Assembly (NCBI GenBank): GCA_902778855.1
Contig: CACYZM010000031.1
Coordinates: 1-43,115, forward strand
Direction: 5' to 3'
Length of the DNA: 43,115 nucleotides
From: an uncultured Bacteroidia bacterium
GTDB taxonomy: Bacteria; Bacteroidota; Bacteroidia; Bacteroidales; UBA932
The notes beneath the pieces are model-generated. The model did no database searches. It saw nothing but the letters and a program-made list of their open reading frames with translations, and had not been told where the DNA came from. The translations under genes were made by a program, and so were the position numbers. Below are positions 1 through 43,115 of the stretch, piece after piece. Numbering within the stretch: the first letter of the stretch is position 1; the number at the start of each line of letters is the position of its first letter.

Positions 1-1182
1 CTTGTAGCGGGCGTTGCTCTTGAACGCGAAGTCCTGGCCGTCGGCGAAGAGCCAGAGGTCGAAGCGGTCGGTCCAGAATTCCGGCGCACAGAGTTCCACT
101 TTGATTTCTTTCACGCCTTCGGGGACATCGACGGCGAAATGATGGTACTGGCGGTCGCCTACGCGGGTGAAGGCCGGGTCGTTTTCGCCGGTGGTGCGGA
201 CCATGGCTCGCTTCTCACCGTTTTGCAGGACGCCTTTAAGCTTCGTGGATCCGTTGCCGTCGAGCGCATAGCGGATCAGGGCCGACATCAGTTCCAGCCG
301 TTCGCCGAAAATCTGGCGCTCGGGGTGCGAGCCGATGGCCACCACGCGGCCGGTCTGCGCATTTTCCTTCCAGGCCCAGGCGCTGACCGTGTTGTGGATG
401 GATTTCTTGAGCTTCAGGGTGTCGCCGTCGAAGCGCAGCAGGACTTCCGTGCCGGCGGGCACGTCGGCATCCATATAGGCGTAGTCGCCGCCGTTGTGCC
501 GCACGCTGTCGATCTTCATGTCGTTGCCGAAGTCATAGTATTGCAGCAGCGGGGAGCCCGGCTCCACGAACATACTCGTATAGGAGTTTTCGAGGCCGGT
601 ACCGACGGTCCAGCCGGGCCAGATGGCCAGATAATCTTCGCGCACCACATAGCCCGTGTCGCGGGCCACGCCTTTGGCGCAGATGAAAGCGCCGGCGCAG
701 GTACCGAGATAGCTGCCGCCGTTCCGCACGAAGTCGCGGATGTTCTGGCGCCCCTTCTCGGTAAGCGAGCGGCCGTGCGCCAGGGCGCGGCCCCCGTTGA
801 AATAGACCATGCGGAAGCGCGGTTCACCGTCGGGGTAGAGCAGGATGCCGTTCTCGTCGATCGGGCTTCCGACCAGCAGGATGGTCTGCAGCACGGTGTC
901 GATGGAAATGAGCTGGGTACGCTCGGATGAACTGTACTGTTCCATCGTCAGGTTCAGGAAATCGGCGGCCGGCAGGTCGGGATAGGCGTTCAAGCCGATT
1001 CCTCCGTCCATGAAGATGTCCTTGTAGTAACCCTCGGTCCGGGGCTTGGCGGGCCTGGGTTGGGCGATGAAAACCTTCTCAGGCTTTTTCTTGCCGGCGG
1101 GACGGTTTCTGGTCTGGGCAGGTGCCGGTGCGGCCAGCAGGAGCGGAAGGACCAGCAGGAGGAGGAATCGGATGGTTCTCAT
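1..1182 (-). CDS. Secreted glutamine-amidotransferase-like protein (BPL_N type), 3' end missing
   Basis: The reading frame starts at 1182 and stays open to the window edge, giving 394 codons with no stop, so the C-terminus is outside the window. The first 23 residues form a signal peptide (MRTIRFLLLL then a hydrophobic run ending APAPAQ), so the protein is exported. A class I glutamine-amidotransferase-like fold is indicated by GTCAG at residues 160-164, with Cys162 at the nucleophile elbow, and by FNGGRA about 35 residues before it. This matches the biotin-protein-ligase N-terminal-like (BPL_N) family known in Bacteroidota. A later SHPERQ motif may supply the histidine. The start lies 8 bp after the buk stop, so it is probably the last gene of the ackA-ptb-buk operon, though no link to acid metabolism is evident. 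Its substrate is unknown. The family call is from recalled motifs. Confidence 0.75.
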   Translation of the reverse strand, partial: MRTIRFLLLLVLPLLLAAPAPAQTRNRPAGKKKPEKVFIAQPRPAKPRTEGYYKDIFMDGGIGLNAYPDLPAADFLNLTMEQYSSSERTQLISIDTVLQTILLVGSPIDENGILLYPDGEPRFRMVYFNGGRALAHGRSLTEKGRQNIRDFVRNGGSYLGTCAGAFICAKGVARDTGYVVREDYLAIWPGWTVGTGLENSYTSMFVEPGSPLLQYYDFGNDMKIDSVRHNGGDYAYMDADVPAGTEVLLRFDGDTLKLKKSIHNTVSAWAWKENAQTGRVVAIGSHPERQIFGERLELMSALIRYALDGNGSTKLKGVLQNGEKRAMVRTTGENDPAFTRVGDRQYHHFAVDVPEGVKEIKVELCAPEFWTDRFDLWLFADGQDFAFKSNARYK

Positions 1183-1190
1183 GGTTTTGC

Positions 1191-2249
1191 TTAATAAACT
1201 TTTGCTACTTCGCGGCCCTGCATCACGCTCAGGCCATTGTGCGCCAGGGCGCCCATTTCATCTTCGCCGGGGTAGATCTTCACGGGGGCGATCCAGTCCA
1301 CATAACCGGCCAGGTCGGCCATCATCCCCTTGCCGTAGGCGATGCCGCCCGTCACGAGGATGGCGTTGACCTTGCCCTTGAGGACGGCGGACATGGCGCC
1401 GATTTCCTTGGCGATGTTGTAGAGGTAGGCGTCGGCGATGAGCTTGAAGTGCGGGTCGTCCACCATCTTGTGTTCGATTTCGAGGAAATCGTTGGTGCCC
1501 AGGTGGGCCACCGTGCCGCCGCGGCCGTTGATCATCTTCTTGACTTCCACGGGGGTGTATTTGCCGCTGAAGCAGATGTCGGCCAGCTGCTGCGCCGGCA
1601 GGCCGCCGGAGCGCTCGGGGCTGAACGGGCCGTCGCCGTTGAGGGCGTTGTTGGTGTCGATCACGCGACCCTTGCAGTGGGCGCTGACGGAAGTGCCGCC
1701 GCCCAGGTGGACCACGATGAGGTTGAGGTCCTCATATTTGACGCCCTGCTGGGCCGCATACATTTTGGCGATGGCCTTCTGGTTGAGGGCGTGGAACACG
1801 GAAACGCGCTTGAAGAGCGGATGGCCGGCCACGCGGGCCAGGTCGCACATTTCATCGACGACGACCGGGTCGGTGATGAAGGCGCGGCAGCCGATCTCCT
1901 GGGCGATGGCGTGGGCCAGGATGCCGCCCAGGTTGCTGGCGTGTTCGCCGTACTGGCCGGAGCGCAGGTCTTCGAGCATCCGTTCGTTGACTTCATAGAC
2001 GCCCGAAGGGATGGGACGAAGCAGGCCGCCACGGCCCACGATGGCCGCGATTTCCTTGAGCGCGATGTCGTTCTCCTTGAGCGCCTCCACGATCATCTTC
2101 TTGCGGAATTCGAACTGGGAGACGATGTTGGGATATTTACCGATCTCCTCGGCGGAGTGGCGGAGCGTCTTGGTGAAAGCCTGCTCGTAGTCTTCGAACA
2201 CGGCGATCTTGGTCGAAGTGGAGCCGGGGTTGATGGCGAGGATCTTCAT
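1191..2249 (-). CDS. buk: Butyrate kinase
   Basis: This 352-residue protein belongs to the acetokinase/ASKHA superfamily and has the length usual for butyrate kinase. It interconverts butyryl phosphate plus ADP with butyrate plus ATP in the cytoplasm; branched-chain acids are alternative substrates in some relatives. The N-terminal phosphate-binding motif NPGSTSTKIAVFE lies at residues 7-19. Other family motifs are VGRGGLLRPIPSGVYEVN, VVHLGGGTSVSAH, GDGPFSPERSGGLP and ILVTGGIAYG. It follows ptb by 13 bp and precedes the amidotransferase-like gene by 8 bp, on the same strand. Together with ptb it forms the phosphotransbutyrylase/butyrate kinase route that ends butyrate or isobutyrate fermentation with ATP formation. 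No Shine-Dalgarno sequence is visible, as is usual for this phylum. Confidence 0.95.
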   Translation of the reverse strand: MKILAINPGSTSTKIAVFEDYEQAFTKTLRHSAEEIGKYPNIVSQFEFRKKMIVEALKENDIALKEIAAIVGRGGLLRPIPSGVYEVNERMLEDLRSGQYGEHASNLGGILAHAIAQEIGCRAFITDPVVVDEMCDLARVAGHPLFKRVSVFHALNQKAIAKMYAAQQGVKYEDLNLIVVHLGGGTSVSAHCKGRVIDTNNALNGDGPFSPERSGGLPAQQLADICFSGKYTPVEVKKMINGRGGTVAHLGTNDFLEIEHKMVDDPHFKLIADAYLYNIAKEIGAMSAVLKGKVNAILVTGGIAYGKGMMADLAGYVDWIAPVKIYPGEDEMGALAHNGLSVMQGREVAKVY

Positions 2250-2262
2250 GTCTCGGGTCGGG

Positions 2263-3168
2263 CTATTTGGCCGTCAGGGCGGCCAGGGCGATGGAATTCA
2301 GTTTGGTGTCGATGCTGTCGGCGCGGCTCGAAAGCACGCAGGGAGCCATACCGCCGGCCATGATGGCGGCCTGACGAACGTCCTTGCAGAGCTTGGAGTT
2401 GACCTTGTAGAAGACGTTGGCGCTCTCGATGTTCGGGAACAGGAGGCAGTCGGCGTCGCCGGCCACCGGACTCTTGATCTTCTTGATGGCGACCGATTCG
2501 GGGTCGATGGCCACGTCGAGGGCGAGCGGACCGTCGACCACGCAGCCGGCGATCTGTCCGCGGTCGGACATCTTGGCCAGCAGAGCAGCTTCGACGCAGG
2601 CCGGCATGCCGTCGAGCATCTGCTCGGTGGCGGCGATGGCGGCCACCTTCGGTTTCTCGATGCCCAGGGCGCGGGCGGTGGAGGCGAGGTACTTGCAGAT
2701 GGCGATCTTCTGCTTGAAGTCCGGGAGCGGAATGACAGCCATGTCACTCACGATCAACAGCTTGGGATAGTTCGGGTTTTCGATCACGGCCACGTGGCTC
2801 AGGACTGCCTTCGGCGGCAGGAGGCCGCGCTCCTTGTTGAGGATGCCGCGCATGTATTTGTCGGTGCTGCAGAGGCCTTTCATCAGGATGTCGCCTTCGC
2901 CGTCACGGACCATGCCCACGGCCTGGGCGATGGACTTGAGTTCGTCCTTGTTGTCGATGATGGTGAAGATGGCCGGGTCGATCTTCTCGTTCTTGCAGAC
3001 TTCCAGGATCTTGTCCTTGTCGCCGACGAGGGTGACTTCGACGATGCCTTTCTCAATGGCCTTAGAAGCGGCGGTGATGGTGTGGTCATCGACGCCCCAG
3101 GCGGCGATCATGCGTTTCTTGCTCCGTGCGCGGAGGACTTCGAACAATTCGTTAAAGGTGGTAATCAT
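2263..3168 (-). CDS. ptb: Phosphate butyryltransferase (phosphotransbutyrylase)
   Basis: The 301-residue product has the length of the phosphate acetyl/butyryl transferase family (PF01515). It exchanges CoA for phosphate on an acyl-CoA, giving the acyl phosphate used by the neighbouring kinase. Family-like segments include AAWGVDDHTITAASKAIEKG, VRDGEGDILMKGLCSTDKYM near residues 86-105, LSHVAVIENPNYPKLLIVSD, VDGPLALDVAID and GDADCLLFPNIESANVFYK. The last two resemble the conserved C-terminal Pta/Ptb motifs. It lies 15 bp downstream of ackA and 13 bp upstream of buk, so the three are almost certainly co-transcribed. The adjacent buk is the reason to prefer butyryl over acetyl specificity. Sequence alone does not settle the acyl chain preference. 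Confidence 0.92.
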   Translation of the reverse strand: MITTFNELFEVLRARSKKRMIAAWGVDDHTITAASKAIEKGIVEVTLVGDKDKILEVCKNEKIDPAIFTIIDNKDELKSIAQAVGMVRDGEGDILMKGLCSTDKYMRGILNKERGLLPPKAVLSHVAVIENPNYPKLLIVSDMAVIPLPDFKQKIAICKYLASTARALGIEKPKVAAIAATEQMLDGMPACVEAALLAKMSDRGQIAGCVVDGPLALDVAIDPESVAIKKIKSPVAGDADCLLFPNIESANVFYKVNSKLCKDVRQAAIMAGGMAPCVLSSRADSIDTKLNSIALAALTAK

Positions 3169-3183
3169 AGTGCTATCGGATTT

Positions 3184-4335
3184 TTAATTATTGTTGACAA
3201 TGTTCATGGTGTCGGTGGCGATGACCAGCTCTTCGTTGGTCGTGACGGCCACGACTTTGACGCGGGAGCCGGGACGGGTGATGACCACGTCCTTGCCGCG
3301 GACGGCGTTGGCCTGGGCGTCGAAGTCGACGCCGAGGTATTCGAGGCCTTCGCAAACCTGCTCGCGGACCGGCCAGGCATTCTCGCCGATACCGCCGGTG
3401 AAGACGATCAGATCGACGCCGCCGAGCACGGCCGCATAGGCGCCGACGTATTTCTTGATGCTGTAGGCCAGCATCTTGCGGGCCAGGATGGCGCGTTCGT
3501 TGCCCGTGGCGGCCGCGGCTTCGATGTCGCGGTTGTCGGCCGACACGCCGGAGATGCCGAGCAGACCGCTCTTCTTGTTGAGGAGGTCGTTGGCGGCTTT
3601 GAAGTCGAGGTTTTCCTTCTCCTGGATGAAGGTGACGGCGCCTACGTCGAGGTTGCCCACGCGGGTTCCCATCACTACGCCTTCAACCGGGGTGAAGCCC
3701 ATCGAAGTGTCCACGCTTTCACCGTTCCGGATGGCGGTGATGGAGCTGCCATTGCCGAGGTGGCAGGTGATGATGCGGCTCTTCTTGAGGTCGAGTCCGA
3801 CGAACTTGCAGGCTTTTTCGGCCACGAACTTGTGGCTGGTGCCGTGGAAGCCGTAGCGGCGGAGGCGGTATTTCTCATAGAAGCGGTAGGGCAGGGCGTA
3901 CATATAGGCGTAGTCCGGCATCGTCTGGTGGAATGAGGTGTCGAACACGGCGACCTGCGGTTCTCCCGGCATAAGTTGTTCGATGGCTTTGATGCCCATC
4001 AGGTTGGCGGGGTTGTGGAGCGGCGCCAGTTCGCAGCAGCGTTCGATCTTGTCCATCACGTCGGGCGTCACCCGGACGCTGCGGTCGAAGAATTCGCCGC
4101 CGTGGGCCACGCGGTGGCCGACGGCATCGATGCGGTCGAGCGAGTCGATGACGCCTTCTTCCGGGCTAACCAGGGCGTCGAGCACGAGCTTGATGCCGGC
4201 CGCGTGGTCGGGGACCACGTCGCCGATGCGTTCTACGAGACCCTTCTTCATCAGGGTATAGTCTTCGGCGCTCCGCATATCGAGCAGCTGATATTTCAGC
4301 GAGGAGCTTCCGCAGTTGAGGACAAGGATAATCAT
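3184..4335 (-). CDS. ackA: Acetate kinase
   Basis: The protein has 383 residues from the chosen start and the full set of acetate-kinase motifs: LVLNCGSSSLKYQL at the N-terminus, GHRVAHGGE, VFDTSFHQTMP, RRYGFHGTSHK, TCHLGNGSSI and FTGGIGENA. It interconverts acetyl phosphate plus ADP with acetate plus ATP. The frame is open for eight more codons upstream, but the ATG at 4335 puts the phosphate-binding strand at the normal distance from the N-terminus. A TAAATTTG -7 box lies 33 bp upstream. It is the first gene of the operon with ptb and buk. No phosphotransacetylase gene is in the window, so acetyl phosphate must come from an enzyme elsewhere or from Ptb. Confidence 0.96.
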   Translation of the reverse strand: MIILVLNCGSSSLKYQLLDMRSAEDYTLMKKGLVERIGDVVPDHAAGIKLVLDALVSPEEGVIDSLDRIDAVGHRVAHGGEFFDRSVRVTPDVMDKIERCCELAPLHNPANLMGIKAIEQLMPGEPQVAVFDTSFHQTMPDYAYMYALPYRFYEKYRLRRYGFHGTSHKFVAEKACKFVGLDLKKSRIITCHLGNGSSITAIRNGESVDTSMGFTPVEGVVMGTRVGNLDVGAVTFIQEKENLDFKAANDLLNKKSGLLGISGVSADNRDIEAAAATGNERAILARKMLAYSIKKYVGAYAAVLGGVDLIVFTGGIGENAWPVREQVCEGLEYLGVDFDAQANAVRGKDVVITRPGSRVKVVAVTTNEELVIATDTMNIVNNN

Positions 4336-4368
4336 TCTTTTGGGGTTTTGGATTTGCAACTTATCCTA

Positions 4369-4376
4369 CAAATTTA
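4369..4376 (-). promoter_or_regulatory. -7 box of the ackA-ptb-buk operon
   Basis: TAAATTTG on the minus strand matches the Bacteroidota TAnnTTTG -7 consensus exactly, and its 3' end is 33 nt from the ackA start. No clear TTTG -33 element is present at the usual 19-21 bp spacing. Confidence 0.6.
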
Positions 4377-4413
4377 GGAAAAATAATCGTACCTTGCAGA
4401 AAAATTGAGCGGG

Positions 4414-5496
4414 ATGTGGCAAGGTAGGGAACTTGTGGCGTGTACGCTGGCTTTTCTGGCCGGCAATGTCTTGGGCGATTTTCTGTCGTTCCCGCCGTGG
4501 GTGTTTCTGTTTCTTTCGCTGGTTTTCGCCTTCGTTTCGGTTCGCCGGCCCGGGTGGGCGGGGGTGCTGGCCTGTTTTGTCCTGCTGGGGGCGGCGGCGC
4601 TGCAGCTGGGGCGGATGCCCCCGCTGCCGGGGCCGACGGCGCCGGCCGTCTGGGCGGCTGGCCGGAAGGAGGCCTTTTCGGCCTGGCTGGGCACGCTCGT
4701 GCCCGCCGGCGACGAACAGGCCGTCTTCCGCGCGCTCGCCATCGGCGACCGCGTCGCGCTGACGCGCGACCTCAAGGCGGCTTACCGCGCCAGCGGCGCG
4801 ATGCATCTGCTGGCCCTGAGCGGCCTGCACGTCGGCCTGATCTACGCCTTGCTGGCCTGGCTGCTGCGGCCGCTGGGCGGCCATCGGCCGGCCCGGCTGT
4901 TCCGCAGCGGCCTCATCCTCGTCTTCCTCTGGACCTATGCCCTGATCACCGGCCTGAGTGCCTCGATCAGCCGCGCCGTCCTGATGATCACCTTCTACGA
5001 ACTCTCCGGCCTGATCTCCGGCGACCGCGTCGGCCTGTCGGCCCTCGCCGGCAGCGCCCTCCTGCTGACCCTTTTCCGTCCCGAAGCGCCCCGCGACATC
5101 GGTTTTCAGCTGTCGTATACCGCCGTCCTGTCGATCCTGCTGCTCCATCCCCGGCTCAGCCGGCTGCTCCAGACCCGTTCCCGGCTGCTGACCCGCATCT
5201 GGGAACTCCTCAGCGTCAGCCTCTGCTGCCAGGCCACCTGCGGCGTCCTGGCCTGGCTCTACTTCGGCACCTTCCCCCGCTACTTCCTGCTCACCACCCT
5301 CCTGGCCATCCCCCTGGCTACCGCCGTGATGTACGCCATCGCCGCCTCCGTCGCCTCCGCCGCCCTCTCGTCCCTCATCTCCAACGCCTCCTGGCTCTCC
5401 AGCCTCTTCGACACCCTCTCTTCCACAGCCTCCGCCGTCCTCACCTGGCTCCTCCATCTCCTCAACACCCTCATCCGCCTCATCGCGGAGCTATAG
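4414..5496 (+). CDS. Minimal ComEC/Rec2-family competence membrane protein
   Basis: The 360-residue product is almost entirely hydrophobic. It carries the signature of the ComEC/Rec2 competence domain (PF03772): GDR near residue 110, then a segment reading AAYRASGAMHLLALSGLHVG, followed by about six further membrane spans including GFQLSYTAVLSILL. ComEC forms the inner-membrane channel for DNA import in transformable bacteria. Typical ComEC proteins have 600-800 residues with an N-terminal DUF4131 OB-fold and often a C-terminal metallo-beta-lactamase domain. Here only two or three N-terminal spans remain before the competence core, and no nuclease domain follows. The ATG at 4414 is preferred over an in-frame TTG at 4405. 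It diverges from ackA across about 78 bp. Transport competence is uncertain because of the reduced size. Confidence 0.8.
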   Translation: MWQGRELVACTLAFLAGNVLGDFLSFPPWVFLFLSLVFAFVSVRRPGWAGVLACFVLLGAAALQLGRMPPLPGPTAPAVWAAGRKEAFSAWLGTLVPAGDEQAVFRALAIGDRVALTRDLKAAYRASGAMHLLALSGLHVGLIYALLAWLLRPLGGHRPARLFRSGLILVFLWTYALITGLSASISRAVLMITFYELSGLISGDRVGLSALAGSALLLTLFRPEAPRDIGFQLSYTAVLSILLLHPRLSRLLQTRSRLLTRIWELLSVSLCCQATCGVLAWLYFGTFPRYFLLTTLLAIPLATAVMYAIAASVASAALSSLISNASWLSSLFDTLSSTASAVLTWLLHLLNTLIRLIAEL

Positions 5497-5523
5497 GCAT
5501 AATTATTGCTGCTCAAGCTGGTT

Positions 5524-6402
5524 ATGAAACACGTATGTCTGCTTTTTTTCACATTGTTTGTCGCTGTCCCCTTGTTTGCCACCGAGCAGGCACCGGAGCG
5601 TTTGCTCTTGAACGGGAAAGAATACGGGATGCAGTATTGTCCATTATTCGATCTGGACACGCTGCTACAGCGCCAAATTGAAAAACGGATCGAGGTCGAT
5701 CCCGAGCACATCCGTGTTATGTCCACGGGTTTGTGGCGCGGGTATGTCGGTTACTGGAGCATTCAGGATGACTACCTTTATCTCGACAGCCTTCAAGTTT
5801 GCATCGGAGTTACAGACAACTATGAAGATGTCTACCGTTATTATGGCTACGAAGACTTGAAGGACATCCTGTCGGCGTATTGCCACGATGGCCGCATCCG
5901 TGCCGACTGGGTATCCCGCGATTCCGTCCGTGTCAGCGATTATCGCAGTGAAAGATTGCTTTATGCGCATATGGGGTTCAGTTCCCGGTTCAGCAAGGAA
6001 ATATTCTGTTCGTTCCGGAACGGTTTGTTATACTCGCTCTGTTTTAAGAATGGCCTGTTTCACGAAGGCGTTCCCTTCGATATGGAGCAAAGGTCAGCGT
6101 TATCTGCCAGTTTTCCTTATGACCAGTTTCCGGAACTGAAAGGCCGGGGATCCATTTCTATCTATATCAGGGATATTCAGGTCGATGAGAATGGTCGTCT
6201 GGCCGATTGTCGGCTATCGATTGGCGGAACAGCCCTGAAAGGCCTGGGCAACGAGGAATCTTTGACAGAGCAGATCGTCAATTGGGCCCGGAAAAAGATG
6301 TTGTCCACAGACTGGCAGGTCTATGAATGCGACGGCTTCAAGACCCTCGGCTACTGGTCCCAGATCGACCTCCACTTTGGCCGGAAACGCCCGACCCCGT
6401 AA
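5524..6402 (+). CDS. Secreted protein of unknown function
   Basis: The 292-residue product begins with a signal peptide (MKHVCLLFFTLFVAVPLFA), so it is exported to the periplasm or outside. The frame is open six codons earlier, but the ATG at 5524 puts the signal peptide at the N-terminus. The mature part is soluble and rich in Tyr, Asp and Arg, with a segment reading MSTGLWRGYVGYWSIQDDYL. From memory this resembles a group of Bacteroidota hypothetical proteins with a STxLWRGY motif; that resemblance is unverified. Base composition is visibly less GC-rich than the neighbouring comEC gene, suggesting more recent acquisition. It starts 27 bp after comEC and could be read through from it. No catalytic motif is visible and no function is proposed. 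Confidence 0.8.
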   Translation: MKHVCLLFFTLFVAVPLFATEQAPERLLLNGKEYGMQYCPLFDLDTLLQRQIEKRIEVDPEHIRVMSTGLWRGYVGYWSIQDDYLYLDSLQVCIGVTDNYEDVYRYYGYEDLKDILSAYCHDGRIRADWVSRDSVRVSDYRSERLLYAHMGFSSRFSKEIFCSFRNGLLYSLCFKNGLFHEGVPFDMEQRSALSASFPYDQFPELKGRGSISIYIRDIQVDENGRLADCRLSIGGTALKGLGNEESLTEQIVNWARKKMLSTDWQVYECDGFKTLGYWSQIDLHFGRKRPTP

Positions 6403-6409
6403 TCCTTTT

Positions 6410-6520
6410 CGCTGCAATGTACACACCAGTGAATCAGCGGATTATTAGAGTTGATCCCCTCGTTTTTCGGGGGGATCAACTGTCGTAATCTGCTGACTGT
6501 CAATTGCGTCCATTGCAGCG
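6410..6520 (+). repeat. RAYT-associated palindromic repeat, copy A
   Basis: This 111 bp imperfect palindrome is bounded by a perfect 10 bp inverted pair, CGCTGCAATG at 6410-6419 and CATTGCAGCG at 6511-6520. The centre is a second hairpin with a 13 bp stem (one G-T pair), 6450-6462 pairing with 6468-6480 around a TTTTT loop. Intermediate segments also pair partly. Two more copies in the same orientation occur at 8061 and 9620. It fills most of the gap between the secreted protein gene and the phosphatase gene. Confidence 0.93.
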
Positions 6521-6541
6521 GAAAAAGTGGCAGTTTTTGCG

Positions 6542-6549
6542 TATCTTTG
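6542..6549 (+). promoter_or_regulatory. -7 box of the phosphatase gene
   Basis: TATCTTTG matches TAnnTTTG and ends 4 nt before the ATG, so a transcript from it would have almost no leader. It lies 22 bp beyond the right arm of repeat copy A. Confidence 0.5.
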
Positions 6550-6553
6550 CCGT

Positions 6554-7015
6554 ATGACTAAGATCCTGTTCATTTGTCTGGGGAACATCTGTCGCAGCCC
6601 GATGGCTGAGGCGATGTTCAGCCATCTGGCCGCAGAGGTCGGCCGTTCCGATGAATTCGAGGTCGCATCAGCGGCCGTCAGCGAGGAAGAGTGGGGGAAT
6701 CCGATCTATCCGCCGGCCGCCGCCATCCTGCGCCGGCACGGCATCCCCTACGATACGGTCCGCACGGCCCGGCCGATGAAAAAGGCCGATTATCAATACT
6801 ATGATTTGATCATCGCCATGGACGAGGCCAACATCCGCGGCATCCGCCGCATCGCCGGCGACGATCCGGCCGGCAAAATCCATCTTCTGCTGGACTACGC
6901 CGGCGAACACCGCAACGTGGCCGACCCCTGGTACACCCGCGACTTCGATACCGCCTACAACGACATCCTCCTCGGCTGCCGCGCCCTGTTGAAAGCGCTG
7001 CCGCACGATTCATAG
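6554..7015 (+). CDS. Low-molecular-weight protein-tyrosine phosphatase
   Basis: The 153-residue protein has the family's usual length and its P-loop near the N-terminus, LFICLGNICRSPMAE, which is the C-x5-R-S/T motif with Cys8 as nucleophile (residues 8-15, reading CLGNICRS). The general-acid loop appears as ADPWY near residue 127. These enzymes hydrolyse phosphotyrosine in cytoplasmic proteins; arsenate reductases share the fold, but the DPWY motif favours a phosphatase. The ATG at 6554 is used because upstream codons would precede the beta strand that leads to the P-loop. The gene lies between repeat copy A and the RAYT gene, converging with the latter across a 6 bp gap. No tyrosine-kinase or capsule gene is nearby to suggest a substrate. 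Confidence 0.92.
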   Translation: MTKILFICLGNICRSPMAEAMFSHLAAEVGRSDEFEVASAAVSEEEWGNPIYPPAAAILRRHGIPYDTVRTARPMKKADYQYYDLIIAMDEANIRGIRRIAGDDPAGKIHLLLDYAGEHRNVADPWYTRDFDTAYNDILLGCRALLKALPHDS

Positions 7016-7021
7016 CCGCCC

Positions 7022-7939
7022 TCATAGTCTGAGAAGTTTGGCGACTTCCTTCTCGTTTGCCCCGGTTTCCCGCATCAGCATTTGCCCCAGGCGCCGCCGG
7101 TCGGCCTCCGGCAGGTTCAGGACCCGTTCCATCGAGCCGTAGCCTTTGGCGAAGCACAATTCCCGGATCATCGTTTTGTAGCAACGGTAGTCTTTGCCGA
7201 AAGTGTCCTCCTCAATGTCATACTCACTGCCGGTATTGGCGTTGAGGACGATCACCATCTTTCCGTATGATTCGTAGTAGGACGTCGTGGCGGGATAATC
7301 GATACAGTTGTATTTCCGGATCACGTAGTCGATGAACTGCTGGATTTCCCGGAGTGACAAGTTTTTCGTGGCCTTGTCGATTTCAGTATAATCGAGCCAT
7401 CTTCCCTCCTTTCTGCAAGCCTTTACGGTATTGAACGCTTTCCGGAGTTCCCATCGGGCCCTGTCGATGCGGAGTTTCTCCGAGAACGGAGACTTTTTGT
7501 TGGCATAGGCCAGAAAGTTCCAGCGGTCTTCTTCTACCTGGGATGCAAGGCGTCCTTCTACGGGATTGTTGTAGACATAGGCAATGGCCGACCGGATTCT
7601 TTTGTGCGCCAATTTCGGCGCACAGCCGAACGGTGTGTTGAACATGGGTCCGGTCCGGCGATAATGGCGGTTCCATAGGTAGGTGAATACTTTTGTGTAC
7701 TCCCGCATAAAGGCCCGGAAACTATCAACGTCTCTGACGTATACCAGAAGATGGATATGATCGGGCATCAGACTGATGCCCAGGATTTGAACGCCATATC
7801 GGCGGGCGAATACGGAAATGACAGAAAAAAGAATCAGGTAATCTTTGACGGAATAGAAAATGAGATATCCGTTTCGGGTATTCTGATAGACGTGGTGGAT
7901 GGCGTTCGCCCTGACAATCGGTTTATTCCTTCCCCTCAT
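7022..7939 (-). CDS. REP-associated tyrosine transposase (RAYT, Y1/HUH family)
   Basis: The 305-residue product has the core of the IS200-like Y1 transposase fold. The HUH motif is LMPDHIHLLVY with His61 and His63, and a helix with the probable nucleophile Tyr81 (alternatively Tyr87) reads FMREYTKVFTYLWNRHYRR. It is followed by a GPMF segment like the GxLWxxRF motif of RAYTs and by YVYNNPVEG. About 150 extra C-terminal residues end in a helix-turn-helix-like segment, MRETGANEKEVAKLL. Such enzymes nick and join single-stranded DNA at hairpins and are usually single-copy genes flanked by the palindromes they recognise. Here copies A, B and C of a palindromic repeat lie within 2 kb on either side. 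The gene has no IS-like terminal structure of its own. It is less GC-rich than its neighbours, consistent with transfer. Confidence 0.9.
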   Translation of the reverse strand: MRGRNKPIVRANAIHHVYQNTRNGYLIFYSVKDYLILFSVISVFARRYGVQILGISLMPDHIHLLVYVRDVDSFRAFMREYTKVFTYLWNRHYRRTGPMFNTPFGCAPKLAHKRIRSAIAYVYNNPVEGRLASQVEEDRWNFLAYANKKSPFSEKLRIDRARWELRKAFNTVKACRKEGRWLDYTEIDKATKNLSLREIQQFIDYVIRKYNCIDYPATTSYYESYGKMVIVLNANTGSEYDIEEDTFGKDYRCYKTMIRELCFAKGYGSMERVLNLPEADRRRLGQMLMRETGANEKEVAKLLRL

Positions 7940-7994
7940 ATCGCTCGCAGCTTTTATTGTTTGTCAGGACCGCGTCGTGCAGCCCCTGTTGTGA

Positions 7995-8026
7995 CAAAGA
8001 TCGCAAGGGTTTGCCAATAATGCAAA
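7995..8026 (-). promoter_or_regulatory. Promoter of the RAYT gene
   Basis: On the minus strand TTTG (8023-8026) is followed after exactly 20 nt by GATCTTTG (7995-8002), one mismatch from the TAnnTTTG -7 box. The leader would be about 50 nt. It lies between the RAYT start and the outer left arm of repeat copy B. Confidence 0.5.
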
Positions 8027-8042
8027 TCATCTTCCGCCCTCC

Positions 8043-8198
8043 GTCCGGCCGGTCCTTCCTGCGCTGCAATGTACGCATCAGTAAATCAGGCTCTTACATA
8101 AGTTGATCCCCTCGGTTTTCGGGGGGATCAACTTGTGTAATCACCTGACAGCCAATTGTGTCCGTTGCAGCGCAAAAAAGAGGAAGGACCGGCCGGAC
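8043..8198. repeat. RAYT-associated palindromic repeat, copy B, with extra 18 bp outer arms
   Basis: The shared 113 bp unit spans 8061-8173, with GCGCTGCAA at the left end and TTGCAGCGC at the right. Its central hairpin, 8102-8132, has a 13 bp stem and a GTTTT loop. Only this copy has a further perfect 18 bp inverted pair outside, GTCCGGCCGGTCCTTCCT (8043-8060) and its complement at 8181-8198, separated from the unit by 0 and 7 nt. It lies just past the stop of the metallophosphoesterase gene and may act as its terminator. The rest of the 266 bp gap (7940-8205) holds only the RAYT promoter. Confidence 0.93.
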
Positions 8199-8205
8199 TG
8201 CCGCA

Positions 8206-9597
8206 CTAGCGGCGGGGCTGGAAGGTGAAGCGGTCCTGGATGGCGCCGGTGACGAGATTGTGGACGCGGATTTCCAGGCGGCCGCGGCGGACGAGGCCTT
8301 CGACGACGGTGGGGAACTTGCCGGGGTCTTCCTTGCGGTTGTCTCCGGAACCGGTGAATCCCAGATCGGGCCCGCCGCCGACAATCTGGGCCCAGGGGCG
8401 GTCGGCCGTCGGGGCGTCATAGCGGTAGCGGTGCTGGTGGGCGGTGATGATCAGCTGGCAGCCGGCTTCTTCCAACAGCGGGGTCCACAGCCGGGCGCAG
8501 GTGCGCTGCCAATAAGCGAAGTCCGCGCTGTACTGCGGATCTTTATCGTCCGGCGCCACGTCTCCCGGATTGTGCCGGGGATTGTCGTCGAATAGCGGGA
8601 TGTGGCAGAAGGCCACCAGATAGGGGGCCGTGCGGATTTCCTCCCGGGCGAGGGCGTCGCGCAGCCACTCCGTCTGCGCTTCGCGGTACGGCCCGCTCGT
8701 GAACAGGCCGGCGAAAATCGGGTTGGTGTCGAGTTTGTCTTCCGCGGTGTCAAGGCCGATCAAGGCCATGTCGCCGAGACGGACAGCGAAATTGCGGCCG
8801 AGATCCCAGTCGCGGGGCAGCCGCTCTTCCGGCTGGCGGAACATCCAGACCCGTTCGAGATGCCGGTTGGCCATTCCCCGGCTGTCGTGGTTGCCGGGCG
8901 CGAAGAGATAGGGGATCTGGCTGGCATAGTCATTCCGTTCGATCTCCGGCTTCAGGAAGATGCGGATCTGGTCTTCGACGGTCTCTTCCACATTGCTGGC
9001 ATCGCCGTTCCAGATCACACAGGCCGGCGCCAGCTCTGCAACTTTTTCGATGACCCGGCCGAACGGCTCCCACCGGGCGTGGGTGTCGTTGATGACGCAG
9101 AAGTGGGCCTTCGCCTTCGCGCCAGCCGTGGTGAAACGATAGATATGGGAATCTTCTTCGTTGCCGAGGATTTTCATCCGGTAGCCGCCGTCGTACCGGA
9201 TCCGGTCGGCACCGATCCGGTAGTAATAGCGTGTGGCAGGTTTCAGGCCGGTGATCCGGACCCGGATGACCCGGTCGTCGATGTCCGTGACGCGGTAGCC
9301 CCCGCAGAGGAACTTCCTGGCGTCCGACAGGTCCGGCTTTTGGCCGATCAGGACATAACCGTTGGCCAGGGCGCTCACGGCGAAGGCGACGCCGACAGAC
9401 GTGTCGGCAAAATTCTGCAGCATCGGCGCCGACACGAGGAGCGGGCCTTCGCCCGGCTCCTCCGGCTCCGCCGGGTTCTGATCGGCATCTGCCAATTCTG
9501 AATCCGCCGCCGGCATGGCAGCCGCTTTCATCAACTCGCCCGACCCGGCCACCGCTGCCAGCAGCGCCGAGGTCTTGATAAAGTCTCTCCGTTTCAT
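8206..9597 (-). CDS. Secreted purple-acid-phosphatase-like metallophosphoesterase
   Basis: The 463-residue protein begins MKRRDFIKTSALLAAVAG, a twin-arginine-type signal, so it is probably exported folded. Residues about 55-150 form a fibronectin-III-like domain (VRITGLKPATRYYYRIG), as in purple acid phosphatases. The catalytic domain follows with all calcineurin-like motifs: VINDTHAR, WNGDASN, APGNHDSR, FCHIPLF and ITAHQHRYRY. These residues bind two metals, and the enzyme would hydrolyse phosphate esters in the periplasm; the natural substrate is unknown. It is bracketed by repeat copies B and C, each within about 35 bp of its ends. A TATTTTTG -7 box lies 5 nt before the start. The C-terminus is intact. 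Confidence 0.9.
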   Translation of the reverse strand: MKRRDFIKTSALLAAVAGSGELMKAAAMPAADSELADADQNPAEPEEPGEGPLLVSAPMLQNFADTSVGVAFAVSALANGYVLIGQKPDLSDARKFLCGGYRVTDIDDRVIRVRITGLKPATRYYYRIGADRIRYDGGYRMKILGNEEDSHIYRFTTAGAKAKAHFCVINDTHARWEPFGRVIEKVAELAPACVIWNGDASNVEETVEDQIRIFLKPEIERNDYASQIPYLFAPGNHDSRGMANRHLERVWMFRQPEERLPRDWDLGRNFAVRLGDMALIGLDTAEDKLDTNPIFAGLFTSGPYREAQTEWLRDALAREEIRTAPYLVAFCHIPLFDDNPRHNPGDVAPDDKDPQYSADFAYWQRTCARLWTPLLEEAGCQLIITAHQHRYRYDAPTADRPWAQIVGGGPDLGFTGSGDNRKEDPGKFPTVVEGLVRRGRLEIRVHNLVTGAIQDRFTFQPRR

Positions 9598-9602
9598 AAT
9601 GA

Positions 9603-9610
9603 CAAAAATA
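9603..9610 (-). promoter_or_regulatory. -7 box of the metallophosphoesterase gene
   Basis: TATTTTTG on the minus strand ends 5 nt before the start codon at 9597, immediately inside the left end of repeat copy C. Confidence 0.5.
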
Positions 9611-9619
9611 CGAAAAAAA

Positions 9620-9732
9620 CCGCTGCAATGTACGCATCAGTAAATCAGTGAATTGCACGGGTTGATCCCCTCGTTTTTGAGGGGGATCAAATTGCGTAAT
9701 CGGCTGTCAGTCAATTGTGTCCGTTGCAGCGG
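9620..9732 (+). repeat. RAYT-associated palindromic repeat, copy C
   Basis: The third 113 bp copy is in the same orientation as A and B. Outer arms are CCGCTGCAA (9620-9628) and TTGCAGCGG (9724-9732). The central hairpin 9661-9690 keeps TTGATCCCC with GGGGATCAA but closes with TC/GA pairs around the loop, where A and B have CG/CG. It lies between the divergent metallophosphoesterase gene and the 50-codon ORF. Confidence 0.93.
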
Positions 9733-9760
9733 AAATTTTGGCGGGGTGCGTAATAATGAG

Positions 9761-9768
9761 TATCTTTA
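9761..9768 (+). promoter_or_regulatory. -7 box of the small ORF/glycosylase unit
   Basis: TATCTTTA is one mismatch from TAnnTTTG and ends 6 nt before the ATG at 9775. Confidence 0.4.
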
Positions 9769-9774
9769 CGAAGT

Positions 9775-9927
9775 ATGTGTAAGATACCGACAAAAGGACT
9801 GCTGGCGGTGAACGGGGTGTTGTGGACGGCCATCGGGACGAAGATTCTGGTGACGGGCGTCGCCAGCTATATGCGGCTGGGAGCGGCGGTCGCAGCCGCT
9901 GCCGCCGCAGCCAGATACAACAGATGA
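9775..9927 (+). CDS. Small 50-residue hydrophobic ORF, possible remnant
   Basis: An ATG at 9775 opens 50 codons ending in TGA at 9927. The peptide starts MCKIPTKGLLAVNGVLWTAIG and has one hydrophobic segment followed by an alanine-rich tail. A TATCTTTA box lies 6 nt upstream and the stop overlaps the start of the next gene (ATGATG), so translation could be coupled. The N-terminus faintly resembles the first span of longer Bacteroidota membrane proteins of unknown function, recalled from memory, so it may be a truncated copy. It may also be only the 5' leader of the glycosylase gene. No homologous part continues in another frame. Confidence 0.4.
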   Translation: MCKIPTKGLLAVNGVLWTAIGTKILVTGVASYMRLGAAVAAAAAAARYNR

Positions 9928-10481
9928 TGGAAACTGAACGACATCCTTTTGAACCCTTCCTGCCGGAGAATGCACATATGCTTTTTCTCGGCAGTTTTCC
10001 GCCGCAGCCGAAGCGGTGGTCGATGCCGTTCTATTACCCAAACTGGAACAACGATTTCTGGCGGGTGATGGGTTTGTTGTTTTTCGAGGACAAGGATCAT
10101 TTCAACTTGCCGGGGCAGAAACGGTTCGACCAGGCCCGCGTGGAGGCATTTTGCCGGGAGCGGGGGATGGCGCTCTACGATACGGCCTGTGAGGTCCGGC
10201 GCTTGAAAGACAATGCGTCCGACAAATTCCTCGAAGTGGTGACGCCGACCGACCTGCCTGCCCTTCTGGCCCGCATTCCGGAATGCCGGACGCTGGTCAC
10301 CACTGGTCAGAAAGCCACCGACGTCATCGTCGAAACCTTCGCTTGCCCCGAACCGCCTGTCGGCGGCTCGGTGGAAATCGGAACCCTGCGGTTCTGGCGC
10401 ATGCCCTCCACATCCCGCGCCTATCCGCTCGCCCTCGAGCGGAAAGCGGATTTCTACCGCCGGCTGTGGGCTTCGGAATAA
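9924..10481 (+). CDS. Mug/uracil-DNA-glycosylase-family DNA repair enzyme
   Basis: The 185-residue product fits the single-domain UDG superfamily. Motif 1 is LFLGSFPPQPKR, followed by a segment reading YYPNWNNDFWRVMG typical of the Mug/inosine-type branch. The C-terminal motif is MPSTSRAYPLALERK, where mismatch glycosylases have the intercalating PS loop. VTTGQKATDVI fits the internal strand-loop. Such enzymes remove uracil, hypoxanthine or other deaminated bases from DNA. The in-frame ATG codons at 9924 and 9927 overlap the stop of the 50-codon ORF; the frame extends further up but would intrude on that ORF. The gene converges with the 124-residue membrane protein gene across 3 bp. Branch-level substrate specificity is not resolved. 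Confidence 0.82.
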   Translation: MMETERHPFEPFLPENAHMLFLGSFPPQPKRWSMPFYYPNWNNDFWRVMGLLFFEDKDHFNLPGQKRFDQARVEAFCRERGMALYDTACEVRRLKDNASDKFLEVVTPTDLPALLARIPECRTLVTTGQKATDVIVETFACPEPPVGGSVEIGTLRFWRMPSTSRAYPLALERKADFYRRLWASE

Positions 10482-10484
10482 AGG

Positions 10485-10859
10485 CTAAAAGAGCCAGTAG
10501 ATGAGAACCCAGAGTCCGATGGCGCCCAGCAGGACGATGAGGATGGTGGGCCAGAGGCCGAGGGTGTGCACCATCGAGTTCCAGACCAGGTCTATGTTGA
10601 TGGCCAGCCAGATGCAGAGGATGGTGAATATCAGGATGAGCAATGCGTAGCGCAGGGCTTTTCCGTGAAGGCCGAGGATCAGGAGCCAACCGGTCAGCAG
10701 TACGCCGGCGGCCAGCAGGTAGACGAGCCCCATTCCTCCGCTGAGAATCCGAAGGAGAAAATCCTGGACCCGGGGGACGCAGGCGGCAACGATGCCCAGC
10801 AGCGCCAGACAGGCGGAAACCAGGATCAGTATGGTCTGCCGTTCGCTTTTCTCTTTCAT
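10485..10859 (-). CDS. Small four-span membrane protein of unknown function
   Basis: The 124-residue product starts with a short basic cytoplasmic segment (MKEKSERQ) and has four hydrophobic segments, near residues 9-27, 38-62, 68-88 and 98-123. I recognise no family. It starts 7 bp downstream of the permease gene on the same strand, so the two are probably co-transcribed and it may assist or sit beside the permease. It converges with the glycosylase gene. No charged residue pattern within the spans suggests a channel or an enzyme. Confidence 0.75.
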   Translation of the reverse strand: MKEKSERQTILILVSACLALLGIVAACVPRVQDFLLRILSGGMGLVYLLAAGVLLTGWLLILGLHGKALRYALLILIFTILCIWLAINIDLVWNSMVHTLGLWPTILIVLLGAIGLWVLIYWLF

Positions 10860-10866
10860 CGGACGT

Positions 10867-12225
10867 TTAAAGAATCAGGTTGAGCAGGAAGACTTCGACC
10901 ATCGAGGCCAGGCCGATGACCAGGGTCATCAGGGTCTGGGTGCGGTAGCCGTCGCCGACCAAAAGTTTGCCGAAGCTGGTGACGACCCAGAAGTAGGAGT
11001 CGTTGGCGTGGGAGACGGTCATGGCGCCGGCGCCGATGGCGACGACGACCAGGGCGGCGTCGACCGGCGTGACGAAGCCGAGGGCGGCCATCAGCGGCGC
11101 GATGATGCCGGCCGTGGTGGTGATGGCGACGGTGGAAGAGCCCTGCGCCGTCTTGAGAATGGCTGCCAGCAGGAACGGGAAGAAGATGCCGATGCTGCGG
11201 AACGCGTCGGCGTGCGACGTGATATAGTTCACCATATCGGACGATGCGATGACCTTCCCCAGCACGCCGCCGGCGGCGGTGACGAACAGAATGGGCCCGA
11301 CCGTCTTGAGCGTATCGTTGGTCAGTCCGTAGAAAAGCTCGCCCTTGCGGGCGGTAAACAACTGGAGGATGGCCAGCCCGGCCCCCACGGCCAGGGCCAT
11401 GATCGGCGTCCCCAGGAAGAGGCAGAGGTCGGCGCCCCAGCCCGTCCAATGGGCCATGGCCGCCACCGATGACAGCGCCATCAGGAGGATCGGCACGACG
11501 AGCGGCGCGAGGGCGTTCAGCGCGGAAGGGAGCTTGCCGAAACCGGCCTTGAGCTCTTCGTAACTCTTGACCGTATCGGTGTCCGGCGCCAGTTCGTCTT
11601 CGCTGTGCACTTTCCGGCCGATGTGCCGGGCGAAGAAATAGCCGGCGATCAGCGGGAAGATGGAACAGAGCGCGCCGATGCCGATGACCAGCAGCAGGTT
11701 GTTCTCCAGGCCGAGCGCCTGGGCCGCGGCCAGCGGGCCCGGCGTGGGCGGGATGAACACGTGGGCCACATAGAGGCCGCACGAGAGGCAGACCGTCATC
11801 GTGACGCTTGAAGCGCCCGTCCGGCGCACCATCGCCCGGCGGATCGGGTCGAGGATCACGAAGCCGCTGTCGCAGAACACGGGAATCGACACGACCCAGC
11901 CCATCAGTTCCATCGCCAGCGCCGGCCGCTTTTGCCCGACCAGGCGGATGACCAGGTCGGCCAGCTTCAGCGCCGCGCCCGTCTTTTCCAGCACCGCCCC
12001 GATGAAAGCGCCCAGAATGATGACGATACCGATGGAGGTAAACGTCGATGCGAACCCGCTGCCGATCACTCCGGGAATCTGCTTCAGCGGAATCCCCGCC
12101 AGCAGTGCCAGCACCAGCGAGATGAGCAGGATGGCCAAAAAAGGATGCACCTTCAGCCTTGAAATGAGCAGGATCATGGCCACAATGGCCACGACAAAGG
12201 CGATGATTAGGGAGATACCGGTCAT
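10867..12225 (-). CDS. GntP-family gluconate/organic-acid:H+ symporter
   Basis: The 452-residue membrane protein has 12-14 hydrophobic segments and GntP-type motifs: VHPFLAILLISLVLALLAGI, PVFCDSGFVILDPI, HVFIPPTPGPLAAA and AQGSSTVAITTTAGI. Members import gluconate or related sugar acids with protons across the inner membrane. The ATG at 12225 gives the usual N-terminus (MTGISLIIAFVVAIVAM); the 76 extra open codons upstream run into the inverted-repeat element and are not supported. It diverges from the MATE gene across a 148 bp gap filled by that element, which also provides its probable promoter. No gluconate kinase or dehydratase gene lies nearby, so the substrate is uncertain. Confidence 0.88.
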   Translation of the reverse strand: MTGISLIIAFVVAIVAMILLISRLKVHPFLAILLISLVLALLAGIPLKQIPGVIGSGFASTFTSIGIVIILGAFIGAVLEKTGAALKLADLVIRLVGQKRPALAMELMGWVVSIPVFCDSGFVILDPIRRAMVRRTGASSVTMTVCLSCGLYVAHVFIPPTPGPLAAAQALGLENNLLLVIGIGALCSIFPLIAGYFFARHIGRKVHSEDELAPDTDTVKSYEELKAGFGKLPSALNALAPLVVPILLMALSSVAAMAHWTGWGADLCLFLGTPIMALAVGAGLAILQLFTARKGELFYGLTNDTLKTVGPILFVTAAGGVLGKVIASSDMVNYITSHADAFRSIGIFFPFLLAAILKTAQGSSTVAITTTAGIIAPLMAALGFVTPVDAALVVVAIGAGAMTVSHANDSYFWVVTSFGKLLVGDGYRTQTLMTLVIGLASMVEVFLLNLIL

Positions 12226-12235
12226 AACAATCTGC

Positions 12236-12365
12236 AATTTAAGAAAAATAATCCAAAGAACGTGCGTGGGCCTGGTGGAGCGGTCACGGTTCTTCAAGCC
12301 CGCTTGCCGGGCTTGAATGGTTCTGACTGCGCTGAGGAAGTTCGTTGGATTATTTTTCGTAAATT
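12236..12365. repeat. 130 bp inverted-repeat element holding divergent promoters
   Basis: The outer arms, 12236-12261 and 12340-12365, are 26 bp each and match with two mismatches. The centre is a perfect 10 bp stem, TTCAAGCCCG (12293-12302) and CGGGCTTGAA (12308-12317), with a 5 nt loop. The segments between are partly complementary. Each arm carries TTGGATTATTTTTC followed by a TAAATT box, pointing outward to the gntP-type and MATE genes respectively. Confidence 0.85.
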
Positions 12366-12367
12366 TG
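12360..12367 (+). promoter_or_regulatory. -7 box of the MATE gene
   Basis: TAAATTTG is an exact TAnnTTTG match ending 6 nt before the ATG at 12374, inside the right arm of the 130 bp inverted repeat. The mirrored box for the permease gene reads TAAATTG on the minus strand near 12234-12240. Confidence 0.5.
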
Positions 12368-12373
12368 TCATCT

Positions 12374-13783
12374 ATGGCAGAAAACATTCCCCTTGAATTA
12401 GGCACCGAGAAGATCAGCAAGCTGCTGAAGCAGTATGCGATGCCGGCGATCATCGCGATGACGGCGTCTTCTCTCTATAATATGGTGGACAGCATCTTCA
12501 TCGGGCAGGGATGCGGGCCGATGGCCATTTCGGGCCTGGCGCTGACCTTCCCGCTGATGAACCTCTCCGCCGCTTTCGGCACGCTTGTCGGCGTGGGCGG
12601 CGCCACCCTGATTTCCGTGCTGCTGGGCCAGAAGAACTACCCGGTGGCCAAGAAAGTGCTCAGCAACGTCTTCATCCTGAACGTGCTGGTCGGCGTCATC
12701 TTCGCGACGGTCGCCCTGATTTTCCTCGATCCGATCCTCCGCTTCTTCGGCGCCAGCGACGCCACGCTGCCCTATGCGCGGAGCTATATGATCCCGATCC
12801 TGCTGGGCAACGTCATCACGCATCTCTATTTCGGCCTGAACTCCATCGTCCGCGTGTCGGGCCATCCGCAGAAGGCGATGTACGCCACCATCCTGACGGT
12901 GACGCTCAATACAATCCTCGACCCGATCTTCATCTTCGTTTTCAAGATGGGCATCCAGGGCGCGGCCATCGCCACGGTCATCTCGCAGTTCGTATCCTTC
13001 GTGTGGATCATGCGCATCATCTGCGACAAGCGCGAGTTCCTGCACCTGTCGCGTGAGACCTTCGGCCTCGACTGGAACATCGCGAAGCGCTCGCTCGCGA
13101 TCGGCCTGGCGCCTTTCCTGATGAACGTGGCCTCGTGTTTCGTGGTGATCTTCATCAACAACCAGTTCAAGCGTTACGGCGGCGACCTGGCCATCGGCGC
13201 CTACGGCATCGTCAACCGTCTGGTGTTCCTCTTCCTGATGATCGTGATGGGATTCAACCAGGGCATGCAGCCGATTGCCGGCTACAACTACGGCGCGAAG
13301 CAATACGACCGGGTGCTGGAAGTGCTGCACCTGACGATCAAGTGCGCGCTCGTGGTGACGGCCACCTGCTTTATCGTGGGTATGTTCTTCCCGCGATCCG
13401 CGGTCTCGCTCTTTACGCACGATGAGGAACTGATCGGCCTGGCGGCGCGCGGCTTCCGCATCACGGTACTGATTTTCTTCATCATCGGCCGCCAGATGGT
13501 CATCACCAACTTCTTCCAGAGCATCGGCATGGCCAACAAGGCGATCTTCCTGTCGCTCTCGCGCCAGCTGATCTTCCTGCTGCCCTTCCTGGCCATCCTG
13601 CCGATCTGGTTCGGCGCCGACGGCGTCTGGTTCAGCATGCCGGCCTCCGACCTGGCCGCCCTGGTGGTGACCGAAATCATGCTGGCCCGTCTCAAGAAAA
13701 GCTTCCGGAAAGAAATGGAAAACCAGCAGGCGGAAGCCGCCGTTCCCGAAGCTGAAATCGTTGAATCAACTGAAACGAACTAA
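12374..13783 (+). CDS. MATE-family multidrug/sodium efflux transporter
   Basis: The 469-residue protein has 12 membrane spans in two homologous halves. Family features include MPAIIAMTASSLYNMVDSIF near residue 20, FGTLVGVGGATLISVLLGQ, GALLNTILDPIFIF-like reading VTLNTILDPIFIFVFKMGIQG, and QGMQPIAGYNYGAKQYDRV. MATE proteins export cationic drugs or metabolites in exchange for Na+ or H+. The ATG at 12374 follows a -7 box and gives a short soluble N-terminus. A charged, non-conserved tail rich in Glu and Ala follows the last span. The cytidylate-kinase-like gene begins 6 bp after the stop, so the two form an operon. Substrates cannot be inferred. Confidence 0.92.
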   Translation: MAENIPLELGTEKISKLLKQYAMPAIIAMTASSLYNMVDSIFIGQGCGPMAISGLALTFPLMNLSAAFGTLVGVGGATLISVLLGQKNYPVAKKVLSNVFILNVLVGVIFATVALIFLDPILRFFGASDATLPYARSYMIPILLGNVITHLYFGLNSIVRVSGHPQKAMYATILTVTLNTILDPIFIFVFKMGIQGAAIATVISQFVSFVWIMRIICDKREFLHLSRETFGLDWNIAKRSLAIGLAPFLMNVASCFVVIFINNQFKRYGGDLAIGAYGIVNRLVFLFLMIVMGFNQGMQPIAGYNYGAKQYDRVLEVLHLTIKCALVVTATCFIVGMFFPRSAVSLFTHDEELIGLAARGFRITVLIFFIIGRQMVITNFFQSIGMANKAIFLSLSRQLIFLLPFLAILPIWFGADGVWFSMPASDLAALVVTEIMLARLKKSFRKEMENQQAEAAVPEAEIVESTETN

Positions 13784-13789
13784 CGCGAT

Positions 13790-14425
13790 ATGGAATCCCA
13801 TCTGATCATTACCATCGGACGCCAGATTGGCGCAGGCGGCCTGGGCGTGGCCCAGCTGCTATCGCAGGAATTCGGCCTCAAGGTCTATGACAAGGAACTG
13901 CTGGCCGCGGTGGCCCGCGAAAGCGGCCTCGACGAGGCCTGCTTTGAAAAACGCGACGAGAAGTCGTCGCGCGGCGTGCTCGGCGCCCTGCAGGGCTTCC
14001 GTTCGATGTTGGGTATGTACAACCGCGCCGGAACGGACACGGTGATGAACGAGGACAAGCTCTTCCAGATCCAGAGCGAAGTGATGCGCGGCATCGCCGC
14101 CCAGGAAGACTGCATCATCGTCGGCCGTTGCGCCGACTATATTCTCCGCGACGAGCCCCGGCTGATGAGCGTCTTCATCAGCGCCAGCCTCGACAGCCGC
14201 GTCAAACGCATCATGGCCGGCGAACACCTCAGCGAAGAAGACGCCCGCCGCTACGTCGAGCAGGGCGACCGCAAGCGCGCCGCCTACTACAACTACTACA
14301 CCTTCAAGAAATGGGGTGACTCCTCCAGCTACGACCTCTGCATCGACTCCTCCAAACTCGACGACGACATCGACAAGGTCGTAGACCTGATCAAATACTA
14401 CATGAAACAACGTAATCTTCTATAA
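13790..14425 (+). CDS. Cytidylate-kinase-like protein
   Basis: The 211-residue protein matches the cytidylate-kinase-like family (PF13189). The P-loop is ITIGRQIGAGGLGVAQLL at residues 7-24, followed by a segment reading LKVYDKELLAAVARESGLDE. IIVGRCADYILRD resembles the second core strand, and the LID-like region is VKRIMAGEHLSEEDARRYVE followed by DRKRAAYYNYYT. True Cmk enzymes phosphorylate CMP and dCMP; members of this family are often of unproven substrate. It lies 6 bp after the MATE gene. In many Bacteroidota the same pair is adjacent, from memory, but the functional link is unknown. The downstream gap holds a large inverted repeat. Confidence 0.85.
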   Translation: MESHLIITIGRQIGAGGLGVAQLLSQEFGLKVYDKELLAAVARESGLDEACFEKRDEKSSRGVLGALQGFRSMLGMYNRAGTDTVMNEDKLFQIQSEVMRGIAAQEDCIIVGRCADYILRDEPRLMSVFISASLDSRVKRIMAGEHLSEEDARRYVEQGDRKRAAYYNYYTFKKWGDSSSYDLCIDSSKLDDDIDKVVDLIKYYMKQRNLL

Positions 14426-14427
14426 TA

Positions 14428-14564
14428 ACTATAATTATAGTGGTCATGTCTGATTCTTTTTCAAGACTACGGACCTCCGGTCCTATCCCTCCCATCGTTC
14501 CGATGGGCCCCTCCCACTCACGGCTGCGTGGGCGCAGACGGTCTTGAAAAAGAATCAGACATGA
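14428..14564. repeat. Inverted-repeat element with perfect 24 bp arms plus a 14 bp palindrome
   Basis: Arms at 14444-14467 and 14541-14564 are exact reverse complements over 24 bp. Inside are three small hairpins: GGACC tcc GGTCC near 14471, CCCATCG ttc CGATGGG near 14491, and CCCAC with GTGGG near 14514-14532. Just before the left arm lies the perfect palindrome ACTATAATTATAGT at 14428-14441. The unit lies between the cytidylate-kinase-like gene and ettA and could terminate the first operon, or be a non-autonomous mobile element. Confidence 0.9.
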
Positions 14565-14572
14565 TCGAAAAG

Positions 14573-14595
14573 AAAGTCTTAGTATAAAGTCTTAG
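14573..14595 (+). repeat. Short direct repeat upstream of ettA
   Basis: AAAGTCTTAG occurs at 14573-14582 and again at 14586-14595, ending 6 nt before the ettA ATG. It could be an operator or part of the edge of the adjacent inverted-repeat element. Confidence 0.5.
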
Positions 14596-14601
14596 AACAG
14601 T

Positions 14602-16278
<1,677 letters not shown>

Positions 16279-16281
16279 CTT

Positions 16282-17418
16282 TTATTTCACGAAAACCAGT
16301 TCGTACTGGCAGCTTCCGAGCCCGATCTTCTCCCCGTGGATGAGCTGGGTTTCCCACTCGGATTCCGGGGTGGTGTTCTTGAAATGGTCGTGGTGATGGT
16401 GGTGGAAGCTTTCGTCGTGCAGATGGTCGCCCAGCACGGAGTTGCGCAGGGGCTCCGCCGCCAGGCAGGCGTCGGCGCAGGCCTGGTCGAGCGCGACCGG
16501 GTCGCGGGATACGAACATGCCGAGGTCCGGCAGGATGGGGGCGTCGTTCTCGGGGTGGCAGTCGCAGTAGGGCGAGACGTCCACGACGAGCGAAATGTGG
16601 AAGCATTCGCGCCCGTCGACGACCGCTTTCGTGTACTCCGCCATCTTGGCGTTGAGGATGGAGATGGCCTGGTTCTGGGCGAAATCGATGGCGTCGAAGT
16701 TGCAGGCGCCGAGGCAGCGGCCACAACCCACGCAGTGGGTTTCATCGATGTGCATCTTGCGTTTTTCGGCATCATAGACCAGACCGCCGTTGGCGCATTC
16801 TTTCTGGCAGCGGCGGCAGCCGCGGCACTTGTCTTCATAAATCATCGCCTTGCCGGCCGAATGCTGGTCTTTCTTTCCGGCGCGCGAACCGCAGCCCATG
16901 CCGATGTTCTTGATGGTGCCGCCGAAACCGGTCATCTCGTGCCCCTTGAAGTGGGTGAGGCTGATGAAGACGTCGGCGTCCATAATGGCGCGGCCGATCA
17001 GGGCTTCCTTCGTGTATTCTCCGCCTTTTACGGGGACGGCGATGTCATCGGTGCCTTTCAGGCCGTCGCCGATAATGACGGGGCAGCCGACGGAGAGGGG
17101 CGTGAAACCGTTTTCCCACGCGCACTCCAGGTGCTCCAGGGCATTCTTGCGGAAGCCGGGATACATCGTGTTGCAGTCGGTCAGGAAAGGCTTTCCGCCG
17201 AGTTCCTTGACCAGGTCGGCCACGGCTTTGGCGTAATTGGGACGGAGGTAGCTGATGTTGCCCAGCTCTCCGAAGTGCATTTTGATGGCGACGAACTTGC
17301 CGTCCATGTCGATGTCGGCGATGCCGGCCCTGCGGGCGAGCCGTTTCAGCTTGGCGGGCATACTTTCCCCGAAAGCAGCCGTCCGGAAGTCGGTATAGAA
17401 TACTTTTGCTTTTTCCAT
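16282..17418 (-). CDS. DUF362 protein with two [4Fe-4S] clusters and a His-rich loop
   Basis: The 378-residue cytoplasmic protein combines a DUF362 domain (residues about 1-190 and the C-terminal part) with an inserted bacterial ferredoxin domain. The two cluster motifs are Cys198-x2-Cys201-x2-Cys204-x3-Cys208 and Cys229-x2-Cys232-x2-Cys235-x3-Cys239. DUF362 segments include THFKGHEMTGFGGTIKNIGM and SRDPVALDQACADA. Near the C-terminus the sequence SFHHHHHDHF offers a possible metal-binding loop. The biochemical role of the family is unproven; an electron-transfer or iron-sulfur-related role is inference. The ATG at 17418 is chosen over upstream codons because a TATCTTTG box ends 3 nt before it. 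Its promoter abuts the rpsU terminator. Confidence 0.88.
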   Translation of the reverse strand: MEKAKVFYTDFRTAAFGESMPAKLKRLARRAGIADIDMDGKFVAIKMHFGELGNISYLRPNYAKAVADLVKELGGKPFLTDCNTMYPGFRKNALEHLECAWENGFTPLSVGCPVIIGDGLKGTDDIAVPVKGGEYTKEALIGRAIMDADVFISLTHFKGHEMTGFGGTIKNIGMGCGSRAGKKDQHSAGKAMIYEDKCRGCRRCQKECANGGLVYDAEKRKMHIDETHCVGCGRCLGACNFDAIDFAQNQAISILNAKMAEYTKAVVDGRECFHISLVVDVSPYCDCHPENDAPILPDLGMFVSRDPVALDQACADACLAAEPLRNSVLGDHLHDESFHHHHHDHFKNTTPESEWETQLIHGEKIGLGSCQYELVFVK

Positions 17419-17421
17419 AAA

Positions 17422-17429
17422 CAAAGATA
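17422..17429 (-). promoter_or_regulatory. -7 box of the DUF362 gene
   Basis: TATCTTTG on the minus strand ends 3 nt from the start at 17418, implying a leaderless transcript. Confidence 0.5.
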
Positions 17430-17431
17430 AC

Positions 17432-17473
17432 AAAAAAAGAGGGTGACTGAAAATACAATCAATCACCCTCTTT
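17432..17473 (-). terminator. Rho-independent terminator of rpsU
   Basis: On the minus strand an 11 bp stem, AAAGAGGGTGA (17463-17473) pairing with TCACCCTCTTT (17436-17446), is followed by a T run. The stem begins 18 bp after the rpsU stop. Confidence 0.8.
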
Positions 17474-17490
17474 AAGCTTTTTTTTCGGAC

Positions 17491-17682
17491 TTACTCGTCC
17501 TGGAGCTGAAGCTTCTGCACGTAGATGGCCTTGTTCATCATCTCGCGTTTCTTCACGGACGGTTTCTCGAACGTCTTGCGGGAGCGGAGCTCACGGATGA
17601 CACCCGTCTTCTCGAATTTGCGTTTGAATTTCTTCAGCGCGCGCTCGATGTTCTCACCTTCTTTGACCTGTACGATAATCAT
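17491..17682 (-). CDS. rpsU: 30S ribosomal protein bS21
   Basis: The 63-residue basic protein reads MIIVQVKEGENIERALKKF at its start, then KFEKTGVIRELRSRKTFEKP, as in bS21. It binds the 30S platform next to the 3' end of 16S rRNA; in Bacteroidota it helps hide the anti-Shine-Dalgarno sequence. The frame is open for about 200 codons upstream, but the ATG at 17682 gives the exact family N-terminus and has a strong Shine-Dalgarno sequence at a good distance. It diverges from the xer gene, with TACCTTTG and TACATTTG boxes only 12 bp apart. A clear terminator follows. The order rpsU, xer, hpf is conserved in the phylum as I recall it. Confidence 0.96.
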   Translation of the reverse strand: MIIVQVKEGENIERALKKFKRKFEKTGVIRELRSRKTFEKPSVKKREMMNKAIYVQKLQLQDE

Positions 17683-17690
17683 TTGCTTAC

Positions 17691-17700
17691 ACCTCCTTTT
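17691..17700 (-). promoter_or_regulatory. Strong Shine-Dalgarno site of rpsU
   Basis: AAAAGGAGGT on the minus strand ends 8 nt before the ATG at 17682. Nearly all other genes here lack any such site, so it is likely functional, probably for bS21 autoregulation. Confidence 0.85.
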
Positions 17701-17712
17701 TCTTAGGGACGG

Positions 17713-17720
17713 CAAAGGTA
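17713..17720 (-). promoter_or_regulatory. -7 box of rpsU
   Basis: TACCTTTG on the minus strand ends 30 nt before the rpsU ATG. This leaves a short leader that contains the Shine-Dalgarno site. Confidence 0.6.
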
Positions 17721-17732
17721 GATAAAATTTCT

Positions 17733-17740
17733 TACATTTG
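17733..17740 (+). promoter_or_regulatory. -7 box of the xer-hpf operon
   Basis: TACATTTG is an exact TAnnTTTG match ending 5 nt before the xer ATG at 17746. Confidence 0.55.
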
Positions 17741-17745
17741 TAAAA

Positions 17746-18666
17746 ATGTTGAAAGAAAATTTCATCCGCTACCTGCAGACCGAACGGCGCTATTCGCCGC
17801 GGACGGTCGCGCTCTATGAAAGCGCCCTGGATGCGTTCTATGCTTTCATGGAGGAAGCGGAGCCGACGACCAACGTGCTGACGCCGCCGCATATCCGCAG
17901 CTTCATCGCCCAGGGACTCGACAGCGGCCTTTCGGCCCGCACCCTGAACCTCCGGCTCTCCGCCCTGAGTACCTGGTGCAACTGGCTGCTCCGGCAGGGC
18001 CTGCTGGACAGCAACCCCGTGGCCAAGGTCCCGCGCCCGAAGCAGGCGAAGAAACTGCCGCAGTTCTACACCGAAAAAGCCCTCGACAACTACTTCGACG
18101 AAAGCCGCCGCCGGGTGGAGGAGCATCCCGACGATTTCTCCCTCTTCCGCAACCGGATGATTATGGTCATCCTCTACGCCACGGGCATGCGCCGGGCCGA
18201 GCTCTGTGGCCTGAAAATTGCCGACTTCGACGCCGGCCGGCAACTCTTCCGCGTCACCGGAAAAGGCGACAAACAACGGGAAATACCCGTTCCGGCTTTG
18301 ATTTGTCAGGAGATTTTGTTATATTTGGAAAAATTGAGGGAAGCGTATCCCGACAACCCGCAAGGCAAGTTCTTTCTCACCGACAAGGGAAGCCCGCTCT
18401 ACCTGGCCTTCGTCGACAATCTGGTCAAGAAGGAACTCTCGGGGCTGGAGGGCTTTACCGGCAAGAAGTCGCCCCACGTGCTGAGACATTCGCTGGCCAC
18501 GCACCTGCTCAACCGGGGTGCCGACCTGACCAGCATCAAGGAAATCCTGGGGCATTCCTCGCTCGCGGCCACACAGGTGTATACGCACAACTCGTTCGAA
18601 CAATTGAAAAAGACATACTTAACCGCTCATCCCAGAGCAAAAAACGGAGGTAACCATGGAAATTAA
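17746..18666 (+). CDS. Tyrosine recombinase of the XerC/XerD type
   Basis: The 306-residue protein has the length and layout of Xer recombinases. The N-terminal SAM-like DNA-binding domain (RYLQTERRYSPRTVALYESA) is followed by the catalytic domain with ATGMRRAELCGL (Arg), TGKGDKQREIP (Lys), HVLRHSLATHLL (His-x2-Arg) and GHSSLAATQVYTH with the nucleophile Tyr. Xer proteins resolve chromosome dimers at dif, acting in pairs or alone. Its place beside rpsU and hpf is the usual chromosomal context, so it is housekeeping rather than a mobile-element integrase. The last 11 bp overlap the start of hpf, and the hpf Shine-Dalgarno site lies inside its coding sequence. XerC and XerD cannot be told apart here. 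Confidence 0.93.
   Translation: MLKENFIRYLQTERRYSPRTVALYESALDAFYAFMEEAEPTTNVLTPPHIRSFIAQGLDSGLSARTLNLRLSALSTWCNWLLRQGLLDSNPVAKVPRPKQAKKLPQFYTEKALDNYFDESRRRVEEHPDDFSLFRNRMIMVILYATGMRRAELCGLKIADFDAGRQLFRVTGKGDKQREIPVPALICQEILLYLEKLREAYPDNPQGKFFLTDKGSPLYLAFVDNLVKKELSGLEGFTGKKSPHVLRHSLATHLLNRGADLTSIKEILGHSSLAATQVYTHNSFEQLKKTYLTAHPRAKNGGNHGN
18646..18651 (+). promoter_or_regulatory. Shine-Dalgarno site of hpf
   Basis: GGAGGT lies inside the end of the xer gene, 4 nt before the hpf ATG at 18656. Only this gene and rpsU show so clear a site in the window. Confidence 0.7.
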
Positions 18667-18949
18667 AGTTCAGTCCATCAAGTTCGACGCCGATCAGAAA
18701 CTGCTCGATTTCATCGACAAGAAGGTCAGCAAGATCGAAAAATTCTACGACGGCGGCATCGTTCGCACCGAAGTCGACCTCTCGCTTCTCGCCGACCCGC
18801 AGAACAAGAACGTGAAGGTTCACGTCTTCATCCCGGGCAATGAACTGGTCGTAGAAAGAAACAACGACACCTTCGAGGGTGCCGTCAACGATTGTGTCAC
18901 CACGTTGAAAGACCTGCTGGTCTCGGAAAAGGAGCGCCGCTACAAATAA
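18656..18949 (+). CDS. hpf: Ribosome hibernation-promoting factor, short HPF/RaiA type
   Basis: The 97-residue protein matches the short S30AE family: MEIKVQSIKFDADQKLLDFI, KKVSKIEKFYDG, VKVHVFIPGNELVVE and DTFEGAVNDCVTTLKDLL, ending in a basic tail KERRYK. It binds the 30S decoding region and inactivates ribosomes in stationary phase or stress. There is no C-terminal dimerisation domain, so it is not the long form. It overlaps the end of xer by 11 bp and its 3' end overlaps the end of the convergent lplA gene by 10 bp. With rpsU next to it, this cluster encodes two proteins that act on the 30S subunit, both with Shine-Dalgarno sites. Confidence 0.93.
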   Translation: MEIKVQSIKFDADQKLLDFIDKKVSKIEKFYDGGIVRTEVDLSLLADPQNKNVKVHVFIPGNELVVERNNDTFEGAVNDCVTTLKDLLVSEKERRYK

Positions 18950-19902
18950 AATAACGTCAGCAGTTCCTCAGGACTGATTCCCGAGAAGTATTCGCCGACT
19001 GTCTCCCTCGCGAGGCGGTCGGCGATCGCTTTTCTGTCGTAGGGGCAGCCTTCGAGCCGGGCGCAGAATTCCTCCGTGGGGCGGGTGAAGAAATAGTCGC
19101 CGAATACCTGCAGACCGCTGATGCGTCCGTCGCGCAGTTCGAAATGGGCCTCGACCAGCCCGGCGGGGAACTTCCGCACGTTCGTGAAGCGGCAGGCGGG
19201 CGAGGCGCCGAAGTTCCAGGCGGGATTGCCGAAACGTTCGTCGCGGAGCCGGGCGATGGCGGCCTGGTCATCTTCCGTAAATGCATAAGGCGTGCATCCG
19301 AGCGCCGCCGCGATGCTGTCCGTCAGATAGCCCATAAAGGCTTCGACCGAAATCGGCGTGGCCAGCCGGCCCGACAGGTTGGCCACCCGGCTCCGCACCG
19401 ACTGCACGGCCTTCCCCTGGAATTTCTCGGGCCGGGGCTTCAGGGCGCGGCCGAGCCGGTCGAACGAGGCGTCGAAGAGCAGCGTGCCGTGTTCCAGCAC
19501 CCGGCTCCCGTGCTTGCAGACGGCCGTGCCGGAGAACTTCCGGCCGTCCTCGAGTACCAGGTCGTTGCGGCCGGAGCAGCGGCCGTCCACGCCGAGGGCC
19601 CGGAGTGCGTCCAGGATGACTTCGGTGAAGACGCGGTCCTTCAGGTCGAAGAACGAGTAGTTGACGTTGCCCAGATCGTGGAACACGGCGCCGCCGCCGG
19701 TCATCCGCCGGACGACCGGGATGCGTTCCCGTTCCACATAGGAGAGGTCGATTTCCGCGTAGGCGTTCTGGTGGCGGCCGATGATCACGCTGTCGGCGTT
19801 CCGCCACAAACGGAAGAACGGCTCGTCACGCTGCGTGAGCAAATACTCCTCCACGGCCAGGTTCCAGGCCGGGTCGGTCGTCGTGTCGACGATCAGGTAC
19901 AT
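18940..19902 (-). CDS. lplA: Lipoate-protein ligase A
   Basis: The 320-residue protein has the LplA catalytic domain followed by the C-terminal accessory domain. Motifs are DPAWNLAVEEYLL near the N-terminus, VIIGRHQNAYAEI, the lipoate-binding RRMTGGGAVFHDLGN, GRNDLVLEDGRKFSGTA with the catalytic lysine of the KxSGTA loop, and HGTLLFD. It activates free lipoate with ATP and attaches it to E2 subunits and GcvH. Its ATG overlaps the obg stop as TGATG, so it is translationally coupled to obg. No lipoate-dependent enzyme is encoded nearby. Confidence 0.93.
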   Translation of the reverse strand: MYLIVDTTTDPAWNLAVEEYLLTQRDEPFFRLWRNADSVIIGRHQNAYAEIDLSYVERERIPVVRRMTGGGAVFHDLGNVNYSFFDLKDRVFTEVILDALRALGVDGRCSGRNDLVLEDGRKFSGTAVCKHGSRVLEHGTLLFDASFDRLGRALKPRPEKFQGKAVQSVRSRVANLSGRLATPISVEAFMGYLTDSIAAALGCTPYAFTEDDQAAIARLRDERFGNPAWNFGASPACRFTNVRKFPAGLVEAHFELRDGRISGLQVFGDYFFTRPTEEFCARLEGCPYDRKAIADRLARETVGEYFSGISPEELLTLFYL

Positions 19903-20909
19903 CAGTTTTCGGCGTTGAGCATGTTCCAGAGCAGGTCCTTGAGTTCAGGGATCCCTTCTCCGGTGAGCGAGGAGATCATCACGGACGGGACCTTGCGGGG
20001 AAGGTGCCGTCTGACTTCCTTCCGGAGCTCGTCGTCGAGCATATCGCACTTGGTGATGGCCACGACACGGTCCTTGTCGAGGAGTTCCGGGTTGTAGAGT
20101 TTGAGTTCGCGCTGCAGGATGCGGTATTCGCCGGCGATGTCCTTGCTGTCGGCGGGGATCATAAACAGCAGCGTCGCGTTGCGCTCGATGTGGCGCAGGA
20201 AGCGCAGGCCCAGGCCCTTGCCTTCGTGGGCGCCTTCGATGATGCCGGGGATGTCGGCCATCACGAACGACTTGTCGTCGTAGTAGCTGACGATGCCCAG
20301 CTGCGGCTCCAGGGTCGTGAAGGCGTAGTCGGCGATCTTGGGCTTGGCGGCCGAAACCACGCTCAGCAGCGTGGACTTGCCGGCATTGGGGAAGCCCACG
20401 AGGCCGACGTCGGCCAGGACTTTAAGCTCCAGCACGTACCAGCCTTCGACGCCCGGCTCGCCCGGCTGGGCGAACCGGGGCGTCTGGTTGGTCGCACTCT
20501 TGAAGTAGTTGTTGCCCAATCCGCCGCGGCCGCCGCGGCAGAGGATCTTTTCTTCGCCGTCTTCCAGAATTTCGAACAGCACGTCGCCGGTCTCGCCGTC
20601 GCGGGCCACGGTGCCGAGGGGCACCTGCAGGACGATGTCTTCGCCCTGCTTGCCGTGCTTGAGCTGGCCGCTGCCGGCGCCGCCGTCCTCGGCCTTGATG
20701 TGCTTGCGGTATTTCAGGTGGATCAGCGTCCACATCTGCTTGTTGCCGCGCAGGATGATGTGGCCGCCCCGGCCGCCGTCGCCGCCGTCGGGTCCGCCCT
20801 TGGGCACATATTTGGCCCGGTGGAGGTGCATCGATCCGTTGCCGCCGTCCCCGCTCTTGCAGAAGATGCGGACGTAGTCGATGAAGTTGGTGCCGGTTTC
20901 GAAACTCAT
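19902..20909 (-). CDS. obg: GTPase ObgE/CgtA
   Basis: The 335-residue protein has the glycine-rich Obg fold at residues about 8-165 ([52 protein letters not shown]). A GTPase domain follows with G1 [13 protein letters not shown]3 DIPGI and G4 TKCD. Obg proteins act in late 50S assembly and stress control. The variable C-terminal OCT domain is absent, as in many Bacteroidota. The gene lies 12 bp downstream of the hpt-adk fusion and overlaps lplA by one base, forming an hpt-adk, obg, lplA operon. Confidence 0.95.
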
Positions 20910-20921
20910 GGTACGGGGGTT

Positions 20922-22058
20922 CTATTCAAACTCTTCCATCACGGCGCAGAGCTTGTCGAACACTTCGTCGATGGTGCCCAGGCCGTCGATTTCCCGGTAG
21001 CAGCCTTTGTCCTTGTAGTAGGCGATGACCGGTTCCGTCTTGGCGTGATAGGTGTCGATGCGGTTCTGGATGATCTCGGGCTTGGTGTCGTCCACGCGGC
21101 TCTCGATCTCGGCGCGGTGACGGATGCGCTCGAAGACCGTCTCGTCGGGGATGGCCAGCGAGAGCACGGCGTCGACCTTGGTGCCGCGGTCGGCCAGGAG
21201 CTTGTCGAGATGCTCGGCCTGGGACGTGGTGCGCGGGAAGCCGTCGAAGATGAAGCCCCGCACGTCGGGGTTATTGTCGAGTTCGGAGGCGATCATGCCT
21301 TCGACCACTTCGTCGGGGACGAGGAGGCCCTGGTCGATGAGGGTTTTGGCCTGCTGCCCGAGCGGGGTGCCCGTGGCGATTTCGCGGCGCAGGAGGTCGC
21401 CCGTGGAAACGTGGCGGAGGCCGAAACGCTCAATCAGTTTGGCGGCCTGGGTGCCCTTGCCGGCGCCCGGAGGCCCGAAGATCAGGAAATGTTTGCGCAT
21501 AGACTTGGGAGGATTCGTATCGAGAATATAGATGTCCTTGGAGTTGCGGCCCAGCTGGTCGTAGTCGAGGCCGAAGCCGACGATGAAGCGGTTTTCGATC
21601 TCCATCGCCACGTAGTCGAGCTTGAGGTCCTTCTTGTAGACCTCGGGCTTGAGGAGCATGGTGCAGATCTTCACGTCGGCGGCGCCGGCGTCGAGCAGGA
21701 GGGCGTGCAGGTCGGTGATGGTCTTGCCGGTGTCGACGATGTCTTCCACCACGATTACCGTGCGGCCTTTGATGGAGGAGGTGAGGCCGAGCACCTTGCG
21801 GGTGACGCCCGTGGAGAGCGTACCTTCATACGACGAGAGCCGGATGCTAGAGAACTCGCACGGGAAGTCGAGCCGTTTCATCAGCTCGCCCGTGAAGAGG
21901 ATTGATCCGTTGAGGACGCACAGGATGATGGGCGTCCCGTTGAAATGTTTGAAATCGTGGTTGATGCGCGCCGCCACCGCATCGATGGCCTTCTCCAGGC
22001 GCTCGTAAGGGACATACGGCACGAAGTACCGGTCCTTGACCAGAATCCTGTGTTTCAT
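20922..22058 (-). CDS. Fused hypoxanthine phosphoribosyltransferase-adenylate kinase
   Basis: One uninterrupted frame of 378 residues encodes two complete enzymes. Residues about 1-180 are a purine phosphoribosyltransferase: LCVLNGSILFTGELMKRL and the PRPP-binding VVEDIVDTGKTITDL. Residues about 188-378 are adenylate kinase: P-loop LIFGPPGAGKGTQAAKL, STGDLLRREI, FIFDGFPRTTSQAEHLD and DDTKPEIIQNRIDTYHAKT with the short LID. Hpt salvages hypoxanthine or guanine to IMP or GMP, and Adk balances AMP, ADP and ATP. A methionine precedes the Adk part (SMRKHFLIFGPP), so internal initiation could also give free Adk. It heads the obg-lplA operon and diverges from the helix-hairpin-helix gene. Confidence 0.92.
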   Translation of the reverse strand: MKHRILVKDRYFVPYVPYERLEKAIDAVAARINHDFKHFNGTPIILCVLNGSILFTGELMKRLDFPCEFSSIRLSSYEGTLSTGVTRKVLGLTSSIKGRTVIVVEDIVDTGKTITDLHALLLDAGAADVKICTMLLKPEVYKKDLKLDYVAMEIENRFIVGFGLDYDQLGRNSKDIYILDTNPPKSMRKHFLIFGPPGAGKGTQAAKLIERFGLRHVSTGDLLRREIATGTPLGQQAKTLIDQGLLVPDEVVEGMIASELDNNPDVRGFIFDGFPRTTSQAEHLDKLLADRGTKVDAVLSLAIPDETVFERIRHRAEIESRVDDTKPEIIQNRIDTYHAKTEPVIAYYKDKGCYREIDGLGTIDEVFDKLCAVMEEFE

Positions 22059-22094
22059 ACTGAAAAAAATGGTTCAATTCGCGAATTTACGCAT

Positions 22095-22102
22095 TATCTT
22101 TG
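22095..22102 (+). promoter_or_regulatory. -7 box of the helix-hairpin-helix gene
   Basis: TATCTTTG matches the consensus and ends 27 nt before the ATG at 22130. Confidence 0.5.
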
Positions 22103-22129
22103 TCTTTGTCAACTCAAAAACCGAACGAT

Positions 22130-23781
22130 ATGTGCAGGAGATCCGGAGGGTCGGTTTACGGGACCCTCATTTCCATTCTTTTCATTTTCAAGGTATCGGC
22201 ACCTGCCCAGGCGCAGGCATTGCCGGAGTCTGTCACCGCGCTCATCGAGCAGCTGGCCGAAGAGGGCAGCGATGCCGAAGCGCTGGTCCGTTATTATGAG
22301 GGGCTGTTGCACAGCCCGCTCAATCTCAATGCCGCTTCGCGGGCGCAACTCGAGGAGACGCGGCTGTTCACATTGTTCCAGGTGGAGAGTCTCGTGGCCT
22401 GGCGGGAGCGGTACGGCGGGATCCGCTCGGCCATGGAGCTGTCGCTGGTGGAAGGATTCTCGCAGGAGCAGGTGGCAGAGTTGCGGCCGTTCCTGGACTT
22501 CGGGGATCCCGCGCCCCGGAACGTCCTCTCGCAGACCTATACGGCCCGGTTTCGCAAGAAATGGCGACAGGAAGGGTTTTCCCTGACGACGAAGGCGGTC
22601 TGTGAGAAGCCGGCCTGGTCGATTGGCGCCGTGGTGGACAATGATCCGCAGGAGCGGTTCCCCGATTTCGTGTCTGTGTCGGGGCGGTACAAAGGGCTGT
22701 ATCTGGGCGATTTCACCGCCCGCTTCGGACAGGGGCTGGTGTGGTGGCAGGCTTTCCCGATGACCGTTTTCCCTCGTACAATGCGCTGGACGCCCGGATT
22801 GTGGACGGAAGCTACACCTCTATTGTTACCGGCGGGCTGCACGCCACGGAGGCGGACCGGGCCAAGCGGCACACAATGCACGAGCTGGCGGCCGGCGCCA
22901 ACGTCTCATACGCTTTCGGGCGCTGGCGGCTGGGCGTCACCGGCGCCCTGTATCGCTACGACAAGCGCAACGGCCGCCGGATCCAGGACTACAACCGCTA
23001 TCAGCAGTACGACGGCCTCTGGGGCAATCTGGGCCTGGACTGGTACGGTTCGCTCGGCAGCGTCCGCGTGTACGGCGAAGCGGCCGTCGACGCGCACCGT
23101 GCGCCCGCCGTGATAGCCGGCGTGCTCTGGAGCCCTTCCTACGGGTTTGAAACCAGCCTGACGCTCCGGTGCTACGCGCCGTCCTACATCGCCGCCCACG
23201 CCGGCGCCTGGTCGTCGCTCAGCAGCGTCTCCAACCAGATCGGCGGCGTCTACGCCCTCCAGGCCATCAGCGGGCCGTGGACGTTCCGCCTGAACGCCGA
23301 CTATGCGTACCATCCCTGGAAACGCTATCGGCAGGATGCCGGCTCTTCCACCTTCAAGGCGCGGGTCCAGGTGCTGCGCACCTTTCGGGGCGGTGCCGAG
23401 GCGGAGTGCCAGCTGGCGTGGAGCAGCCGGCTGAAGGGCCGGCTGCGGGTCACGGTACCGGCCGGCGACGCCTGGCACTTCAGCCTGCGGGCTGAAGCGA
23501 ACCGCGGCGGCGCGGCCGGCTACGCCGACGTCCGCTGGTCGCCTTCCCGCAAATGGGACCTGTCGGCCCGCGCGACGATCTGGAAGACCGACGACTGGGA
23601 TTCCCGCATCTATTTCTACGAAAGGGGCGTTCCGCAGAGCTTCTCCGTGGAAGCCTGCTCAGGAAAAGGCATCGGGGCATACCTGACTGCCAAGTATGCC
23701 CCGACGCAAAGGGTCGAAATGTGGGTGAAGCTCCAGCAGGGCTATGCCGCCTACTTCGTGCGGATCTTCATTCCCGGATAG
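22130..23781 (+). pseudogene. Secreted helix-hairpin-helix protein interrupted by a -1 frameshift
   Basis: The first part, from ATG 22130, has a signal peptide (ending APAQAQA) and two helix-hairpin-helix-like units: LNLNAASRAQLEETRLFTL and VAWRERYGGIRSAMELSLVE. It then runs into beta-rich sequence up to GRYKGLYLGDFTARFGQGLV. After about 22756 that frame turns into arginine- and threonine-rich low-complexity sequence ending at 23113. The true continuation, NALDARIVDGSYTSIVTGG and a long beta-barrel-like region, lies in the -1 frame and ends at 23781. A -1 shift near 22753-22774 restores a protein of about 550 residues. The family (ComEA-like HhH with a large C-terminal part) is widespread in Bacteroidota and of unknown role. 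A real indel, an assembly error and programmed slippage at TTTCCCG/TTTCCCT are all possible. The 3' end overlaps mltD tail to tail by 31 bp. Confidence 0.8.
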
Positions 23782-25376
23782 ATCTTGCTCTTGGCGTTCA
23801 TGCCGTTGAGCTTGTAAATGGTGTTGAGCGAGACGCCGGTCTTCTTGGCGATGCCGCTCAGGGTGTCGCCCTTCTTGACGGTGTAGGTCGACGTGGCCGT
23901 GGACTGTGTGCTCTTGGCGGTCGTCGTGGTGGTGCCGGTATTCTTCGGCGCCGCCGCGGTCGTGGTCGACGTGCTGTGCTTGGCGGCCGAACCATAGATG
24001 TAGAGGCGCTGGCCCACGTGGATGGTGTTGCTCTTGAGTCCGTTCCAGCGTTTGATGTTGGCCACGGTGGTGTGGTGCTTGCTGGCGATGCTGCTGAGCG
24101 TCTCGCCGCTCTTGACCTTGTGGATCACGCGCTGCTCGCCGCTGCCGCCGGTCTCCTTGATCTTCTGCACGGCCACCGCGTTGAAGAACACGGAGTCCTT
24201 GTAGCGGTAGATGCTGTCCTGCAGGTCGGTGAAGGCCAGGGTGTACTGGTGGGGCAGGTTCAGGATGTAGGTGTGCTCGTTGCCGGGGATGATGTCGTGG
24301 AGATACTGCGGGTTGAGGTCGCGAAGCGTCTCCATCGGGATGCCGATGGTCTCGGAGATCTGGCCGAAGTGCAGGTTCTTGTTCACGTGGAAGGTGTCCA
24401 CGTGGGCGGGCAGGCTGATCTGCGCCGGCACGATGCCGTGTTCCGGATAATAATTCAGGGTATAGAGGGCGGCGATGAAGGCGGGGATGTAGCCGCGGGT
24501 CTCGCGGGGCAGGTAGTTGTAGATCTCCCAGAAGTCGGTCTTGCCGCCGCTGCGCCGGATGGCCTTGCTCACGTTGCCGGCGCCGCAGTTGTAGGAGGCG
24601 ATGGCCAGCGACCAGTCGCCGAAGATCATATAGCTGTCCTTGAGCAGCCGGGCGGCGGCGCGGCAGGCCGTTTCGGGGTCGTAGCGCTCGTCGACGTAGG
24701 AGGTCATCTCCAGGCCGTACATCTTGCCCGTATTGTACATGAACTGCCACATGCCCTTGGCGCGGGCACGGGAGACGGCGCGGGAGTTGAGGGCCGATTC
24801 GATGACGGCCATGGCCTTGAGTTCCTGCGGCAGGCCGTATTCGTCGAAGATGCCCTCGAAGATCGGCATATAGTAGGTGGCCAGGCCGAGGATGCGGGCG
24901 GTGGCCATCGGCATACGCTCGGTATAGCGGATGATGGCGTTCTTGACGGCTTTGTTGAACTGGACCGGGATGAACGAGTTCATGTTCTTGAGCCGTTCGA
25001 TGTAAACCTCGTCGGGGATGTTGCTGGTCAGCGAGTCGAGCTCGAGGGTGGCCACGTCGAAGTCGTTGACGTCGATCTGCTTCTGGATGTAGTAGATGCT
25101 CAGCAGCGAGTCGATGTTGTCGGAGTTGTACTCGATGAGGTTTTCGATGTCGTCATCGATGAGGATGTCGCCGTCTTCATCGTTGGCCGGGGCGGCCAGC
25201 ATCTGGTACTCGTTGTAGAGGGAGTCATAAGCCTGCTGGAGGGAGTCGATCCGGTGCATCAGCTCCTCGATCAGCTGGTTCTGCCGTTTCTTTTCGCCGA
25301 AGATCTGGGCGTGCCCGGTAATCGGGATCCCGGCGAAGAGCGCAGCGAGCAGGAGGTAGGGGATTAGGCGTTTCAT
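23751..25376 (-). CDS. mltD: Membrane-bound lytic murein transglycosylase D-like protein
   Basis: The 541-residue protein has a signal peptide (MKRLIPYLLLAALFAGIPITGHAQ) and a charged helical region rich in Asp and Glu. The SLT domain contains the catalytic glutamate in MAVIESALNSRAVS, then AKGMWQFM, and ASYNCGAGNVSKAI. Two LysM repeats follow: VIHKVKSGETLSSIASKH and STYTVKKGDTLSGIAKK. A Thr/Ser/Lys-rich linker separates the LysM domains. It cleaves glycan strands of peptidoglycan to anhydromuropeptides in the periplasm. No lipobox is present, so it is probably soluble rather than lipid-anchored. It is the last gene of the parA-parB-DUF5683-mltD unit, 6 bp after the DUF5683 gene. Confidence 0.93.
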   Translation of the reverse strand: MKRLIPYLLLAALFAGIPITGHAQIFGEKKRQNQLIEELMHRIDSLQQAYDSLYNEYQMLAAPANDEDGDILIDDDIENLIEYNSDNIDSLLSIYYIQKQIDVNDFDVATLELDSLTSNIPDEVYIERLKNMNSFIPVQFNKAVKNAIIRYTERMPMATARILGLATYYMPIFEGIFDEYGLPQELKAMAVIESALNSRAVSRARAKGMWQFMYNTGKMYGLEMTSYVDERYDPETACRAAARLLKDSYMIFGDWSLAIASYNCGAGNVSKAIRRSGGKTDFWEIYNYLPRETRGYIPAFIAALYTLNYYPEHGIVPAQISLPAHVDTFHVNKNLHFGQISETIGIPMETLRDLNPQYLHDIIPGNEHTYILNLPHQYTLAFTDLQDSIYRYKDSVFFNAVAVQKIKETGGSGEQRVIHKVKSGETLSSIASKHHTTVANIKRWNGLKSNTIHVGQRLYIYGSAAKHSTSTTTAAAPKNTGTTTTTAKSTQSTATSTYTVKKGDTLSGIAKKTGVSLNTIYKLNGMNAKSKIYPGMKIRTK

Positions 25377-25382
25377 ATAAAA

Positions 25383-26357
25383 TCAAAATGTGAGTTGCAG
25401 TTGGAGGCCGAGGGCCGGGTTGGTGCCGGACGAAGAGGTGTCGTACCAGGTATACTGGGGATTGAGCGGCTGGATGACCGTCGGCTGGACCTCGATCCAG
25501 GCGAGGTTGTCGCTCACGTCGAAATCGTGCATGAAGGCGAAAACGTTCGCGTCGATGACGTTGAGCGTATAGACCAGGATGGCGGCCAGGACCGAGTAGT
25601 CGCGGTAGCGCCGGTAGGTGTCGCGGTAAGTCTCGGCCTGGCTGGCGGTGATGCCGCCGACATAGCCGCTCGTCTCGGGATTCGCTCCCGCGACGGTGAT
25701 GAACCGGAACCGCCGGTATTGCATATCGTTGAAATGATAGAAATAGCCGCAGGCGACCAGGCCGCCCGTCCAGATGGGGATTTTCCAGTAATCGCCGTTG
25801 TTGGCCTGGCCCAGGCCGGGCAGGAGCAGCGAGTAGATGGTGGACTTGGCGGGAACGGGCACCCGGAAATCGGTCTTGAAGCAGGCGACGCCGTCGAGGA
25901 TCTGGCCCCAGTAGACGGCGCCGGCCGCGATGTAGCTGGCCGTGCGCAGGTATTTGTATTTGGTCTCGCCCGTATGCTGGTATTGCCGGTTGTAATAGAT
26001 GCCGCCATAGACGCCGGCACCGATGCCGGCATAGATCACGGGGACTTTCCACCAGTCGCGGTTATACATCTGGGAGGCGCCGGGGATAATGGCCGTACCC
26101 AGGGCCAGGTAGCCCGGGGTGAGCGTGTCGCGGCGGGCATAGCCGCGGACGAGCCGGCGGATGGAGAAGCCCTGGACCGAGTCGGTGACGGCCGTGGTGT
26201 CGGTTTGCGAAGCGACGCCGTTGTCGGCACCGGGAGGGCCCATGACCGTGCCGCCGGTTGTCTGTCGGGCTACGTCATTGCGCGTGCTCCGGAATTGGGC
26301 ACTCAGGCTGCAACAGACGCTGACCAGCAGCAGAAGGGTGAGAAGGACGCGGCGCAC
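25383..26357 (-). CDS. DUF5683 family membrane/envelope protein
   Basis: The 324-residue protein begins with a signal peptide (MRRVLLTLLLLVSVCCSLSAQ). Features recalled for DUF5683 are the repeated PGxGQ-type helices: ALGTAIIPGASQMYNRDWWK and YSLLLPGLGQANNGDYWKIP, each followed by hydrophobic, tyrosine-rich segments that probably cross the membrane. The function is unknown. It lies between parB (15 bp upstream) and mltD (6 bp downstream) on the same strand; this order is typical of Bacteroidales and may tie envelope growth to chromosome segregation. That link is inference. Confidence 0.85.
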   Translation of the reverse strand: MRRVLLTLLLLVSVCCSLSAQFRSTRNDVARQTTGGTVMGPPGADNGVASQTDTTAVTDSVQGFSIRRLVRGYARRDTLTPGYLALGTAIIPGASQMYNRDWWKVPVIYAGIGAGVYGGIYYNRQYQHTGETKYKYLRTASYIAAGAVYWGQILDGVACFKTDFRVPVPAKSTIYSLLLPGLGQANNGDYWKIPIWTGGLVACGYFYHFNDMQYRRFRFITVAGANPETSGYVGGITASQAETYRDTYRRYRDYSVLAAILVYTLNVIDANVFAFMHDFDVSDNLAWIEVQPTVIQPLNPQYTWYDTSSSGTNPALGLQLQLTF

Positions 26358-26372
26358 GGGCGGTTTTAAGTC

Positions 26373-27257
26373 TTATCGGTTGAGGTCGTCGAGGAATTCC
26401 TGAACCTGGTTGTCGTTGTTGAAACGGATGGTGATGGTGCCGCCGCCCTTGGCATCGCGGCGCACGGCTACGTTGCCGTCAAAATGACGGCCGACCCTTT
26501 CGGCGAGGGAATAGAACAGGTCGGGAAGGGCTTCTTCCGCCGCTTTTTCTTTCCGCCCGCGGTTGAGGGCCTGCACCTTCTGCTCGAGCTGCCGGACCGA
26601 CCAGTCGTTCCGGATGAGGCGGTCGCAGAGTTTCCGTTGCTGGGCGGCGTCCTCGACGCCGAGCAGCAGCTTGGCGTGTCCCACAGAAATCTTGCCAAGC
26701 TTGAGATTTTTCTGGATCTCGTCGGGCAGGCGGAGCAGCCGCAGGTAGTTGGTGATGGTGGCCCGTTTCTTTCCCACGCGCAGGGCCATGGCTTCCTGGG
26801 TGAGTTTGCATTCGTCGATCAGCCGCTGGAAACTGAGCGCCGTCTCGATGGGGTCGAGGTCTTCGCGCTGGATGTTTTCCACGATGGCCATTTCGAGCAT
26901 GGCGGTGTCGTCGGCCTGCCGGATGTAGGCCGGGACGTGCTGCAGGCCTGCCTGCAGGGCGGCGCGGTAGCGGCGTTCGCCGCTGATGATCTGGTAGCTC
27001 TCCGGGCCGGTCTGCCGCAGGGTGAGCGGCTGGATGATGCCGAGCGTGCGGATGGAGTCGGCCAACTCCGCCAGCGCCTCCGGATCGAAATCCAGGCGGG
27101 GCTGGAAGGGGTTGGGGACTATCTGGTCGAGCGGAATCTCACACACGGCGGCGGGATCGCCCGTAGCCAGCCGGCGGATCTCCCGGCTTTCGGGAAGGGG
27201 TGTGCGATCGCCCAGCAGGGCGCCGAGGCCGCGGCCTAGTGCGGGTCTTTTTGCCAT
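26373..27257 (-). CDS. parB: Chromosome-partitioning protein ParB
   Basis: The 294-residue protein has the ParB layout. The N-terminal ParA-stimulating segment is basic (MAKRPALGRGLGALLGD). The CTPase/ParB core includes NPFQPRLDFDPEALAELADS and SGERRYRAALQAG with the GERR motif, then ENIQREDLDPIETA. The helix-turn-helix domain follows (TQEAMALRVGKKRATITNYL), and a C-terminal dimerisation part ends in NNDNQVQEFLDDL. ParB loads on parS and spreads as a CTP-dependent clamp. It overlaps the end of parA by 22 bp, indicating coupled translation. I found no parS-like palindrome in the window. Confidence 0.95.
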   Translation of the reverse strand: MAKRPALGRGLGALLGDRTPLPESREIRRLATGDPAAVCEIPLDQIVPNPFQPRLDFDPEALAELADSIRTLGIIQPLTLRQTGPESYQIISGERRYRAALQAGLQHVPAYIRQADDTAMLEMAIVENIQREDLDPIETALSFQRLIDECKLTQEAMALRVGKKRATITNYLRLLRLPDEIQKNLKLGKISVGHAKLLLGVEDAAQQRKLCDRLIRNDWSVRQLEQKVQALNRGRKEKAAEEALPDLFYSLAERVGRHFDGNVAVRRDAKGGGTITIRFNNDNQVQEFLDDLNR

Positions 27258-28024
27258 GATTCGTTCTTTTTGATGATTTCGCGGGCCAGGTTGAGGTAGT
27301 TGTCGGCGCCGGTGCTGCGGGCGTCGTAGAGGAGGGCGGGCTTGCCGTAGGACGGGGCCTCGCTCAGCCTGACGTTCTTGGTGATCATGGTCTTGAAGAC
27401 CATGTCGGGGTAATAGGTCTTGACCTCTTCCACCACCTGGTTGTGCAGTCGCAGGCGGCTGTCGTACATCGTGAACAGGAATCCTTCGATGGTCAGGGCG
27501 GGGTTGAGGCGCGTCCGGACGATGTTGATGGTGTTGAGCAGTTTGCCCAGGCCTTCCAGGGGGAAGTATTCCGGCTGCACGGGAATGATCACGCTGTCCG
27601 AGGCAGTGAGGGCGTTGATGGTGATCAGGCCGAGCGACGGGGCGCAGTCCAGGATGATGAAATCATACTGGTCGCGCAGCGGCGCGAGCGCGTTGCGGAG
27701 GACGTTCTCCCGCCCGGGGACTTCCAGCATTTCGATTTCGGCACCGACCAGGTTGATGTGCGAGGTGATGATGTCGAGCCGTTCGAGGTCGGTGGGCTTG
27801 ACGGCGGCATCGACGGTCTTCTCGCCGATGAGCACCTCGTAGAGCGTGTCGTGCTCCTTCGAATCCGGATTGAAATTGAGTCCCGACGTGGTATTGGCCT
27901 GAGGGTCCGCGTCGATGATCAGCGTCCTGTATTCCAGGACGGCGAGCGACGCGGCCAGGTTGATGGAGGTGGTGGTCTTACCGACCCCGCCTTTCTGGTT
28001 GGCAATGGCAATGATCTTTCCCAT
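27236..28024 (-). CDS. parA: Chromosome-partitioning ATPase ParA/Soj
   Basis: The 262-residue protein shows the deviant Walker A motif IANQKGGVGKTTTSINLAAS at residues 6-25, the DADPQANTT motif and ILDCAPSLGLITINAL. It is a nucleoid-bound ATPase that works with ParB to segregate replication origins. The start at 28024 gives the usual MGKIIAIANQKGG; three further upstream codons are open. It is the first gene of the segregation/envelope operon. A TAACTTTG -7 box ends 6 nt before the start. It diverges from the lipid-kinase-like gene. Confidence 0.96.
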   Translation of the reverse strand: MGKIIAIANQKGGVGKTTTSINLAASLAVLEYRTLIIDADPQANTTSGLNFNPDSKEHDTLYEVLIGEKTVDAAVKPTDLERLDIITSHINLVGAEIEMLEVPGRENVLRNALAPLRDQYDFIILDCAPSLGLITINALTASDSVIIPVQPEYFPLEGLGKLLNTINIVRTRLNPALTIEGFLFTMYDSRLRLHNQVVEEVKTYYPDMVFKTMITKNVRLSEAPSYGKPALLYDARSTGADNYLNLAREIIKKNESWQKDPH

Positions 28025-28030
28025 AACTTG

Positions 28031-28038
28031 CAAAGTTA
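28031..28038 (-). promoter_or_regulatory. -7 box of the parA operon
   Basis: TAACTTTG on the minus strand is an exact consensus match ending 6 nt before the parA ATG. Confidence 0.55.
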
Positions 28039-28080
28039 TGAAAAAAAACCATTAAATTCGCGCTGCCAAACACTTGAATC

Positions 28081-29022
28081 ATGACATTCTCATCGGCCTG
28101 GAAGGTTATCGTCAGCAGCCGCTCCGGCGCAGGAAAAGCCGCCAAGGACTGGCCAGAGATATCGAACCTGCTTAAAGACAGGGGTATAGAGTTTTCCGAG
28201 CACATCACCGATCACGCCTATCACGCCATCGAACTGGCGCGCGAAGCCGTGCGGGAAGGCTACCGGAAACTGCTGGTCGTCGGCGGCGACGGCGCCATGC
28301 ACGAAGTGCTCAACGGCCTGTATTCCCAGGACGAAGTCCGGCCTTCCGACGTGACGCTCGGCCTGATTCCCGTCGGTTCGGGCAACGACTGGTCCCGGCT
28401 CCACGCAATCCCCGCCGACTTTGCCGCCGCGGCCGACCTGATCGCCGCGGCCGACTCCCACACGCGTCCCCAGGACGTGGCCTGCGTCCACACCCTGATG
28501 GACGGCCGTCCGTACTGCCGCTATATGATCAACATCGGCGGCCTGGGATTCGACTCCGAAGTCTGCCATCGGTTCGACTTGGCCAAGGCGCGCGGCCAGG
28601 GCGGCGACAAGCAGTATCTCAAGTCGCTGATCACCGGCTTTTTCTCCTATAAACCCCTGACTTTTCGTGTCGACGTCGACGGTGTCGAGTTTTTCCGCGG
28701 CCCGGCCATCTCCGTGGCGCTGGGCATCGGCAAATACTGCGGCGGCGGCATGATGCAGACCCCCGAAGCCGTGCCCGACGACGGGCTCATCGACCTGACG
28801 GTGGTGGGCAAGATCAGCAAGTGGAATTTCCTCTCCAAAGTGCCCTCGCTGTTCAAGGGCAACATCTTCAAATACAAGGAAGTAATGCATACCCGCGGCC
28901 GTCGCATCGGAATCTGGGCGACGCCGTATTCCTATATGGAAGTGGATGGCGAACCGGTAGGAATCACGCCGGTGCAGATCGAAGTGATCCCCGCCGGCGT
29001 GCAAGTGGTTTCCAATCTGTAA
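28081..29022 (+). CDS. Diacylglycerol-kinase-family lipid kinase (YegS/DgkB type)
   Basis: The 313-residue cytoplasmic protein matches the DAGK catalytic family. It contains SRSGAGKAAKDW near the N-terminus, the nucleotide-binding VVGGDGAMHEVLNGL near residue 67, IPVGSGNDWSR, and NIGGLGFDSEV in the second domain, with ALGIGKYCGGGMMQTPEA and a C-terminal MEVDGEPVG. Members phosphorylate diacylglycerol, sphingoid bases or undecaprenol-like lipids with ATP. Ala replaces the usual Thr in GGDGT, which also occurs in active relatives. A TAAATTCG sequence at 28053-28060 is a possible -7 box. The lipid substrate is unknown. Confidence 0.9.
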   Translation: MTFSSAWKVIVSSRSGAGKAAKDWPEISNLLKDRGIEFSEHITDHAYHAIELAREAVREGYRKLLVVGGDGAMHEVLNGLYSQDEVRPSDVTLGLIPVGSGNDWSRLHAIPADFAAAADLIAAADSHTRPQDVACVHTLMDGRPYCRYMINIGGLGFDSEVCHRFDLAKARGQGGDKQYLKSLITGFFSYKPLTFRVDVDGVEFFRGPAISVALGIGKYCGGGMMQTPEAVPDDGLIDLTVVGKISKWNFLSKVPSLFKGNIFKYKEVMHTRGRRIGIWATPYSYMEVDGEPVGITPVQIEVIPAGVQVVSNL

Positions 29023-29029
29023 GGTATCG

Positions 29030-30031
29030 TTATTTCGGCTCGATGTAGAGCCAGAACGACAGCGGCGAATACTCCGGGATCGAGGGGCTGCTGCCCTTTT
29101 CTCCGTACCCGAGTTGCGAATTGAACAGGACCACGGCCTTTTCGCCGTAATTCATCAGGGTGACGCCTTTTCCAAAGCCCTTGACCACGCTGTTGGCCGA
29201 GGAGAATTTTGTCGTGTCGGTTTTGTAATACTCGATGCTCAAGGCGCTGTAGGAGCCGCCGCTCTTGTAGATGCGGTAGAACTTGGCCGTGTCCTCGATG
29301 TTGGTGTCGAATACCCGGCCGTCCATCAGGCGGCCGACGTAGCGGACGCGGACAGTGTTGCCTTCAGGGATGGTGTCCTCCTCGGCGGTCTTCTCGACGA
29401 GCTTCTTGAGGTAGAGATGGGCGGCGGCGGTGTCGCTCACGCCGTAGCGCTCGCGGAACCACGCTTTCATGATCCGCTCCTGGTAGTCGTAGATGTCGGT
29501 GACTACGGTATCGATGGCCACGTCGATGATCTGGTTGGAGGTCTCGGTCAGGCTGCTGAAGGCGGAGTAGAGGGAGCGGTCGTGGCCCGAGGCGGAGGCG
29601 GGGAGTGCGACTTTGGCGTGGCCGCCCGCCCGCAAGGACTTGATGACGTCTTCCAGGTCGTCCGGGAGATATCCCTGGTCGACGCGCCAGATGTTGCTGC
29701 CGTAGTTGGCCGTGACGGAATAGGTGCCGATCTGCTCGGCCAACTCCTGGATGTTGGTCGAAGTGACGGTCTGGTCGAGATTCCGTTTCGCATAATGCAC
29801 CCAGACGTAGGCGCTGTCGACGACGGGCGCGCCGGTACCCTCGACCATTTCCAGCACATAGCTGTCGGTGTTTTCGAACGGCTTCAAGCCGGGATAATTG
29901 ACCCGGATCCAGGCTTTCATGACGCGGTCCAGTCCATAATTGCTGTCTTCTTCGGGATCGACGGCGCAGGCGGCCGTCAGGAAGGTGACCAGCAACACGA
30001 TCGAAAGGGAAAAGTATTTGTGCAGCTTCAT
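29030..30031 (-). CDS. FKBP-type peptidyl-prolyl isomerase lipoprotein with two FKBP-like domains
   Basis: The 333-residue product has a lipoprotein signal with lipobox LTAAC (Cys at residue 22), so it is anchored in the envelope. A first, degenerate FKBP-like domain covers residues about 55-160 (VWVHYAKRNLD, ANYGSNIWRVDQGYLPDDLE). A second, more typical one covers about 215-333 (VRVRYVGRLMDGRVFDTN, VVKGFGKGVTLMNYGEKAVV and LGYGEKGS). Such proteins assist folding of periplasmic and outer-membrane proteins. It lies 4 bp downstream of a second FKBP lipoprotein gene and is co-transcribed with it. The gene ends 7 bp from the lipid-kinase gene, tail to tail. Confidence 0.88.
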   Translation of the reverse strand: MKLHKYFSLSIVLLVTFLTAACAVDPEEDSNYGLDRVMKAWIRVNYPGLKPFENTDSYVLEMVEGTGAPVVDSAYVWVHYAKRNLDQTVTSTNIQELAEQIGTYSVTANYGSNIWRVDQGYLPDDLEDVIKSLRAGGHAKVALPASASGHDRSLYSAFSSLTETSNQIIDVAIDTVVTDIYDYQERIMKAWFRERYGVSDTAAAHLYLKKLVEKTAEEDTIPEGNTVRVRYVGRLMDGRVFDTNIEDTAKFYRIYKSGGSYSALSIEYYKTDTTKFSSANSVVKGFGKGVTLMNYGEKAVVLFNSQLGYGEKGSSPSIPEYSPLSFWLYIEPK

Positions 30032-30035
30032 CGGA

Positions 30036-30521
30036 TTAATGATTCTTTTTGATTTCGGCCACGCCCACGTCGAAGAGCAGGGCCGTGTTTTCGGGGACCA
30101 GCCCCACGGCGGAGGTGCCGTATCCGTGCTCGCCGGAGAAGAGGATCAGGGATTCTTCTCCCAGCCGGGCGCCGGTCAGGCCGTCGTCCAGGCCGCGGAT
30201 GAGCTTGCCCTTGCCGACGCAGACCATGCCGCTGTCGAGGACGAACTGGGTTTCGGGGCCGTTCTGTCCAAACGTGTAACCGGCGTAGTACAGATAGACC
30301 GAATCGCCCCGTTCGATTACGGGCGCGCCGGCCAGGCCTTCCACGAGCACGACGCGGACCACGCCGCCTTCGTGATACACCGGGTTGTCGGCGAAGTTGT
30401 TGCTGACGTAGGTGTCGATGTACTTGTCCTGATTGATGTAGGCCTCGCGGACTTCGGTCTGGCAGGCCGCAGTCAGGAGGACGGACAGGATCAGGAGCAG
30501 GCGGAATCGCGTATTCGGCAT
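30036..30521 (-). CDS. FKBP-type peptidyl-prolyl isomerase lipoprotein, single domain
   Basis: The 161-residue product starts MPNTRFRLLLILSVLLTAACQ, a lipoprotein signal with Cys20. One FKBP domain follows: DSVYLYYAGYTFGQNGPETQ, VGKGKLIRGLDDGLTGARLG, and FSGEHGYGTSAVGLVPENTA. The ATG at 30521 is used because upstream codons would bury the signal. It heads a two-gene unit with the larger FKBP lipoprotein. A TAAATTTG box ends 26 nt upstream. Both products should sit in the periplasm as lipid-anchored folding helpers. Confidence 0.88.
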   Translation of the reverse strand: MPNTRFRLLLILSVLLTAACQTEVREAYINQDKYIDTYVSNNFADNPVYHEGGVVRVVLVEGLAGAPVIERGDSVYLYYAGYTFGQNGPETQFVLDSGMVCVGKGKLIRGLDDGLTGARLGEESLILFSGEHGYGTSAVGLVPENTALLFDVGVAEIKKNH

Positions 30522-30547
30522 CGGTCGGACGGTATTGGGACGACCTG

Positions 30548-30555
30548 CAAATTTA
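30548..30555 (-). promoter_or_regulatory. -7 box of the FKBP lipoprotein operon
   Basis: TAAATTTG on the minus strand is an exact consensus match 26 nt before the start at 30521. Confidence 0.55.
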
Positions 30556-30570
30556 TACAAAAGATATGCC

Positions 30571-31611
30571 TTATGAAAATTTTTCTTCGTCCGGCCAGGC
30601 GGCCAGGGCGTTTTCGAAGTAGGCGGGCACCTCTTCCAGGGGAATGTAGAGCCGGCCGCCCGCGGCGTTGTGGTGGCCGCCGCCGTTGAAGAAGCGGTTG
30701 GCGAAGCGGTTGACGTTGATCCGGCCCTTGGAACGAAGCGATACGCGGATGTATTGGCCGTCGATGTTTTCGGTGAAGAGGGCGCTGACCTGGACGCTGC
30801 TGATGGCCAGCGGCAGGTTGACGAAGCCCTCGCTGTCGCCGGGTTTGAAGTGGTAGCGCTCCTTCTCCTTGTTGCTCAGGGTCATATAGGCGGCGTGGTA
30901 CTTGTCCAGGACCTTCATCTTGTCTTTCACCATATGCCCCATCAGGCGGGTGCGCGACACGCTGTAGCAGCTGAGCACTTTCTCCTGGAGCCCGTTCTTG
31001 TCGACGCCGCGGGCGATCAGCCGGGCGGCCATCTCGAAGGTGTCGGGGAATACCGAATTGGAAAAATTGTTGGTGTCGGTCATCATCCCCACGTAGAGCG
31101 ATTCGGCGCAGCGGAGACCGATGCGGGCCGGGTCGCCGGCGATGTCGGGCATCGCCATGATGATCCAGAACAGAAGTTCGCAGGTGGAGGAAACGTCGAT
31201 GGTGGAGAGCACCGTGTCGAAACGCTCGGACTCGGCCGCGATGTGGTGGTCGATCAGCACTTTGCGGGCCTGACTGGCGAGGATGTCTTCTTCCAGGTAT
31301 TCCGTGCGGGCGAGCCGGTTGAGGTCGAGGCAGATGATCAGGTCGGCGCCGGCGACCAGCCGCCGGGCGGTTTCGGGTTCCCGCTCACAGATGACGATAT
31401 GGTCTTCTTCCGCCTCGGGCTCGAGGAAAGCCATGCTTTCGGGGTAGGGGCTCGGCAGGATCATATGCGCCTGTTTTCCACGGGCCTTGAGATAATGCCA
31501 GGCGGCCGTCACGCTGCCCACCGCGTCGCCGTCCGGGTTGAAATGCCCGATGAGGACGATGTCGTGCGCTTGCGACAGGCCGGATTCAAGGGTTGTGGTG
31601 TCGATCTTCAT
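30571..31611 (-). CDS. DHH/DHHA1 phosphoesterase, NrnA type (oligoribonuclease/pAp phosphatase)
   Basis: The 346-residue protein contains the DHH motifs IGHFNPDGDAVGS (Asp-x-Asp), LIICLDLNRLAR, VLIDHHIAAESE and YVGMMTDTNNFSN. The C-terminal DHHA1 domain has RVSLRSKGRINVN and FNGGGHHNAAGG. NrnA enzymes degrade nanoRNAs and dephosphorylate pAp in the cytoplasm with Mn2+. The frame is open 41 codons upstream, but the ATG at 31611 gives the family N-terminus and follows a TAAATTTG box. It diverges from the 231-residue protein gene. The following FKBP genes have their own -7 box. Confidence 0.92.
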   Translation of the reverse strand: MKIDTTTLESGLSQAHDIVLIGHFNPDGDAVGSVTAAWHYLKARGKQAHMILPSPYPESMAFLEPEAEEDHIVICEREPETARRLVAGADLIICLDLNRLARTEYLEEDILASQARKVLIDHHIAAESERFDTVLSTIDVSSTCELLFWIIMAMPDIAGDPARIGLRCAESLYVGMMTDTNNFSNSVFPDTFEMAARLIARGVDKNGLQEKVLSCYSVSRTRLMGHMVKDKMKVLDKYHAAYMTLSNKEKERYHFKPGDSEGFVNLPLAISSVQVSALFTENIDGQYIRVSLRSKGRINVNRFANRFFNGGGHHNAAGGRLYIPLEEVPAYFENALAAWPDEEKFS

Positions 31612-31640
31612 GACGCGGGTCGGATCAAGTTTTCTCACCG

Positions 31641-31648
31641 CAAATTTA
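31641..31648 (-). promoter_or_regulatory. -7 box of the nrnA-type gene
   Basis: TAAATTTG on the minus strand ends 29 nt before the start at 31611. Confidence 0.55.
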
Positions 31649-31656
31649 AAAATATA

Positions 31657-31687
31657 TTGTAGTCTTGAAATTAATTTTTTACTTTTG
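31657..31687 (+). promoter_or_regulatory. Promoter of the 31759-33463 operon
   Basis: TTG at 31657-31659 is followed after 20 nt by TACTTTTG at 31680-31687, matching the Bacteroidota -33/-7 spacing. The leader to the ATG at 31759 would be about 65 nt. Confidence 0.65.
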
Positions 31688-31758
31688 TAAGTCAAATGAA
31701 CTTGGCGGAACAAGCATTTGACCTTTTGACCCAAAACGAATTATTAAAGTCAAACCAT

Positions 31759-32454
31759 ATGAGAAAACTTTTAACCTACTTCATTCTCCCGCTCATCATC
31801 ATCGGGCTCGCCTATCTGCTTTACAACAGCATCAACAAGCCGGTGAAGTTCAACAACGAACTCAAGCAGCGCAGCAACGTGGCCATCGAGCGGCTGAAGG
31901 ACATCCGCACGCTCCAGGTGACCTACAAGGACACCTACGGACACTATGCGCCGGTGATGGACTCCCTGATCGATTTCTACAAGAACGGCAAGATCACCAT
32001 CATGCGTCAGATCGGTTCCGAAGACGACTCCGTGGCCGTCCTCCATACCGAAGCGGTCAAGAAGACCCTCAAGAACCTCAAGGGCGAGCAGCTCATGAAC
32101 AAACTCTATGAGCTCTACGAGAAAGGTGACAAGAACCTGATCATCCGCCTCCCGCAGTTGACGGATGTCCGCGACACCCTCTTCAACAAACGCCCTGACT
32201 TCAAGGTCGAAGACCTGCGCTACATCCCCTTCGCCGAAGGCGATACTGTGATCATGCGTACCATCGTCAAGCAGGTGTCGGGTGTCGACGTGCCGCTTTT
32301 CGAAGCGCAGATGCCGTACTGGTCGCTCCTCAAGGGCATGGACCGTCAGCAGATCGTCAACCTGGTCGCCGAGCGTGAAGATACCGACCGTTTCCCCGGC
32401 CTGATGGTCGGCTCGATCGACAACGCCAACAACAACGCCGGTAACTGGGAGTAG
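31759..32454 (+). CDS. Membrane-anchored protein of unknown function
   Basis: The 231-residue product has one N-terminal membrane span (MRKLLTYFILPLIIIGLAYL) and a soluble, lysine- and aspartate-rich domain, presumably periplasmic. It contains helical segments (KQRSNVAIERLKDIRTLQVT) and a GIDVPLFEAQMPY-like sequence reading GVDVPLFEAQMPYWSLL. I do not recognise a named family, although a similar gene precedes DUF3822 and rsmD in other Bacteroidales as I recall. An alternative ATG at 31696 lies only 9 nt after the -7 box and would add 21 hydrophilic residues before the span. The stop TAG overlaps the GTG start of the DUF3822 gene by one base, so the genes are coupled. Confidence 0.85.
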   Translation: MRKLLTYFILPLIIIGLAYLLYNSINKPVKFNNELKQRSNVAIERLKDIRTLQVTYKDTYGHYAPVMDSLIDFYKNGKITIMRQIGSEDDSVAVLHTEAVKKTLKNLKGEQLMNKLYELYEKGDKNLIIRLPQLTDVRDTLFNKRPDFKVEDLRYIPFAEGDTVIMRTIVKQVSGVDVPLFEAQMPYWSLLKGMDRQQIVNLVAEREDTDRFPGLMVGSIDNANNNAGNWE

Positions 32455-32906
32455 TGTTCAAGTATACCCTGATTCCGGAAGGGTTCTTCTCGCCGGAAAA
32501 GGCGGCCGCGCTTTTGGGCAGTGTCGTCATTCTCGAGAAGTCCGAAACGGTAGAAAGTCTGGAACTGCCTTGTTATAAGGCAGTTCTTCTTTATGCCGGG
32601 TCCCAGGCCCGTGCGCGCCGGATTGCCGGTATGGTGGAAGCCACGGCCGCGCTGGCACCTTATAATAAAGTGACCGTCCATCTGGGCGACGGCGTGGTGG
32701 ATCTCGTGGTGGCGGCGGGCGACCGCCTGCTCCTGTGCAATTCCTATCCCGCGCCCGACGGCGTCACGGCCCAGTATTTCCTTTTCGCGGCGCTCCGCCA
32801 GTTCCAGATCAATCCGGAAGTGACCACGGTCCATTTCTACGGAGATGCCGACGAATCCGTCAAGGGCGACCTGTTCCGGCACTTCGCCAGCGTGGAGGCG
32901 CTATGA
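32454..32906 (+). CDS. Short DUF3822-family protein
   Basis: The 150-residue product starts with GTG at 32454, overlapping the previous stop. DUF3822-like features are LIPEGFFSPEKAAALLG, LELPCYKAVLLYAG, LLLCNSYPAPDGVTAQYFL and TTVHFYGDADE. DUF3822 proteins are ParM/actin-fold-like proteins of unknown role, typically near 250-270 residues. Here the N-terminal and middle parts are shortened, so only the core is left. It overlaps rsmD by 4 bp (ATGA). This gene pair is conserved in Bacteroidales, suggesting a link to ribosome maturation, which is inference. It may be degenerating. Confidence 0.75.
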   Translation: MFKYTLIPEGFFSPEKAAALLGSVVILEKSETVESLELPCYKAVLLYAGSQARARRIAGMVEATAALAPYNKVTVHLGDGVVDLVVAAGDRLLLCNSYPAPDGVTAQYFLFAALRQFQINPEVTTVHFYGDADESVKGDLFRHFASVEAL

Positions 32907-33463
32907 GAATCATCGGCGGCAAACTGCGCGGCAAGTCCATCAATCCGCCGGCCGGGTACAAGGCCCGGCCGACGACGGATTTCGCCAAGGAAGGTCTTTT
33001 CAACGCCCTTGACAACGAATTTTTCTTCGACGACCTCGCGGTCCTCGACCTCTTCGGCGGGACCGGCAGCATTGCCTTCGAGTTCGCCTCACGCGGCGCC
33101 GGCAATGTCATTTCCGTCGAGATGAACCCCGTCAACGCCGGCTTCATCAAGAAGACGGCCGCCGCCCTGGGCGTGGACGATACGGTGAAGGTCGTCCACC
33201 ACAATGTCTTCGATTTCCTGCAGCTCTGTGCGCTGCGTTTCGATATCGTCTTCGCCGATCCGCCCTATGCCCTCGAAGGGCTCGATACGATTCCCGACAA
33301 GGTTCTCTCCAAGGGGCTCGTCTATCCGGGCGGCTATCTGATCCTCGAGCATCCGGCCGAATACAATTTTGCCGCACATCCCTCCTTCGTGAAGGAGAAG
33401 AAGTACGGCAATGTGCATTTCAGCTGGTTCCGTCCGCTGGAGGACGCTTCAACCGAAGCTTAG
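32903..33463 (+). CDS. rsmD: 16S rRNA (guanine(966)-N2)-methyltransferase RsmD
   Basis: The 186-residue protein has RsmD motifs: MRIIGGKLRGKSINPPAG, a substrate-loop RPTTDFAKEGLFNAL, the SAM-binding VLDLFGGTGSIAFEFASRGA, and the catalytic FADPPYAL. It methylates G966 (E. coli numbering) of 16S rRNA in the 30S subunit. The longer frame starting 56 codons earlier overlaps the DUF3822 gene; the ATG at 32903 is the family start. Its end overlaps the convergent DUF6935 lipoprotein gene by 4 bp. Confidence 0.95.
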   Translation: MRIIGGKLRGKSINPPAGYKARPTTDFAKEGLFNALDNEFFFDDLAVLDLFGGTGSIAFEFASRGAGNVISVEMNPVNAGFIKKTAAALGVDDTVKVVHHNVFDFLQLCALRFDIVFADPPYALEGLDTIPDKVLSKGLVYPGGYLILEHPAEYNFAAHPSFVKEKKYGNVHFSWFRPLEDASTEA

Positions 33464-34053
33464 TCCCACTTGCTCTGCGACGTCGGGATGCGGATGTCAC
33501 TCAGGCACTGAATGTCGTTGAGGAACCATTCGCCCGTGCTCTTTTTCTGGCGGAGTTTGATCGGCCGGGGGCTGTCGGCGCCGCCGGAGGTCACGTAGAG
33601 GGTGCACCATTTATAGCCTTCGCTGTCGGTGGTGAAGGAGTAAGGGTTGCTGGTGACGGTGATCTTGTACGGCCGGCTGGGCGTATAGTTGTTGGCCGGT
33701 GTGGCGCCCTGGAAGAAGGAGAAGGGCTTGTATTCCTTTCCCTGCAGCCTTTCGTTGATGAAGCTGAATTCGTAGTTGGAGACCGATTCCGGACCCTTGA
33801 GGAAGTTGAGCATCTGGAAACAGTCGCGGCTGCTGCTGCCGTGGCGGGCCAGGGCGACGATGGTCATGGCTGCGACGGCATAGGGGTCGGACATGTCAGC
33901 GATGGTCAGGGCTTGCATCTGCTGGAGGTTTTGGGGCAAGTTGTCGAAAGTGAACGTTTTGCCGCCGCCCCCGACTTGTCCGAGGATTCCGCACGAGGCG
34001 ACCAGCATCAGCGCCGCGATTCCGGCGGAGAGGTGAGGCAGAATTTTTTTCAT
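33460..34053 (-). CDS. DUF6935-like lipoprotein
   Basis: The 197-residue product has a lipoprotein signal with the lipobox LVASC, so it is lipid-anchored. The mature part contains DPYAVAAMTIVALARHGSSS, FQMLNFLKGPESVSNYE, FFQGATPANNYTPSRPY and WFLNDIQCLSDIRIP. From memory these match DUF6935, found in Bacteroidota and Firmicutes with no known function. The ATG at 34053 is preferred over one two codons upstream because MKK begins the signal. A TATCTTTG box lies 26 nt upstream. It diverges from the TonB receptor gene. Confidence 0.78.
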   Translation of the reverse strand: MKKILPHLSAGIAALMLVASCGILGQVGGGGKTFTFDNLPQNLQQMQALTIADMSDPYAVAAMTIVALARHGSSSRDCFQMLNFLKGPESVSNYEFSFINERLQGKEYKPFSFFQGATPANNYTPSRPYKITVTSNPYSFTTDSEGYKWCTLYVTSGGADSPRPIKLRQKKSTGEWFLNDIQCLSDIRIPTSQSKWD

Positions 34054-34079
34054 GGTCAAACGGTACTTGATTGATGATT

Positions 34080-34087
34080 CAAAGATA
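34080..34087 (-). promoter_or_regulatory. -7 box of the DUF6935 lipoprotein gene
   Basis: TATCTTTG on the minus strand ends 26 nt before the start at 34053. Confidence 0.5.
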
Positions 34088-34119
34088 CGAAAAAACGGGT
34101 TTCGACCGGGAATTTTCAG

Positions 34120-34127
34120 TATCTTTG
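34120..34127 (+). promoter_or_regulatory. -7 box of the TonB receptor gene
   Basis: TATCTTTG ends 9 nt before the ATG at 34137. No room is left for a riboswitch. Confidence 0.55.
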
Positions 34128-34136
34128 ACGCCCTTT

Positions 34137-36044
34137 ATGAAAAAATGCGTCTTTTTTGCGGCCGCCTTCCTGTTCGCGGCCCTGTCGGCCGGAACGGCCG
34201 GAGCCCAGTCCCGGGTGGAGACCATCGACAAAGTGACGGTCTCGGCGACCCGTGTTCCCGTGGCACTTCACAGCAGTGCCCGCATCGTCACCCTCATGGA
34301 CAGTTTGACCATCGCCTCGGCGCCGGCCGAGACGGTCAATGACCTGCTCAAATATGCCTTGGGCGTCGATGTCCGTCAGCGCGGCGCAATGGGCATGCAA
34401 ACCGACATCAGCATCCGCGGCGGCACCTATAACCAAGTGGCCGTGCTGCTCGACGGCATCAATATCACCGACCCTCAGACGGGGCACAATTCTTTCGATT
34501 TCCCCGTGAACCTCTGCGACATCGAGCGCATTGAAGTCCTCGAGGGTCCTGCGGCCCGCGTCTACGGCACGTCTTCGCTCCTGGGCGCCGTGAACATCGT
34601 CACGCGCAAACCCTCCGACAAATCCGTCAGCGCCAGCCTGGAGGGCGGGTCGTTCCGTTCTTTCGGCGCTACGGCTTCGGCGGCGCTCGGGTATGACCGA
34701 GGCTTCGGCAGCATTTCGGCGGGCTACCAGCGAAGCGACGGCTTCAGCCGCAATGCGGCCGGCGGGCTGAACAGCGATTTCGGCGCGGTCAAGGCCTTCG
34801 CGCACGGCGCGCACGATTTCGGCCCCCGCGACATCAGCTGGCAGGCCGGCGTCAGCAACAAGGATTTCGGATCCAGCACCTTCTACAGTTCCAAGTTCGA
34901 CGACCAGTTCGAGCACACGCTGAAGACCTTCGCTTCCGTCAAATCGGAGGGGAAGGGGGCGCTGCATTTCACGCCTGCCATCTATTGGAACCACGGGGAA
35001 GACCGCTTCGAGTTGTTCCGCAATGCGCCCGAAAAGTATCCGTTCAATTTCCACAAGACCAATGTCGCGGGGGCGAATCTGTATTTCCGCGTCGATTCGC
35101 GCCTGGGCCAGACGGCTTTCGGTGCCGAGGCCCGGCACGAGCGGATTGTGAGCACCAACCTGGGCGAACGCCTGGCGCAGCCGCAGGGCGTCTATGTGTG
35201 CGGGCTTTCGCGCACGGCGCTCAATCTGTTCCTGGAGCATCACGTCGTCATCGGCCGGCTTTCCGCATCGGCCGGCCTGACGACCGTCTATAATACCGGC
35301 AACCGGGAGGGCGTCCGGCTTTTCCCGGGCTTCGACGCCAATCTCCGTGTGTCCGACGCCGTCCGGCTCTATGCGTCCTACAATACGTCCTACCGGATGC
35401 CGACGTTTACGGAACTGTACTATTCGGTGGGCGGCCATCTGGCCGATCCCAACCTGAAAGCCGAGAAACTGCGGGCGCTGGAAGGCGGCGTGAAATTCCT
35501 GGGCAGGGGCGTACGGGCTTTCGCTTCCGTCTATTACAACCGCGGCTACGACCTGATCGACTGGATCAAAGACACCTCCCTGGGAGACGATGCACCGTGG
35601 ATGTCGGTCAACCATACGCGGCTGAACACGCTGGGGCAGGAGGTGTCGGTCCGGCTGAGTCTGCCCGAATTGCTGAACCGGCCCGGTTTCTTCTTCCGGA
35701 CCCTCCAGCTGGGCTATAGCCACCAGTCGCAGGACAAGGCGCTGGAAGCGAACCTGCGGTCCGTCTATTCCCTGGAATACGTGCGGCACAAGGTTGTGGC
35801 GCAAGCCGGTTTCCGCTTCTGGGAGAACCTGGCCCTCGACCTGTCCTGGCGCTATGTCGACCGGAGCACCGGCTCCGAGCTGATGGCTCCCTACAACCTG
35901 CTGGACGCCAAACTCAGCTATGACTTTCCGCGCCTGAACCTGTATGTCCGCGCCAACAACCTGCTCAACCGCACCTGGTACGATTTCGGCGACATCCCCC
36001 AGCCCGGCCTCTGGCTGATGGCCGGCGTCGCCTTCCACATTTAG
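34137..36044 (+). CDS. TonB-dependent outer-membrane receptor, BtuB/vitamin-type
   Basis: The 635-residue protein starts with a signal peptide ending AGTAGAQ, followed by a plug domain with a TonB-box-like IDKVTVSATRVP. The plug includes RGAMGMQTDISIRGGTYNQV, VLLDGINITDPQTGH and IERIEVLEGPAARVYGTSS, and the barrel includes SYRMPTFTELYY and a terminal aromatic residue near AGVAFHI. Its length and lack of a CarboxypepD_reg domain or SusD partner argue against a glycan SusC. It is closer to the BtuB or siderophore type that imports small ligands using TonB energy. No cobalamin riboswitch precedes it, so B12 as ligand is unsupported. The start at 34137 removes 22 implausible upstream codons. Confidence 0.9.
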   Translation: MKKCVFFAAAFLFAALSAGTAGAQSRVETIDKVTVSATRVPVALHSSARIVTLMDSLTIASAPAETVNDLLKYALGVDVRQRGAMGMQTDISIRGGTYNQVAVLLDGINITDPQTGHNSFDFPVNLCDIERIEVLEGPAARVYGTSSLLGAVNIVTRKPSDKSVSASLEGGSFRSFGATASAALGYDRGFGSISAGYQRSDGFSRNAAGGLNSDFGAVKAFAHGAHDFGPRDISWQAGVSNKDFGSSTFYSSKFDDQFEHTLKTFASVKSEGKGALHFTPAIYWNHGEDRFELFRNAPEKYPFNFHKTNVAGANLYFRVDSRLGQTAFGAEARHERIVSTNLGERLAQPQGVYVCGLSRTALNLFLEHHVVIGRLSASAGLTTVYNTGNREGVRLFPGFDANLRVSDAVRLYASYNTSYRMPTFTELYYSVGGHLADPNLKAEKLRALEGGVKFLGRGVRAFASVYYNRGYDLIDWIKDTSLGDDAPWMSVNHTRLNTLGQEVSVRLSLPELLNRPGFFFRTLQLGYSHQSQDKALEANLRSVYSLEYVRHKVVAQAGFRFWENLALDLSWRYVDRSTGSELMAPYNLLDAKLSYDFPRLNLYVRANNLLNRTWYDFGDIPQPGLWLMAGVAFHI

Positions 36045-36048
36045 GACG

Positions 36049-36360
36049 TTACAGCCGGGGCTTCTGGATCACCCGCACGATGAGCGAGACCATATAGATG
36101 ATGATCCCGTAAATGGTGGTGATCAGGGCGACCTTTAAGCCCGCGCAGAGAACTTCTGTCGGAATGGGTCCGCTGGCCGTGATGGCATCAAAGGCTTGCA
36201 TCAAGCCCAGAATCGTTGCGAAGCATCCGAACGCGAGGGCGAACAGACCGATTTCCTTCACCCAACGCGGGGCTTTCCAGGCCGCGAAGAAAATGGCGAC
36301 CAGCAGTGCGGTGAGGACCGACATGAATCCGGGGCCTCCGTTGACGAAAAAAGCAAACAT
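36049..36360 (-). CDS. Small MotA/TolQ/ExbB-like membrane protein
   Basis: The 103-residue product has three hydrophobic spans (SVLTALLVAIFFAAWK, IGLFALAFGCFATILGLM and LITTIYGIIIYMVSLIVRV). The pattern GCFATILGLMQAFDAI followed by LKVALITTIYGIIIY resembles the conserved two-span core of MotA/TolQ/ExbB channels, which use proton flow. It is much shorter than ExbB (about 240 residues) and no ExbD/TolR gene follows, so it may need a partner encoded elsewhere. The ATG at 36360 is chosen; upstream open frame is hydrophilic and unlike the family. The TonB-receptor gene beside it is convergent. Confidence 0.75.
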   Translation of the reverse strand: MFAFFVNGGPGFMSVLTALLVAIFFAAWKAPRWVKEIGLFALAFGCFATILGLMQAFDAITASGPIPTEVLCAGLKVALITTIYGIIIYMVSLIVRVIQKPRL

Positions 36361-36395
36361 AAGGCAAAATGGTTTTTGGGTTAAACTTTCCGGGG

Positions 36396-36403
36396 CAAAA
36401 GTA
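36396..36403 (-). promoter_or_regulatory. -7 box of the TolQ/ExbB-like gene
   Basis: TACTTTTG on the minus strand ends 35 nt before the start at 36360. Confidence 0.45.
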
Positions 36404-36498
36404 AGGGCAAGACCTTTTTCGTCCAAGCCGAAACCCCGGACACGGAAGTCAAATCCCCAATTTTCCTTTTTGCGTGGGCGGGAAAACCGTGATTTTGC

Positions 36499-36506
36499 TA
36501 CATTTG
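36499..36506 (+). promoter_or_regulatory. -7 box of the LytTR gene
   Basis: TACATTTG ends 8 nt before the ATG at 36515. Confidence 0.5.
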
Positions 36507-36514
36507 TATCCGTA

Positions 36515-37216
36515 ATGAAACGGCTGCTGGTCATATCCTATTGGGTGGTCTCCGTCCTGCTGGTGTCGATAGTCCTCACCAGTCTGGGCTACCGTTTCCT
36601 GGAAGCGTTATTCGTCGGGACGATGTTCCTTCCCGGGGCCCTGGCGGCCCGGTACTTCTTTCAGAAAGTCGATTTCAAGGACCGGCGGTCCGGAATCCGG
36701 AACACCATCTATATTGTACTGGGCATCCTGATTGCGGAGGTTTTGCTGTTCCTGGTTACCCATTATTACATTATGAACCTGCGGGCGGACCAGCCGATGA
36801 ACGATATCCCCCGGCTCCTGACGAATCCCGCCTTCATCGCCATCATCCTGACCGCGCTTGCGACGGGCAGCCATTTCTTCGAGGCGTGGCTCGAGCGGAA
36901 ACACCCCGCTGCGCCCGCGCCCATCACCTTCACTTCTGAAAGAAAACCGGTCACCCTTCCCATCGAAGAAATCCTGTACGTGGAATCCAACGACGATATC
37001 ACCACGGTCGTTGCGACCGGCGGCCGCAGCTTCCGGAACATAACCCCCATCTCCCGCTGGGAAGCCATCCTCAAGCCCCACTTCATCCGCATCCACCGGT
37101 CCTATCTCGTCAACAAAGCCGCCATCACCGACATCGACGTCGACATCCTCCTGATCGGCGAAACCCAACTCCCCATCTCCCGCAAATACAAGGATGACGT
37201 GCTGGCGCTGAGGTAG
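36515..37216 (+). CDS. Membrane-anchored LytTR-domain transcription regulator
   Basis: The 233-residue protein has four N-terminal membrane spans (SVLLVSIVLTSLGYRF, ALFVGTMFLPGALAARYF, TIYIVLGILIAEVLLFLVTH and IAIILTALATGSHFF). The C-terminal LytTR DNA-binding domain runs from about residue 145: VTLPIEEILYVESNDDITTV, RNITPISRWEAIL and HFIRIHRSYLVNKAAI. LytTR proteins bind paired short direct repeats. A membrane-bound form without a receiver domain suggests direct sensing rather than kinase control, which is inference. No histidine kinase lies nearby. The upstream open frame overlaps the opposite gene and is rejected. The gene ends in a cluster of GTAGGTC motifs. Confidence 0.9.
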   Translation: MKRLLVISYWVVSVLLVSIVLTSLGYRFLEALFVGTMFLPGALAARYFFQKVDFKDRRSGIRNTIYIVLGILIAEVLLFLVTHYYIMNLRADQPMNDIPRLLTNPAFIAIILTALATGSHFFEAWLERKHPAAPAPITFTSERKPVTLPIEEILYVESNDDITTVVATGGRSFRNITPISRWEAILKPHFIRIHRSYLVNKAAITDIDVDILLIGETQLPISRKYKDDVLALR

Positions 37217-37350
37217 GTCCCGGCAACTTTTGGGGTAGGTCGAATAATTAGATCGGGACCTACCCCGGGTATCGGCTTCTCAACGCTTCTGCCGGTGTAG
37301 GTCTGCCACCATTCGTTCGACCTACCCCAAAATAGCCGGAGACCTACCCC
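37213..37350. repeat. Cluster of GTAGGTC/GACCTAC motifs after the LytTR gene
   Basis: The decamer GGGGTAGGTC occurs once forward (37232-37241) and three times reversed as GACCTACCCC (37257-37266, 37319-37328, 37341-37350). Partial GTAGGTC copies lie at 37213 and 37298. Perfect inverted pairs are formed at 37228-37244 with 37316-37332 (17 bp) and 37213-37222 with 37254-37263 (10 bp). It fills the first half of the 294 bp gap before the secreted-protein gene. Confidence 0.85.
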
Positions 37351-37351
37351 G

Positions 37352-37483
37352 TAAACGAAGCCCCCCGCTTCAGCGGGCCGTTCCGAAGGAACGCGGGGTC
37401 TGGGGCAGAGCCCCGGTAAAAAAAGGCGCGGCAGTCCGCGCCGCATAAAAAAAAGAGCTGTCACTTGGACAGCTCTTTTTATG
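37352..37483 (-). repeat. Tandem-terminator module, copy 1
   Basis: About 132 bp closely matches 38750-38880. It holds five hairpins in a row: CCCGCT tc AGCGGG, GTTCC gaa GGAAC, GGGGC aga GCCCC, GGCGCGG cagt CCGCGCC (37425-37442) and AGAGCTGTC acttg GACAGCTCT (37454-37476). Read on the minus strand the last two are each followed by T7 or T8, so they form tandem terminators for the gene at 37511. Confidence 0.88.
37445..37480 (-). terminator. Terminator of the secreted-protein gene
   Basis: A perfect 9 bp stem (37454-37462 with 37468-37476) is followed on the minus strand by T8. It begins about 30 bp past the stop at 37511, and a second terminator-like stem follows at 37418-37442. Confidence 0.85.
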
Positions 37484-37510
37484 GCTCGTGTTGATAGATG
37501 ATAGACGCTG

Positions 37511-38527
37511 TCATTCGTCGACAATGGTCACTTTTTTCTCCTCTACCGTCTGTGTCTCACCCTCGTCGGTGGTTATGGTAATCCGGCGTTTGCTCCACCA
37601 CTGGGTGGTCCAGCCGGAAGCCAAATGGATTTCAGTCGCCGTGAATTGCTCCATTGTCGCTTGCATATGGGATTCGGCGATGCCCTTGTCTATCTCTTTC
37701 TCCATTTCATCCAGTGGCAGATCCGCCGGGAGGACGGTTTTCGTGGCAGCGAGCACGGACTCCCGGAGAAAAGGCATCAAGGCATCACTGTCCACCTGGA
37801 AATAGGAGCGAATGAGCACAAAGGAAGAGTCCGATTGCTCCTCGTCTACCCAAAAGTGCAGATTGATCGGCAATTTCCCGGTCGTGTTCGGAAGGGGGCT
37901 GTTGAGTTCCTGTTGGACGGAATACTCCTGATCGAGCCGAAGCCGGGCTCCATGATAGAGAAGCAAGGGGACGACATCGTCCAAACAGGCCGTAACAATG
38001 GTTTCGGGACGGCAGACAAGATCCGTGTAGGTGTCGATAAGACCTTGCCGGGTCAGGCCGAGTTCCTTCAGGGCCTTCTCGTCGTGCTTCGCCAAGACGG
38101 CATCGACCGAGAGGGGGATCGTCCGTTTCATGGCTTCTGTCAGTTCATCCAGGTTGACGATGTCTTGGACGGTACCGAATTCATTCGTCTGGGTCCGGAT
38201 GACAATTCCCTCCGCCACCTTACTCACAACCTCTGCCCCGACATTCAGGCTCAGGTCAGAAGAGAATACGTCCTTGTAGGACGTTTGAAGGATATAGGAT
38301 TTTTCCGTTTCGTCGACCACTTCGAAAACCCGGGTCTCCGAAGACGCGCTCGCCGTGGTCTCCGTTCCATCCTTTTCAATCTTGACCGTCGTGCTTTTGC
38401 ATTCATATACAGCTTGGTCTCCCTTATGCCAATAAGCACAAACCTGGACGGTAGAATCAGGCATCATCTGTGCCGACGCAAGAAAAGGAAGGAAGGCCAT
38501 TAAAGCCGCAAACATGCGTTGTTTCAT
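37511..38527 (-). CDS. Secreted protein of unknown function
   Basis: The 338-residue product starts with a signal peptide (MKQRMFAALMAFLPFLASAQ). The mature protein has no recognised domain. It is acidic and threonine-rich, with segments such as TVKIEKDGTETTASASSETR, VSKVAEGIVIRTQTNEFGTV, LHFWVDEEQSDSSFVLIRSY and WWSKRRITITTDEGETQTVE. The alternating pattern suggests mostly beta structure, somewhat like DUF-type proteins that measure sums over the whole mature chain; no function is proposed. Base composition is lower in GC than most neighbours. It is flanked by the two copies of the terminator module, so the interval may have been inserted or duplicated beside tRNA-Asp. Confidence 0.8.
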   Translation of the reverse strand: MKQRMFAALMAFLPFLASAQMMPDSTVQVCAYWHKGDQAVYECKSTTVKIEKDGTETTASASSETRVFEVVDETEKSYILQTSYKDVFSSDLSLNVGAEVVSKVAEGIVIRTQTNEFGTVQDIVNLDELTEAMKRTIPLSVDAVLAKHDEKALKELGLTRQGLIDTYTDLVCRPETIVTACLDDVVPLLLYHGARLRLDQEYSVQQELNSPLPNTTGKLPINLHFWVDEEQSDSSFVLIRSYFQVDSDALMPFLRESVLAATKTVLPADLPLDEMEKEIDKGIAESHMQATMEQFTATEIHLASGWTTQWWSKRRITITTDEGETQTVEEKKVTIVDE

Positions 38528-38716
38528 ATAGGTTATCTTTACTCAGGCAGTTAACTTCGATTTATCGGCCACTAAGTTACAAATTTCAATTGATATGGCT
38601 ACGTCTCGATAAGAAAAGGATCCCGGTGGTAGAGTCGACAATCTGTGCACATATTCAGACACGTGCAGATTTCTTTTTTTTGCTAAAAATTGGGGCATTT
38701 TCTGGGGCACTAGAAA
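38528..38716. other. Gene-free stretch upstream of the secreted-protein gene
   Basis: This 189 bp AT-richer stretch has no supported ORF. It contains two GGGGCA motifs (38692-38697 and 38703-38708). No clear TAnnTTTG box for the gene at 38527 was found. On the minus strand a short frame reads NAFADICEAFFVSSAPENA before a stop, which could be a fragment of a lost gene. Confidence 0.5.
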
Positions 38717-38750
38717 CAAAAAACGCCTCGCAGATATCTGCAAAGGCGTT
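38717..38750 (-). terminator. Distal terminator-like hairpin
   Basis: On the minus strand AACGCCT (complement of 38744-38750) and GCAGAT pair with ATCTGC and AGGCGTT (complement of 38722-38728), followed by T6. The centre is the perfect palindrome GCAGATATCTGC at 38730-38741. It is the third terminator-like stem downstream of tRNA-Asp. Confidence 0.7.
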
Positions 38751-38880
38751 AAACGAAGCCCGCTTCTGCGGGCCGTTCCGAAGGAACGCGGGGTCTGGGG
38801 CAGAGCCCCGGTAAAAAAAGGCGCGGCAGTCCGCGCCGCATAAAAAAAAGAGCTGTCACTTGGACAACTCTTTTTTATGC
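38750..38880 (-). repeat. Tandem-terminator module, copy 2, downstream of tRNA-Asp
   Basis: This is the second copy of the block at 37352-37483, with the same five hairpins in the same orientation. The stem nearest the tRNA is AGAGCTGTC with GACAACTCT (38849-38857, 38863-38871), extended by A/T pairs to GCATAAAA/TTTTATGC. The next stem is GGCGCGG with CCGCGCC (38820-38837). Both are followed by T runs on the minus strand and so terminate tRNA-Asp. Confidence 0.88.
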
Positions 38881-38953
38881 GGTGCGGACGAGACTCGAAC
38901 TCGCGACCTCCGGCGTGACAGGCCGGCATTCTAACCAGCTGAACTACCGCACC
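38880..38953 (-). tRNA. tRNA-Asp (anticodon GTC)
   Basis: The 74 nt minus-strand gene starts GGTGCGG and ends CCGCACC plus discriminator G at 38880, giving a perfect 7 bp acceptor stem. The D arm is GTTCAGCTGGTTAGAAT. The anticodon stem-loop reads CCGGCCTGTCACGCCGG with GUC. The T arm is GCGAGTTCGAGTCTCGT, with the usual GTTCGA. CCA is not encoded. A terminator follows at once. Confidence 0.97.
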
Positions 38954-39044
38954 CCGTTTCCCGATTGGGATTGCAAAGATAGAGAGTTTTTTTTAGTGTG
39001 CAAAAAAAATCAATATTTTTTTCTCCCGTCGGGAAGAAAGCCTC

Positions 39045-40184
39045 TCAATACTTGTGGGATGTGCCGGAAATCTCGCCGGAGGTGATCTTCTTGCGGTCCA
39101 TCTGGCGCCAGGCATAGGCGATGTAGGCCACGACGAAGGGGATTAGGAGAGAAACCCAGAACATCACCTGGAGCGTGAACGGGCTCGACGAACTGTTGCG
39201 GATCGAGAGCGAACTCTGCAGGTCGGTGCAGGAAGGGTAGTAGGCCGTGCCGTTGTAGCCGGCGATGAAGAAGACGGCCATGACGACGAGCACCGTGCCC
39301 AGCCCGGCAGGCCAGAAGCCGTGACACGATTTCGTGAAGGCGCCCAGGATGAAGCCGCGGAGCACGAGCAGTACGCCGATGACGAACATCACCAGCACGG
39401 CGGGCATCTGCAGGAAATTGTGCAGGTACTTGTACTTTTCGAGCGTGACGACGCCGGCTTCGTCGACGGCGTATCCCGGCCGGACCAGGAGGATGACGAG
39501 CCAGGTCAGGAAGAAGAGCAGGAACGGCGCAAGGGTCATTTTGACGGTGTGGCGCATTTCCTCGTGGATCTTCGGATCATCCACATTGGTCAGGACGTAC
39601 AGGGCGCCCAGGACGGCGGACAGGAACATCAGCGAGCAGCCGAGCAGCAGCGCGTGGTAGTTGACCAGGGCCTCGAGCCCGTGCCAGCCGTTGCCCCAGG
39701 TGCTGATGACCGGAGCGGCCGGATCGGTGATGGCGGCGCGGTTCACGGTGAAGTCGCTGCCGGTGAAGAAGGTGCCGACGGCCGTGCCGATGAGCAGGGG
39801 AGCGAGGATACCGTTGATCATCAGGAATACCCGGAACGCCTGGCTGCCGATGAGGTTCTCTTTCTTGTTCTGGAACTCGTAGGATACGGCCTGGAAGACG
39901 AAGGTGATCAGGATCAGGACCCATACCCAGTAGGCGCCGCCGAAACTCGTGCTGTAGAAGAGCGGGAAGGAGGCGAAGAAGGCGCCGCCGAATGTGACCA
40001 GCGTGGTGAAGGTGAGTTCCCATTTGCGGCCGGTGGAATTGAGGATCATCCGCTTCTGGAGATCGCTCAGGGTCCGGTTGCCCAGGTGGAGGTTCGCGCC
40101 CTGGACGAACATCAGGAAGACGAGCAGGCCGCCCAGCAGGGCGATCAGGAACCACCAGTAATTCTGCAGGAAGATATAGGACAT
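39045..40184 (-). CDS. cydB: Cytochrome bd quinol oxidase subunit II
   Basis: The 379-residue membrane protein has about eight or nine spans and CydB features: YWWFLIALLGGLLVFLMFVQ, QGANLHLGNRTLSD, LINGILAPLLIGTAVGTFF-like text reading MINGILAPLLIGTAVGTFFT, and a long hydrophobic C-terminal half. With CydA it oxidises quinol and reduces O2 to water, with high oxygen affinity. In an otherwise fermentative gut-type Bacteroidales this gives tolerance of trace O2. The order is DUF4492, cydA, cydB, with a 4 bp gap after cydA. Confidence 0.95.
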   Translation of the reverse strand: MSYIFLQNYWWFLIALLGGLLVFLMFVQGANLHLGNRTLSDLQKRMILNSTGRKWELTFTTLVTFGGAFFASFPLFYSTSFGGAYWVWVLILITFVFQAVSYEFQNKKENLIGSQAFRVFLMINGILAPLLIGTAVGTFFTGSDFTVNRAAITDPAAPVISTWGNGWHGLEALVNYHALLLGCSLMFLSAVLGALYVLTNVDDPKIHEEMRHTVKMTLAPFLLFFLTWLVILLVRPGYAVDEAGVVTLEKYKYLHNFLQMPAVLVMFVIGVLLVLRGFILGAFTKSCHGFWPAGLGTVLVVMAVFFIAGYNGTAYYPSCTDLQSSLSIRNSSSSPFTLQVMFWVSLLIPFVVAYIAYAWRQMDRKKITSGEISGTSHKY

Positions 40185-40188
40185 GGCT

Positions 40189-41676
40189 TTATTCGTTTGG
40201 GGTTTCAGGACCTTTCTTGATGGCGCCGATCAGGATGCGGATTTCGATGACCAGGAAGAGCGTGAAAATGGCCAGGAACACGAAGAAGGTGGTCTTGACC
40301 GCGCCGGCGCTCAGGCTGGAGATGGCTACGTTTACGGGCAGGAGGCCCTGGATGGTCCAGGGCTGACGGCCCACTTCGGCCACGACCCAGCCGGCCTGGC
40401 CGCATATGTAGACAAGCGGGATGCAGCACAACGCTGCCAAGAGCAGCCACTTTTTTTCGGCGAGTTTGTCTTTCCAGGCCAGCCAGCCGACGACGACCAG
40501 TTCGAGCAGCATCAGCATGCCCAGCCCGATCATGAAGCGGAAGGCCCAGAAGACCACGCCTACAGGCGGAATGACGTCTTCGGGCTTTTCGAGATGGCCG
40601 TAGCCCATATACTGCACGTTTTCATCCAGAACGGCGCGCGCCTCGGCGGCGGCTGCGGGATCGCTGTCCTTCAGCGCGCGGTACTGTGCCAGGGCGTCGA
40701 GGGCCGTGCGGCCGCGCTGCATCTTTTCAGCTACGGAAGGAATCACGTTGCCGTCGTTGTCGGAATAGCCGTTGAGGATGTCGTTGATACCCGGGACGAA
40801 GCCGTTGATATCGTGGGTGGCCAGGATGGAGAGCATGCCCGGAATCCTGACGCCGGGGACGATGGTGAAGGCCGCACGCCTTCCGCCGTCCTGCAGGCCT
40901 TCGGCCGCCGCCAGTTTCATCGGCTGGAATTCGGCGGCGTGGACGCCGGAAGCGTCGCCCGTGAGCATCACGGCGAAGGAGCCGGCGATGCCGACGAGGC
41001 TGCCTACCAGGATGCTGGCCTTGGCGAACTTCCGCTGGCGCTTCTTGAGCAGATACCAGCAGCTGACGCCGACCACGAATACGCCGCCGGTGACCCAGCC
41101 GCTCGTGATGGAGTGGAAGAATTTACTCACGGCGACCGGATTGGAGATCACTTCCCAGAATGCCTGGGCCGAGGCCATTTCGCTGCGGACCGTGTCGGGG
41201 TTGAAGGTGGTGCCCACCGGATTCTGCATCCAGCCGTTGGCCACCAGGATCCAGAAGGCCGAAATCGAGGCGCCGATGCCGGTCAGCCAGGTCGAGGCCA
41301 GGTGAAAACGCCGGCTCACCTTGTCCCAGCCGAAGAACATCACGGCGAAGAAGGTGGCCTCCATGAAGAAGGCGAGGATCCCCTCGATGGCGAGGGGCGC
41401 GCCGAACATATCGCCCACGAACCAGGAGTAGTTGCTCCAGTTCGTGCCGAATTCAAATTCCAGGATGATGCCCGTCGCGATGCCCACGGCAAAGTTGATG
41501 GCGAAGAGCTTGACCCAGAACTGGGCGGTCTTTTTCCAGAATTCGTCTTTCTTGACGACGTAAATCGTCTCCATAATGGCCATGACCAGTGCCAGCCCGA
41601 GGGTAAGCGGCACGAACAGCCAATGGTAGGCGGCCGTCATTGCGAATTGGATTCTTGACCATACGATCACATCCAT
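40189..41676 (-). CDS. cydA: Cytochrome bd quinol oxidase subunit I
   Basis: The 495-residue protein begins MDVIVWSRIQFAMTAAYHWL, with the heme ligand His18. Further features are EGILAFFMEATFFAVMFFGW, FHLASTWLTGIGASISAFWI, and SNPVAVSKFFHSITSGWVTG with the second conserved His. The conserved GRQPWTIQGLLP lies near residue 440. The periplasmic Q-loop region contains AEKMQRGRTALDALAQY. It carries the b and d hemes and the quinol site. The gene lies 11 bp after the DUF4492 gene. Confidence 0.96.
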   Translation of the reverse strand: MDVIVWSRIQFAMTAAYHWLFVPLTLGLALVMAIMETIYVVKKDEFWKKTAQFWVKLFAINFAVGIATGIILEFEFGTNWSNYSWFVGDMFGAPLAIEGILAFFMEATFFAVMFFGWDKVSRRFHLASTWLTGIGASISAFWILVANGWMQNPVGTTFNPDTVRSEMASAQAFWEVISNPVAVSKFFHSITSGWVTGGVFVVGVSCWYLLKKRQRKFAKASILVGSLVGIAGSFAVMLTGDASGVHAAEFQPMKLAAAEGLQDGGRRAAFTIVPGVRIPGMLSILATHDINGFVPGINDILNGYSDNDGNVIPSVAEKMQRGRTALDALAQYRALKDSDPAAAAEARAVLDENVQYMGYGHLEKPEDVIPPVGVVFWAFRFMIGLGMLMLLELVVVGWLAWKDKLAEKKWLLLAALCCIPLVYICGQAGWVVAEVGRQPWTIQGLLPVNVAISSLSAGAVKTTFFVFLAIFTLFLVIEIRILIGAIKKGPETPNE

Positions 41677-41687
41677 AATAAGGTTGT

Positions 41688-41951
41688 TTAGGGGTTAAAT
41701 GTCTCAGGATCGGAGTCGGACGCCTCCTGCGGGGAGGGGCGGCCGACGATGCGCTCGCCGACCACGCGGCTCCGCTGCTCGTCGTCGAGTCCGGCGAGGG
41801 CGGGCTTGAAAAAGAAGACGCGCAGGATGGCGAACAGGATGAAGACTTTGAGCAGGATGAGCCATACGAGCGGCTTTCCCCAGGTCATGTTGCGGAAGCC
41901 GTCGCGGTAGAAATGCCATACCGCCGTCATCGAGTCCTTGAAGCTTTTCAT
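41688..41951 (-). CDS. DUF4492 small protein of the cytochrome bd operon
   Basis: The 87-residue product starts MKSFKDSMTAVWHFYRDGFR and has one span (LVWLILLKVFILFAILRVFF) followed by FKPALAGLDDEQRSRVVGER. This is the DUF4492 family, found immediately upstream of cydAB in Bacteroidota and Campylobacterota. It is likely an accessory of the bd oxidase comparable to CydX, though this is not proven. The ATG at 41951 gives the family N-terminus. It is the first gene of the operon, with a well-spaced promoter upstream. Confidence 0.92.
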   Translation of the reverse strand: MKSFKDSMTAVWHFYRDGFRNMTWGKPLVWLILLKVFILFAILRVFFFKPALAGLDDEQRSRVVGERIVGRPSPQEASDSDPETFNP

Positions 41952-41959
41952 CGTTCTCT

Positions 41960-41991
41960 CAAAATTAGCGATATTTTCGTATATTTGCAAA
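41960..41991 (-). promoter_or_regulatory. Promoter of DUF4492-cydA-cydB
   Basis: On the minus strand TTTG (41988-41991) is followed after 20 nt by TAATTTTG (41960-41967), an exact -7 match at consensus spacing, 8 nt before the DUF4492 ATG. Confidence 0.7.
41980..41987 (+). promoter_or_regulatory. -7 box of the endonuclease/phosphatase-family gene
   Basis: TATATTTG ends 16 nt before the ATG at 42004. It overlaps the -33 region of the divergent cyd promoter, so the two may compete. Confidence 0.5.
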
Positions 41992-42003
41992 AACGTGCTG
42001 ACT

Positions 42004-42870
42004 ATGAAAAGGATTCTTCTGATTGCCCTTCTGTGGGTGCTGCCGCTGGGCGGCTTGCTCCTGTCCGGATGCAAATCCGGCCATACCCCCGATATCCGCG
42101 TGATGAGTTTCAACATCCGGCTTTCGCCCCAGGAAGATTTCGACGGCGACAACTGCTGGAACAACCGGCGCGAGGCCGTGATCCGGATGCTCGAGTCCGC
42201 GAAACCGGATCTGCTGGGCATTCAGGAAGGCTATATCGTCCAGGTCGATTATATGGATGAGAACCTGCCCGAGTACGGCCGCTACGGCGTCTGCCGCGAC
42301 GACGGCCTCGAGCGGGGCGAAGCCAACGCCATCTTCTGGCGCAAGGACCGCTTCGAGATGAAGCAGTGCAACACCTACTGGCTGAGCGAGACGCCCGACA
42401 CTGTATCCCTCGGCTGGGACGGCGCCTGCCGCCGCATCGTTACCTGGGCGCAGCTCAGCGACAAACTCACCGGCAAGGATGTCTGGTATTTCAACACGCA
42501 CTTCGACCACGTGGGCAAGGTCGCCCGCGAAGAAGCCGGCAAACTGATCATCGCGCGCATCAAGGAGCAGGTTCCGGAAGGCGACGTGGTGTTCCTGACC
42601 GGCGACTTCAACGCCAACTGGGACAACCCGATCCTCGATCCCATCCGGGCCGAACTGGCCGAATGCCGGGAAACCGCGCTCGTTACCGACAAAGAGGGCA
42701 TCAACACCTATAACGCCTGGGGTGAAAAGAATGCCCCGCTCGGCGCCGACGTCATCGACCACATCTTCTACCGCGGCGTTACGGCTGAGCGCTATGAAGT
42801 CCTGAACGGCGACTACGGCGTTCCCTTTATTTCCGACCACTGGCCGGTGATGGGTACCTTCCGTTTCTGA
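42004..42870 (+). CDS. Endonuclease/exonuclease/phosphatase-family lipoprotein
   Basis: The 288-residue product starts with a lipoprotein signal (MKRILLIALLWVLPLGGLLL then SGC, Cys22). The EEP fold shows VMSFNIRLSPQEDFDGDNCW, KPDLLGIQEGY with the catalytic Glu, NTHFDHVG, FLTGDFNANWDN (Asp-x-Asn) and PFISDHWPVMGTF with the terminal Asp-His. EEP enzymes cleave phosphodiesters of nucleic acids or phosphoinositides and sphingomyelin using Mg2+. Lipid anchoring puts it in the envelope, so an extracytoplasmic substrate is likely. The start at 42004 is the one with the signal peptide. The cyd genes are divergent. Confidence 0.92.
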   Translation: MKRILLIALLWVLPLGGLLLSGCKSGHTPDIRVMSFNIRLSPQEDFDGDNCWNNRREAVIRMLESAKPDLLGIQEGYIVQVDYMDENLPEYGRYGVCRDDGLERGEANAIFWRKDRFEMKQCNTYWLSETPDTVSLGWDGACRRIVTWAQLSDKLTGKDVWYFNTHFDHVGKVAREEAGKLIIARIKEQVPEGDVVFLTGDFNANWDNPILDPIRAELAECRETALVTDKEGINTYNAWGEKNAPLGADVIDHIFYRGVTAERYEVLNGDYGVPFISDHWPVMGTFRF

Positions 42871-42894
42871 CAATCAATCTAATTCTCAATACCT

Positions 42895-43080
42895 ATGTCA
42901 ACGCTCATTTATCTCGTCGGTCTGGTCCTCGCCATCGTGGCGGTCTATGACATCTGCAAGAAACCGATCTCCCTGGTCGGAAAAGTGATCTGCTCGGTCA
43001 TCGTGCTGGCCACCAGCTGGATCGGCCTCCTGGTGTACTATCTCTACGCCAAGAACCACATCACCGACTGGTTCAAATAG
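42895..43080 (+). CDS. Small two-span membrane protein, PLDc_N-like
   Basis: The 61-residue product has two spans, LIYLVGLVLAIVAVYDIC and VICSVIVLATSWIGLLVYYL, ending with the basic YAKNHITDWFK. The arrangement resembles the phospholipase-D-nuclease N-terminal (PLDc_N) type of small membrane proteins. Its function is unknown. It lies 24 bp after the EEP lipoprotein gene and may be co-transcribed. Confidence 0.75.
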   Translation: MSTLIYLVGLVLAIVAVYDICKKPISLVGKVICSVIVLATSWIGLLVYYLYAKNHITDWFK

Positions 43081-43115
43081 ACCCAGTTTTATTTAGCGAC
43101 TGTTGCCATCCTCGC

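Follow-up and report, generated by a model that had tools for sequence, protein, structure and literature searches.

The RAYT gene and long nested palindromes described here quite probably represent one of several RAYT-repeat pairs in an uncultured Bacteroidales genus, each consisting of a single-copy HUH/Y1 gene and its own palindrome family of about 108 bp, on which the enzyme would act by the mechanism proposed below. The best reading is a REPtron/TIRtron-like system, in which the RAYT would nick its repeats and make them mobile. Within the window, by which we mean the whole stretch of 43,115 nucleotides that was analysed, the features are:

6411..6519, + strand: copy 1 of the family A nested palindrome; core of 109 bp, GCTGCAATGTAC...ATTGCAGC, with AGTTGATCCCC as central stem; 114.3 bits, model R1
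6527..7015, + strand: low-molecular-weight phosphotyrosine phosphatase gene, a neighbour outside the RAYT-repeat system
7022..7939, - strand: RAYT-A, intact HUH/Y1 transposase-like gene; 305 aa, DHIH (H61/H63), probable catalytic Tyr121 (YVYNNP)
8063..8171, + strand: copy 2 of the family A nested palindrome; upstream of RAYT-A, 123 bp from its start codon; 116.8 bits, model R1
8206..9597, - strand: metallophosphatase gene between copies 2 and 3, outside the RAYT-repeat system
9622..9730, + strand: copy 3 of the family A nested palindrome; upstream of the metallophosphatase gene, 24 bp from its start codon; 106.2 bits, model R1

Model R1 includes all three window copies, and these bit scores are thus self-inclusive. 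The copies lie in intergenic gaps, all on the + strand, and copies 2 and 3 are 79% and 81% identical to copy 1, far above chance, in agreement with the three same-orientation copies reported in the first-pass annotation. The 111–113 bp unit given there is indeed a nested palindrome, with a core that we measured at 109 bp and conserved ends extending approximately 6 bases further on either side. Folding of the single-stranded + strand gave z values of -8.5, -9.7 and -4.0 for copies 1, 2 and 3, each copy beating all 200 shuffles, and an Rfam scan of the window at gathering thresholds returned only a tRNA, with no known RNA family at the repeats. The description of the RAYT gene as embedded among the copies holds for copy 2, which adjoins it, and not for copies 1 and 3, which are separated from it by the phosphatase and metallophosphatase genes, respectively. 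In the sister genome G023, the metallophosphatase gene and one palindrome copy are missing together. The presence of further copies in the source genome, on which the earlier proposal hinged, was borne out, with family A dispersed over 17 places at scores of at least 60 bits.

RAYT-A carries the HUH motif and single tyrosine of the RAYT/TnpAREP family. It matches Pfam Y1_Tnp above cut-off (E 1.9e-6); its best family is NCBIfam REP_Tyr_transpos (E 5.4e-11), yet at 42.6 bits it falls below the 80-bit cut-off of that model, which matches all 20 long-form RAYT members at E <= 0.01. Residues H61, H63 and Y121 are invariant in the 20 aligned long-form RAYTs, and the position of Y121 in the YxxNNP motif indicates that it is probably the catalytic tyrosine. 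The RAYT motifs are mostly DHIH and YLYNNP, in proteins of about 305 aa, and the core matches HUH/Y1 transposase chains in the PDB with a best E of 0.0011. The C-terminal half of RAYT-A, of about 150 aa, ends in predicted helices and is HTH-like; HTH_23 was matched weakly (E 0.011) in 1 of 20 members. In the predicted structure the C-terminus is helical from residue 251 (block pLDDT 72–91), within a model that is otherwise poor (mean 48.4, five-sequence alignment).

The gene at 7022–7939 is confirmed, but it is not the sole HUH transposase gene that the first-pass annotation took it for, since the source genome has four RAYT paralogues. The other three are 41–45% identical, each paralogue is present once, and each is adjoined by a different palindrome family; RAYT-D has one adjacent copy and a second one past a 230-aa ORF. 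The REPtron arrangement, in which a gene lies between members of its own palindrome family and further copies are scattered over the genome, is found here, thinly so for family B, which occupies only a few places.

This pairing extends across the genus. Flanks were compared at RAYT loci drawn from a set of 45, after removal of L051, which is at a contig end, L078, a broken copy, and L079, which duplicates L047. A locus's own upstream and downstream flanks matched with at least 30 bits in 31 of 42 cases, versus 1 of 64 same-genome cross pairs, and 11 of the 42 loci were without a match of 30 bits. In the 13 genomes with at least two RAYTs, the best match of the upstream flank was its own downstream flank at 28 of 34 loci. 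Between loci, flank similarity tracked RAYT identity: 92% of the 24 pairs with at least 75% identity reached at least 30 bits, versus approximately 1% below 50% identity.

Repeats (model R1, E <= 0.001) were present in 22/22 same-genus genomes with a long-form RAYT, called at E below 1e-40, and in 3/15 without one (Fisher p 2.5e-7, a value that ignores phylogeny); copies within one genome are related by descent, so that counts are not independent. Repeats common in genomes lacking a related RAYT would have counted against the earlier proposal, which stands up well where any long-form RAYT is absent (the 3/15 above) and less well for family A taken alone: of the 27 same-genus genomes that have no A-type RAYT, 7 contain this family with strong matches (best E at or below 1e-12). 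Two of these seven, G011 and G018, are assemblies without any long-form RAYT.

The families follow a common blueprint of 107–109 bp, composed of an outer inverted repeat, a CTGANNNTCAG-like arm on each side and a central hairpin. The length is 109 bp in all 73 distinct A matches compared (75 best-strand matches, two of them identical to others; own-genome L019 and L020, second matches in L013 and L017 and a 110-bp match in L034 were left out), 108 bp in 15/15 C copies with both ends and 107 bp in 5/6 D copies. The C and D sets hold only elements with both ends fitting the pattern, and one C place was read twice, the second time as a 116-bp row. Counted from either end, the arm motif lies at base 17 in A and C and at base 16 in D; beside non-A RAYTs, 20 of 21 elements have it at the same offset in the two arms, with arm-to-arm spans, measured by hand, of 75–78. 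Many RAYT genes have a palindrome on either side, the outer part of which resembles terminal inverted repeats.

The central stem of family A covaries (z +16.8 and +5.6), and loops 16–24 and 28–31 pair below the random-arm expectation (z -7.2 and -4.4). The latter values were also obtained in an orientation-free test, which argues against mixed copy orientation as the source of this anti-pairing, although the signal may just as well reflect two dissimilar arms within each element. The stem of family C (15 copies), being nearly invariant, shows no covariation (z +1.0 and -2.4), and its loops give a weak signal (z -2.3 and -1.6). A three-armed cloverleaf with the arms as mini-hairpins is unsupported: the A left arm pairs poorly (Watson–Crick fraction 0.26 at 18/26 and 0.12 at 20/24), and the right arm pairs better (0.89 at 84/92, 0.92 at 85/91) but without covariation. 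At 109 bp, the elements are not canonical REPs, i.e. palindromes of 20–50 nt after GTAG or GTGG. The A, C and D consensus sequences have no general GTAG foot, the ends being GCTGCAAYGKAC in A and CTGGAG in D, and GTGG occurs only in C-type ends (CGTGGC), within the paired stem of the consensus.

Elements of one RAYT lineage have a largely constant outer repeat and differ at four stem bases (TGAT, TCCT, TGCT); these types were named after inspection of the RAYT-flanking copies. Dispersed arms, counting window copy 3 among them, carried the RAYT-flanking type of their own genome in 68/68 (TGAY), 22/34 (TCCT) and 13/16 (TGCT/TACT/TGCC) cases, the first count being biased upward for G003 and G023, whose copies were picked as the best scorers under a TGAT-trained model. 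The same bias runs against the result in G027, G028, G001, G033 and G008, where 45 places were listed (29 dispersed, 11 RAYT-flanking, 5 unused). G008, whose RAYT is 55% identical, is an exception without a clear common tetramer; the RAYT-A of G027 is roughly 70% identical. At one orthologous site in six species, the tetramer agreed with the genome's RAYT-flanking type in four; the misfits were G004 (AGCT, type TGAT) and G001 (TCGC, type TCCT). The four stem bases tend to follow RAYT lineage, with exceptions. Together with co-occurrence and locus pairing, this association upholds the earlier suggestion of a distinct REP-RAYT-like system of Bacteroidota, with a target structure of its own on which the enzyme would act.

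We infer binding, nicking, strand transfer and mobility as follows. When single-stranded, on the lagging strand or during transcription, the element would form a long interrupted hairpin. The RAYT may read its constant layout, namely arms at fixed spacing and internal loops kept unpaired, as well as bases of the central stem and outer repeat that differ between families. The catalytic tyrosine would then nick and rejoin near the foot of the structure, and cognate copies could thus spread or be renewed.

The genomes give several views of site occupancy. No clean empty sites were found, and movement of a single element was thus not caught; two sites carry a B-type hairpin in G023 where the source genome has A, and at other sites the neighbours are rearranged. 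At several sites, the same intergenic position is occupied across species with the stem still paired. This last observation, together with the location of the window copies in gaps between genes, would also fit hairpins that serve the host (in transcription control, at mRNA ends or in chromosome organisation) and are selected at fixed sites, with RAYTs sitting among or maintaining them. We consider this unlikely, since it leaves unexplained the family per paralogue, the flank similarity that tracks RAYT identity and the 22/22 versus 3/15 co-occurrence. It is similarly improbable that the RAYT and its flanking palindromes are an ordinary insertion sequence with long terminal inverted repeats, of which the dispersed elements are the MITEs. 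The palindromes around many RAYT genes, with their terminal-repeat-like outer part, and the TIRtrons described in PMC3733652 argue for it; however, each paralogue occurs once in the source genome, window copies 1 and 3 lie past neighbouring genes, and the phosphotyrosine phosphatase gene adjoins RAYT-A in 10/10 A-type genomes, which speaks for vertical inheritance of RAYT-A. Moreover, target-site duplications of 3–9 bp showed no excess over shuffled flanks in 102 copies, which rules out a MITE with target duplications.

Local duplication or gene conversion could in principle keep nearby copies alike in the absence of protein recognition, and the orthologous-site element is indeed about equally near to copies of its own genome (identity 0.65–0.71) and to its G000 ortholog (0.67–0.72). 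Distant copies on other contigs nevertheless carry the RAYT-flanking tetramer type, and families stay distinct within the genome even though A, C and D elements lie about 40–200 bp apart at five places, which makes this explanation very improbable.

Returning to the RAYT-repeat pairs, it is conceivable, though doubtful, that they embody a modular code, in which a two-domain RAYT (one genus so far) would read a constant scaffold, formed by the arms, obligatory mispaired loops and a fixed span of 75–78 bp, together with a swappable address that lies in the outer repeat and four stem bases. Drift in RAYT specificity would rewrite the dispersed family to a new address, even at sites occupied across species, and sites would be homes repeatedly renewed by the cognate enzyme; the departure of two of six species from RAYT type at the orthologous site lowers these odds. 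The wider question is what lets RAYTs select and spread their repeats, and why genomes retain them. With up to four enzyme-repeat pairs per genome, and domesticated transposase genes whose series TGAT, TCCT, TGCT suggests that enzyme and stem bases changed together, the lineages offer a natural test of target recognition, where specificity residues and address bases could be tested by swaps. REP-like systems would then include elements about 108 bp long, in which pairing is selected and mispairing apparently is as well.

The system shares the HUH/Y1 core with IS200/IS605 TnpA and its hairpin ends, and target duplication was not seen; here, however, no mobile unit encloses the gene, and the element is one palindrome without a gene. 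TnpAY1 subclass 2.6 is described in PMC6006769 as mostly from Bacteroidetes, with 'atypical secondary structures' around its genes and further copies of these in the same genomes, as is the case here; by that description its proteins have a median of 179 aa and motifs NH[LIV]H and YIH[QN]NP, whereas ours have about 305 aa and mostly DHIH and YLYNNP. Our literature search returned no recognised description of this Bacteroidales element family, and the subclass 2.6 or 2.1 tables of PMC6006769 might list relatives. As described for E. coli and S. maltophilia (PMC8266576, PMC6006769), REPtrons, or TnpAREP-REP systems (RAYT-REP, REPIN/BIME), likewise combine an HUH/Y1 gene with dispersed palindromes of its own on either flank; their genomes can hold several cognate pairs, their stems are interrupted and their families are mixed within clusters. 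Unlike REPs of 20–50 nt, the present elements are of 107–109 bp, form one long nested hairpin instead of a REP or inverted REP pair and are without a general GT[AG]G foot, and the protein has an additional C-terminal half of about 150 aa. TIRtrons (TIRYT, PMC3733652) and TnpAY1 subclass 2.1 (PMC6006769) are alike, by their descriptions, in having a RAYT-like gene between long inverted repeats unrelated to GTAG REPs and in moderate-copy families, all of which we find here; some of their repeats are double palindromes, and their longer protein has a C-terminal HTH-like domain (Bac_DnaA_C, HTH_23 or HTH_28). Inspection by eye did not reveal their reported motif GGGGWSAS in the consensus of A, C or D. 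Compared with TIRtrons as described, the present families are set apart by a fixed-length blueprint, arms common to families and stem bases that mostly follow RAYT lineage.

The three same-orientation repeat copies claimed around RAYT-A, a HUH/Y1 transposase-like gene, by the first-pass annotation were confirmed in the window, with folding z values (single-stranded DNA versus shuffles) of -8.5, -9.7 and -4.0 for copies 1, 2 and 3.

6411-6519, + strand: A element copy 1, 109-bp core, reference for identities
7022-7939, - strand: RAYT-A ORF, 305-aa protein with a Y1_Tnp match
8063-8171, same orientation as copy 1: A element copy 2, 109-bp core, 79% identical to copy 1
9622-9730, same orientation as copy 1: A element copy 3, 109-bp core, 81% identical to copy 1

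The REP_Tyr_transpos match of the RAYT-A protein was under the cut-off of the model. The annotation had also described a single HUH transposase gene, but the genome (2.41 Mb, 79 contigs, 98% complete) carries four RAYT-like genes, the three others being 41–45% identical to RAYT-A and lying beside repeats of families B, C and D.

RAYT-B, contig C9: TCTTTCTGTCC hairpins on both sides
RAYT-C, contig C2: flanked on either side by CGTGGC-ended ATCGTGTGCG elements
RAYT-D, contig C1: CTGGAG-ended element adjoining, and a second one past a 230-aa ORF

The genome-wide covariance search that had been proposed for the repeat unit revealed a dispersed A family that scores at least 60 bits at 17 distinct places; the model (R1, built from 15 own-genome A copies) returned 57 rows, which exceed the number of places because palindromes match both strands. 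Across 102 A copies, conserved bases extend about 6 positions past the core on each side (moving outward, G in 87%, C or G in 70%, then four A positions at 79, 81, 66 and 65%), so that the full element measures approximately 121 bp. BLAST searches of the genome with single elements gave 26 rows for C, 4 for D and 5 for B, and 13 more C and 5 more D elements with both ends intact were read in fetched stretches. At five places (contigs C17, C73, C44, C4 and C56), elements of families A, C and D are spaced about 40–200 bp apart. The same intergenic sites serve different repeat families: at loci L124 (G023:C21:34900-35800) and L134 (G023:C5:10100-11000), the sister genome G023 has a B-type TCTTTCTGT hairpin and the own genome a family A element.

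At window 8180-9923, G023 also misses the segment comprising one A copy and the metallophosphatase gene that lies between two direct A copies, with one copy left, which fits either loss between direct repeats or gain. Elsewhere in the window, a 117-bp direct repeat (37364-37480 and 38759-38875, 98% identical), with a terminator-like hairpin (AAAAAGAGCTGTC...) at its end, adjoins a tRNA gene (38880-38953), and a separate imperfect inverted repeat at 37212-37348, with 57-nt arms carrying GGTAGGTC motifs, is unlike the RAYT repeats.

Elements measure 109 bp in A, 108 bp in C (15/15) and 107 bp in D (5/6), and the motif CTGANNNTCAG lies equally far from the two ends, at base 17 in A and C and base 16 in D. 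Mean matches of 8 were 6.4, 6.8 and 6.1 for A, C and D, with the runner-up offset scoring 4.0, 4.3 and 4.7; the A left arm more often reads CAGTNNNTCAG than CTGANNNTCAG. When the best match was taken among offsets 13–21 (4–8 of 8 matching), 20 of the 21 full-length elements beside non-A RAYTs had equal offsets in both arms, with arm-to-arm spans, measured by hand, of 75–78.

The central stem of A pairs bases 39-51 with 59-71 and covaries; 41/69, for example, is paired in 86% of 73 copies versus 40% expected. In an orientation-free test of 99 A copies, the stem pairs above random arms (z +16.8 for 39-45, +5.6 for 46-51), and loops 16-24 and 28-31 pair below them (z -7.2 and -4.4). The C stem is nearly invariant and showed no covariation in 15 copies (z +1.0, -2.4), in which the loop signal was weak (z -2.3, -1.6). 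The conserved mispairs are reminiscent of the bulge of the E. coli REP, which is required for activity (PMC8266576).

Pairing of repeats with RAYTs extends through the genus. We compared 61 genomes (the own and 60 relatives; 37 in the genus, 24 outside), and long-form RAYTs (E below 1e-40; one truncated by a contig end) were present in 22/37 and 0/24, respectively. The suggested count of repeats with and without the gene gave R1 matches (E up to 0.001) in 22/22 genus genomes with a long-form RAYT (G006 by a single weak match) versus 3/15 without (G011, G018, G019), a co-occurrence with Fisher p 2.5e-7, ignoring phylogeny and MAG incompleteness; none of the 24 genomes outside the genus had a match at this threshold. 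For the A family alone, R1 matches at E 1e-12 or better occurred in 10/10 genus genomes with an A-type RAYT (at least 55% identity) versus 7/27 without (p 5.6e-5). Among 42 RAYT loci, own upstream and downstream flanks matched at 30 bits or more in 31/42 pairs, versus 1/64 other pairs within the same genome, and at 28 of the 34 loci in genomes with at least two RAYTs the best match of the upstream flank was its own downstream flank. Between-locus flank similarity rises and falls with RAYT identity.

RAYT-A seems to have descended vertically, since the same phosphatase gene neighbours it in 10/10 genomes. Outer repeats are mostly GCTGCAAYGKAC across lineages, and stem bases 42-45 vary by lineage: TGAT/TGAC in G000 (the own genome), G003, G004 and G023 (RAYT 78–100% identical to RAYT-A), TCCT in G027, G001 and G033 (~70%) and TGCT/TACT in G028 (58%); G008 lacked a clear type. 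Dispersed arms matched the RAYT-flanking tetramer type in 68/68, 22/34 (the rest being 1 TGAT and 11 other) and 13/16 cases, respectively. At one orthologous intergenic site, occupied in six species, the tetramers were TGAT (G000), AGCT (G004), TGAT (G023), TGCT (G028), TCCT (G027) and TCGC (G001), shared by both arms in 6/6 with 0–3 mismatches elsewhere in the 13-base stem. The tetramer corresponded to the RAYT type of the genome in 4/6; the exceptions, G004 and G001, speak against a strict code. Several element sites are common to different species; at others, relatives lack an element or have a B-type hairpin in its place, and as the flanks differ there, no clean empty site was found among the compared sites. 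There was no excess of target duplications around 102 A copies.

A scan of named species genomes recovered four relatives of the RAYT-A protein, all of them in uncultured Bacteroidales/Bacteroidia MAGs, with identities of 99% in RGIG3317 (goat reticulum), 81% in UBA3290, 78% in RUG13471 (RUG presumably denoting a rumen genome) and 41% in UBA2861. Residues H61, H63, Y121, N125 and P126 are unchanged across 20/20 aligned long-form RAYTs. The C-terminal half appears confined to the genus within the 393 genomes of the order searched (up to 5 candidates scored per genome, E up to 1e-10), as outside-genus matches reach no further than profile residue 168. The AlphaFold model is poor (mean pLDDT 48.4), with helical final blocks from residue 251 (pLDDT 72–91), and HTH_23 matched 1/20 long-form members (E 0.011). 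One long-form copy (L078, G010:C33:4500-6600) is broken and matched as two pieces, a sign of gene decay. In G011, G018, G020, G021, G026 and G036, open frames of ~290–420 aa give weak Y1 core matches (E ~1e-8 to 2.5e-4), suggesting that the genus has a second, divergent Y1 family.

The Bacteroidales element is not a canonical REP, and no description of its family was found in the open-access literature searched. In its manner of working, the system may be likened to a REPtron, a RAYT-like gene with its own palindromes; its closest resemblance is to TIRtrons, which carry long inverted repeats (PMC3733652), and to TnpAY1 subclass 2.6 (PMC6006769).
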